From assembly GCA_902729315.2 (NCBI GenBank), contig LR746265.1, positions 3,452,892-3,516,891 of the forward strand: a stretch of DNA of 64,000 bases. The letters run 5' to 3'. The notes beneath the pieces are model-generated. The model made no database searches. It had not been told where the DNA came from and worked only from the letters and a program-made list of their open reading frames with translations. This document shows positions 1 to 64,000 of the stretch, piece after piece; positions within the stretch are counted from its first letter, which is position 1, and each line of letters opens with the position of its first letter. The position numbers and the translations under genes were made by a program. The DNA comes from Spirodela intermedia (lineage: Eukaryota; Streptophyta; Magnoliopsida; Alismatales; Araceae).

Positions 1-215
1 TGGACAGAATTCACATTGATTGAAATCATCAAAGCTGCTGGGCAGTGATGACTGCTGCTGTTGAATAAGGGAATTAACTTACGTTAATGAAGTCCAAATT
101 TAAATAGAATTAGCAAAATATTATCGTTCATGATTTTAGGCTCAGATTTATTCTTGAATCCATTTGTCCTAAATTCTGTTTTAAAGTCTGAATTGTATTC
201 TCCCGATGACTGCAG

Positions 216-323
216 GAATGGCCAATCTGTGTTACCTACGGCGCTGTTCTTGGTTATGTGGTTGGAGTGTTGGCATCACTTTCGTTTATTCTTTGCCAAA
301 AGGTTCATAAAAAGGAAGATTAA
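216..323 (+). CDS. C-terminal exon of an unidentified membrane protein with ER-retrieval tail (partial)
   Basis: A splice acceptor TGCAG at 211-215 opens a frame that reads EWPICVTYGAVLG and continues to TAA at 321-323. The exon encodes one hydrophobic segment of roughly 25 residues followed by a short tail ending HKKED. The last four residues, KKED, fit the di-lysine KKXX signal by which COPI returns type I membrane proteins to the ER, so the tail should face the cytosol. This is an inference from the motif. The upstream exons are not recognisable in bases 1-215 and presumably lie outside the window. The protein family was not recognised. The gene converges on FKBP18, with its stop about 580 bp from that gene's stop. 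Confidence 0.5.
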   Translation, partial: EWPICVTYGAVLGYVVGVLASLSFILCQKVHKKED

Positions 324-905
324 TTTTGGCCTGGCTCATCACCCCCTAGAAGGGCCATATTTTTCATGAATCCAAGCCCTGAACTGTACATACATTCAAG
401 CGTTTGCAGAATGCGCAGGAAGGAAACCCCCCTGATGTGAGAGGAGACAAAATCTTACCAAATTTGGACGGATTTCCCAAATTTTCAGAAATTTTCCAAG
501 CAGCTCGCCGTTTTTCTTTTTTTTCTTTTTTTTCTTTTTTTTTTGCCACGGTATCGTTATTTCAACTCTAATCTAATCTTTCTACTCTTAAACTAGTATG
601 TAATGTGTGTATGAATGCGATTGTTTCCCCATTGAATTTAATGCTGTTGATGAATCGGAGACATCATTACCCCTCAAGATCATATGGTTGTCATTTCAGT
701 GAAATGCATTAAAGGTTTAGGTTGAACTGGGCTTGCAGAGAAAGTTTAATTTTATTAAAATAAAAATATTTACTCGGTACCAGTTTCTTTGAAAAGCATT
801 TATTTGGCAGCCATCTTCCATAGAAGCTGGAAGAGATGACCAGCACATGAAGGAATCACGGTAAAGTGGATTCCCTCTCTCTTTCCACCATCCTCTCGGC
901 CTTGG
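324..905. other. Convergent 3' spacer
   Basis: No coding signal is visible. The stretch holds the 3' flanks of the di-lysine protein gene (+) and FKBP18 (-). It contains a T-rich tract at about 513-543 and AT-rich sequence suitable for polyadenylation, but no single site can be assigned. Confidence 0.5.
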
Positions 906-2626
906 CTACTTGGCTGCTGATGATACCACTTCCAAGAGCTCCACATTCAGCTCGAAGGTGGCACCTGGCTGCAAGACAAGAACACAATGGAGGTATTCAT
1001 ATGACCTAAAATCTTCAGAAAGCTATAGATGCAGTTAGATCAGGGCTTATTTACTTTTTCCCCGGCTTATTTTGACTTTTGATAATTATTAATTATTTTC
1101 TGAAGTGGTTTTTTTTTTCCTTTAGAAGTCAACTTTATTATGATGAGCCTGAAGGTAAGTTGCCATGCTTCCCTACTAGATCCTGGTAATATTATATATA
1201 TTCCAACTTGGGAAATAAAAATTGGGTTTACTTTAAAAGAAAATCAGATTTTTACCGGAATTTCGCTCATTCCCCTTTGACCATAGCCAATCTCAGGGGG
1301 CACGATGACGGTCCTCTGCATTATGAACATATAATTAGATGCTAATTGTTTGACAAAACCATGCAGGAAACTAGAATACAGACGTGGTGATCAGCTGGAC
1401 CTTTGATTGATTAAGTAAGATTTATTTTTTTGATTTTGTTTGACTATTATAAGTTTCAATAAAATTAGATACTGAAACTCTGTGAATTATCGGAACTACG
1501 GGTTTCATGAAAGAACCAGTAAAACAGTTGACTGCCGATGAGATCAGATCGTGGAGAAAGATGAAGATCTTGGTTCACCTTCCCTCCTACTCTCATCCCT
1601 TCGGTAATCTTGTACATGGCTGCTGGTGGTTTAGGAGCAGCCTGGGCAGAGAAGAGGCCGTTTGCATTGTCCGCGAAATCCCGCTTGCGTTCTTTCCCCG
1701 GCGTTGACCCGATGGTAAACTCGTATGGCTACTTAAGAACCGAAAGAGAATGTTAGCTCACGATCATCTTGACTCTCAGGAAGATGAACCGTCTTAGAAA
1801 AGACTGTTCCTTCAGAGTGTCTTCCATGGCCATCTCCAAAGTTTTTTTCCTGATATTTTTTGACGGAAATTGGCAATTTGAATGATTTTTTAGAGGCTGA
1901 ACCATGAAGATGCGTGTTCATACCTGGGCGATGATCCGATTGCCCGCCAGCAGCTTAGATTCTCTGCTCGAAACTGCTGTGATGCCGCGGTAGATGCAGT
2001 CAAAGTGCACCTAGAAAACCAGCAAGCAGGCGGTAAAGCTCGGAGGGAGGGAGCGACCCATCAAAGAATCACCATGTCTCCGGGTAGAACACCTGCACAG
2101 TCGCCCCCTTCTCGGCGATGGGTCCATTGCCCTCGAGCAGATCGTAGTACTTCAGTCCGTCGGCTGCCGGTAAAACATTTTCGAGCAAACATGAGTTCAC
2201 TGAAAGATTTCTTTGTAGGAGATGGAACCCTAGAGATCATCCGGAGACGCAGAGGACGCGGAAGTAGTGACCTCGGGGAATGCCATCGATGAGCAGGGTA
2301 AGGAGAAGCGAGAGGGGAAAGGAGAGAGACTAACGGCTGGTGAGGTAGTCCTGGGGGGGGATGACCTTGCGGCTCCGCCTCTCCCTGGCCTCTGCGGGAG
2401 GGACCGCCGCGTTGGCCGCGAAGGGAAGGACGGAGAGCAAGAGAGCGGCGTCTCTTCTGGTGATGAAGGGCCTGCGAAATTCGCCGTCGTTCTTCAGCTC
2501 CTGAGACGGCGGTGGCGGCGGGTTCCATCGTCTTGTCGTCGCCGGCGTAGTTGCGGAGCGAGAGCAGGAGTCGGGCGCCGCCCCGCTGGGGATCCTGTGG
2601 AAGCTCACAGCGCGAGCGGAAGCCAT
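906..2626 (-). CDS. FKBP18: FKBP-type peptidyl-prolyl isomerase, thylakoid lumen (FKBP18-like)
   Basis: Six exons on the minus strand: 2335-2626, 2093-2163, 1924-2010, 1579-1728, 1256-1315 and 906-968. All junctions are GT-AG and in phase; the product is 240 residues. Residues 1-55 look like a plastid transit peptide. A twin-arginine ITRRDAALLLSVLPFA segment (about 55-70) and ANA then give a bipartite lumen-targeting signal for the Tat route. The mature start EARERRSRKVIP and the later STPGKERKRDF and IVPPEIGYGQRG blocks match plant FKBP18 as I remember it. The FKBP fold spans about 100-235. FKBPs isomerise Xaa-Pro bonds, but the tryptophan of the classical active-site GW motif is not seen here (the segment reads KITEGMRVG), so catalysis is uncertain. 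The start chosen is the ATG of MASARAV at 2626; an in-frame start at 2686 is possible but is not needed for targeting. Confidence 0.93.
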
Positions 2627-2677
2627 GGACTTCCCCGCGGCGGCGAGACGGAGATGGCGGGTCTCGGCGTCGAGACG

Positions 2678-2723
2678 AAGAACCACACAGCGTCAAGCGC
2701 GCCTATCCAGAAGACGAGTTGGG
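2678..2723 (-). repeat. 46-bp dispersed repeat, copy A (FKBP18 leader region)
   Basis: Read on the minus strand, these 46 bases match plus-strand 13444-13489 with one mismatch. Both copies are flanked by a GGCC-type motif and a long CT/GA tract. The copy lies just upstream of the FKBP18 start codon and may be part of its 5' leader. Confidence 0.8.
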
Positions 2724-2933
2724 CTACTGGGCCCCACTACTTTGGGCCCTCTCTCTCTCTTTTCCTCTCTATCTTCCTTTCTCTCTCTTCTCTATCTCTC
2801 TCTCTCTCTCTCTCTTTTCCTCTCTCTCGCTTCCTATTCTCCAAACCAGGTAAAATCCCTTCTCCACTTTAAGAGCACCGAGTCAGCGCCTGACATTTTC
2901 TACTGCCCAAGAGGCGAGTTTAGGCTATTGGGC

Positions 2934-2964
<31 letters not shown>

Positions 2965-3070
2965 TATTCCCCAAATCAAGCAATATCCCTTCATCACCAT
3001 AAGAGCAAGAGTCAACCCATGCAGCGTACTAACCGAGCGCCCCACATTTTCTACTTTCCTAAAGGAGAAA
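2711..3070. repeat. Two-unit imperfect tandem repeat with CT microsatellites
   Basis: Unit 1 starts at about 2711 and unit 2 at about 2911. Each runs: a GCGAGTTNGGCTANTGGGCC-like head, a (CT)n tract, CTTCCTATTC, a CCAAA.CA block, AAGAGCA.GAGTCA, and an ACATTTTCTACT tail. Unit length is about 200 bp, then about 160 bp. The CT tracts differ in length. Similarity outside the tracts is clear by eye but was not quantified. Confidence 0.75.
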
Positions 3071-3144
3071 CGACATTTCTAAAAGTCAACTCTAGCAACA
3101 TACATAGCACCCGCAAGTCCGCAGAGATTATGAAGAATCGTTCC

Positions 3145-6100
3145 TCACTCTTGAGAATCTCTAGGAGGGACAAACGCGGGAAGCTGGATGGACCCTCTCC
3201 TCCCCTCAGCGCCGCCGCCTTGCCTCAAGCTCCGGTGGTGCCCGGCGGCGCCGGAGCTCCGCCACCCTCCTCCATTCACCTGAAGCGGGTAGCCGTAAAA
3301 CACGGATTCGCCCGCGTATGAAGACTGCGAGTTCACGAACCGGCCGAGGCTCTGATCCCAGTAGACGGAGCTCCTGAAGCCTCCCGCCATGGCCGGCGGA
3401 GCCGCCGCTCTGATCGCCTCTGGCTCGGTGTCGTCGCTGGCCACGCTGTCGGCGTCGTTCATTCCACTGGACAGAGGAGATCTGATCGCCAGCGGGTAGC
3501 CTCTGTTGAAGTGACCGGCGCCGGCGGGCGGGCGATCCCACGCAGAGGAGGATCCCACGGCAGCGCCGCCAAGGCGGGGGCTGCTGAAGCTGCTGGGGGT
3601 ACGAGAGTAGGCGTCGAGGTCCTCTCTGCTCGTCAGGCTCGGCGGGTACGAGCTCTTCATCGGAGAGGACGACCGGAGGTGGAGGACGTCCACGCTGATG
3701 CTGCTGCTCCGGCTGCTGGCGGCGCCGCTGGAGCAGTTATCGGTGTCGTATCGGCGATGGGAGCCCACCGGTCGAATCACCGACGAGGAGGCCCTTGCCT
3801 TGGCGGCGGCTTTCAGGGCCTCGCCGGAATCCAGCTTCGCGAGCTTCCAGGCGCTGATCTTCACCGGACGTTTGGGCGGTGCCGCCTTCCCTTTTTCCGA
3901 CGGGTCGACGGCGTCGGGGTCCACCGTCGACGGCACGCGGCCAGGTTCCAGGTGGGGGACGATCTCGTCCTGCCGGAGGGAGCGGCGGCGGAAGCGCGGC
4001 CAGTCATGAATGAATGAGCTCGGAGAAGAAAAGGAGAAGTGATGGCGGGGTTGGAGGAGGGCTCACCGGCCGGTCGACGAAGACTCTGGGAGGAGTGCAC
4101 CAGGCGCCTCTGTACTGCAGCCCAATGGAGCTTCCGCCGCTCATGCCGGTGGCAACCGAGCTGATCGGCGACGGCGGCAGGCTCTGTTGATCGCCGCCCG
4201 CCGACGGCCCCGGCGGCGCCTCGCTCTGCGCTCTCATGGCCACAACGTACTCATACGTCGTAATACCCTGCCGTTTTGAAGCTCACTCCTTATCGAAGAA
4301 CAGAAGAGAGAGAGAGAGAGAGAGGTGGAAGCCGACCTTCCTGATGAGGAGGATGTGGAAGAAGAAGAGCTCCCCAAGAGGAACACAGGCGAACATGGAG
4401 ACCCCCGTGCACAGGCCCTGGAAGGAGAACAACATTCATGGAAAGGAACAGATGAAAGATCACGGAGGCAGAGAGAGACTGAAGCTCACGACGACGGCGG
4501 CAAAGGGGACAAGGGAGAAACCGTTCCCAAGCCTCTCGATTATCTGCAACTCGGTCGCCCTCTTGGCGGTGAAGCACCGAACCAGAACGGCCACGCCGAC
4601 GGCGGACTCAGCCAAGAGCTGCAGAAAAGAGGAGGTCATCTCTCCGAGTCTTCACAGGGACATGGGAAGGGAAGTATGCCATTTTTAGAATGTACCCAGA
4701 TGAGGCTCATCGCCATGAGAGAGAGGAATGTGAAGTAGTTTTTCCTCCCCACGCAGTTGTTCAACCACTGCATCCATGAGGAAGAATCCCTCAAATGCCC
4801 ATTTTCACAGAGATTACCCACGCGAAAAAATAAAATGCAATATGAAATCATAGCCTGGGAGGAATCTGATTATTGCAGACCTGACAATGATGATCGAACC
4901 CATCGACGCATTTGTCACAGCTTCTGCAGTGTTTACTGAATCTACGGACCTGAAGAGGACAGAGACGGATGCGTTGGCTCATTTATATGAAGAACACAGC
5001 ACAACACTGGATCATTCGATTCTCAGGCATGAGGAGGTCAAGTAGCAAGTCTTTGGCTGATCAAATCCGAAAAGGGAAACAGGTTAATAAAATGGGTTCT
5101 TACGTGGATAGTTAAAATATGAATTAATTTTGCAATAAAGGAATAAACGGTGGAATATATGAGGAAACACGAGTCTCCAATGTTGGGCATATTCCAGAAA
5201 ATATATGGAGCATTCCAGTTGGAGGATTCCCCGCAAGGTGCCCAGTTATAATTTCCGAGATTCAATCCCAGCCCAGATCAAAATTTAGCATTTTCCTTCA
5301 TAGAAACCATTTTCACGCCAGGGGAAGGAAGAAAATTCAAACTTCACTTGGAGCAGACTGACTTCTGGCAAAAAGACATCCCCTCCCCTTGAAATCTTCA
5401 ACCTCTTCTTCAGCCAAAACCGCGAAGCTTTAATTTTTTAAAATAATTTTTAAATTTTATTTTTTAAAATCCCCTTTTACAAAAAAATGGAAATTTCCAT
5501 TTACACGCAGAAGATTTTGTTGAATCAGATATTAGGGTCAACTGGGCTGATTTCTATTCGGGTCAACGTTTTTCTGAAATAAAACCCTCATCAGATGAGA
5601 CCCAAAACCCAGTGGCCAGTGGAAGCAATACCTCCGCATTGCACAGAGTGCAGAACAATGCTTCCTCATCGTTGACTTGTAGCTGTCCCCGGTCATCATC
5701 CCTGCGGCAGTCTTCCTTCACCAATAAACCGCAGCAGAGCCCCCAAAGACCATGGTGGGAGGCCGATTTATACACTGCAGGCGTCTCTTCCACCTTCAAG
5801 GCCGCCTCACCGGGCTGTGCTTGACCCCAGTCCCCTGTTCACCCACCAAGAAGGAGGAGGAGGAGGAGGAGGAGGAGGGCGTGAGGACAAAATTGTTTTT
5901 CCACTGAAATTTTCTTCTAAAAATACTCTTCGTGAAGAATAATTTCTGAAAACAGTTAATTTGGTTTTGTTTCTAAAATTTAATCCAAAATAAGAAAATA
6001 TTCCCTGTGACTCCAGTTTGCAGGCCGTCAGGACAAAAATGTCAAAGCCATAAACTGCTAAAATGAGCAGATTATGATCACCTGACTGTGATCTAAAGGT

Positions 6101-6755
6101 CAACGATATGGATCAGTAAGCTTCATGGCCACAGACCATTCATCGCTGAGAAAACATTGGAAGCTAAGACTAAGAATAGGTAGAAACGACTCACCGGCCT
6201 GTAGTTTATTCCCAGATTTATAACCTGGGACCTCCTGAGGGGCCACCATGATGCTGGGATCAACAGGGTCAATGGCCGTGCATCTGACGTAGAGAATGAA
6301 TACGCAGAGCACCTGATATATGATTTATGAAATTATTCAAGTATGAGACACAATTTCTCGTTGTGAATAATGGTGGAAGAATGAGGAAAAGAGGCGCGAA
6401 TCTTTGACTTGCGAGGCAAAAGGCTTACCAGGAGACTGTAAACTCCTGTGGCCACATCTTCGTACAGATCCTGGCCGAGGAACGGCGCAAAGAAGGCGTA
6501 GAACGCTATCGACAGCAAGAAATACACAGTTATCGCAATGACCTGCAAACCAGAGAGGTCGAGCATCGCCGCCGTGAAGGTTAAATCCAGAAAATCACAG
6601 TCCTGTAGCTGACAGCGGGAAACAATGAACTGGGTCGAGCGTCTCCTTGGATGTTGGCGCGGGGGACGCGTGGGAGGGGGAGAGGATGAAACGAGGAACA
6701 GAGACAATACCTGGAGTGAGTGCGCAGGGAGCTGCCATCCATGGCGCCTAGCCAT
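3145..6755 (-). CDS. DHHC-type protein S-acyltransferase (PAT21/PAT22-like)
   Basis: Ten in-phase exons: 6711-6755, 6429-6542, 6195-6312, 5632-5774, 4881-4949, 4696-4767, 4490-4618, 4337-4417, 4067-4267 and 3145-3969, giving 598 residues. The enzyme transfers palmitate to cysteines of target proteins on endomembranes. Residues 16-37 and about 48-65 are TM1 and TM2. The cysteine-rich domain runs from FCTLCNAE (133-140) through KHCRSCDKC to DHHC (159-162), where C162 would carry the acyl intermediate. TM3 and TM4 follow (about 188-250), then the TTYE motif (260-263). The 'DPG' position reads DPS. The long C-terminal exon is disordered and GC-rich; its blocks [15 protein letters not shown] and [11 protein letters not shown] match plant PAT21/22, which have about this length. 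The exon 4 acceptor CTGCAG at 5775-5780 was chosen because it keeps phase. Confidence 0.93.
5848..5879. repeat. (AGG)n microsatellite in PAT intron 3
   Basis: About ten AGG units lie inside the third PAT intron. No function is suggested. Confidence 0.85.
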
Positions 6756-8300
6756 GATCAAGGCATACCAACTTCGGAAACCAGTTCCTCCTCCAGACCC
6801 AAGAACGGGGAACCCTTTCCCAGTGCCGTCTTTCGAGTGGGGCACTGAAGCAGCAGACTGCACCTGCAACGCGCCGTTCTCTTCCTCCTCTCTGGTACGA
6901 AGCGTCCTCAGAGATGGAGGTGGGTCTTCATGAATGAACTGAGCCCCAAGCCTCGACGTGGCTTTTGAATGGAGAAACCAGAGGACGTTGGAGTGGAGCA
7001 CTCGGCAGGAGGGAGGAGCCAGAGATTCCACAGAGACTAATAGCCTTTCACCGTTTTGCCAGCCTACGATTAAAGCTGGGGCCCCTTCCTCTTCTTCCTC
7101 CCCGCCTCGCTGGTAAAAAAAGGGTCGGGGAGGTGAGAAACAGAGGAGAGCAATCCTCCTGCCGGCAAATAAGCCATTGATGGGATCACGGACGAGGAAG
7201 AGAGAGACAGAGAGAGAGTCATCGGTGCTTACCCTGAGGAGGATCATCGCTGCTTCCGGCCAATGATACTGCAATTATTTGGGCCCGCCCGCCTGCGGCG
7301 GCATCTCGGCGGGGGTAAGCACCGAGCAGATCACTGCTCCGCCATCGGTGATGGCTGGAGATTTTTGTTGTTTTGTCTGCAGAGAACAGGAGTAGACCCC
7401 CGCCCACGGCTTTTTGGCTGGCGGCTGTCGCCCTTGAGAAGTGATCCTCTCGCGCTGTCTTGCGATGCTATGAATATTTTGTGTGACGGAAGAATAGTCG
7501 CAAACCAGGAAAGGTGTAGATCCGAGAGGGACAGATGATCTTTTCGTCCTGTTCCTCCCCTTTTCTGCGTGATGACCCACTTCCGCCATTGAAGGTGTTT
7601 AAGTGGGTCGGAGGTCGTGACGATCCCTGTCGGGTTCATCGATCTGATAATCCAGTTCCATGTGGTTTAAGGAGACGGGGGGAATCCCGTCTTCCTTGAA
7701 AACCCAGCTCCTGCTCATCGGATCGAGACGGAAAACCCCCAGTTTCCTTCTCGTCTGAATCACCGGCCTGGTTACCAACGGGCCCTCCGCCGCTGCATCT
7801 CGGCAAGAGAATCTCGAGGCAGTCGGTGGTGGTCAGCCACAGATGCCCCGTACAGGCGGAGCGCTCTATCCGGGCCGCTGAGGCGCCGCCTGTTCTGCCG
7901 CCATCGGCGAGGGCACGTGAGGCCGCCTTGGCAGATAGCAGCCAGCTGCTCGCAGAGGCGGCCCCCGCAGAGACGTGAGAATGGGAAAAGGAGAACGTGT
8001 CTGATCTCGGGGAAGAAAAGACAGAGAGAGAGAGGAGGAGAGAAACGACGGCCATCCTTCTGGTGTCTTGCTGCTCGCCTTCAGAGCAGAGAAAACGATG
8101 TGACCATCAAACGCAGCCGCCGAAAATCTCGTGGCGGGGGAGGGACTGTTCCTCCAGGACGGCACCTGTTCTTCACAGAGAAACAGTTCTTCTTCACTCT
8201 CCCGCCATGGAGGAACCCTAGAGCTCGAGGTGGCCGACGAGGAACCCAGTGGACCGCTTCTCGTGAGGTCGATCTCCAAGCGGTTTACGATCTGATGAGG
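6756..8300 (-). other. Probable 5' leader region of the PAT gene
   Basis: GC-rich sequence without a convincing coding frame. On the minus strand there are usable splice signals. An acceptor CTCTGCAG ending at 7377 and a donor G|GTAAGC at 7233/7232 would frame a non-coding exon 7233-7376. An acceptor TGCTTCAG ending at 6845 could open the exon that carries the start codon. Overlapping open frames of about 137-139 codons (7636-8055 and 7866-8279, minus) are rich in Ser, Pro and Arg and resemble nothing known to me. Non-coding leader exons are the simplest reading, but this is inference. Confidence 0.35.
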
Positions 8301-9257
8301 TTGTAAAGAGCACGGAAATATCGACCAAATCCGCTACGGGTGACGATCGGTCAACACCGTGGGGTCAACATGTCCTCCCTTTGAGAATCAGTGTGGACCA
8401 TTTTACTGGGCCCCGCATTGGTCAAACGTGAAAAACAGAATAAAAATCCTCTCTTGTCCAGTGGCCTGGGCCCATCCTGAAAACGGGCCTGGCCCAGTGG
8501 CTCCCACAGCCTGATTACACTCCGGCAACTTTTCAACAGGGGATTATTAATTAAAAAAAAAATCTTACCGGGGAACTGGAAAAAAAATAATCCAGAAACT
8601 TCATTATTTTCCCATAATTTTATTATTTTAAAAAATAAATGCGACTTTACCAGATAATATATCAGATGAAATCAGGCAGCGTGTTCAAAATATCCTGAAG
8701 AATTTGGTGAAAATAAAATTCGAAGCGCTTGATGGCATATGCATTTATTAAATATAATAGATATGGGAATTCATTTATTTTATTCAATATATCGTCTGAA
8801 AAATATTTTATTAATAAAAATAAGAGCAGCCATTTTGGATTAGTCCACCCCGAGCGGATCGTGCTCCCTGTGGTCGGACGCTTCTTTTCACACGAGGGCT
8901 TGTAACACTGACTCGTGCGACTAATCCCCCCCCCCCCCTCTGGAGGTTTATCCATAAAACGTGGATATTTTCTAAGGTGACGCGTCGGAGAGGCGACTCG
9001 TGGCGGGTTATGATTGGTAGCTTACGTGGAGACGCCGAATCGCGTCATCCGGTGGAGCTTCGTTCGGACATCAAGATTATCACATGGAGGAGAGAGAGTG
9101 AGTGAGAGATAGAGAGAGAGAAAGAGAGAGGGAGAGAGAGCTCGGAGCTCAGAGCTCCACATCCGACGTCGGCGTTTCTCACCGCGAAGCCGTTCTCTCC
9201 CAGAGCCGGAGAAGACGAAGAGGGGGGAAGTGGAGAAGGAAAGGGAGGGAATCAGAG
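8301..9257. promoter_or_regulatory. Divergent promoter region between PAT (-) and the envelope-protein gene (+)
   Basis: The left part (about 8400-8515) has several TGGGCC/GGCCCA motifs of the plant site II type, typical of constitutive divergent promoters. The middle (8540-8830) is AT-rich. A C-tract sits at 8928-8938. A (GA)n-rich leader at about 9088-9140 precedes the start codon at 9258. The transcription start is not assigned. Confidence 0.4.
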
Positions 9258-12200
9258 ATGGCCGCTCTCGCTGTTTCCTTCGTCCCCGCCAAAGATCTGA
9301 ATCTCAAGTCAACCTCTGGTAGAGTCTCGCCTACTATTCCAAATTTTATGATACTCCCATCTTCCGTGCTGGATTCCCACGCCTTTCCATTGTTGAACTC
9401 ATTTTCCCTTCTCCAGATTTAGTGCTTCCATTGAACGCGTTTTCTAATGTGTTTTATTCCATACACAGGGTGTCTCTACCTTGGTTATTGATCTCTATTG
9501 CCTGTCCGTCTGTACGGAATGATTGTCGAGTTGAACATTTCACCGAGAAATAATTTATTGTCTTCTCGATTTTCGTCTGTTTCTGTGTTATTGTCATTTT
9601 TATGCCTTCAACTCCAATTCAGAGAGCTTGTGTTCATCTTCGACATCTGTCCAGTCGTTGTTGACGATATGGTTCCCCCATAGGAATCGATGTAACTATG
9701 TATAATCTCAATACATGCGATCATTCCTTCCTCTTTAAAAACCAGGGATGTCCAGAAAGTTCAAAGAACGGATTGCTCGGTGGGTGGCGAATTATCAGTA
9801 GAGCATATTATTTATGTATTTTGGTGTTAATTTAATAACGATCAACTCGGATATCTTTCTTCCAGAATTCCGCTTTAAAAAAACCCTAACAGTGAGGCTC
9901 CACAGGAATCGAGGAGAAAACTCCCTCTCCCAAGTCTTCATTACCGAAAAGAGAATGTCAAGATGAGGCGTAGCACGGTTTTGTGATGAAGTAGCGTTTA
10001 TTGATATTTCATATTCATTCTGTTGGATTTGGGGAAGAGATATAGGAGGAAGGAAAGAGGATGAGACCTACAATCAGAGGGAGAGACAGCAAGATTATAA
10101 ATGGGCTCTGTGGTCGGGTTATCAAGAAGCATTTAATAGACTCTGGTGCGTGGCTTCTTTTGGCCATTCGGCTGCTATTGGGGGCGCTTCGCACAGTATA
10201 CACTGGCTGGGGACTGACGAACAATAATGAAGGAGAGGGTGGTAGGAGAAGAATAAATGAAAAAAAGGTAAAATCTCGCATCGACTGACTGCTGCGGTCC
10301 CCTGCCAGCTTCTGTGGCTGCATGCTGCCCATTGTACTGTCACCCTCCTCCATCGACTAGCCATGTAACATCTTCGATCATCAAGGTTTGATAGGGTCTT
10401 AATTAAGTTAGGATCTCTGTGGACCAATTAAACTCAAGCTCAGTTTCCATCACGCCCTATTTGTAAAAGATTTATATCCAGGGGTTCCATCTGATTTACT
10501 GGAACATGGGTAAAAATTGTACAAAAGGGAGAAAGAACAGCTGAATCTTGTGGCAAGAAATATCAAGATGCTTATAGTCTAGAGAAAACTTTATCTTGCA
10601 AAAACATTCTGACACGGCAGCATATGTGGGAATGGCTTTATCTCGGTAGGACTATGTCACGCTGATTTTACAATCAAAAACATCATCAAATATAAACATC
10701 AGAAATAAGCAAAAAAGTTACACGTGAGAACTCCAATAATTTTCTGACAGATGAAAAAAACCTCTTTGTTTTATTTTAATTTCACCTAGCCAAGGGACGT
10801 TTTGGTTTTCCCGATATTCTTCTTGGATTTCCCCTGAAAGTTCGTCTTGATGTTAAATTTCTTGTCGCACTTTTTTCTGCACTAGTTGGAAAGATCGCTT
10901 TGTTTCATGTATCTATGTAGGGGTATATCATATTTAGAGCATTGATCGCTTTGCAATTTTATCATATTTGACATCTAGTCTTAAATTTCGAAAGTTTCTT
11001 GGTTTGATTTTTCTCAATTTATGCATAAAATATGCATTTTTTTTAATTTGTAAGTATTTGAACATTATCACAAAGCTCAAAACTGTATATTAAAGAGGGG
11101 TCTAAAATACCTGGTTATTCCTTGATGCAATCAAAGCAAGACCTTGTAAATTTCACCTCTGAGAATCTTTCACTTAGCCCAGCACTTCGGAGACGAGTGA
11201 AATTCGCGACTCATACAGGTCGTCTTGCAGTTCGAGCTAGATACAGGTACTCTTTTAGCAGTGCTCCTTTCTCATCCAGAAAAGCCGCCAAACTTGGTGC
11301 GTTCTTATTAATAATTGTTGGTTTCTGCCGTCTTTTTTAACGCTTATCCCATCAAATAGGACATAGATAGGCTCTGGATTTGTGAAATCTTAAATATGAG
11401 GAGATTTGTGCACTCTTATTTTTTTCCTTGTCTATGCCTAGCTATATCCATGTAATTTGACAAAAACTTCCTAACTGCCAGTATGTTAATTTGCAACTAA
11501 CATACCTTAAAATTTCAAGAGCACCTCACGGTGATAAATAAGATATAAAGAGAATTAAATGCCTAAATACGTCATTCATTTTGTTGAACGGATAGGGAAT
11601 GTCATACACAGATTCATGTAACTGTTAAATTTGAGACTAGTTTTCAACGATCAAAACTTTAGAGAAACAAGGTTAAGAAGTGAGTGAATAATAACTGGGG
11701 AAAATGAAGAGAAATCCAAAAAAAAAAAAAGGACTTCTGATCGGATTAATTGCCATTTCGGAGTCTCATATGCATCTCCTGCAAGATTATGTTGGGTTTG
11801 TGAGGACCAGCTGGGCTTAGTTACTTCTGATTCTAACAATAGATCACCAGAAATAATTTGTGAAGAATGCAGAGTATAGTCTGATCAAGCAAGTGCGGAT
11901 GGATCAATGCTCTTTCAATGGTTTCTTTGCCGTCTCACCAGCAAGAACGTACCTGTTCAGGAAGCTATAGCCTTGAAGTGAACATCTGGTATAACCTGAT
12001 GAGGGAAAGCTTTTCAATAAGGAAAAGGCAGGTTGTGAAGTGCAATGCTTACTTAAATTGGCGACTGCCTGAATGTCTCTTGTAATGTTAACTGATCAAA
12101 ATGTTTCACAATAATTTAGTTAATATGATGCGAATTTACGGAAAGGAATGGAGAACCGTTACTATGATATGCAAATATTCAATGAATGGTATTGCCGCTC

Positions 12201-13397
12201 GCCCACCCTTTACTCACACTATAGCTTACAACAGGGAGCTTAAAAGTCTGATGGTATTCTGTTAATCGTCCTTTACAGTCTTCCTATTTTCTACTTTCAT
12301 GTATGAAATGACAGTGTCCTTTTTCACTTTAAATTATCTTCAAATTATTAGCAAATTGACCAGCATACATGATGCATGTATTAAACAATATAAGGTATAT
12401 TTTGTTCGGCATAAAAATTTAAGCTAGTTCGTTTCAGAAAGATTCACTACTTTCGAGTATTACTAGCAGTAATTTTATTTTCAAATCAAGTGCACGCCTA
12501 CCCCTGTTATTGAAATATTTGCCTTTGTTGGTCACTTCAGTGGGGACAGTGGAAGACCAAGCAATGCGAATGTCTTCATGGGGGGCTTCATCTTGGGAGG
12601 GCTTATCGTGGGCGCTCTGGGCTGTGTATATGCTCCTCAGGTATTGGACTTTCTGCCTTGACCTCCTTTTTCCTGCATCTCTGTGCTTGGCTGCGATCAA
12701 GCAGCCAAATTAGGGCTTCTCAAGCAGTAGAAATAACTGTATGAATTCCCCGTGGCAATGGACTGGAAAATCTAGTGAAAAATGTTAAGTTCAAGAGTAC
12801 TGTGTGGGCTTTGCGGCGGAATCCATTGAATGCTAGTTAACATGCATCTGGCATCTGCCATATGGGCTTCAAGCGATTAAGAAACATTTGTCAGAGGTCG
12901 ATTGATAGGAGGTACATCTGTGCTTCGACCCTGAAGATGCTCTGCGATCATGATTTCGACCAGTAATCGGAGATTTCAACATCTCCATTGACAAAATGGG
13001 AGCTAAACTTTAGCTTAGGACTTTGAAAATTCTGCATTTGACTGCAATGTATAGGTTTTCTATGTATGGTCTCCGGCAATTTCCGACCTCGAAATTTCTG
13101 CAGATCATCAAAGCATTGGAGGGCACCGACAGGAAAGATCTGATGAGGAAGCTGCCAAAATTCATTTATGATGAAGAGAAGGCCCTGGAGGTGAGGTTCC
13201 TTGTTCCTCCCTCATTAATGGTGTTCTTGTCTGATTCCTTTTGAATATGGGCAACATTTGTCGGTAGTTTGACTCGATTTGGGGTGGAACCTTCATATTG
13301 AAAGCTTTCTGGGCCCAACAATCTGTCACTTAGACATTAGCTCCTGCGATGAGGCGTCTACGGGCCACAGGTTGTGTCCAGCCCACAAGAGATAGAT

Positions 13398-13434
<37 letters not shown>

Positions 13435-13866
13435 CCTAGTAGTCCCAACTCGTCTTCTGGATAGGCGCGCTTGACCCTGTGTGGTTCTTCCTCTTCTGGA
13501 CAGACTCGCCTTCTTTCGAGCCCAGATTTTAATGTGATACTGTCTGATGGTGATCTTGTTTGATGAACTTTGGCTGCCGGTTCAGTTACTCTTGCCCCCT
13601 CGCAAAACCTGGAGTTTTCGCTCTCTCAACAGGCAGTTTGTGGTTGACTTTCCGGAGACTTTTCTATCTAAGGCAGTCTCTGTGTGGTTGACTTTCTAAC
13701 CCGGGTTGTGGGCCCGTTCGCTCTCTCGCAGAAGACCCGCAAGATCCTCACGGAGAAGATCGCACAGCTGAACTCCGCCATTGACGATGTCTCCTCTCAG
13801 CTGCGAGCGGAGTACGACGCGAATGACGCCGCCACGGCGTCGGAGGAAGTCGAAGCCGCCATGTAA
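9258..13866 (+). CDS. Small plastid inner-envelope protein, YtxH-like (At1g42960-type)
   Basis: Five exons: 9258-9318, 11141-11246, 12541-12640, 13104-13190 and 13732-13866; 162 residues. Residues 1-60 are rich in Ser and basic residues, with [18 protein letters not shown] consistent with a plastid transit peptide. A glycine-rich membrane segment [20 protein letters not shown] follows, with APQ as a usual boundary. Then comes an amphipathic helix of the kind seen in YtxH-like and apolipoprotein-like proteins ([20 protein letters not shown]) and an acidic tail. Remembered Arabidopsis relatives of this architecture are chloroplast inner-envelope proteins of unknown role. The exon 2 acceptor (CAAG|AC) is weak but is the only one that keeps phase. 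Introns 1 (1.8 kb) and 2 (1.3 kb) are AT-rich. Confidence 0.8.
13444..13489 (+). repeat. 46-bp dispersed repeat, copy B (last intron of the envelope-protein gene)
   Basis: Reverse complement of 2678-2723 with one mismatch. It directly follows a (GA)n tract at about 13402-13433. It lies in intron 4 of the envelope-protein gene. Confidence 0.8.
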
Positions 13867-14496
13867 ACTCGCCTGAAGGTCGGCTCCCCTTTCCCAATCG
13901 AGTAATTTCTCTCTCTAGATTACGGGTTTTACAGTATATCATGCCCAATTCCCCAGAGAAGGAATACTAGTTTCCTCCCTGTTGGAAAATTTCCTTGCTA
14001 TGTATATCTTTTCTTATATAAGATGGCTCCACCTCGTCTCACATGATACATAATCAGACCATAAAACTCGATCATAACAGAGAGGCCCTTCCCTTCTCCC
14101 AGCATCACCAGTTCTCAAACTCTCTTCCCAAAAAGCGGGAGGAGGGGCCCTCGCTTGGAGCACATATCGCCCAAAATACGAAGGAAAACAATGAAAAATT
14201 GGGGGTTTGATGGGTCTGCGCGCCGAGTTCAGAGGATTTGGCCCCCGGAGGCGGCGATTCTCGTCGTCCGGAGACCAGATGGGGGGGGCGTTTCAGTGTG
14301 TCGGCGGCTGGTCAGAAATGCTCAAGGAGAGGTGGCAAGTCGTCGGATGAGTTGTACCTCTCCGTCAGTGTCTCTGGAGATTTCCCAAAAGGTCGAATTT
14401 TTCTGGGCCCCGGACTCAAAAATCCAATCTTTTTTGAAAAAAATTAACAAAACTTTAATGGGTATTGTTTCTAATAAAAAATCAGTCAATCCCTCT

Positions 14497-14536
<40 letters not shown>

Positions 14537-15152
14537 GCTAATGGGTAGATTTCTTTCCGGATTTTCTCAGAGTAGAATGGGAGTACGACCGACCAAATAT
14601 AGAGCGGCGAAGAACAAGATCTATGGATGCTGGGCCCGCCTCTGTAAAATACCAAAAGTCGCCCCCAAGCTGTCAGAATGACTCTCTACCCCATGGCCGG
14701 CCATCTCTCATTCGGCCACGTCAGCCGGGGGATGAGTTCTAGTCCGATTTCTTCTCTCTCTCTCTCTCTGTCTCTCTCTGTCTTTCTCTCTCCAGGTGTC
14801 GTTGACAAAGATTTATGCGCATGAGGACGATGCTGCGGAGGGGTTGGCACGCGGTGGAGGTCGATCTCTTCTTCTCTTGTACCAGGGGACGATATATATT
14901 TCTGCGAGAGAAGAAGGCGGCCCAGGCCTTTAGCTGCTTTCCACCGCTGGAATCGTAGTTAGAGATTCGATCTCCTCTACGCTTGCTCTGTAGATCTCGC
15001 GCCGGCGGGGAGTAAGCGGCCCTTGGTCTCCTTCTCCCGGCAAGCGAGCAACACCGACGCCCCATCAGCGCCCTTCGATCCTCTCGCCGTCCTTGCCCCC
15101 CCTTACCAGGTCTCTACTCTCTCGCTGTCTCTTCTCTCTCTTTCTTTTCTCT

Positions 15153-15213
<61 letters not shown>

Positions 15214-15221
15214 TTTCTCTC

Positions 15222-15279
<58 letters not shown>

Positions 15280-15909
15280 CTCTGTCTGGCTATCGCTTCT
15301 CTCTCTATCTCTCCTCTCTCTCTATCCATCTCTTCTCTCTCTCTCTCGCTGTGAATCTCCGTCGTTCTTTCGCGGGGGGAGACGGTGTTATCGGCGTAAT
15401 TCAACGTTGCATGGGGAACCGGACGGCGAGGCGTAGAACTCGGTGGCTACGAGGAGATGCCAATACGTGGGAATTCGAGGGCTCCCCATTTGTGAATGGA
15501 GGAGGAGGTGACTTTCGGGAGAGTAGGAAGGGAGAGGCTGCCGGTGGGTGTGAGCCCTTCCATTCTCTCTCCTCTCTGAGTCGCTGTGGGCTTCATCCAT
15601 GGAAGAAGGGGTGCCCTTGTCCTGTTCTCTTTTTTCTAGTCTCGTCGATCAATCGACAGACAGGCCTCACTCATTTGTGGCGCAAGAGGCCAATTCAGCG
15701 GGTCCTGCTCTGGCTTCGCACGTGCACCGCCGGTTTCCCTCTCTTTTTGGTAGGATTAGGCTGGGTCAACTCTCGCTGCTGTGAGTTTCGTCATCTGCGT
15801 CTTTGTGGACGCAGAAACCAGCGGCGGGGAGTCGCTGAGACCGCCTTCCGGCGAGAAATAACCAGCTCTTCCGGCGGAGTGGAGGAGGTTGGCCTCTGCT
15901 TCAGAAAGC
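13867..15909 (+). other. Spacer and probable 5' leader of the PILS gene, rich in CT tracts
   Basis: Bases 13867-14150 carry the 3' flank of the envelope-protein gene. From about 14490 on, CT microsatellites recur (14494-14537, 14750-14793, 15113-15350). A donor-like AG|GTCTCT sits at about 15109-15114, suggesting a leader intron in the PILS transcript. A long open frame across the CT tract is a repeat artefact. No independent gene was found. Confidence 0.4.
15113..15350. repeat. Long (CT)n microsatellite array
   Basis: About 240 bp of nearly pure CT, broken by short interruptions such as TTTTCTCTCC and GTCTGG. It is the longest simple repeat in the window and lies about 560 bp upstream of the PILS start codon. 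Confidence 0.95.
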
Positions 15910-17927
15910 ATGGGGTTCTGGGAGCTGTTGGTGGTGGCGAGCATGCCTGTGATGCAGGTCATCCTCGTCGGCCTCGTCGGTGCCTTCCTTGCCGGCGACT
16001 TCTTCGGCGTCCTCACCGCCGACGCCCGCAAACACATGAACAGGGTTCGTCCTCCTCCGTCCCATCCATCCATGAAGAAGAAGAAGAAGAAGATGATGAT
16101 GATAATGATGATGATGATGATGGAGATGGAGATTGACCCACCTCTGTCTGACTTATCCATTCCAGGTGGTCTACATGGTGTTCACGCCATCGCTCATGTT
16201 CGCGAGCCTGGCCAAGACCATCACCCTGGAGGACATCATCTCCTGGTATGTTCCTCCCTCCTACCATCTAAGAAATGAGAGATCAGCCAACCCTCTCGTT
16301 GTCTTCTCGGCGGCAGGTGGTTCATGCCGGTCAACATCGGGCTGACCTTCGTCATCGGCGGCACTCTCGGCTGGGTGGTGGTGAAGCTTCTCAGACCCGA
16401 GCCCCACCTCGGAGGCCTTATCATCGCCATGTGCTCCGCCGGTAACTCCGAGTTTCAGGACCCTTCCGCCGTCGTCGTCCTCCTCTCGCCGGCGGTGGCC
16501 CTTCGGAGTGGCTCACCTGTTGTTTTCCGGTTGACAGGCAACCTCGGGAACCTGATGCTGATCGTCGTCCCCGCCATCTGCAACGAGAGCCGCAGCCCGT
16601 TCGGAGAGACCGCCATCTGCCGCTCCCGCGGCCTCTCCTACTCGTCCTTCTCCATGGCGGTAAAGCTCCAGCCGGCTCCTCTGCAACTTCCGATGTCATC
16701 AGACTCCCTCTGAAGAGAGTCCTCCATGTTATCTGTAGCTCGGGGGCTTCTACATCTGGACCCACACCTTCAGCCTCATGAGGAACTCCGGGGAGATTCA
16801 CAGAAGGATGGTGGCGGCCGGCGGCGGTTCTGAGAAGGACCTGGAGGCGCCGCTATTGCCGCCGTCGACGGGCCCCGGCGGCGAGGCAGTTGCACCGACG
16901 AACACCTACAGTGTATGTCTTCCCCTCTTCCGTAGAACCTCGTGAGACGGAATTCCCGTTTTCTTACGAGGAGATCGCTGAACTTTTGGAGCTGTTCCGC
17001 ACAGACACAGATCCCGTCGGATGTGAAGCTTCTTGAGGGTAAGGAGCAACGGAATTTCTTGAATAGATTGAAGGAGTCTGCTCTTCAGCTTGTGGAGGAG
17101 CTCATGTCGCCGCCAACCGCCGCCGCCGTATGTTCCCTAAATTACTCTCCCCTACACGTCCACCAACGGGCATTCCTTCACGCATTCAACCAGTCTATGA
17201 TTCGGAACATTCCGCAGGTCCTGGGATTCATTTTCGGGACCACGCCATGGCTGAAGTCTCTCATCATCGGAGCCGCCGCCCCCTTTCGCGTGGTCTACGA
17301 CTCCATCAAGCTCATGGGGTACCCAACTGCCTCTCTCTCTCTCTCTCCCTCTCTCTCTCTCTCTCTCATCGCCGTGGATGATGCAGGAACGGAACCATAC
17401 CGTGCATCACTCTCATTCTAGGAGGGAACCTCACCAAGGGTAAGGAGGACATCGACTGAACCTCACCCATGGAAAAACTTTCCCGTGAACTACGATTGAA
17501 AGCTTCCCAAAACCCTATCAGGCATCCGCAAGTCCAAGCTGAAGCGCTCGGTAATCCTTGCCGTCCTTTGGGTGAAGATCGCCGTCCTCCCGGCGCTGGG
17601 GATCGCCGTCACACAAGCAGCAGCCAAGCTCGGCTTCCTCCCCCGAGACCCCCTCTTTCGCTACGTACTGCTCTTGCAGTATACGATCCCCCCCGCCATG
17701 AACATCAGTACGTCCTCCCCACTCCTCTCTCTTCCCCTCTACTGCGGCCGGCGGAAGCCGGCGGCGGATCTCGCCGGTGACATGATGGGAGACGTCATGC
17801 AGGCACAATGGCGGAGCTGTTCGACGTGGCCAGGGAGGAATGCTCCGTCATCTTCCTCTGGACCTACCTGCTGGCCGCCCTCTCCCTCACCGTCTGGTCC
17901 TCCGTCTACCTGTGGATCCTGTCGTAG
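15910..17927 (+). CDS. PIN-LIKES (PILS) auxin transport facilitator
   Basis: Ten exons: 15910-16044, 16166-16245, 16317-16441, 16538-16659, 16739-16912, 17011-17127, 17218-17318, 17387-17439, 17522-17707 and 17803-17927; 405 residues, the usual PILS length. PILS proteins sit in the ER membrane and limit nuclear auxin by sequestering it. Signature stretches are WWFMPVNIGLTF, CSAGNLGNLMLIVVPAICNE, IWTHTFSLMR, a central hydrophilic loop (about 185-265) and LQYTIPPAMNI. The fold is about ten TM helices in two bundles. The final exon encodes the last helix, ending LWILS. The gene is very GC-rich. Introns carry microsatellites, notably AAG/ATG units in intron 1 and CT in intron 7. The PILS subclade was not resolved. 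Confidence 0.92.
16072..16132. repeat. AAG/ATG trinucleotide repeats in PILS intron 1
   Basis: A run of AAG units passes into ATG/ATA units and then GAGATG. It is intronic; the apparent poly-Lys/Met frame is not coding. Confidence 0.9.
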
Positions 17928-18428
17928 AGCTGCCGGCTGCCTCCTCCGTCGGAAGCCCAAGTTTTTGCTCGGAGGGTGTGCACCTTCGATTCTTGGCTTC
18001 TCCCCGTCGATCAATTTCTTCGATTTATCTCAACATTAGAAGGGTCGGAATGCGAACGAATGATTGTAATCGTTTGCATTCGAACTTCGATCTTATTATA
18101 TCATAAAAACCACATCAACTTCTTCATCAGAGGATCAACGCGCAAAACTCTTTAAGATTTTTCAACAAATATCTTCCCTGTCAGATGATCGACACAACCA
18201 GGATTTCAAAAGATAAATCAATCATATTCGTTATCATCGGATCAATATACGCAAAAAATTTAAATATTTTTTTTCTTTTTATTGAGCGACTATCTTCTCC
18301 ATCAGAATATCAACACAAAAATTCACCCCCTCTGAATCGAATGCCCGTCTTCTACAGTGAGAGCAGCTTGTGTTACAGCTTCAGTACTCAATGAGAGCGA
18401 CTAGAAAGGGGGGGACGGGGAGCTTCTC
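17928..18428. other. Convergent spacer between PILS and RRP44 with a degenerate repeat
   Basis: Holds both 3' flanks. Bases 18121-18324 contain four degenerate units beginning at about 18121, 18172, 18231 and 18293, built on TCTTC..CATCAGA..ATCAAC.C..AAAA. No coding signal. Confidence 0.5.
18121..18324. repeat. Four-unit degenerate tandem repeat
   Basis: Units of about 51-62 bp share the core CATCAGA..ATCAAC.C.CAAAA followed by a T-rich stretch. The units are strongly diverged; recognition is by eye only. Confidence 0.5.
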
Positions 18429-21400
18429 TTAGATGAGAGTCAGCTCGAGCTTGGGTCTGTTGGGCTGGTGCTCGACGACCTCCATGTGGATCTTGACAGC
18501 CTGCAGGACCCTGTAGTTCACGCCACTGCCCGCCTTCGTCACCCTCTGGTTCGCCTCGTCTACCAGCCAGTCGCTCTTCTCTCCCCTCTTCACCAAGTAC
18601 ACCGGGCCTTCTATCCCAAACCTGTGGGAAGAACAGTCAGTCAACACGGTAGATACCGGCAAAACTGCCACTTGGATGAGCGAGAAGTGGAATAAAAGAG
18701 CAAATCCATAAATGGGATCCTACTTGGGCACGAAGACTATGAACCCATTGGCTCTGATCTTCACAATCCTGGCTTCAGTGTCGGTGGGCCTGCAGAGAAG
18801 CAGCAGCCAGAGAAAGTTCAGAAGGGCGAGGAGCGATCCAAGTTCATATCGACGGTGGTGATGGATTACCTTTTTCGGAAATATATGACCGTGTTGAGCT
18901 CGACAGAAGCCCGGCTGGCCATCTGGGCATTCCGATGTCGGTAATTCAAGTCTGGAGAGAAGGGTTAGTCGTGAAGTCAGGCAGATCCAACCCCATGTAA
19001 AGAAAATCGGAGTGTGGCCAGGGTCTTACTGTCTGAAACGCTCGTGAGCTGGTTTCTATCCAGGAAAACTGGCGGAAGCTTTGATATTCCGAGGGCAGCT
19101 GCTAGCAACCTGTGAACAATAACATCTGAAAAGAAAGAGTGGAACTGACTCATTTCGTTTCCTATCTTCTCGAGCAAGCAATCACCGGGACACGTTGATA
19201 CATATAAATATAGATAGATTGAGAGAGAGAGAGAGAGAGAGAGAAGGGGGGCCCGTAAATCCACCCCATGAAACAGTGAAAAAAGGAGATGTGCAGCTGA
19301 ATTTGTTCCAGCAGCTTATTGCCACCATCCTCCTCTTCATAAACTTGACACAGAGAGCGAGAGAGAGAGAGAGGAGGAAGGCATCGCATTCACACATTGA
19401 TTCACATAAAGTCATGCTGCAACATACATGGGACCAGGTGCATCTGACTTCAGGAATCTGAGGGGGATGGACAAGAGAAAGGTTCCAATAGGGAGAGAGA
19501 AAAAAAGGTCAGCACCTGGCATTCAGAGGGTTTCAGGATCTCCCGGGAATATAACCTTAAAGATGCATAGGGGACTCAAAGCGGCGATTTTTTTCTTTTA
19601 TAAAACTTTTATACAATGATAATTACTCCAGAGGCGGCTTTTATTTCGATCCAACTGCCCCCCATGGGAACGAAAATTAAGCGAATTTAAAAAATATACA
19701 GAAAAGATAAGCAAATGAGCACCTGCATATCTTCGTATGGGCGACGTGAAATGCGTGTACAAAGGCGCTGCGAGTCCGTAGTGATGGAACTCCTGGGGAC
19801 TTAGATCCCCACTACAGAAGTAAACAGCCTGAGCAGCTCAAAAGCACACAGGAGCCTCCAGAATTTAGAGCTTTGTACGGGGATTGCAATCGCACTGAGT
19901 TCAAGCTTCGAGTAGACGCACCTGAGTCATGCATCTCGTTGCGAGAATCCGAATCAGCTTGTTGAAGTAGGGGTCCTCACCCTGAATTCATTTGCAATGA
20001 ATACAGTGGATTACTTGAGGAGAACACAAAATCGGATCACATAATCTAAAAAGATGTAAGATGTTGGTTACCACTGCATGATCGAGTGAATCGGCCAATG
20101 CTTTAGAAGATGAAACATCCAAATCAAGGCCGATGGATGCAGTTATCCGCAGCAGCGGTTCGAGCATATCTTTTGTCGGGCTAGGATGACGCCTGCATTC
20201 ATCATTGGAGATAAGCAAGAAGCCCGTTGAAATCGAAATCCTTATCCAGTAACAAAAAGACTACATTTTTTATTACTGCGGTAGTGTCGTAATTCATGAA
20301 GCCGTTAGTACACTGCCAGCCTATATATAAGCTCCATCAGATATTAAACCATGTTTCAGGTTTAGGAAAATATCACTTCGTCTTTCTTCCAATGCCCAGG
20401 CAAAACATACAGATAAGAGGGAAGAACTGACAGCCATTATAGCAACTATTGCAAATTTACAGGTTTCTAGGGCAGCCACAGACTAGTTTCATAAGTTGAC
20501 GCCAAAAGAGTACCACTGTCTGGAGAAAAGTCCTTCAAAAAGTAAGGATCCCATTGGATGCTTGTTATATGGTTTAAAAATATGTATGCCCATTTATTCG
20601 ATGCAAGTCGTGATGAAGGACTCTAATGATTCCTACTCGTTTGAAGCTTTTCCTATGAGGAGAAAATATTGTCCGTCGTGATCAAACATTCAAGATTCAA
20701 CATGAACATACCTCAACAAGGAGCATAATGGGAAATGCTTTAAAATCTTTTCTGCCACTGAAATGTTAGCTGCCAACATAAATTCCTCAATCATCTGGTT
20801 TGCTTCCCGAATCTGGTATATTCCTGCAAGAAAAGGAAGCTCATTAATCAATTCTGCCTGATTAATTTCAGCGACAGAATGTACACAGCCACTCTGCAAA
20901 TATATATGCACCTATGTCGAGTGGGTCATGTGTTTCGGTGTCAATTTGGAACTTCACTTCTGCAGAAGCAAGAGTAAGTGCTCCTCTTTCAATACGTCTC
21001 TGCCTCATTATCTATTTAATAGGAGTTCAAACACTCCAACTTTAGTTCGTTGATAGGAATCAAGTTATAGCGACATTCAGGAAGGGCAATGAACAAAAAG
21101 TTCTGAAAAATCTAATAAGCACACCTTTGCCAGTGAATTCAAATTGCGCAGATCAGTGGTTAACGGGTCCATTAAACGGCTGCAAAACAACACCCACGTG
21201 AATAAAGCGGGATTTAAGCCGCTTGCTTGAAAAGGTACTAGGTGTTCAAAATAACAGAGGCTATTCACGTCCTCAAATTAAGCGTAGATGTCAACACGGA
21301 ATGACTATTGGTCAAAATTCGCACGTGTTTTTTTTGTGAACTGCCATGTTCCATCTGAGAGCATCTTCCAACAGAGACAGGAATTGAACGGTGGTTGAAC

Positions 21401-24400
21401 ATGTGTATGGGATATCAATTCCTGGACGTAGATTTGCTAAAACTAAGAGTAAGTAGTAGATCTTAGTATATTATAGTTATTTCACTAAATGCTGCCTACG
21501 CTGATTAAATGAAACAGTAAGTAACTAAATCCATTAAGCACAGCTCCATAATAAGTTGGTGGCAGATGTAAGCACCTATCGTCCATCCGCGCTTGAGCTT
21601 CAACATAAGACAACGCAGCACACGACTTGATGACACTTTTTGTGTATCTCGTAGATGTAATTTCTGCTTGAGGAGTGATCTCCTGAAATTGAAGGAAACA
21701 GTGTTGGGAGTACTGTTAGAACTCTTTTAAGATCCTGTACGTGGTAGAAGAAGACTGAGAACTCATTCGTCTTTTGCATATTAATGACCGATATATTCTA
21801 AGAGAGCAAAATCAAATAAGCTCCAAGTTAAGAAATTACCCATATGACAGAGAAAGCCAGTCTCTCCACATCAGAGCGAAGAGAACATATATCTGAAAAT
21901 GATGGCTAGCATTAGGATCTTTATAACCTATTATGTCTTCCGTCTTAAGTCGCATCTCAGTACAACTCAAATAATGAAAAAAATAATACCTTCTGTCAGA
22001 GGCTTTGGAAGCATGTCAATCCGGCGATCAACGAGATAAACAGATGTGCCCCTCTGTGAGGCTTCCTTATCAAGTGGGGTCTCAGGATGAACAAAATTTG
22101 TGACATCAGCAATATCTGAAAAACGTGCGTTAAGGAGTTGTCTTACAAAAGTTAAATAACACCCAAAATTCTTCAGTTAAGCTGGTCAAAAGAAAGAATA
22201 TTTATATTAAAACAGGATTTTCCTGCGGATCTTTAGCCCAGGAAGATGACATAGTATGACTCCAGTTTATATTAAATATTCACAGTGATTGAACACCAGA
22301 TAATATGTCCAATGGCTGAGAACGACGCAGCAAAGAATTCCGTACTAACATAGCATTAATGTAAACAATGTGCCAGATAATATTCGCTCCGTAACATTTA
22401 GGGAACATAAAGGTAAAGTAACATAACCATCCAAATTACCGTGATCCTCTGCAATAGAACGTTCAATTTCAGTTGAACTCTCCATCTATATCATAGGCAT
22501 TAAATCAAACGACACATTAATTTCTGATTTTCAACCTGTTTCGAGACAATTATTTTCCAACTGTTACCCTTCTGTGAATTTACGAATATAAAAATACTTT
22601 AGTTTAGTGCCTCAATTAACTGAAGTAAATTAATGTGTTCCTATCCTAGAATTCATAGGCCTAGGAAATTAATGTGATATCGTTGTACAAAGGAAACTAT
22701 ACGATATAAGTACCATTTTTGTAAAAATCACAATTCATAGGCCTAGGATTTGCCTATGCAGTCTAATATCGTCACTTAAAAACATCAGACCAAGAATATC
22801 CTATCAAAAGAAACAAAAGCAATGTCAGGCTGCCATCAGTTTTCAAGTGATCAGCTGCCAAATGATGGGCAGATCATCATGCTCAACTGCATCAGGATTG
22901 ATATGGTGCTGCCAAAACTTATCATGAACCTTTCACCTCCCTAAAGAACAACACGCTGCTCATTTGGCATAATTATATAACAGGTGAACGTATTGTTCCC
23001 ATCTGATGGGAAACCAGTCAAAGGCTGCATGCTGACTACCCCACCCCCGACACACACACACAAAAAAAGGAAAAATCAGTATAATTACGGAACTGGGCGA
23101 ACTCCTTCCATGACTATAGATATTCACTCCAACCAAGCAGTATCGTAGGAGTAATAACTACTCTGTTGTCCAAAGTTATGCAATCTAGGAACTAGGTGAG
23201 ACCTCGTAGCACACTCATGTAACACAGACAGATGGAGGATCACCATATGGTAGGTAGAATGTCAAAAAGTATCACCAAAATTGTGGATACACAACTGAAA
23301 CTAGCCGTCCTGGTTTAACAGAATAAGACTTGGGATGGTGATAAGTAATCTCATCGACTGTCAAAGCGAGCACAATGTCCAAACCTTCTCCAAAAATCTG
23401 GATACATAACTGAACCTAGCTGTCCCAGTTTGAGAGGACAAGACATATCACAGTAATAACCAATGTCTTCCTACCTCAACCAATGATAACAGAAAAATAA
23501 AACAGAATTTGCACAATAGATATTATCCGAGTAGAAGAAAGGCACTGCCTTTAAACCCGTGTAATACACATACTCACACATATACATATGCATGTATGCA
23601 TATGTACATATCTTGAGCTACGAAAAAGTTGGGAAAATTATGTAAAGAGGAGTCTGGAAACCAAGACAACAAAATTGGAGGACCTTCATAGACCAATCAC
23701 TAAATGAAGAGAAGAGGCGTCATGGACACAGAATCAAAAAAAATGAAAACTTGGTGGTGATTTAATGTTTAAAGACTTAAAGGGAAGCAAACTATCAGGT
23801 TAATCAAAAGAGAAAACAGCTTAGCACACATTCACAACCTGCTTGTCTTTCGCCTACCCGGTCTTCAGCTAAAGAAAGTAGGAAACTAGAACCATTAGCC
23901 CTCTATTCTTCCTTTGCTATGATTTCCTATCGATTTACAAGTCAGTAATATGATTGTAGGCCACCAAAATCCGATACATTTTTTAAGGGCTACGACCAGC
24001 AGCAAAAGATGCTGCCACCATACAGAAACGAGGGACATGAAGGATACGAACTCCGACTTCAAAGTTCCCATTAGAAAGGGAAGTACAGTGCAGTGCATCG
24101 TCAATATCCGTGCACCCTGAAACAGAAAAAAATATAACTTCACTAGAAATGGCAATTAAACAGGGATAATACATGAAGTTCCAATAACATACCGGGGGGA
24201 TCAACACTGAAGACCCTAACATGTCGTAAATCTACTCTGTTGGGGTTCATCAAATCTTCAGGAGAAAGATTCCATGGTAATGGCGGCAAGCAAGCCAGAA
24301 CTTGCATTGAGAAAGGTCTTGAGTTTATATCATTCTCAATCAAAATCACCTAAGACATGCACCAAGATGAATTTCACACAAACGCACTACCATGAAACTC

Positions 24401-27400
24401 AGTAAAATAAAGCCCAAGAAATATACATATCTCAAAATCACTACAAATGCAACTTCTACACTTGCCTCATCTTCTGTTTTCTTGTCACCAATATTTCCTA
24501 TAGTGCGCACATAGTGTCCAGATGGATAGCGAGACAAGCAATCCCACGAATCAACAGCAACAATAATTCTCTTATTCAGAAGATTCCCTAGTTGTCGAGT
24601 TTGAATCCTTATCTTCGGAATTCTACGATCTTTGGAGATAAATAATGCATAGGCCACGCCACCGTCGCCTGCTGGCATGGACATTGGCTCCAAAGATCCA
24701 CAATACCTGCATTGAGTACTGATTCTCCCAGTGCACTCAAAGTATATGTTTTACCCTAACTATTGTAGAAAAGCAGAACATAGCATTGCAGTCAAAAGAA
24801 AGATTCATAAAAATATGCATTGAGTCTCTGACAGTTCGTATAGGTTGGCATGTTCAAAAATTCTAAAGATACAACCCCTTCCCAGCAGTGACCACGAGTT
24901 TCCAGTAAGTAACATTTACTGGGAACGACTGCCCCACACACAGAGGTGCTCCAGCACGAGGATTCAAAAATGACATGTAGGGATAGGATAACCTCGAATA
25001 CCATTTATGATTTTTAAAAAAAAAACAAAACATTTATTGAAAACGTACATCAATTAAAATACAACTGAAAACCAAACTCACTTCCTACCGTCGAATTTCG
25101 ATCCTGATATCTCAACGCATCAGATTGCAACTAAATAAGTAGATACAATGAAGATCTTTCATAACCGGTCCGCCTCAGTTTGATTTAAGTCAAAATCAAC
25201 CAGGAAAAGACTGTACCACTTAGAAGCGTATGAAATAAATGATAAAAATTGACTAGTTTTTGGTGTTTTGGACAATCTCGGCTACTGTGCCTAATGAAAG
25301 ATGGGTCTTGCTCCATCGCAATAAATGCCTATGCCTATTTCAAAATCAGGATAGAGTCAGTCATGCCCAAAAGACGAGAACAACCCTTGACCATCTGGAA
25401 ATCAGGATTGAATAGAAATACCAGAATCAGGTTGCGTAATAAGATTTACCAGCCTCTCCTTTAATATGTCGTCAAGAAAACTAGGTAATAAGAATTAGGA
25501 ATTAGTCACTAGAAGCCAGTAAATTCAACAAGGCACGACGAATTGCATGTGAATATAAGATAATGAAATCGAGACACCATGTATAAACATAAAAAAGATA
25601 GGGTAAAATAAATTTCATATTCACTTACGATTGCCAATTACGCTTTATAATACCAATTACTTTTCCAGATGGGCGACATGAGGTAGAATTCATCGTTTCA
25701 GAAGGGACAGCTGATGGAACTGTACCCCGTGGAGCATCATCAGCACTTCCAGGAACCAAGTGAACACCTTCCTCTTCATCCTCTGTAAGAAGCTTTATTA
25801 TGTCAAAATACATGAACATGAATAATCATATACATAAAACAACTCTACTTGGTAATCCTATGAATTAGATTTTATACCACTTCCTTCATCTTCTATGCTT
25901 AACTTCTTCACATCATGCCATTGGTCTTGAGGCAAGAGCTCAACTGCAACTATATCTCCATCAAAAGCCCTGTTCATGTTAGACCGTCCATAAATTATTA
26001 TCTCATCACCAATGCTTTCACTTCCGACATATGCCTCAAATGGATTATAGCGGTTGACACGAAGTTTTCCTTGATGATAAATTCCACGATGCAGACCATG
26101 AGTAATTTCTGACATGGGTTTGTGCTGGATTGCATAGTGTAAGGCATGTAAAAAAATAACAAATTAATACCATCATATAAGCAAAAGCCCAATATCCATA
26201 AACAGCAAACTAGGTAATCTACGCAGATTTGATCGTGAAAATTTATAATAATAGACATACCTCACTGTAAATGGCTTTCCTCTTTGAAGGCCTTGTTTCT
26301 TCGACTTCCATCACATTTACATCTTCGGAGGAGGAAACAACAACCAAGTCCAGCAAGCCAGGCTGGCCAAGTGATTTTACATATGACTCAACTGAGACCA
26401 AAACAAAAGAACAGTAGACATCACTTAGCACGATTTACGAATATTACATTTCTGTGGCAGTAAAACTTCACTTAGATGAATAATCTTGAGATGCATCTTC
26501 CATCCTATAAATTTTACCTGTCTCTGCAGAGAGACCTTCTTCTATGGCTTTTCTCTTATTCTCTCTGTCATTGGTAATAAGTAGCACCCGTGAACTTCCA
26601 GCCAAATGATTTTGATACCATTGAGTTGCCACTCGTATAGCTGTATTGTCAGGTTGTGTTAATAGGAATAAAGTTATGGGATGTTCGACGAAAAAAAAAA
26701 ATGCCAAACATAAGTTAAAGTGATGGTTTCCTATGATCTGGTATGCTCTGTTCGATGAAAGGGGCGAACCCTGCGTCCTAAGCGCCAACTTATCTGTATT
26801 AATGATAAATGAAATAGACTTGGAGAAAAGTAAAAGCATTACATTGTCAAAAATTGTTGCACTGCCCTAGGGCTTGATCCTAAATGTCATCACCCTGGTA
26901 AATGCTCTCGGTAAAGATATTCATCAATTTTAACCATTTGCACACAATTAATACATACCTTGTCACACTTTCGGAGGTTTGGGAATGTCGAGTTATAGGG
27001 TAGGTGAGTAGCCGAGAAAAATGGCTTCATGTTTGAAGAACTTCTGTGTAGCAATATGCGAATCATGCGCCTAACAGTTTACTCTAACTTACTTGACATC
27101 ATCCCAACAACCCAATGAAGTAGGATTCCTGGAAAACAACCCCGTCACCCAACAGTTGCATTTAAAATTCTTACCCCCATCCCAAGTTCTGGAAAGTTAA
27201 GAGGAAACGCAGATAGAAAGATGAGGATGAGAAGCACCTTTTTTTTCCGCGTTTCTCTATAGCTTCTCCTGAGATTTCATTATTCCTACCTTCAAATCCA
27301 CTTATATTTTCTTTCAGAACCCAAATCTCATCTCTTTGAATTGAGATTTGTTAGTGGGATGGATGAATATGAATAAGATTTACATTAGATGCAACTCTGC

Positions 27401-28487
27401 CAGAGAGATTAACAACAAGACCAATGAGAAGCAAAATATTTTCAAATTTATGAAACTTAATGTTCATTTTATTGTTCTGCAAATGGTTGGCAAGAGATAC
27501 TCGTCGCGATATTTATTGAGCACCGAAGTTATTCACAATGAAAACTAAACATATAAAATCAGATTAATATACCTCTGTCGTTTCGATCGTTCGAAGTCTC
27601 TCCAACCATTTGCTTAACGTACGTGTCCCTACAGGAAAAGGCATTAAAATGTAAAAGCGCAGAAAACATTGTAGATATGATGTATGGATGAAGAAACTAA
27701 CAAAAAAATATTTCAAAAGGCTATTCAATTCGGAGTATTGTCACATTTCTCCAGCCAAGACTGCAAACTGTGTCGAAAATTTGCCCAACTGGGACCAAAA
27801 ACGTCACGAGGTGTACTAGAACACAATAGTCTCGGAGTAACAACATCGATATAGAAAGCCAGCAAAGAGATTGAGAAAAATAAATACTACAAAGAGGAAC
27901 GAACCAGGTTTTCCCTGGAAATTTGAACTTACAATTGCCAACTGGCAGGTACTCACTTGTGGTACTCGTTGTAGAAAATAAAAAACTTGCGCTGGGAGCT
28001 AGTACAGAGGGCCTTCAGCCTGTTGTAAACCGATAGATTCTTGTTTTTCACCTCCTCCATCACCACGTCGAGCACCACCACGTCATCCATCGCTGGGTTC
28101 TCCAATAAATCAATCTATACGGGAGTCCAGAAAGAAAGAATACGGATGAGAAGAAAATCCGACTGAGGAAGTCGACACGGGGTGGCCAAGGCAGCGTTTG
28201 AAATGACACCTGGTGGAGAATAACGTTGGTGTCCACGACGAGGATGGTGGACTCGGAGGAGCCGAGGCGAGCATCCTTTGTGTCGCAGACTTTGCAGTAC
28301 TGCACCCCGCAATAGATGTCGTCCCGCAGGTAATGCTCCCTCACCACCTGACGACGGCAAAGAGACGGCAACAGAGGTAGGTCTGAGAGGCTTCGAAAAG
28401 AGAAAGACGTGGGAAGAGGGGGTGTTGACGAACCTTCACGGCCCTGCCGTGCCTGGTCATCTTCATGAAGGACTTGCTCTGCAACAT
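18429..28487 (-). CDS. RRP44A: Exosome complex exonuclease RRP44/DIS3 (RRP44A-like)
   Basis: 24 in-phase exons: 28434-28487, 28210-28347, 27957-28114, 27573-27628, 26518-26640, 26261-26391, 25878-26124, 25629-25782, 24466-24706, 24193-24349, 24048-24116, 21990-22115, 21840-21892, 21576-21682, 21125-21179, 20912-21011, 20712-20823, 20072-20192, 19922-19981, 19723-19828, 19030-19125, 18870-18951, 18724-18789 and 18429-18621. The product is 934 residues, the usual plant length. Order: CR3 cysteines ([10 protein letters not shown]), PIN endonuclease domain with [10 protein letters not shown], cold-shock domains, RNB 3'-5' exonuclease with [12 protein letters not shown] (about 484-495), and a C-terminal S1 domain. 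The acidic residues of both nuclease sites are present. It should be the catalytic subunit of the exosome, acting on rRNA precursors and aberrant RNAs. Intron 9 (24350-24465) is GC-AG. Intron 11 (22116-24047) is the longest and holds a tandem duplication. Confidence 0.95.
23259..23470. repeat. Tandem duplication in RRP44 intron 11
   Basis: Two units of about 114 bp begin at about 23259 and 23373. Both read AATGTC.AAA...CCAAAA, then GGATACA.AACTGAA.CTAG and an AAGAC-containing tail. Diverged but clearly alignable by eye. Confidence 0.6.
24350..24465 (-). other. GC-AG intron (RRP44 intron 9)
   Basis: On the minus strand exon 9 ends GATGAG and the intron opens GCAAGT; it closes with CTTAG before GTGATTTTGATT. 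No GT donor keeps the frame here. Reading through would add a foreign hydrophobic stretch and then a stop. GCAAGT is the classic sequence of the minor GC donor class, spliced by the ordinary U2 spliceosome. Confidence 0.85.
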
Positions 28488-29260
28488 CTTCTCCTAACCT
28501 TCGGCCCTCTCTGCCTGTCGTTAGGTTTTCTCCAGTAAGCTTCGACTTGAACCCCCACAAAAGAAAAGGAGACTCTTTTAAGCTGCTCTCCTCCCTCTCC
28601 GTCTCTTTCTCAGTATATATATACTTATTTATATTGCCGATTTCTGTATTAAATACAAAAAAATCCAGCAAATGCAATTTATTTTTAAAAATGTTTAAGT
28701 GCCGTTGGGGCCAAAAACTGGCTTTTATTTTAAAAATTAATAAAAAGGTTTGTAATATCTTAACCATAAAATCATTGTATCACATGGCCATTACTCAAAC
28801 CCATAATCATACCCACTAAATTCACTATATGAGATGGCAATTGACCAAAGAATTTAGATAGTTAAAGAAGAAACATACACTAAGGTTTGACTATATTGAA
28901 TTTTCCACAATTAATTTTAAAAAATGTTATTGTTCATGACTCCACTAGATCAAATATCCATCTAAACTAGCATGTTTATGTGATCATGTGATGGGAAGCC
29001 ATATTACATTGATTTCTAGTCATATTACACTTTAGCCATTCTAAGTGAAACTTATTTCTAGTCAAAAGTAGATGAATTGCTATAAAAATACTTATTTGAT
29101 TTCTACTAAATGAGAACTAGATAAATTGCTAATAAGTCCCTATACTTCTCAAGTAAACCTAAAATAATTAAAAATTATCAAATTCTCACTTGATGGTCCA
29201 CACAACCTAGATATGTATGATGTAACACCTATGTTTTTTGAAAAAACTAAAGTAACCTTA

Positions 29261-29299
<39 letters not shown>

Positions 29300-29716
29300 C
29301 TCGCCTCAATGCAAGTGGAGAGGATAATTACCTCCTTTTTCTTTAGTTTGGTAGAGATGAGCTTCACAGAAAGGAGGGTGGAGAAAGAGGGCCATAGGAA
29401 AGAGAGCAATGTATATATATTAAGAGCACGATAAGTTTTAGAGAAATGACAGATCTAATTGAAAAATGGAGGGTGTCAAAAGTAGTTCAACTAGTTTCCA
29501 TGAAGTGAAAACATTTAATAAGTTAACAAATATTTAATTTTTTTAGTTAATTTTATAAATATGTTAATATGTTTTTTAAAATATATAAGTATTATTAGTT
29601 AACATAACAATTTTCCCCATAAAGTACACACAATTTATTCTTATTTTGTAATGAGAAATGTCCAAGTAAATAAATAATAGAGTGAAGGTAATTACTTAAA
29701 TATTGATGCAAGACAT
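28488..29716. other. RRP44 upstream flank, AT-rich
   Basis: Contains the RRP44 promoter and leader (no element assigned with confidence), then AT-rich sequence with a CT tract at about 29269-29297. No gene seen. Confidence 0.45.
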
Positions 29717-30041
29717 TGGTATGACCTCATACGAAAGGGAATAACCCTTGAGAAACTAGAACAAGAGTTAAACTAATGGAACTTGAAATCAAGAAGAGAA
29801 GAGTTGATAAAAGAGGACAATCATGCTCCCACGGAATCCTAGTTGTTTGGTGACCAAGAAAAGGGTTTGAGAGGTTTTTCAACCTCTCCTTAAGTAACAT
29901 ATTTTCTTTCTCCCTTAACAAAATAATTTTCCTCTTCTTATAAACTTTGCTTACTAGTGAACAACATTACCTTTTTGTAATCCTACTCAGTAGGGTCTTC
30001 TAGACTGTACTCCACTCATACGTTAATAAAGGGTTGCATCG
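29717..30041 (-). repeat. 3' LTR of the gypsy remnant
   Basis: Shares long blocks with 33610-33886, for example AGTTGATAAAAGAGGACA and TCCACTCATA. Minus-strand end points are CG (decayed TG) at 30041 and CA at 29717-29718. Confidence 0.75.
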
Positions 30042-30639
30042 ATACTCACCCTCTTAGATTTCACCATGTTCTCAATGTGAAAATTAGATAATTGACATAG
30101 GATGGTAGCTATTGGTTCATAAGACATCTCAAACTTCGACATGTGTACCTATAAAATTAGAACTTTACAACCTAAAGGTGTGGGGGTGAATTTTTAGTAT
30201 TGTTTGTAGTTGAACTCATCACTCCATGTCTTCAATTAAGTTTGAGAGAAACAATTGATTATAGTTGATTGGTCCACATGTCTTGTAAAGTTGTGAAACA
30301 TGAAAAACTTGATGAACAAAAAAGTAGGTTGTAAGGTCTAAATAGTAGGCAATAAGACTTAGTCAAATACTTTATAAGGTCTCATAAATTGGGGTGCCAA
30401 TTTTTCATTGTACTTTTTATCTCATAACTTCATCTTGTAAGGCATGAGGTATAAATTGACTAAATCTCTTTAACATTGATCATCATCATGATATTGATTT
30501 TTATTTTTATTTTTTGTGATTGTGCATGTTTGAGATGTTTTTTGAGAAGGTCAATGCTCTAATATATGTCAAAAAGTTGTTGATCTAATACAACTATAAG
30601 AGAAAGAAAAGATTCATAATTAATTAGAGTGAAATAATC

Positions 30640-31250
30640 TCTCACATATACAACCTTAAAAAGGGTGATCTTTATGGAAGAGTAAAATGAGGTAGCCCAA
30701 CTCGACCTAATATATTCAATCACTCCAAGATGTAGGCCTAACTACAAAACAATTCATGTAAGTTTTTAAATACCTTTTGACAACTTTAATTTGCCATCTA
30801 TTTGAGGATAATGAGATGAAATTATTTTCAATTAATATGTATTTATATAAAGCAATTGAATTGGGCAAACTATGTGGACCTATGACTTATTTAGTGAAAA
30901 TGGCCACAACTCTTTGGGTTGTGGATGGGTGTTTAGATAGAATAAAATTATTATATTTACTTAGATGGTTGACCACTATTAAGATCATGTTAGATTCATT
31001 AGATTTGGGGTATTTTTTAGTAAAGTTCATGAAAAAATCTTCTCATATTTGATATGATATAAGTTGAGGTTAGAGTAGGTTGACGAGAGAAAGATAAGGT
31101 TTTGTTTTGTTGAAAAATATAATATTCATCAACATATGACTTGATCTAGTTTTTTATGTATGTCCAATACACATGTCTTACAATTTACTTATAAATTTTA
31201 AAGTAGTCACCATACCCTTATGTGGGACTATTGTGAAATTCGAATGACAT
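30640..31250 (-). pseudogene. Integrase remnant of the gypsy element
   Basis: The minus strand shows, in shifting frames with stops, recognisable pieces of the integrase core. These are the 'VDRLSKY'-type block near 30990, the 'VV..LHG' stretch near 30880 and the 'QTDGQ...V...LE.Y' region near 30790. The C-terminal tail continues to about 30040. Not functional. Confidence 0.65.
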
Positions 31251-31639
31251 GTAAGAAATAGATGTTGAAGAAAAAGAGAGTACATACATATTCATATAGA
31301 GGATAGAGCCATGATGAAGGCTGAAATTTGTGTAGGAATTAGATCATCGAGAGAAGCTCGTTGATAATAAACTTTAACCTCAAATCTTATGCAACTTCCA
31401 TATTGATGTGTAAAATTCAACAAATGTGTATGAGAAATAAATGTGACATTCAATTTGGCCAAACTCATGTTCTTTAATAATGCATCCGTATCTTTATTAT
31501 TTCATCATTCTTTATATCTAATTCAAAATGATAACTCCTGAGCTTAATCAATCACATTTATGATAATTTTAGCATATTGATGTTGCTCGAATGAATAATT
31601 ACATTAGTCAATGAAGATGATAAAAAATTGATTCATGAG

Positions 31640-31930
31640 ATAGCGGTGCCATTTTTTAATAACCATTGCAATGATGATCAATTATCTCTCATAGGTAGAT
31701 TTAGTGTGGCTCTTGTCAAGTAGAACTTGATTTTTGATATGTGATGAGTTTTCTATTATACATCAAAACAACACCCACTCCACACCTTAGGGCATTAATC
31801 TTAAACATAAAAGTATGAGAAAAAATAAATAAGATTAGTATGAGGGTAGTGGTCATGATAATTTTAAGTTGCTCAAAAGTTTGATGAGCTTTAATAATTT
31901 CATATAGATATATTTTTATAAGTAATTGAG
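31640..31930 (-). pseudogene. RNase H remnant of the gypsy element
   Basis: A minus-strand frame of about 73 codons (31716-31937) retains the RNase H pattern of a repeated threonine stretch, a hydrophobic strand, the region of the 'TDAS' motif and 'GVGVVLM', followed by decayed 'Y..KELLAI' sequence. The catalytic Asp is lost. Confidence 0.6.
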
Positions 31931-32189
31931 TCAACAACCAGATGAAAGTAACATACCTTGTAACAAACTTATGTGGTATTCTTAGGTGTTGGTCTCAAAA
32001 AAACCCTTTAATTCTTTGATATTCTTAGGTGTTGTTCAATTAATCGTATCTAATATCTTTGTTGTTGCTTGGTATCACTCTTGTAATTGAATGACTCAAG
32101 TGTTGTATTTATTTCTAAATGTTTTGACACTTCTTTATATTAATGTGAAGTTGGTTGGTAGATATGATGAAAAAAATAAATATAAATAT

Positions 32190-32665
32190 TTTAGTTGATC
32201 TTGTTCATTATTATTGTAAATCAATACGTCATAAAAAATAAACACAAAATATTAGATATTATGATAAAATATTTAATTTAAAAAAAAAATGAAACTTAGT
32301 TGATGCATTAGATAACTCGAAAGGCATCACCACAAACTTATCATATTTATCATACATTTTAAACGTAGTATTGAAAATATATTATTTCCTCATGTGAAAT
32401 TGATAATATCATAACTTAAGATACAACATAGTAAATATAGTTATGTCATATGATTCATCTAATAACTTATCTACTACTAAAATAGGATAGTAATCAAGTA
32501 TTTTTATCTTACTGAGAACTCAATAACTAATACAAAATCATCACCCCCCATCTTTTTTATTAATAAGGAGGGCTAGAATAACATATGAGATGTTGGAGGG
32601 TTAGATGACACTGACATCATATAATTCTTGAACTAATTTTTCAATTTCATCATTTTGAAAATGAG
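32190..32665 (-). pseudogene. Reverse transcriptase remnant of the gypsy element
   Basis: Minus-strand pieces include the entry block near 32640, 'KKDGG.RFC' near 32550, the 'MPFGL..AP' region near 32310 (altered) and the YxDD region near 32265, decayed to YDV. Multiple stops and frame changes make it non-functional. Confidence 0.7.
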
Positions 32666-33609
32666 AATAGTGATAAGGGCAAAGATTTATGGGGCTTCAT
32701 ACTTGCTAAGTGACATATGGGATGGTTCACATCTCATACAAAAATCTGAAAAATAAATAAATGAATTTGCTATCAATCTCAATTATAGGTGGTACATCTA
32801 ATCCTTACTTTTGTTAATTTATTCATTTATGATGAAATTATAGCTTTCAATGAATTTACATATGAAGAGCTCTAATTAAGTATTTGATTTAAGCCCTTTG
32901 AGGTAAGTATGTTCTATTAGCTGATCTCAAATTTTAGTGAGGTAAGTCTAGAGCATTTCAAATTCACTTTGATATTATGTGAGTGACTTATATTGCTTCA
33001 AGTAGAGAAACTTTTAAAAAGTGTTTCCCAATATTATTGTTCCAAACCTTATTCTCAACTAAAGTTTTAAATCTTGTCAATCTTACAAAGAAAATATGTC
33101 TTCAATCCACAAGAACCATTCTAGTATGATGCTCTATAGATTCATCATGATAAGTATAAGTTGATTTCCTTATGATATAGGTTGAATTACCTTTCTACAC
33201 AATAAATAAATTCTTTTGAATTGTCTCCTCAAAGAATAAGAATTTGTTTAGCCCTAAGATTGAACCTTGGTTAAGCAATATAGAGGGATATACATAGATT
33301 TGACTAGTAACTTCATGGTGAAGGGTGAGTGAGATAGTTCATAACAAGTTGCCATCTAGCTTTTTTGATGAATTTTACTTATCAAAAATAGAGAGACAAG
33401 CATATCATTTGTTTAAAGTTTGCAAGTTGCGCATTCCTAAGCTCTACAACCTAACATATCATATTAGATGTTTATTATCTTGACTTTTACTACCCGCTTG
33501 TCTTTCATTATTCTTCTTTAATTGCTACATTGATCACTTCTATTGACCCCATATGTGTTTCTAAGATTTTTGACACCACCATTACCAACATATGACTATG
33601 ATAGTAGTT

Positions 33610-33886
33610 TGATATTACCTCAAATAAATAAATAAATATCTTAAAAAATAAGAATGAAAATTAAACTAGTAGAATTTGAAATCAATAAGACAAGAGTTGA
33701 TAAAAGAGGACAGTCTGATTCTCATAGAGCCCTAGTTGCCTAGATAATGGGAGAAATGTTTGAGAGGCTTTAAGACCTTTGTAAACCTAGCTCTCTAACT
33801 GATAACATTACCCCTTTATAATCATATTAAAGAGGGATCTCCTATATTTTCCTCCTCCACTCATATGTCAATAAGGGGCCATATCA
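33610..33886 (-). repeat. 5' LTR of the gypsy remnant
   Basis: Direct repeat of 29717-30041. Minus-strand start TGATATGGCCCC at 33886 and end ...TATCA at 33610. Confidence 0.75.
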
Positions 33887-35025
33887 AACATTAAGTGAGA
33901 TTCTTCATGCCCACTATTTTCTACATTTTTCTATGATCTTATTATTCTAAATGATTAATTAAAAAAATATTATTTACCATGATTTTCTTGATTTTCATTT
34001 CAAGAGGCCTATCATAACGTGCTAATTTGGGCAATTACTTTATGACCACTTCAAATGATTTATGCTTGAGTCTCTTAAAATCAATAGCATGTGTTATTAC
34101 ACAAGGCCACCAATGAAGACATTTTTCTACTGTACATAATATCTATCCCTCACTAGCTCTTTCCCTCTATTCTCTACTTCTCTAAAGACTAAAATTTCTT
34201 ATTCTCTCCTCATTTCAATTTCATTTTACTCTTATCCTTCTATTCCTCTCATCTCTACAAGTACATCCAGGTAACTTCATAAGTCAAGCTCAATGTCATC
34301 AACATTGTTGATATGAATCCACCAATGACTACAATTACATTTGTAATATAACAAAAAATAATTCACCCGAAGAAGGTTAAGTGACCAAGTTCATCTCATA
34401 CAACTTTCAATGCACTCAACATAAGAGATAAATAGAGAACTTTATTAATCATTGATACTAAATAAATTATATTCAATAACCTAACATTTGTCATTTAAAT
34501 GTCTAAAATAAGTGATTGGCTCTAGTGGGATGGTCTGAATCTACAACCACATGTTGAAATCATAGATCTCTTCCTACGTATTGAAATTATGAACAATGAG
34601 TTCTTATATAGTATTTTTATATATGTTATTTATTTATGGGGAATACATAGACTTTCTTACAAAAAAAAAAAATAGAAAAATCAATTCCAGTATTAATTCC
34701 AGATTATAGGGGAGGATTTTTCCTGAAATATTATATCATTCAAAATTTTATGTCAAGAACGGTAGTTTTTATTTACTTTAATATTATCAAACATTAGGAG
34801 ATCATCGACTTTAAAGTTCCAGCTACTCATCTTTTTCATTTTCGTTCCGGCTAAAGACAGTTAAAATTTAAAATTTATCTTTTCAAAAAAAGAATTTTCT
34901 GTCATTTGACGATATATACTATTTAAAAATATATAATAATAAAAAGGAAGGTAACTCGAATATAAATAACGGAGTCCAGATATGACGTCCCGAGGTTGTC
35001 TGCACTGGGGAACTAGTCTACGGAA

Positions 35026-35043
35026 TGGGCCCGACCGGGCCCA
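35026..35043. promoter_or_regulatory. Inverted pair of TGGGCCC (site II) motifs
   Basis: TGGGCCC-GACC-GGGCCCA is a perfect 7-bp inverted repeat with a 4-bp spacer. TGGGCC motifs are bound by TCP factors in plants. Confidence 0.55.
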
Positions 35044-35052
35044 TCACATGCG

Positions 35053-35077
35053 CACGTGTTCAAACAACAGCCACGTG
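35053..35077. promoter_or_regulatory. Two G-boxes (CACGTG) upstream of GAPB
   Basis: CACGTG occurs at 35053-35058 and 35072-35077, 19 bp apart (about two helical turns) on the same face. These are bZIP/bHLH binding sites of light-regulated genes. Confidence 0.7.
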
Positions 35078-35246
35078 GGGCCGCGGACAGCGCCGTGAAT
35101 AAAATCTCCAAAGGAACGGTGGTCATCCCCTTGGCTCCTGCGGGCCCCATTGGGCATTGGGGCACTTACGTAACTTCGCCTGCCCACCCGCTGCGCCGGC
35201 CAACTGTTTGTGGAAATGTGTGGCTGGGAGTGGCCACCACGGACAT

Positions 35247-35255
35247 CCCCTTATC
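35247..35255 (-). promoter_or_regulatory. I-box (GATAAGGGG)
   Basis: Reverse complement of CCCCTTATC. A GATAAG core downstream of G-boxes is the classic G-box/I-box module of photosynthesis genes. Confidence 0.6.
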
Positions 35256-35378
35256 CCGTGACTGGCCCTCCGCCACCACACACCCGCCAGCCGGACTCCC
35301 CCATATCGAGCGCCGCCCCTTTGCAGCAACCAGCGCCGCAGGGGAGCTATCAGCGGAAGCTGGAGCAGCACAAGGAAC

Positions 35379-35384
35379 TATATA
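35379..35384 (+). promoter_or_regulatory. GAPB TATA element
   Basis: TATATT within CTATATATTGCC, about 47-52 bp before the start codon; it implies a leader of roughly 20 nt. Confidence 0.6.
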
Positions 35385-35430
35385 TTGCCTCTGCCCAAGC
35401 GGCCCTCTTCTCTTAGCTGCTACATCCACC

Positions 35431-37528
<2,098 letters not shown>

Positions 37529-38586
37529 ACTGCTCGAAGTTCTTCCTCCCCCTGAGTTTGTGGATATGTCTGGACTCGCCGGCCGGGGACTCCATCTCTA
37601 CAACGATGAGAAACTGAATAATATTTGATTCGGTGCAGCTTTCTTCTTCTTCCTTTTCTTTTCCTTTTTTTTTTTTTTTTTCCTCGGGCTGCCGGCGGCG
37701 TGTCTTGCCGACGATCACGAGATCATCGCCGTCGCGCTTCCAGTGTCGATTGAAGACGGCGTCTCTCTCGTTGACCTATTTGTCCAAAGAAGAAAAGAAA
37801 CGAAAAGAAAAACTTGCGTTGGTCTGGTTCAGACTACGATTGTGTGCTCATGGATCTTGCAAGAAGCTTAGTCTTGCGAGGAAATTGCGGCGCCAGATTC
37901 TGACCGTGCGCATTAGTCAATGCCTCGATCGATCAAAATGGAAAATTACCGCTAAAATTGAAAAAAAACCAAGATGTGTGTAATAATTGGATATGTACTC
38001 ATTCTCAGGTTTTGGGTCGCTGTGGCAAGCCCAGTTGACCAGGAGACGCTGAAATTCTTCGCCCTGCCGGCGAAACTAACAGACGCTTATCCGTTTTTAA
38101 TTTCTGGCTACGAATTTGAGAGAAAAAAATCACGGAAAAAGGGAAATGCGCAGGGAAATCCGTTATACATATTATCCTGTTTCGGTCAACGGGGTAACCC
38201 AGTTGGGCCACTTGGCAAAGAAAGCTAGAACGTTTTCAATGCGGTGGACTTCCGTTCGCGCCGGGAAAGGGGCCCCGCGTGGGAGAGTTTATCTGGTCTT
38301 CAGACTTCTCGGGCTCGCCACATCTTCGATAGCCGATCTCTGCGTTGCGTTGTTCTCGCCCCCTTTCTCTCTCCTCCCTGTGGGCTGTGCTCCGCCCTTC
38401 TCTCTCCCCCGGGGGAAGGCAAGGATTTCCGCGATTCTCAGCTTGGTTAGTCCCCCACCCTCCACCGCCATCTTATCCCTCGCTCCGCCCTCCAAGTTTC
38501 CTGGGGAATAATTAGAGCTCCGCTCTGCTCGATTCGGCAGTCCGCTCTTCTCCGATGCGTCAGGGTGGCGGCGCTCGTCCCCGCCG
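37529..38586. other. GAPB 3' flank and IRE1 upstream region
   Basis: A CTTTT-rich tract near 37644-37682 belongs to the GAPB 3' region. The right half becomes GC- and CT-rich and presumably carries the IRE1 promoter and leader. No gene and no assignable element. Confidence 0.4.
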
Positions 38587-41500
38587 ATGAGATTGTCGTC
38601 CTGGTGGAGGCCGTGGAGTCGGCCTCCATTCTGTCGTAACCTTCACCTGTTTGTCCTTCTCGTCGCCCTCCCAGCGTTCCTCAAATGTAGATCGGGATGC
38701 GTCGAGGCCACGGGGGCCTCGGATTCCCTAGGTCTGGTGGACTCGAAAGCTCTCCCTGCTGCCGGGGCGGTGCACTTTGGTTTCGGAGAGGTTCTGGGTG
38801 ATACTCCGGGTCACGGGAAGGCCCCAGGGAGCAGGTCTCTCCTATCGACATCGTCGGAGTGAGTATATCCCCCTAATTTTTACATTTTTCCTCAGAAATT
38901 TCTCCTCTCTGATTCAGTTAGCACGGGCTCTTCAGAAACGGAGTGTGTTTATCTGTTGCACGATGCTCCTCTTTACAAACTAAATCCTGTCCCTGAAATT
39001 TTAGTGCCGGGGCATTGTTTTCTACGAGGAGATCACCCTCATTTAATACTCAAGGATACAATACTGCCTAATCCATAAGTTTCTGGAAAACCTGACAAAA
39101 AAACCATGACTCGGGATGTTCTACGGATGAACACGCCTCACTTGTATATCAGGCTCCTTAAACCTCACGAATTGCTCAAATATTTGCCTCTTTGCCGATA
39201 TGCTCACCCATGACAACTTGCAAGCATCCTCCTCTGAGATTTTATAAAACTAGAGAAGATCAAATCACGTGCAACGTCCGTAGCATTCTTTTCGACTACC
39301 AGATTTATCTTGGGTGAAACCGTCCACACACTCTGAGTAAATTATCTCGATAATCAAATGTTTGAGTATTTCATGCCCAACGTTCTAGAAAAAAAAACCC
39401 TCATTTGCTCGATTTGTGCCGATACTAAACTTTGGGCCAAACACTTGCTCGATTCTAACCGAAAATAGATTATAACCTATATACATTATCTAAAAATAAA
39501 GACACGATGTACACAGCATATTAACGGTGTTAAGCGATGAGAAGGAAATATCAATAGCAGAACCAGAAAGTTGTTAGCGTTTCATAAATCCCGAGGAACT
39601 CAATTTTTTTTTATGAAACAGTCCAAACATGCCGAACAAAAAATTGGCAATTTTAAATGGATGTTAAACATATTCCCATTTTTATCTTTTGTAGATAAAT
39701 ATCTTATGCAATTTCTTATTTGGGAACATTATTCAGTCATATAAAAATATTCCATTTTGATTGTATCTGATAACAGGTATACGACAGCTTGCCTTGACAA
39801 TGAGTTGAATGCTTTTTCTCCTTTATGCATTTCTCATTGTTCTCTTCCTTTTGTAGAACTGGTGCCCATGACACTGCAGCTATTGCTTTCTTGGATGGCA
39901 CTATTTATTTGATGGATAGTACATCCGGAATACTTTATGGTTCTTTTTCATCTGGCTCTCCACTTTCAACGTCGTATCAGGCCTTTGCTACTTCTGAGTC
40001 TGATCCTGAGTTTGATGAACCGGATGTTTCCTGTCCCCTTGGTTCTGACAGCTATTTTATTTCTCCTGGTGATGACTGGAATTTATATGAGCACAGCAAC
40101 CAATTTGGGAAGAGGGTGCGTTCTTGTGATCATTTTTTTCCATGAAGTTTTATTTGTCGTGTTCCCAATACTCACTGCCCCTATCTTATTGCCCAGAGAC
40201 TGGATACGACCATAGAGGAATATGTTGAAAGCACTCCTCGGATTTCGATAGACGGAGGGATTACTCTTGGTTCAAAGAGATCAACTATGTTTCTTGTAGA
40301 TATAAAGAATGGAAAGATAGTTAGTTCTCGTTGGTCTGCTGACAACCAGCAAGCTGCAGAGTTTAAGGGTCAGCAGGATCAGTTAGCGTTATTTGATATA
40401 CATACTCAAGTATGGGCTGAGTCAAATCCTTCAACTATTCTACCCGTTCTCGTTACAAGGACAGATTATACTATAAATCATTTTTTAAACTCGAGCAAAC
40501 CTCTGTGGGGCATGACACTTTCTGTCATTGAGGCATCTTCTTGTCAAGTATTCAAGGATGACCTATCTTTGCTTGCTGGACATGAACTTGGAACGAAATA
40601 TGATGGTTTTATGAAGCAGTGCAGCACAATGATTCCTGTACATCGGATTCATGGAATAGATCCAATGAAGCATGGGTTGGTTTCTTCCTCTAGAATTTCT
40701 CTACCTGAAAGCCCAAAAACACCAGTCTTGGCTGCCTCACGTTCGAACAATCGTGCGAGCAGTCATCTGAAACATGGGGATAATTTTTCAGGGGTTCAGA
40801 AGATGCATAAGCTTCGTAGCGCAGAGAGATCGTTGAGTTCATTGAGTGAGAGACAAACCTTTAATTCTGTATCCGAAAAATCAGACAAAGGAAACATTTC
40901 TAATGGGACATCTCTCCATTTCAGTCAAGCTGCTCCAGAAGCGAGGCCTGATGTTTTCCATGGATCTTTTGGCTGGTTCCTTGTCTCATTTTTCTTGGTT
41001 TTTTTCTTTCTCTACTACTTGAAGATGAATTATCACGTTAAATCTGATAAACAATCAGGTATGCCTGATAACCATTCTGCAACCACTAAGAAGAAAAAGG
41101 CTCGAAAGTCCGGAAATAGTACTGGTTCCACTACCAGGGAAAATGATGCTGTGGCTGGTGATCTCAAACAAGACGGGGATGAATTGATGAGCTTTTCATG
41201 GATCTTTTGGCTGGTTCCTTGTCTCATTTTTCTTGGTTTTTTTCTTTCTCTATTACTTGAAGATGAATTATCACGTTAAATCTGATAAACAATCAGGTAT
41301 GCCTGATAAGCATTCTGCAACCACTAAGAAGAAAAAGGCTCGAAAGTCCGGAAATAGTACTGGTTCCACTACCAGGGAAAATGATACTGTGGCTGGTGAT
41401 CTCAAACAAGACGGGGATGAATTGATGAGCTTTTCCAGAGTTGATGAGTGCTTTGAAGGCAGGCGGATTGGAAAGCTTTTTCTGTCAAACATTGAAATTG

Positions 41501-44139
41501 CCAAGGGCAGTAATGGGACTGTTGTCCTCGAGGGTGTCTATGGTGGGCGTCCAGTCGCTGTTAAGCGTCTTGTTCGCGCTCATCATGACGTGGCTTTCAA
41601 AGAGATTGAGAATCTTATTGCTTCCGATCAACATTCAAACATTGTTCGATGGTTTGGAGTGGAGTATGACACGGATTTCGTTTACATTGCTCTTGAGCGT
41701 TGCACTTGCAGCTTAAACGATTTGATCCTTGTATGTTCAGATTCTTCAGTGCCTGCATCACCATATCAAACTCAGATTCAAAACCAGAAAACCGAGTACA
41801 AGATTAGTTTGAAAGGCATCGATGGGGTTGTTGAACTTTGGAAACCAGATGGATGTCCGACGCCCCAATTGCTAAAAATAATGAGGTTAGTAGAGTTTCT
41901 TTCTCTCAAAGAATCTCTTTCTTTGAGATATTACGTCTTAATTTTGTCTTGTCATCTTTTGTATCTCTTGGCGCTTGCATCTCATATGGGTCTATTATTG
42001 AAGTTGGGGAAAATATGTGAGAGAAACCAGTGCGGCAATCTTCACTGACAGGCACAGTTACAGCTTTGCCCGTTGTGTTTTTAGATTGGAGACTGAGGAA
42101 GAGATGTTATTGACAGCCGTAAGAGAAGTGTAAAGAGATGTAGCTGAGATGATAGATTTAAATGGACGAGTACTATACATAAAAGAAAGGTAGGTTGACT
42201 TCACTTATGATTGCTGCGCTGTGGGCCACCAGTTAAGGGAAGAAGAGGAAATTTAGGTAGCTTAAGAGCCTTTTGTCATCATTTGGAGAACTGTAAGTGC
42301 AGTGCATCAAGTAGCTGGAAGGTTTCAAAGATAACATCAACTCTCACTTAGTAGAGTGCATCGGAAATTGGAAAGACATTCATTACTAAAGGGGTGTGAG
42401 CAGTGAGAAAAGCAGAGAGGAAAGGAGGGAGATTGTGTTGTGTTCCTTAGTGGGACGACCTACTCACAGCCTTGCTGTCACCCAGCAGCCAGAATTTTTA
42501 CTTCTGCTAACCCTGACAATTCCATTAATCCATCACTTAGTCTAGGTCACTTTGACTACAAGCCACAGTTGTACCAGCAATTGAAGGATCGCGTAAGCTA
42601 GCTGAACCCAATAACCCAGATCGAAAGCCTGGTCACTCATCGGTCTGGCAGTCTCAAGGAAACCTTAATGTACACCCGAGTATATTCAAAATGGTCCGCT
42701 CAATCCCGTTCAAGCAGATTAATTATGTTGGCGATTATTCACTGAAGTTGAAGCAAGAAAAGATAACCCATTGGATAGATATCAGTTTGAAGTTGAAGCA
42801 AGAAAATATAATTTTACTACTTCAAAACCAATGTTATCATGTAGTTTTTTACTAATGTATTTTGAATGCCACAGTGAAATATGTTCTTATTTATATTTCT
42901 TCCGATTGAAATCACCATCCTTAGTGTTAAATCAGAGGTTTTTCTTTGCGTATTTTTCTCTTGCCATGTGGGCTAGAAGCTTATTTATGGCTGGTTTCTA
43001 ATATCTAGATGAATGATGCAGGGATGTGGTTTCTGGGCTCGCGCATTTGCACGAGCTGGGAATCATCCACAGAGATATCAAGCCTCAGAATGTTTTAATA
43101 ACCAACAATAGGTGCCTCTCTGCAAAGCTTTCGGACATGGGTATTAGCAAGCGCCTACCCCAAGATATGTCTTCTTTAGGGCACCATGCCACCGGTATGG
43201 CCAGGACATAAACTCTACCCATTTTGACTCCAAAATCTGTACTTGGTCCCTGAAAATTATAACACCCAGCTTTCCAAATCTGTGCCTTCGCCAATGATTC
43301 ATCCAGGGAGCGGGAGCTCTGGATGGCAAGCTCCTGAACAGCTGCTACACGGGCGCCAAACCAGAGCAGTTGACCTGTTCAGCCTGGGATGCGTTCTTTT
43401 CTTCTGCATTACGAAAGGCAGGCACCCGTTCGGTAGTCACTATGAGCGCGACTCAAACGTCATCAACAATCGCGTGGACCTGTTCTTGGTGGAGCACATT
43501 CCGGAAGCCGTCCATCTGTTTTCCATCTTGTTGGATCGCGACCCGGAGAAGAGGTGCCTTTCCCCTGCTCGATCTCGATCTCGTATCTCCAACAAATGGG
43601 TCATCTGATTTCCAGTTACCTCTCATTATTTCCTACTGGGTCTTCTGTAATGCAACATTTTTTCGCAGGCCGCGGGCTGCAGAGGTGCTGCAGCATCCTC
43701 TTTTCTGGAGCCCAGAGATGAGGCTCTCATTCCTGAGAGACACCAGCGACAGGGTCGAGCTGGAGGAGAGGGAAAGCGACTCTCAACTCCTGAGAGCGTT
43801 GGAGAGCATCGGCCAGGCGGCATTCGGCGGCAGGTGGGGCAACAAGCTTGAAGCCCCCTTCATCATGGATATCAGCCGATATCGAAGATACAGGTTCGAG
43901 AGTACGCGCGATCTACTGCGGGTCATCCGCAACAAGCTGAACCACTACATGGAACTCCCAAGAGCACTGCAGGTATCCCCTCCAGCTCGTCCTTTCCACT
44001 GAGTCTTTGAGCTTTTTGCTTCTATTAGCCCTCATTCTGCACCTCTAACATCCCAAAACCACAGGGACATTAACACTGATATCTCGTTCTACCCCAGAAA
44101 AAACCCATATACTCTCTCTCTCTCACTCACATTAACACT

Positions 44140-44181
<42 letters not shown>

Positions 44182-44357
44182 TCTCTCTCTCGCTTTCTCT
44201 CACATGGCAGGAGCTTCTGGGTTCAGTTCCTGACGGATTTGACAAGTACTTCTCAACTAGATTCCCAAGACTCTTGATGGAAGTTTACAAAGTGATGTAC
44301 TGGCACTGCAGGGACGACGACTCCTTCAGAAAGTACTTCAAGAGCACGGAGAACTGA
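38587..44357 (+). CDS. IRE1: IRE1 ER-stress sensor kinase/endoribonuclease, with duplicated exon segment
   Basis: Exons: 38587-38858, 39857-40115, 40197-41058, 41297-41885, 43022-43194, 43307-43553, 43669-43972 and 44211-44357, giving 950 residues if the 238-bp segment 41059-41296 is spliced out. Residues 1-37 are a signal peptide. The luminal sensor has DGTIYLMDS and DDWNLYEHS blocks. One TM helix GWFLVSFFLVFFFLYYLK starts near 436. A Lys/Ser-rich juxtamembrane region precedes the kinase, which has GSNGTVVLEG, VAVKRL, IHRDIKPQN and LSDMGISKRL (DMG in place of DFG, normal for plant IRE1). The C-terminal KEN RNase ends HCRDDDSFRKYF. IRE1 senses misfolded ER proteins and cuts bZIP60 mRNA in its unconventional splicing. 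Without the extra splicing event the frame stops at 41277-41279 after 537 residues, before the kinase. Every other junction is in phase. Confidence 0.92.
40959..41434 (+). repeat. 238-bp tandem duplication inside IRE1 exon 3
   Basis: Copy 1 is 40959-41196 and copy 2 is 41197-41434. I see three substitutions: CTACTACTT/CTATTACTT, GATAACCAT/GATAAGCAT and GATGCTGTG/GATACTGTG. Both break points sit next to TTTTC, a possible microhomology. The unit encodes the TM helix and the Lys/Ser-rich juxtamembrane region. 238 is 3x79+1, so the duplication shifts the frame. Confidence 0.97.
41059..41296 (+). other. Candidate nascent intron created by the duplication
   Basis: Each copy contains ACAATCAG|GTATGC. 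Using the GT of copy 1 as donor (41059) and the AG of copy 2 as acceptor (41295-41296) removes exactly 238 bp and rebuilds ...DKQSGMPDKHS.... The donor CAG|GTATGC is strong for plants. The duplicated TM code supplies a T-rich tract at about 41217-41257. The acceptor context is weaker: the last 40 bases are A-rich and the CTGAT branch-site match at 41282-41286 is close to the AG. Splicing is inferred, not observed. Confidence 0.65.
44112..44200. repeat. (CT)n in the last IRE1 intron
   Basis: Two CT tracts separated by CACTCACATTAACACTGAT-like sequence, just before the final acceptor CATGGCAG. Confidence 0.85.
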
Positions 44358-46024
44358 CCACCCTCTGTATACCTGTTCAGCTGTAAGATCCTAGCTAACC
44401 CGCGTCCTAAACCCCTCTGCCCTTCTGGGGCAGACATCATCTGTATTATATTATGCCCACACTTGTTTTCTCTGATGAAGATGATATATATGCTGGGTTC
44501 TCCTCACAAAACCCTAGTGCCTCGGATTATTTATGAAAGATCCCTACTTTCCAGACGATTAAAAATTAATACCCAGACATTCGGTCCCTCTTTAAAAGGA
44601 GGGTACTTTCAAACTGGGCTGGGCCTGTTATTATTACTGGGCCTCTTTCAAGGCCCATAATTTACAAACTTGCCGGTACATTTGCAATGGTCCGACCCCA
44701 CTCGGCGCCAAGTGTATGGATGCAATTATAATAGAAAAGGTGTGTTTTTGCAAAAGAAAAATGGCTACTGGTCGCAGATTGGAGGGTCGTGGGGCCCGCC
44801 AGCCAGCATGGCAGGCCTCGGCTCTCCCCCGCCGCGTCGTTTTTTGGCAGATTCCCGCCACGCCCGGGGAAGGGATGCAGAGGCCGCGCCAATAAACTGG
44901 CCTCTGGGACAACCGCTAAAAGATCGACACGTGGAAATATTACTTTAGGAAAAACCCGATTTATGTTATAAATTAACAATAGACCCTTAAGATAGTTTCC
45001 GGTGTGTAAAGAAGCCCTTATAGCAGCGTAAGTCTGGCGGTATTTTTAGGCAAGTAGGAGATATATATAGTATAAGGGTCACAGTGGAAACATTTTAATA
45101 ACGAATAGGTGTTCATTTTTCCTTTTTAATAATCGAATAATATTATATAATATATTCTCTCTCTTTTGAAAGTTGTGGTAGTGGGATCGATCGCTATATC
45201 CACCGGACGCTTGAGCGCCCCCTTTCTCCGTTTTTCTGGTTGTCCCTTTTTCCACTCGGAGGAGGAAGAGGAAGGAAGGAGGGCGAGGTTTGGAGCTCTC
45301 GCGGAAGCTTCCGTCGCTTGCGCCGTCGTAGGTTTGGCCTCTGGATTTTGATCTATTTTGGAGTTTGTTTTCGTCGACGGAGAAATAATTCATGAATGGT
45401 GGTCTCCCCGTTGGATCCGCCAGGTTTGCAGTCCCTGTTTCGCGTGCCGAGAGATTCTAGTGCTTCAGTTCTTCGGGATCCATTTTGTCTCGTCCACGGC
45501 TCTGAATTTTGGCGGGTCAGCGTGGTTGCGTTGTGTGATTCTGGTTTAATCGTGTTTCGGGGTTGTCGGTGGGGTGACTGGCGGCTCGTTCTTGGGAGTC
45601 AACGCGAGTTCCTGTGGATAAATTTTGGTCTACGAGGATGAATCGCGGAGGGCCTCGATCCAGTCCCTAGACTGTTCTTGGAGTCATTGGAAGAAATCAA
45701 CGGAGGGAGGGTTTTGGTTGCTGTCTCCTTACTCGAAAATCAGAGCATTCGAGACAAGCTGCAGCGTATGCTCGGCGTTATTTTTTCGAAGGATACTGGA
45801 AGGTGAGGAGATTGTGTGAATCACTTGTTCTTGTGTTTGGGTGGAGGATTTGACGGTCGATTGCTTAATCACGAAGATGCCGCTTCGATCTTCGTGACGC
45901 TTTTTTTTGTCCCTATCCAGATTTCTATATGCGATTGTTCTGCCGACCTTTTTACCGGTATCGCTGACAGCGGCGTCGGTTTTTTCTCTGTTGATGTTAT
46001 CAGATTTATGGTTTGGTAAGGAGA
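44358..46024. other. IRE1 3' flank and PP2C promoter/leader
   Basis: TGGGCC/GGCCCA site II motifs cluster at about 44619-44660. A CT-rich start-like region is at about 45155-45170. From about 45200 on the sequence is leader-like, probably with one or more non-coding exons before the PP2C start codon. No other gene seen. Confidence 0.4.
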
Positions 46025-47910
46025 ATGGCGGCAGGAATGGACTTCTCACCATCTTACACGATCTTAGATGGCGGTGGCTATGGCAGCAAAGGAGATGGCT
46101 CCTCCATGGAGGATGAGAGCGCCGAGGCTGTCGATATCATGAATCAAGCGAAAACTGGGAAACCCCCTCGTCATCTTTCAGTAATGCGACATTGTGTGAG
46201 CACTGCCCGGCTGGTGTCCTCAAATGAATTTGTATGCACCTCTGATTCGACCAACTTTTCTGTTTAAAACGAATGCGACTCTTGTTATCCAGTTGTCATT
46301 AATGGCCGGGTTAAATGTGCCTGAAAATTTACGCGCTCCCTAGGGATTGGAGGTCGACGGCATCAGCCTAAATTCTCCTTCGGATGGAAGGGGATGGTTT
46401 TTACCTGTTTTCCGATCTGGAAGCTGTTCTGAGATTGGTCCGAAGCCATCTATGGAGGACAAACATACTTGTATCGATGATTTGCTGCAACATCTCGGAT
46501 CAGCAGTGAACTTTCCCTCACCAGGGGCTTTTTATGGGGTGAGAGCAACGTAAACTTGATCCTCCAGTGAATTGCGTAGTTTATTAATTTAGTATTGATT
46601 AATGCTGTTTACAGATCAACCATGTTATCTGGAATGGATATTAATGTATAATTTATTATGCGATTCGTACTGCCCTCGTCTTCCATTTTCAAATCATTCC
46701 TATTTGGCTTTGATAGATCTGGATCTGCGAAGTATGGATAGGAAGACTTCCACGAGTTTGAATTGACAGAGTTTACTTGTTGGTAGGTATTTGACGGGCA
46801 TGGTGGCACAGATGCAGCATCATTTGTCCAAAAGAACATTCTCAAGTACATAATTGAGGACAACCATTTTCCTACTTCGGTGGATGAGGCCCTGAGAAGT
46901 GCTTTTGTAAAAGCTGATCACGCATTTGCTGACACTCGTTCAGTGGACATCACCTCTGGCACCACAGCATTGGCCGCCCTCATTTCTGGAAGGTTTTGAA
47001 CCTGACTTATATCTACCCTTCTTTTACGCGAGCTTTATTCTGTTGGGCAGGGGGCATATTTTTATCAGCCCTTATTTGGAAAGAACTATGGAGATATATG
47101 AAAAATGAAGAACCACCGCCGTTTTATGCATTATAGGCACTTGATCAAACTGCCGGATTAGTATTCATTAAGAAGCATGAAAGGGAATGCGACTTGATCG
47201 AATAGAAAAAAAGTTGCAGAGGAAAGAAATAAGAAGATATGGTTATAAAGGGGAAAAAACTTTCTGATCTTTGGTAGCCTTTGCGCTTTTCACCATTTGT
47301 TATCTCTGCACATTACTTCTCTGTCATCTAACTCTGGTTTTCCCATCGCAGAACAATGTACGTCGCCAATGCTGGCGACTGCCGGGCCGTCCTGGGTAAG
47401 AGAGGAAGAGCCATTGAGCTCTCGAGAGATCACAAACCCAACTGCACCTCCGAGAGAATCAGAATCGAGAAGCTGGGCGGCAGGGTCCACGACGGCTATC
47501 TCAACGAGCAGCTCTCCGTCGCCAGAGCCCTCGGCGACTGGCACATGAAAGGCTCCAAGGGCTCCTCCTGCCCCCTGATCGCCGAGCCGGAGCTGCAGGA
47601 GACGGTCCTCACCGAGGAAGACGAGTTCCTCATAATGGGCTGCGACGGCCTCTGGGACGTGATGAGCAGCCAGTGCGCCGTCACCATCGCAAGGAAGGAA
47701 CTCATGATCCACAACGACCCAGAGAGGTGTTCCCGGGAGCTGGTCAGGCAGGCTCTGAAGTGTGACCCCAGCGACAACCTAACGGTGATCGTTGTCTGTT
47801 TCTCGTTGGATCCTCCTCCTCGGATCGAAATCCCCAAGTTGAGAGTTCGCCGGAGCATTTCGGCCGAGGGATTGAATTTCCTCAAGGGGCTCCTGGACGG
47901 CAACAGCTGA
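46025..47910 (+). CDS. Protein phosphatase 2C (PP2C22/27/DBP1-like)
   Basis: Four in-phase exons: 46025-46231, 46344-46538, 46787-46992 and 47352-47910; 388 residues. PP2Cs remove phosphate from Ser/Thr using two Mn or Mg ions. All metal and core motifs are present in order: PSMEDKH (about 108), VFDGHGG (135), [53 protein letters not shown] and DPSDNLTV. The N-terminal 95 residues are low in structure and the C-terminal tail is basic. Overall organisation resembles the plant clade with DBP1 and PP2C27; the assignment within it is from memory and moderate. No transit peptide or TM segment is evident, so it is likely nuclear/cytosolic. Confidence 0.94.
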
Positions 47911-48435
47911 AGCTGTTCTGCGCCGGAGCTCCCTCTGTTTCCAAGCCTCCTCGTCTTCGGTAACATGCGAGTGTTAGGGTTCCGTTCCGGGAATAATTCA
48001 CGTAGGGAAAAAAAAGGATTTTTTTTTTTCCTTGGGGGGGGGGTGAGGAGGGTAAAGGGTGGTCAATTTATGTACATTTGAGATTAATTGTTTTGCAATG
48101 GAGGAGGCCGATTATTGTCACTATTCCTCAGCGTTGACTAATGAGGAAATGGACACTAATGGAAAGATATAACTCCACTCATCTATGATGATCAAAGATA
48201 AAGTTCGTGTATGATTAAGATCACAATCATATGGTAATGATATGTGGGTTTGACCGACGATAATGATACTAATGGTAATGATAATGGCATTGAGAGATGG
48301 ATGAAAGAGGAACAAGCAAATGATTAATAATATGCAGAATTCACCTACAAAATTTATATTTTCCTGTCTCGATGCAGCAAACATCTGATTCGAATTGGGT
48401 CTCGCATGGGCACGCATTCACCTGCCTCCAGGCTC
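47911..48435. other. Convergent spacer between PP2C and NOC4
   Basis: Carries both 3' ends; includes an A/T/G homopolymer-rich stretch at about 48008-48047. No coding signal. Confidence 0.45.
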
Positions 48436-49119
48436 TCATGATTCTTCCCCGAACGACCAGCCCGCAAAGTCCGACGCCGAGAACAGGGAGGCCGGGGTCG
48501 CCTTGTAGAACGCCACCGGTACCTGTTTAATCCGCTTCTTGATCTGCATGTTTCAGTCGGGAAGAGCTCGTCAGAACGTTATTTCTATAGCAAAATCATA
48601 ACAACGATTGTGGGTTCGTCTTTGTTTTCTCAAAAAACAGAGGAAGATCGTCAAATGATCGATTGGATAACAGCCGCGGACTGCTCACCTCGTCTCTGAA
48701 GATGGAGGAATAGGAACCGGAGCAGAAGTCTGCCACAGTCACTTCGGAGGTCTTTGCTCTCACAGTGAGATCAGTCTCGAGCGATGCGACAAATCTGCCG
48801 GGAAGAAGGGTCATGGATGGTATCGGGTAATGGTCTGGTATGGGAGATTCCAGCCACGCCTGATAGACTGCAACGAAGGAAAATACCTCGAAACGGCTGG
48901 GCAGTAGTGGTGGCGCATGGTGTCAACTTCCCAAAGAGAGCTTCCTGAGACAAGCAGGATCTCATCAAAAAAACCATACAACAACAGTTAAACACTGATC
49001 GGACGACTATTTCAGAAGAACTAATGGAGGCCCAGATAGAATTCTGAGCTCGATCAAACCCTTTTTTTTTCAAAAAAAGAAAAGAAATCGTAAGATCATA
49101 GAAACACCAACTTCGACAG

Positions 49120-49160
<41 letters not shown>

Positions 49161-52100
49161 AATAAATAAATAAATAAATAAATAAATATGGTTATTCGTC
49201 CTATGGGTGCTATGATCACCACAATTCTACCTTTCTCCTTTCTGAAGATAGTAACCGACGAGATGAAGGCCTAGAAATGGAATCTTTAATCATCAAATTA
49301 CAAGTACGTACATGTAACTCCAATTCACCGGGGCCTCGGAAAATAGGCCGTGCATCAGCCAAAATCCAATAACTACGAAGAACCATGATTTCAATTTCGC
49401 GAGGTGTAGCTTACAGAGAAGAATACTGGGCACCCGAATTGGTAATAAAGGAAATCATGCTACGACATTCATGTCAAAATCATGTGGACACCGAAATTGT
49501 GAATGGTAATGCAAGCAACAGAGGCTATGATGAGCTTGAAGAAAAACGGCAAACTTGCTCAGGGCCTAACTTCATGACATCTAAGGAGAAGAGACCAAAA
49601 GAAGGAGATTTGCGATTTGTTCCCCCCTATAATGCCATGTTTTGTCATTAATCAGATTGTTCTCGATCTTCCTTGCACTAAAAAACCCCAAATTTGCCTT
49701 GGCATGCCTCTCTAAACCCTGACAGAGTAAACGAGAAAATCTGGGTATTTTTTAGATTGTTCTTCAAAACATTTTTGTGCGTCGAAATCAGGTAGGAACA
49801 TGCAAAGCCTCTGGTTCACCCATTGCTTGCTCGCATAGCTTTAACATCACCATGGCTTTGAAAGGAGGAATAATAATAAAAAAGAGCTAGGCGCCACTTA
49901 TTGGTTTCAGTGCTTATGGAATAGTTGAACAAATAAAGCCTCTGGTTCATCCACAGCTTGCTTTCAGCTCCTTTGTTTTCATTTCAACCTTTCTCAATAC
50001 CCTTGGGGAATATTTCCCATTAAATTAATGTTGACGCATTATGTTGCCTTGGGAGGTGGAGCAGAGAGTGATCAACTGTATCAGGCTCCAGTGACTCCAG
50101 ATAAAGCTCAGGCCTGTCTTTCAACTTGATCATTATTTACTCACTAACTATCGGTTTTTAAACAAGAAAGTAAAGTCGTGGCATTTGGCTCTAAGAAGAG
50201 AATAGAAATCTCTAACAGAGATAAATATAGTAGCATACTCATGGCGTTCGTCTTCACAAGGTCAGTCTCTTCAATGTTGAATGGATCCTTGCCTCGCTTC
50301 ATGCCACCCATTCTTGGACCAGTACCAGATTTTGTACCATCTTCAATAGATTCATCAGCTCCATTTGATGAATGTTCTGGTTTTTCATCACCAACGGGCT
50401 GTAAAAAGGAAATATATCAATATAATTTCTAAATATTCACAAAAAATATAAATCATGAAAAGTTTTTGGATAACTGACGAACTTCTTCACCAATATAAAT
50501 CATCAATTTTATTTTTTTTTATCTATGCTCGTCTAAATCCTAAAAATGCATTGAACAACGTCATTCCAGAATGGCACGCTGCACAGGGCTGCGGAAGATC
50601 ACACAACGACAACCAGGCATGTTGCCATAGTTCCCTTAGAAACCGAGAGTCACGGGCCAATTACTAGGCTTTTCCTCACATCCTCCGGTCAATCGCTTTC
50701 AGAAACTCTGAAGCCAAAAAATTCTTGCCAGAAAATCCTGATTCTCATCACATTGCGACCTCATAAAATGCCATTACTTGAACACGCAAATAAGAGCATC
50801 ATGCTATATTGTTGTTATCCTTACTGTTACTAAAAGAAGCCAATGATTTGTCTCCACAAACATTTTCGTCTCAGATACACCAATCTTCTCAATAAGCCTT
50901 TTATTAGGAGCCCAACGCTTCACAGTGAGAACTTAAAATCACATTACTGCAGTAAATATACAACCTTCATTTCAAGATTTCATATGGGCGAGTAAGATAG
51001 AGTTAAGCCCCAACTGATCTTCAAGGTCAGGAGCCCCTGAAGTCGGGCATGTATGTACCAGACCTTGATGGAGATCGGAAGTAACAGCCAGGCAAGAACA
51101 TTTGGTGAACAGAAAACCACACGACAAAGATGAATCACAAAATTAGTACCTTGCTACCAACACGGTGCTAAGTGCTGAACCAAAAACAAAAAAACCACAC
51201 GAAAAGAAACGACGAACGCCAGTAAAAATGATATGTTCATCGAGGCTAGCGAACAAGGAAACAGCACCATAAAGTTAGTATTTTCTACAATGAACAATTG
51301 GTCCCACAGGGGAAGAAAAAATATAAACAACATGGATATTAAAAAAAAACTACTCGAATATTGCGGATGTTGAAGGATGATGTTTTAAGTTTGGACAGTA
51401 GCTAACAAGATCTACACATTTCCTTTATGAAAAAAATCTATAATTCTTGATCTTGGGGTGCTTCTTACCTGATGCACCAAAAAGTTAATTGAGGGGTGTC
51501 TCCGCAAAAGATTGTGAATTATTGCAATTATGACAAGAGATCCTGAAGGAGGTGCGGAAAGTGTCAATCTGCTTAACTTCTTTGTGAATGCAGCAGCTAC
51601 GTAGGCCGGAAGATGTGATGATTTCAATGAAGTATCCAAGAGCTGCAAAGCATGGGACAGAAGACTGTTAGAAATCAGCACATATGTATTAAATTCCCTT
51701 TCATACAAACATTCAGTACAAAAAGCTACTTTAATTTAGTTCACAAAATGACAGTCCATTCAGTCAATGCAGTTTGCTCCACATCAAATAATGGTATCTA
51801 GGCACATAATTCAAGCACAGATGCCAATTATGCCCATCAAATGACGGCTTACAATGGGATAAAACAATGCTGGCATGTTTCTCTTTATAAATAAAATGAC
51901 ATTTTCTCGTGCACGATGGTTTGTCTTATTTCATATGATCACAATCTTCTTGATTCTAAAAAGACAGAACAATCTATCTTCATGGAATATTCCCGAAATT
52001 AAGGGGCTCCATTTAAAAAGTATGCGATTAAATACACGTCATTATACCTTGGTGAAATAGAAGCTTAGGAGACTTAAAAACTAACAAATGTCTTTTTCTA

Positions 52101-55100
52101 GAGAGACAGAGTGATCATTTAGAATATTTTGCATCAAATTCACTTGTTGCTCTTAAGGCTTGTCTATGAATTAGGAAGAAAAGATCTTTGACTTCGGAAT
52201 TCAATAAGGAAACTATCAAGTGTTAAATATCACTAAAAGACCCCGAAGTGAAACCCTTTATCTACAAGATTTAGATACCTTTCTTATTTCTTGAGAATTT
52301 CAAGACATCCTAAGATCCTCTCTCTCCCAACACTCATACATATACAATTGATGAAAGGCTGTGCATCTGGAAAGAGATTATTCACATGCTACGTTTTACC
52401 AAACCTTCTCAAGGATTTTAAACAGAAAGTATGATTCCTCCATTATAAATGTTTAATAATCATTTAAAGCTTCATTCTTATGTTGATGTTCATCATTCTT
52501 TGTTATCATCACACTTACTAAGTTTAGATTTACATTACATGATTTCTTACATTACAATTTATTTTTTAAGGGAAAATAAAACAAAGCTGGAATTCCATTG
52601 ACCTTAATGGGCGTATATTGAAGCAGAAATAATCCCCACATTTGAAGGGGTGACAATTACAGTCACCTGTGAAAAACGATATACATGATTAAAAAAGTCA
52701 TTGCATGATATCACAATTGTTTCACAGAATCCATGGCATTACAATATCAGTACATCTAAAATGGAAAATATATACCATCTTTCACTAAAACTATATGCTT
52801 TTTCTAAATCTCTGCGGCTGGAAAATAAAAACAGGCACTCGTGTTTTCTTGATAAGATTCACCTGAAGAAATCTGGCCCTGTGCTTGGCCAGAAAAATTG
52901 ATGGGTTCAACAATGCATATAGCTTGTCGTAGTAATTTGGATACTCAACACCATGTTGTGTAATAAGAATGAAGAGACTGCTGAGAGACATTACACTGAT
53001 AACGCCTCCAATATCATACGACCTTGTCAAGAAATCACTGAGGATTGACAAATGATAATAGATTAGAATGTCACAAGATGTCTTCAAACAGATGGTCCAT
53101 GACCCGACTAAAAACAATTTCATGACACAGCTTACCATAATATAACAGGATTGGCAACATGAGGGATTACCATTTGAGGAAGAGCAACAAGAACCTGAAC
53201 ATTAGCACTAAAGACGTGTTACAAAAATGTGAGATGATGAGCAGAAGAGAACAACGCTGACTATGAGCTGAGTAGGGAATGTGCACATGGAAAATCAAAT
53301 AATTAAACACCCTGTTACTATATTTCAACTTCAATCAGGAGGCAAACTGATAAACCATTGAAATTACTAAGAGGTATCATTTGACACCACTTGAAAGCAA
53401 TTGAGTGAAAATTTAAGGGAACCAGTCTGATAAAACCACAATAGAAAGTAAAATTATTGCCATGAAAAATAATACCTCCTTATACACATCAAGACTGAGT
53501 GGTAGTTTAAGAAATGAAATCCATGCTTTAGTAAATTTCGCCTTAAACTTTTTGGTGATATGAGTTGAAGAACCGACCTGTGTATATGACGAAAAATATT
53601 ATGAACGGACAACAATCCCAGGAATGGTCAACAAATAAAATCATATACTGAAGGAAGAATGTCATACATAAAAGGAATGAATCATGGATAAAAGAGAGAT
53701 CACTACCGGTCTCTCACAAGGAGGGGTGGCATCTATTTGGTAGGAGGAACACACATGCATAAGTTTCATACAAAAGTCATGGAGAACATCCTGATGAGTG
53801 CTGAAAAGAAGGATGAGATCTGAAAGAGATCAACGTGGTAGGATCTTTTATTATGATGGGACGTAAGCTCTGAAATGAATGGTCTCACATATAACTTCTA
53901 AGCATACATCTGCATAATTTCTAGGTCATAACATTTTCCATCATTTCATATAGCATTGAATAAACTTTAAAAACATAAAAAGGTGAACAAATTACATTTG
54001 GACGACAAAAATACAATTAGACTTTGAACAATGGACGTAAATAGTTCGTTCCAAACAAGATATCAACGAGGAAAGCAATGACAGGCACTTTGGTTTTTAC
54101 CATTTTTGACCTCTTAGGATCACCGTTCACAGGCAAGGCCTCAGAGGATGATGTATTTTCTGTCTCTTTGGATAGAAGTCCTACACCAGGAAATTCCAAA
54201 AACATTTAGCAAACAACATTCCACAACGACTGTTGGTTATGAATGGAGGATAAAGAATACAAGACAACATTGAAGAATGTAAGAATGTATCCGTATTAAG
54301 GGTATTCAAAGAAAAACACGCCAGACAAAAGCAGAAAAACTACCAATAGACCAGTGATAGAAATTAAATAAAGAAGACGAACATCAAACCGTCAAGAGAA
54401 ATCAGAGAAAATCATCAGCAAGTTTTTGAAAAGTATTTATGGCATTCTTTAAAAGAAACAAATAGGCTTGCAATGCTCAGAAGTAATGTGAAAAATCATT
54501 CTCAAGCAGGGCTCCAGGCATCGGTGATATGCCAATAAAAAATATCATTATTGGGACATAAACATCCAAAACCATCCAACCAGGGGAGGATATAAAGGAT
54601 AATCATGGATGCACATTGTCAGTCTTCAAGGCATTGCCTAGGGAATAAGGTGGTAGGAAAATTCAGAAACAACCAGGAGCTTAGGCATGCAGCTGTTAAC
54701 GGTCGGATTTAGAGAGCACTGTGTTCCCCTAGATCAACGAATGCCACTCGTGAGAGGCCAACTAATAAGGGCATTTTAAAATTTTCCATTTACTTTTGGC
54801 CACCCTTGGAAATGAAGGAATGAATGCAAGGGAAGAATAAGAAAAAAAAAGAATGGAGATGAAAAAAAATCACCATCACCTTTCTCATGCATGTTCTGCT
54901 AGTAGAAACTGGGAAAAAAATGATCTTAACAATAGCGTTCACCTTTTGATGAAGCCGGTCAAGGATAAAATTGCCAACAAACACTGATGAAATGAAAGAA
55001 AGAGATCAAATATGACAATCTGAGGAGTATCAGACTGCTGGGTTAGTAAGGTTTGATCCAGCCAGGATTGGGATTAATATCTGATCTAGATAAATGCCAA

Positions 55101-58100
55101 CCAGGTCAAAAAATAAAAATATTTTAACAATAAAGTATTTAGGCATTTTTAACCCAAAAATTCACAAGTGCAATAAGCATATAGAAGGTTTGGCCAAAGG
55201 GTAAACTCCCCAAAGTACCCCAAAAACCAAACTTGATACCTGTGGGTGCTCGGACAAAGTTTAAATACATTACGAATGCTGAGAAGAGTTGCATCAAATG
55301 TAAACTTAATATAATTATCGTTCCCCAAAGAGTTCTGAAACTCAAACGAACGACTGGTAGAGGGTGATAACTTGTGGCCAGGCACCTGCAGCACCGGCTG
55401 GAAGTGCTGGCGGCGAGGAGTTGTAACAGGTAACCAGCAACAGTCATCACCGGAGAGCAAGAAGCAGAGAGGGCTTTGTTTCCTCTTTCGTAGGGTCAGA
55501 TCCGATGACAAAATGATTGGCCAATTCCGAAAAACAATGACTGAATAGAGGTATAAAAGGATGTTCTCATTGTAGCATACACTTTTTAAGATAATATTTT
55601 TCACATTCTTCACAAAAAACACAGGAATATGGTTGAAAGAATCACACTAACATCATATCCAACAGATCAGTTGTATCGGTGCTTTCATATCAACAGATAT
55701 TAGATCCCATTTCATGGTCACAAACCACCCGACTCGATACTACATTTTCGGAACAGCACTTACGCAGCACTGTTTATTTTCAAAGAATGTCAATCAATCA
55801 CAGGTGTCTTCCTTTTATTAACCATCACATGAGGATACATTCGTTACATTGACCATTTTTCTGGTTCTTTAATGTTGAGCGTCTGTGACATTACCGTGGA
55901 GATAGCAGGTCAATAAATAAGCACAGAAGATTGTATTAGAATAATCACCAGAAAAGATAATGCAATAAAGGATCACGTAGTACCACGAACTAAAATTTTA
56001 AAATTGGAATTATAGTACACCTATTGACTCCACATCTCATGACATGATTCTCAGCAGGGCATCTGATACAGGAATGTGGGAAAGAATGTTGTAAATATTG
56101 TGTATAGCAGTCTCCAATCTGATATGCTCAGTTTTAAGAGACGGTTTTTGTTTTGAAAAGCACCATTTATGTAAAGAACAAATGTCAGACTTGTTAGCAT
56201 CACATTCTAAAGAATGTGAAAGTGCACATTGTTGTCAAAGAGACAATACATGTATGATCAGAAAACCAGACTGAACTAAAGTCAGCAGGGAATGTGACAA
56301 GTGGAGAACAAGGAAAACCAACTGTTCATTGAACTTCTTGCAGAACAAAGATGACATGTCTCATTTATGTGACCTGAACTGTTCATATTTCATGCTAATC
56401 CTTTTTAGCTACAGTGATCATGTAGATACCTTCTTATAAGAGGTAATTATTGACTATAATCCAACATCAAGTTTTTAGCTATGTACTGTGTTGCTTTAAT
56501 AATAGCGAACTAGTTTGCTTAGTGAAAAACAACTAGGATTAGCAATGTACAGTGATCATTTTAGAGGTCATCTGATCACTTCATACCACATGCTGTCTCT
56601 TAAAGTACACAAAAGGCAAAACTGTCACAATACCATGAAGGAAAAATCCTAAGAATGTAAGCAACTTGACTCTTAAGTCACTAAAGGGTAAACTGATAAA
56701 GGGGAAACGAACTCTGAAATAAAAAAATCATAAACATGTTCACATGCTAGGAAGAATTACGGGTGTCAGTCCAGAAATGGCCGCTGACGGAGAACATATA
56801 AACCACATAGAGCGAGATATAGATAGAGATATAGTCTTTACCTTCTTCCTGATACATCGCCACTTTCTGGATTCCTTTCTCCATCCTCTGACGGAAGTAG
56901 ACAGTAGAGAAGTCAAAAAAACAGAAACAAATACGCAGGGATAAATTTCAAAGCTTAAGATTTTCGAAAGAAAACATGAGCGCTAATAAACCCAAGGATT
57001 GCACAAATTGATGGAGACCTCTAAATTTAAGCGACCTCAGGGAGCCATAAAGACCACGATAAATACTTACCACTGCGACATGTTGACTCATAACTCTTTG
57101 TAACCTTCCCCAAACTCGTGTAGGTGAAATATCTGCAATCATAAGAAAGAACTACGAAGAATAACCAAATATTGACTTCATTGTATAAATTGACTGGACA
57201 ATTCAACATCTATAAACGGCTAACCCGCTAAGCAACCTTAGGGGTCATCATGGGAGACCAACATACTATCACACAAGAATCAATATCACAAGTAATTGTC
57301 ATGAGAGAGTATAGCAATCATTAATCCACCAAATTTGTGATAAATGAAGCTTCATCCAGAATCATTCTAATTGTGCTAGATATCCGAACAAACATCAATC
57401 TATGCTGGAGCACATTTGAAGCCATGATAGTAGTTATAACTATTAGACTTAAGTTTCTAACAAAGGTAGTTGATTGCTGATATGGTTTCTTGATAAATTT
57501 AGAATTGGGTCATTTCAACCAAATACTTGATAATTCAAAAAAGTCATTCTAGATTTGAATGAAAGAAAACGGAGAAAAGGCTTGAAACTGAAGGATAAAG
57601 AAGCTGGTCAATTAAAGTGGGAAGCTAGAGGCAGGCGCATCTAAAGTGAAATTAGTGTAAACTATGCAGCCATATGGGAAAGACGGAAAGACACAAAGGG
57701 GTTAGAGTTGAATAAAAAATGCAAGTTATCTTGCTATTATAGTAGTGATGGTCACTCATATTCAAAGTGCATTCTAACCAGTACCACTGAGACGCCACAA
57801 AATATGCAAGTTTCCAATCAATTATGTCAATAATATGAGGAACTTGTGAGAAATAATGGACAGAAAATAGCGATCCAAATGTTCATCATTGAATGCAGAA
57901 CAATGAAATGGCTGGCATCAAACAAGAAAGACACTCCTTAAAATGAGTAAAGAATCTTATTCATAGACATTTGTAAGGTAGGCAAACAACATGTTTGAAA
58001 TGCACGACGCCTATAGCACTAAATTATAATAAGATAGTTCCGAGTTATTGGAATATACCGAACATCAATAAACTTTAAGTATTTTGTCACAAGTAGGTCA

Positions 58101-60606
58101 ACTGTAAGCTGAACAGAAGATGCGGAATGAACCTGCATCACATAAAGTAGTAAATCAAATTAAGAAAATAAATGGTTCTGGAACAAAAGACAATAAAGGT
58201 GCACGCGCAGAAGTGATAACAAACTAAACCAAAATTGATCTCAAGGACCATCTAAAAAAGCTTCATTCTGGGAAGAGTCACGCATATCGTAGCAGACAGA
58301 AATGAAAATATTGTCAGAAAAGTTTGAAACGTTATGTTGACTGATGAAGCTGATGCGTCTGAATCTTGAACTCAACCAAATAATACAGGACAGTTGCAGG
58401 GCAAATGCTCTTTCCTCACTGATGAATCCAGCGAATTCCACACAGATCAAAACGTTTATCAACGAAGAGATAGTTGAAAACCCACAAACCTGATTTTAAC
58501 CTCCAGCATTAAATGAAATTCTTCAAATCATTATTCATGTCCACTTGTTGACTTAAAAAAAATCAAATCATATGAACTAATCATGTGTAACTTAGGTTAT
58601 ACCCATAGCATTGGTCAACTAGCAAGCTCATTCAATTCATCAACATCAACAGCAGCAGATAAGAAGAGGGAAAATTAGGGTTATCAACCAAAGTTCTCTG
58701 ATTTTAGTAAAGAAAAATGGAATCATATTAATCAGAAAACTGTCTCGTTGAGTTAACAAACTCTAGAAGGATTTCTGGGGAGATGAAAGAATTCACGAAC
58801 CTTTCAGTGGATCACAGCTACAAATTCGATTCCATAAACAGCCGTCACCACTCACGAAGTTGGCCCTTCTTTAAGCTTTTTTTGTCACTATGCAAGATAT
58901 GTAACACCATCAAAGGAATTAATTTCGGTTTTCCTTCACTGTATTAACCACCCAATGTTTTGCTAGCAATTGGTGATCGGGTTAGCAAGGGCGGCATCTG
59001 AAGCCAAGTAAATGCTAATTTTTGGCAATTTAGATACATTGAAGTGTAAGCAGACATGAACCCCTCATAAAGTCCAGAACAAAACTAGGGTTTTCGCCAG
59101 CTGTGTTCAAATCAAACCCTGATGAGCAGCGTGGCTTTTCTCCAATTCTCTTTTCTTCCGACTCTATTCCGTCCCACCCAATGCTGTCTCAGAAATCAGT
59201 GGTTCGGTTCGCAAGGGCGGCATCAAAAGGGACATAAATTTTAAATTTTGGCAATTTAGATGCATCGATATGCAATAGTAGACATGAGCCCATCATTAGG
59301 TTCAGAGCCCATTAGAGTCTTCGCCTGATCTTCTCAAGTCAACCCCTGATGAACAGAGTGCCTTTTCCCCTATGAAAACCTTGCTCCAGTTCAGTCAGTC
59401 ATGGAAGCCCATTCTAAAGCTCAGATAGATAATGACGAGCATAATGATAATTAAGAAAACCACGACAACATTTTTCCAAGAAATTGAATTTAGAATTATG
59501 CATTCGCTTTTGATCATTCAAATGTTATCCTATATATTTTTCTGACAATTTCGATGGAGACAGAACAATTAAAAGGAGGATATAATTTTTTTTTACAATT
59601 GTACCAAACAGCGGTACTTATTTATTTCATTATGTATCATTTAAAATAATTTTATAAGACCAGCAATGGACCTATCTTGTTTTGGGATAGCTAGTCGGGG
59701 TTAAATTTAGATGATGCATATAGATATGCCATGCACTCTTTCCTAAAAAAATTAAAGGAACAACAAATTTCTGCACTTAGATAAAGGAAGTTTATTCAAG
59801 AATTAGACTCAAACGAAGAACCCACCAGAGTAGATGTACATCGAATAAAGGTTTATTATACATTATCCGTAGCTGATGATTTTAATGATTGAATCTATAA
59901 AACCAAACTCTATCAGCCGCATTTTCAAGAAATGACTTACAAGACTGTGAATAAGCTTGTGATAAATCGCCGACTGAAATCTTCCACCTTTTCCTAGCTT
60001 AATAAACTCCATCAGCGCATCCAAAACTACATCCTGAACAATTTGCAAAAGTAAAAAAAATGAAAAACTAATAAAATATAATTGAATAAATTATATCGAC
60101 GAGGGAGTCAGTTAATACAACTAATCAGGATCAACAATAACTGGCCTTCCAAGCTTCAACAGAGGAAGAAGAGGCATTAAATTTGAACTACCGGGACTAA
60201 ATAAATTCTGCCTCCGTACCTTTATGGTTTCTTCCGTCCGAGGAAAGACGGCCAACTGGATGAGCGAGTTGACGAACTCGTCGAACCGGGACCGGAGCCA
60301 CACCCTGTAGACTGCTTCCGGGTCCTCTTCATCCTTTCTGGGTAATTCGAGGGCCAGAAACTTCTGAGGGGAAGGAGATGACTGTATCTCTGGGAGGAGC
60401 GTGATGAAGAAAGACTGGAGCGTGAGGAGGGACTCGAGAACGAACTGAAGAGGAGAGGAAGGGGATAGGAACGACAAGAGGCGGGGGAGGTTGTTGACAT
60501 GAGCCTTTGAAGAGAGAAGCTGCTCCCCAAGGGTCCTCAGCTGGTTCAGGGTCAGGGTTTCCCCCTCATTACTTCTCCGCTGTTTCTTCGAGGAGGCAGA
60601 AGCCAT
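48436..60606 (-). CDS. NOC4: Nucleolar complex protein 4 homologue (NOC4), with possible premature stop
   Basis: Fifteen exons: 60220-60606, 59941-60033, 58059-58132, 57071-57132, 56842-56887, 56021-56118, 54101-54180, 53476-53577, 53136-53194, 52863-53037, 51469-51642, 50239-50398, 48887-48944, 48689-48794 and 48436-48543. Phases agree throughout, for about 593 codons, close to the Arabidopsis homologue. Conserved blocks: LPRLLSFLSPSSPLQF, WLRSRFDEFV, GGRFQSAIYHKL, KFTKAWISFLKLPL, DFLTRSYDIGGVISVM, LAKHRARFLQ, NLLRRHPSINFLVH and SSLWEVDTMRHHYCP. NOC4 works with NOP14 in 40S ribosome assembly in the nucleolus. Exon 6 is a problem: after NIYNILSHIP the frame meets TGA at 56037-56039, while the conserved EMWS motif lies in the +1 frame just beyond. 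Exons 3-7 are the least certain. The start is the ATG of MASASSKK; an in-frame ATG at 60642 is possible. Confidence 0.87.
49121..49188. repeat. (AAT)n then (AAAT)n microsatellite in NOC4 intron 12
   Basis: About twelve AAT units followed by about seven TAAA units. Intronic. Confidence 0.9.
49804..49980. repeat. Short duplicated segment in NOC4 intron 12
   Basis: AAAGCCTCTGGTTCA.CCA..GCTTGCT occurs at 49804 and again at 49935, 131 bp apart. Confidence 0.5.
58951..59370. repeat. Diverged tandem duplication in NOC4 intron 2
   Basis: Two units with a period of 226 bp (starts 58951 and 59177) share CCCAATG, GCAAGGGCGGCATC, TTGGCAATTTAGAT, AGACATGA, CAACCCCTGATGA/CAAACCCTGATGA and CTTTTC. They are diverged but collinear. 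Confidence 0.7.
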
Positions 60607-61841
60607 GCTCGCGGCAGTCCCGAGTAGGGCAGAGCAGAGCATAGAAGGCGGCCGAGGGTTTTACGAAGGGGTTGTCGTCAGGGTTGGTTTACGATAACCC
60701 GCGAGACAACATACACGACTTCACAGAAGATCACGAAAACAAATTTACCTCTTAAAATATTAAAATTTGTAAAGTGAACTGTTAGTTAATGGGCTGCTTT
60801 CGTTGGGCAGGGCGAGTTTGGCCAATCTGCCATTAGGTTCGTCGGATCCGCGGGACCACCGTGGTGGGACGTTAGATTCGGGACCCATTAAGGGCAAGAG
60901 AGTCCATCCTCACGAGCGTCCATCGCGTACAGCGACCTGTCAGATCAGATCGAATGGCGGGAAGCGCCAGCTGAGCCTGCCTAGTCGGGATCGGCCACCT
61001 GGCGAGGTCCCCCTCTGCGGCATCGCCGCCTCTCGCCGGAGCAATCGCGGCCGTCGGAAACCCTACCGACGGGGCCCCCGCCGTAGACCTCCTTCTACAG
61101 GCAGATCCGGACTACGACTGGTTCATTCCGTCCCTGTACGGTTATCGTCTTCTTCCTCCGGACCCCTCCCTTCCTGCAGGTTGACTTTGTAATGGAGTTT
61201 TCGTCGTTGTTCTAACGCCCCAGCGACGGATGCCAGCGGAGTTGGTGAGGGCAGGACAGGTGAAGAACGCCATCGGTGGCGCCACTCCGATCCTGTCGGT
61301 ACGCTGGGAGTTGCCGGAAATGGAAGTGGATTCCCGAAAAGCGGGCTGCAACAGGGGACGGTAGGTTGCGCCGCCTCCGCGGTCATCCTCTCCGGCTCTG
61401 CTTCCATCTCAGAGTGGAGGTTGATCGGCGAGGGTTCCAGATCTGAAGGCCGGATTGTCCTTTCTCGCTCCAAGGCAAGTGTACTCCCCGCGTTGTAGTC
61501 CTTCCGCTGACGATTTAATGGAATTCTCAGTACGATTCAGAGGGTGGGAATGATTTCTTGGCTGAATTTAGGGCAGACGGAGGAGTACCGACTTCTTGAA
61601 TTGATTCTCTCCCGTCGCCTTTCGCTTGCGGGACGCAGGTTATTTGCACGAAGTTGACCCTCGGATCATTCAATTTCCCCCTCCATCTCTTTCTGACGAC
61701 AGTCTGGATTTGATGGAACTGGCTGGATTCCCTGGAGCATACGGAGTCGGAGGTCCTTAACACGCATTGGCCTACCTCTGTTCTTCCTGGCATGGTAAAT
61801 TGGGGGTTTTAGGCCTAGGTTCTCTCTCCAGCGGAAGGGGG
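60607..61841. promoter_or_regulatory. Divergent region between NOC4 (-) and the F-box/kelch gene (+)
   Basis: About 1.2 kb. The NOC4 side is AT-rich at 60735-60785. The right side is GC-rich and probably holds the kelch-gene leader. An AAACCCTA telo-box is at 61058-61065; such boxes are common in promoters of ribosome-biogenesis genes, though this one lies about 450 bp from the NOC4 start. Open frames in this stretch look non-coding. Confidence 0.4.
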
Positions 61842-63569
61842 ATGGCGACCGGCGACAGATTCGGAAGATCGAGCAGCAGCTTAAGAACCCTCCTACTCGA
61901 GAATGCTTCTCCCGTCACGACCAGAGGAGAAACTAGAGAGGACGGCCCACTGCATCTACGGCTGAAGGAGTTGACTCTGCCTGGGAGACAACAGGCCAAG
62001 GATCTCGACCCCGAGCTGAGGACGAACAGAAGCATTCATGGAGGCGAGGGGAAGAGGGGTAACTTCAGATGCCTGTCTCTCTACGGCACCGGGTGCAAAG
62101 TCGGCGCCTGCGACGAGATCGTCGTCGCCGAGAACCAGAAGCCGGCCGCCATGGAATCGGCCACCCCGCGCCGTTCTCTGCCCAGAGTCGCGGAGAGCAG
62201 TCTGGAGTGCTTCTCTCACGGAATTTCGGACCTTATTCGGAAGAAGAACTCGAGGAAGGTGAAGGAAATCGTTCCAACTCCGGCGCCGGCGCCTCAATTC
62301 GCGCTCCCGGATGATCTGCTGGAAATGTGCCTTCTTCGTCTCCCGTTCGCATCCCTCCAGGCAGCCCGACTCGTCTGCAAGAAATGGCTGCACCTGACAA
62401 CTTCTCCCCAGTTTCTTCACCTGAGATCCAGAGGTTTCACTCATCATCCATGGCTCTTCTTGTTTGGCATCACCAGGAGCGGCTCCTCCGCCGGGGAGAT
62501 CCACGCCTTGGATACCTCCCTCAACCAGTGGCACACCATCCGAGCTGATCTTCTCGCGGGGAGGTTCCTGTTCTCTGTGGCCGCCGTCGGGAGCGACATC
62601 TACGTCGTCGGAGGCTACTCGAACTCCGCCGACGCCGCCGCACTGTCAGGGAGAAGCTCTCTCAAGACCCACAGAGGGGTGCTGGTGTTCAGCCCTCTGA
62701 CAGGGAAATGGCGCAAGGCCTCACCTCTGAGGGTCCCAAGGTCGGGGCCTATCCTGGGCGTCCTCAAGGTCAGCTCGAGTTCCTCTTTTCTCCAAAGCCG
62801 TCGGCGGCTCGAGCGTCGCCACCTGAAGCGCCCAAAACTGAAGGAATACCTCAACGAAGTGGAGGAATCCACCGGGAAACAATTATCATCAGAAGCTGTC
62901 GGCCGGAAGACGAACGAGGAGGGATCGAGGTTCCTTCTGATCGCCGCCGGCGGCCGGGGTTCTTGGGACGAGCCGCTGGATTCTGTGGAGGTCTACGATC
63001 CTGTGGCGGACCAATGGACGGCGATCGGGAAGTTGCCGGAGGACCTCGGCGGCGCCGCCTGCTCGGGGGCGGCGTGTGGCGGCATGTTCTACGTCTACTC
63101 GGAAGCCAACCGGCTGGCCCGCTACGACCCGGAGCGGGGCCTCTGGGCGATCATTGAGACGTCTCGGCCGCCCCCACGGCTGCACGCCTACCGGCCGGCG
63201 GTCGTCTCCTCCGGCGACGGCCGCCTGTTCTTGCTCGGCGTGTCGTGGGGCGACGGGGACCGGCGGCTTGGTGGCTGCGAGAAGGCCCTGAGGAAACTGT
63301 GGGAGCTCGACCTCGACCTCATGGCATGGGCGGAGGTGGCGAGCCACCCCGACGCCCCCATGGACATGAACGCCGTGTTCTTCGCCGAGCGGAGCAGGAT
63401 ATATGGGATTGAGATGTTCAAGATCTTCGGCCAGGTGCTTGACTTTTTGACCTCCTGCGATGTCTCCGGCAGGGAAGTGAAGTGGAACCACATCTCCACC
63501 CAGCACTCCGCCCACCCAGCGGCCGCCTCCTCCTGCTCCACCAAGTCAATGGTCGTCCTGCGCCTGTGA
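61842..63569 (+). CDS. F-box/kelch-repeat protein (At5g42350-like)
   Basis: Single coding exon of 575 codons from the ATG of MATGDRFGR; an open frame extends 25 codons upstream without ATG. Residues 1-150 are basic and Ser-rich. The F-box (about 152-192, FALPDDLLEMCLLRLPF then ARLVCKKW) would bind SKP1 in an SCF ubiquitin ligase. Kelch motifs follow: SDIYVVGGYS, GVLVFSPLTGKWRKASPL, DSVEVYDPVADQWTAIGKLP, RLARYDPERGLWAI and RLFLLGVSW, building part of a beta-propeller for substrate binding. A basic insert (RRRLERRHLKRPKLKEYL) splits the propeller. The overall arrangement and intron-less form recall the Arabidopsis At5g42350/At5g42360 pair. Very GC-rich; no substrate is known to me. Confidence 0.9.
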   Translation: MATGDRFGRSSSSLRTLLLENASPVTTRGETREDGPLHLRLKELTLPGRQQAKDLDPELRTNRSIHGGEGKRGNFRCLSLYGTGCKVGACDEIVVAENQKPAAMESATPRRSLPRVAESSLECFSHGISDLIRKKNSRKVKEIVPTPAPAPQFALPDDLLEMCLLRLPFASLQAARLVCKKWLHLTTSPQFLHLRSRGFTHHPWLFLFGITRSGSSAGEIHALDTSLNQWHTIRADLLAGRFLFSVAAVGSDIYVVGGYSNSADAAALSGRSSLKTHRGVLVFSPLTGKWRKASPLRVPRSGPILGVLKVSSSSSFLQSRRRLERRHLKRPKLKEYLNEVEESTGKQLSSEAVGRKTNEEGSRFLLIAAGGRGSWDEPLDSVEVYDPVADQWTAIGKLPEDLGGAACSGAACGGMFYVYSEANRLARYDPERGLWAIIETSRPPPRLHAYRPAVVSSGDGRLFLLGVSWGDGDRRLGGCEKALRKLWELDLDLMAWAEVASHPDAPMDMNAVFFAERSRIYGIEMFKIFGQVLDFLTSCDVSGREVKWNHISTQHSAHPAAASSCSTKSMVVLRL

Positions 63570-64000
63570 ATCCTCCCCCTCCCCCGTTGACCCAATCGCT
63601 CTCTCCATTGTTCCTGGATTTTTTTCTGTCGTCGTTGTGCGTGTTAAGTCGTCCATTATTAGCCTTGGATTTGACTTTACGAATGATCCCCGCCTCGTCT
63701 CTGTGGATGGATCTCCATTTTGTCATGAAATCCCGATCCTGTCTCTGATATATTCGTGATTTGCCACAACTGGATATAACCATAAATTACGTAAATTACG
63801 ACTCGGCTCAGACCGAGTCGGGTGCCATGCTTCCGTCCGTGGCTCGTGGGCTTGACTCGGTGAGCCCAGTCAACTCTACCGGGGCTGTGTGAGTTTGTGG
63901 TCTGATACAACACCTGGGCAATCATTGATTGGTTGCCCTGATCAACTTGTCTTCAGGTCCGAAGTACTTGCACAATTAGTTTTGACAACAGGGGGTTTTT
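63570..64000. other. 3' flank of the F-box/kelch gene
   Basis: Polyadenylation is likely here; nothing else is recognised. An ACTCGG..CCGAGT inverted repeat lies near 63801-63820. Confidence 0.4.

What the first reader, a model, noticed from the sequence alone, without database searches (positions are those of the whole stretch)
40959..41434. IRE1: exon duplication that appears to have created a new 238-bp intron
A 238-bp piece of IRE1 exon 3 is present twice in tandem, differing at three bases. The duplication breaks the frame (238 = 3x79+1). Each copy contains CAG|GTATGC, so splicing from the GT in copy 1 to the AG in copy 2 (41059-41296) removes exactly one unit and restores the sensor-TM-kinase frame. 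This is the geometry predicted by the tandem-duplication (AGGT) model of intron gain, a process with few clear natural examples. The high similarity of the copies suggests a young event. TTTTC at both break points suggests how it arose.
Basis: partly seen in the sequence, partly recalled or inferred. Interest (0 to 1): 0.92.

Follow-up and report, generated by a model that had tools for sequence, protein, structure and literature searches.

The report
Duplicated exon may be new intron
In a duckweed stress-sensor gene (IRE1), a 238-letter piece of an exon stands twice in a row in a way that should break the protein unless the cell splices one copy out as a brand-new intron; the DNA fits that reading, but no RNA or read data were at hand to prove it.

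Summary
A 238-bp piece of IRE1 exon 3 is tandemly duplicated (40959-41196 / 41197-41434; 3 substitutions, no indels). It breaks the frame; leaving out 41059-41296 restores a 950-aa IRE1.

(1) One-unit geometry is automatic for any exonic duplication holding AGGT (58% of 238-bp ORF windows do). A donor this strong plus a T-rich tract is rarer: 0.8%, criterion set post hoc.
(2) The break points share TTTTCCA, not just TTTTC (0.24% by chance); the junction lacks one C.
(3) The acceptor is weak (15 of 20 native acceptors score higher), and a better-scoring AG at 41262 would truncate the protein.
(4) The genome is inferred to be Spirodela intermedia clone 8410, a hybrid assembly of a partly heterozygous clone. 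Four of five small scaffolds compared differ from a chromosome by 1-4%, one by 0%. So 1.3% between copies does not exclude a haplotype mis-join.
(5) A second full-length IRE1 on C7 has this exon uninterrupted.

Verdict: a good but unproven candidate for natural AGGT-type intron gain, a known mechanism. Public reads could settle it.

The parts
38587..44357 (+). IRE1 gene. Exons: 38587-38858, 39857-40115, 40197-41885 (holds the duplication), 43022-43194, 43307-43553, 43669-43972, 44211-44357
   Evidence: Spliced CDS of 2853 nt without internal stop. Kinase PF00069 and RNase PF06479. The 16 best-scoring PDB sequences for the kinase/RNase part are all named IRE1. Exon borders were set by eye from GT-AG sites and frame.
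40959..41196 (+). Copy 1 of the 238-bp unit (TM helix and juxtamembrane linker)
41197..41434 (+). Copy 2 of the unit; three substitutions from copy 1
40954..40960 (+). TTTTCCA at the left break point
41193..41198 (+). Junction between the copies, TTTTCA (one C fewer than the ends)
41431..41437 (+). TTTTCCA at the right break point
41059..41296 (+). Candidate phase-1 intron, GTATGC...AATCAG, exactly one unit
   Evidence: Removal restores the 950-aa frame; splicing itself is inferred
41056..41064 (+). Candidate donor CAG|GTATGC
   Evidence: 7 of 20 native donors score as high or higher
41261..41262 (+). Competing acceptor AG (TTGAAG) just behind the T-rich tract; its use would give a 469-aa truncated protein
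41213..41258 (+). T-rich stretch (TM-helix codons of copy 2) that could act as polypyrimidine tract
   Evidence: Sequence; the tract rule is met

Best explanation
A short tandem duplication arose in IRE1 exon 3 between two TTTTCCA words, by microhomology-mediated repair or slippage. The two copies of CAG|GTATGC then supply a donor in copy 1 and an acceptor in copy 2. The spliceosome removes 41059-41296 from enough transcripts to keep making full-length IRE1, helped by the T-rich TM-coding stretch acting as polypyrimidine tract. Retained or mis-spliced transcripts carry an early stop upstream of four exon junctions and would be expected to go to nonsense-mediated decay. Shown here: the duplication in the assembly, the shared heptamer, the frame break and its exact restoration, the donor strength, the otherwise intact gene, and an uninterrupted paralogous exon. 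Inferred: that the duplication is in the living genome, that this junction is spliced, the branch point, and NMD.
For: Near-perfect tandem copy with a 7-nt word at both ends. Removing one unit restores the full protein. The donor is the second-best distinct exonic GT of 358 by matrix score and beats 13 of 20 natives. The needed CAG is the only AG between 41262 and the copy-2 donor. Only 0.77% of ORF windows combine such a donor with a T-rich tract (post hoc criterion). The other 2615 nt of CDS are intact; a gene dead since the duplication would be expected to carry 1.9-3.3 disabling changes at the point estimate of age (P of none 0.04-0.15; the indel ratios and transition weights are assumed). 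The paralog on C7 has the exon uninterrupted.
Against: No RNA or read evidence. The acceptor scores below 15 of 20 natives, and AG 41262 scores 8.9 against 2.5. By summed score the intron is 11th of 573 frame-keeping GT-AG pairs in exon 3. By U1 pairing energy six exonic GTs of the three genes are better than this donor. The intact-CDS argument has wide error: P of none is 0.50-0.67 at the lower limit of age. Of the three differences, one fits the prediction that the intronic member changed (41072), one has the exonic base differing from the paralog (41015, synonymous), and one cannot be polarised. A haplotype mis-join is not excluded.
Confidence: 0.5

Rival explanations
1. The duplication is real but the transcript is not usefully spliced. 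This allele or gene makes only a truncated, kinase-less product or decayed mRNA, and the C7 paralog and/or the other allele covers for it.
For: Weak acceptor with a frame-breaking competitor. A complete second IRE1 exists. The copy divergence is small, so there was little time for further decay.
Against: The rest of the CDS is intact. The donor is strong and exact frame restoration is available.
Confidence: 0.22
2. Assembly artefact: two haplotype versions of one single-copy stretch were joined head to tail.
For: The inferred source assembly is a MaSuRCA hybrid whose raw form (191.9 Mb) was filtered for duplicates from heterozygous regions (PMC7645714, passages). Four small scaffolds match chromosomes at 96-99%, similar to the 98.7% between the copies.
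Against: No N in the window. A 7-nt word at both ends is not what a long-overlap join would need (inference). Homopolymers are identical in both copies. No other array as similar with a period of 100 bp or more in 272,901 bases. A fifth small scaffold (C20) is 100% identical to C3 over 9,733 bases, so not every redundant piece differs.
Confidence: 0.2
3. The duplication is real and its main product is a truncated isoform. Transcripts are retained, or spliced 41059-41262, giving a membrane-anchored IRE1 sensor without kinase and RNase that could act as a decoy; the retained form adds a second very hydrophobic segment.
For: AG 41262 scores 8.9 against 2.5. The retained form ends near IFWLVPCLIFLGFFLSLLL, mean hydropathy 2.62 against a maximum of 1.98 for the native TM.
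Against: An early stop upstream of four exon junctions predicts decay (general rule, recalled). TTGAAG has A at -3, seen in 0 of 20 native acceptors here. No data on expression.
Confidence: 0.08

Closest known systems
AGGT / tandem-duplication intron gain (Rogers 1989; vertebrate ATP2A1, Hellsten et al. 2011; both known here through PMC4974935, introduction and results sections read)
   Same: Exonic unit with AGGT duplicated in tandem; GT of copy 1 and AG of copy 2; the protein is unchanged after splicing. ATP2A1 is likewise said to have polypyrimidine tract and branch point inside the unit.
   Different: ATP2A1-type splicing was reproduced by experiment in ATP2A2. Here splicing is not shown.
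Potato RdRp intron (Ma et al. 2016, PMC4974935)
   Same: Plant gene, tandem duplication, cryptic exonic donor activated; the risk of a false assembly duplication is discussed there too.
   Different: There the unit spans an intron-exon border and the 3' signals come from an old intron, with 106 RNA-Seq and 53 WGS reads in support. Here the unit is wholly exonic and unsupported by reads.
Drosophila novel introns backed up by NMD, incl. Bap170 (Farlow et al. 2010, PMC2809761, passages seen)
   Same: A weak splice site and a length that is not 3n; retention exposes a stop. Bap170 is called reminiscent of tandem duplication.
   Different: In Bap170, 206 of 218 bp gained are spliced out and an imperfect 8-aa repeat stays. 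Here exactly one unit would be removed.

Membership tests
[quoted passage not shown]
   In the assembly. In genomic reads: not testable here.
Intron gained by tandem duplication (AGGT model) | AGGT inside the unit, giving GT...AG of one unit | tested here: met
   One AGGT in the unit; of two frame-keeping pairs of length 238, the AGGT one scores 10.2 and the other -3.6.
Intron gained by tandem duplication (AGGT model) | Removing the intron leaves the protein unchanged | tested here: met
   950-aa open frame
Intron gained by tandem duplication (AGGT model) | Competent acceptor, branch point and polypyrimidine tract | tested here: inconclusive
   T-rich tract present; acceptor weak and outscored by AG 41262; no branch-point model was run.
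Intron gained by tandem duplication (AGGT model) | Intron spliced in RNA | not testable with these tools
   No RNA data; homolog search switched off.
Intron gained by tandem duplication (AGGT model) | Absent from relatives (gain, not loss) | tested here: inconclusive
   The C7 paralog has the exon uninterrupted. Orthologs in other species could not be reached.
IRE1 kinase/endoribonuclease | Kinase domain followed by 2-5A-type RNase domain, after a TM segment | tested here: met
   PF00069 and PF06479 above cut-off; PDB matches; hydrophobic segment
IRE1-type unconventional (non-spliceosomal) intron | CNGCNG cleavage motif (recalled) at the splice sites | tested here: not met
   No CNGCNG in 40959-41434; hairpins were not folded.

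The most novel reading that the evidence does not exclude
A very recent, perhaps still segregating, wholly exonic AGGT intron in a plant stress sensor. The T-rich codons of a transmembrane helix served as a ready-made polypyrimidine tract, so TM-coding exons would be favoured places for this route of intron birth, and the strong donor with a weak acceptor shows the intron before its signals have been tuned.
Probability: 0.3. Interest if true: 0.75.

Novelty: new member of a known kind. Interest (0 to 1): 0.52.

Why it matters
Intron origin is an old open question, and cases where the source sequence is still readable are few (so stated in PMC4974935, introduction read). If spliced, this would be a plant example of the original, wholly exonic AGGT form with both copies still 98.7% alike, testable by mapping public reads. 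It would also let one watch how a new intron with a strong donor and a weak acceptor is processed. If not spliced, it is a recent break in one of two IRE1 genes, or a warning about false duplicates in hybrid assemblies.

Tried and rejected
Rejected: IRE1-type cytosolic splicing of its own mRNA (no CNGCNG motif in the duplicated stretch). Rejected: dispersed repeat or transposon (the unit matches only its own two places in the genome). Rejected: organism S. polyrhiza 7498, which I first assumed and searched with '32 pseudomolecules'. That assembly had a contig N50 of 18 kb and about 10% gaps (passage), while this window has no N. Contig sizes fit S. intermedia 8410 instead.

Led nowhere: homolog search (switched off); polarising all three differences with the C7 paralog (dS about 2 in this region); primers in PMC8216227 to check the species (none found); literature on duckweed IRE1 (5 papers, none on duckweed IRE1 by title and abstract start). 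The first splice-site table held one mis-set GAPDH donor, corrected. That moved the new donor from 4 of 20 to 7 of 20 natives scoring as high or higher. The 358-GT table and the U1 energies are and were not redone; the acceptor scores do not depend on that donor.

Full report
What is there. The window lies on contig C2 of a 136,496,439-base, 32-contig genome. C9 is 13,401,826 bases long. C18 reaches beyond 1.6 Mb, while C19 is 154,227 bases and C20-C22, C24, C26 and C28 are smaller still. The S. intermedia clone 8410 assembly is described with 18 pseudomolecules, 136.6 Mb in all and a largest scaffold, Si09, of 13.4 Mb (PMC7645714, passages). I therefore infer that duckweed; no call names the organism, and the paper's 70 scaffolds do not equal the 32 contigs here. 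The gene at 38587-44357 encodes a full-length IRE1: a hydrophobic start, a lumenal region, a TM helix, a kinase (PF00069) and a 2-5A-type RNase domain (PF06479). The 16 best-scoring PDB sequences for the kinase/RNase part are all named IRE1.

The duplication. Inside exon 3 (40197-41885), 238 bases coding for the TM helix and juxtamembrane linker stand twice, head to tail, with 3 substitutions and no indels. The unit matches nowhere else in the genome. Both ends carry TTTTCCA (40954, 41431); the junction carries TTTTCA (41193). A shared word of 7 or more near both ends, with an offset of up to 1 allowed post hoc, arose in 0.24% of 200,000 random segments. This looks like microhomology-mediated repair or slippage with one C lost. 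The junction and its lost C fall within the predicted intron.

The frame. Read through, the message ends after 537 aa, with a second hydrophobic segment read in the shifted frame. With 41059-41296 removed it encodes 950 aa. With donor 41059 and the AG at 41262 it ends at 469 aa. Because the intron would run from position 101 of copy 1 to position 100 of copy 2, every position of the unit has one exonic and one intronic member. With an outgroup this is a built-in test: derived bases should lie in the intronic members. Only the paralog was available. At 41072/41310 it favours the prediction (exonic Lys against paralog Arg). At 41015/41253 it goes the other way: the exonic base differs from the paralog and the intronic one agrees (synonymous). 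The third position cannot be aligned with confidence.

Splice signals. The reference set was 20 introns of three genes (6 + 6 from the two IRE1 genes, 8 from the neighbouring GAPDH-like gene), set by eye. For the donor CAG|GTATGC, 7 of 20 natives score as high or higher. It is second among the distinct exonic GTs of 358 by matrix score, but six are better by U1 pairing energy (made with one mis-set donor in the matrix). The acceptor ATCAG|G scores 2.5, with 15 of 20 natives above it. TTGAAG at 41262, right behind the T-rich tract, scores 8.9. The needed CAG is the only AG between 41262 and the copy-2 donor. By summed score the pair is 11th of 573 frame-keeping pairs in exon 3; the top pair (41059-41740) would delete kinase-domain sequence. 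A 20-intron matrix is small and no branch-point model was run, so I treat splicing here as plausible, not predicted with confidence.

How surprising is it? In 28 non-overlapping ORFs of at least 250 codons (32,646 bases, used as stand-ins for exons), 58% of 238-bp windows hold AGGT. 10.9% hold one with a donor at least this strong, and 0.77% also have a T-rich tract within 120 nt upstream of the AG. The last criterion was chosen after seeing the case. So geometry alone is expected, whereas the set of signals is unusual. The T-rich tract is there because the codons of this TM helix are rich in T.

Is the gene alive? Outside the unit 2,615 nt of CDS are intact. If the gene had been dead since the duplication, 1.9-3.3 disabling changes are expected at the point estimate of age, with both copies neutral and an assumed indel:substitution ratio of 0.1-0.2 (none: P 0.04-0.15). 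At the lower limit for three substitutions P is 0.50-0.67. The C2/C7 comparison shows strong constraint on kinase and RNase (dN 0.157, dS 1.58), which says nothing about the time since the duplication. C7 carries a second complete IRE1 (939 aa) with this exon uninterrupted, so loss of this one could be tolerated.

Is it real DNA? The 8410 assembly was made with MaSuRCA from Nanopore and Illumina reads; the raw form was 191.9 Mb and was filtered for duplicates from heterozygous regions (PMC7645714, passages). Five small scaffolds were compared with the rest. 2.5-kb probes of C19, C21, C22 and C28 match one chromosome region each at 96-99% (C19-C5 98% over 1,692 of 2,500 bases, C21-C9 98%, C22-C1 96% in two pieces, C28-C6 99%). 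A 10-kb piece of C20 is 100% identical to C3 over 9,733 bases. C24 and C26 were fetched but not searched. The four look like residual haplotigs, so 1.3% between the tandem copies is also what a haplotype mis-join could show. Against an artefact stand the gap-free window, the shared heptamer, identical homopolymers, and no second array as similar with a period of 100 bp or more in 272,901 bases. The one other array of period 100 or more (C2:3411953, 90%) has a 171-bp unit, a multiple of three, and overlaps a 405-codon open frame. For contrast, synonymous diversity in the sister species S. polyrhiza is given as 0.00093 (PMC6423293, passage).

Comparison with what is known. Rogers' AGGT model, ATP2A1 with its experimental reproduction in ATP2A2, fission-yeast 24-bp cases and the potato RdRp case are summarised in PMC4974935 (introduction and results read whole). 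Farlow et al. [quoted passage not shown] the weak acceptor and the stop on retention fit that, the strong donor less so. So the kind is known. What would be special is a wholly exonic unit in a plant with copies still 98.7% alike. In nine literature searches no listed title or abstract start described this intron or duckweed IRE1. Gao and Lynch 2009 (known to me only through PMC4974935 and memory) treats internal duplications as common, so similar plant cases may be listed somewhere I did not see.

Verdict. Observation confirmed; interpretation partly supported. [quoted passage not shown]

Noticed in passing
window 35431-37528: Nine-exon GAPDH-like gene directly upstream of IRE1 (named by eye from its sequence), 449 aa; used as a source of reference splice sites.
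   Followed up: partly
L006 2141-8695 (C7): Second full-length IRE1 gene, 939 aa, 7 exons, with the exon that is duplicated on C2 uninterrupted.
   Followed up: yes
L010 268-10000 (C20) and L009 1-9733 (C3): A small scaffold is 100% identical to a chromosome over 9,733 bases: redundant sequence left in the assembly.
   Followed up: partly
C19, C21, C22, C28 (L032, L033, L034, L037): Small scaffolds matching C5, C9, C1 and C6 at 96-99%: probably residual haplotigs, pointing to a partly heterozygous clone.
   Followed up: partly
L023 1953-2283 (C2:3411953-3412283): 171-bp (57-codon) tandem repeat, 90% matches, overlapping a 405-codon open frame with Cys/His-rich DC1-like sequence (name by eye).
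   Followed up: partly
window 43973-44210: A native IRE1 intron is also exactly 238 bp long, probably a coincidence.
   Followed up: no
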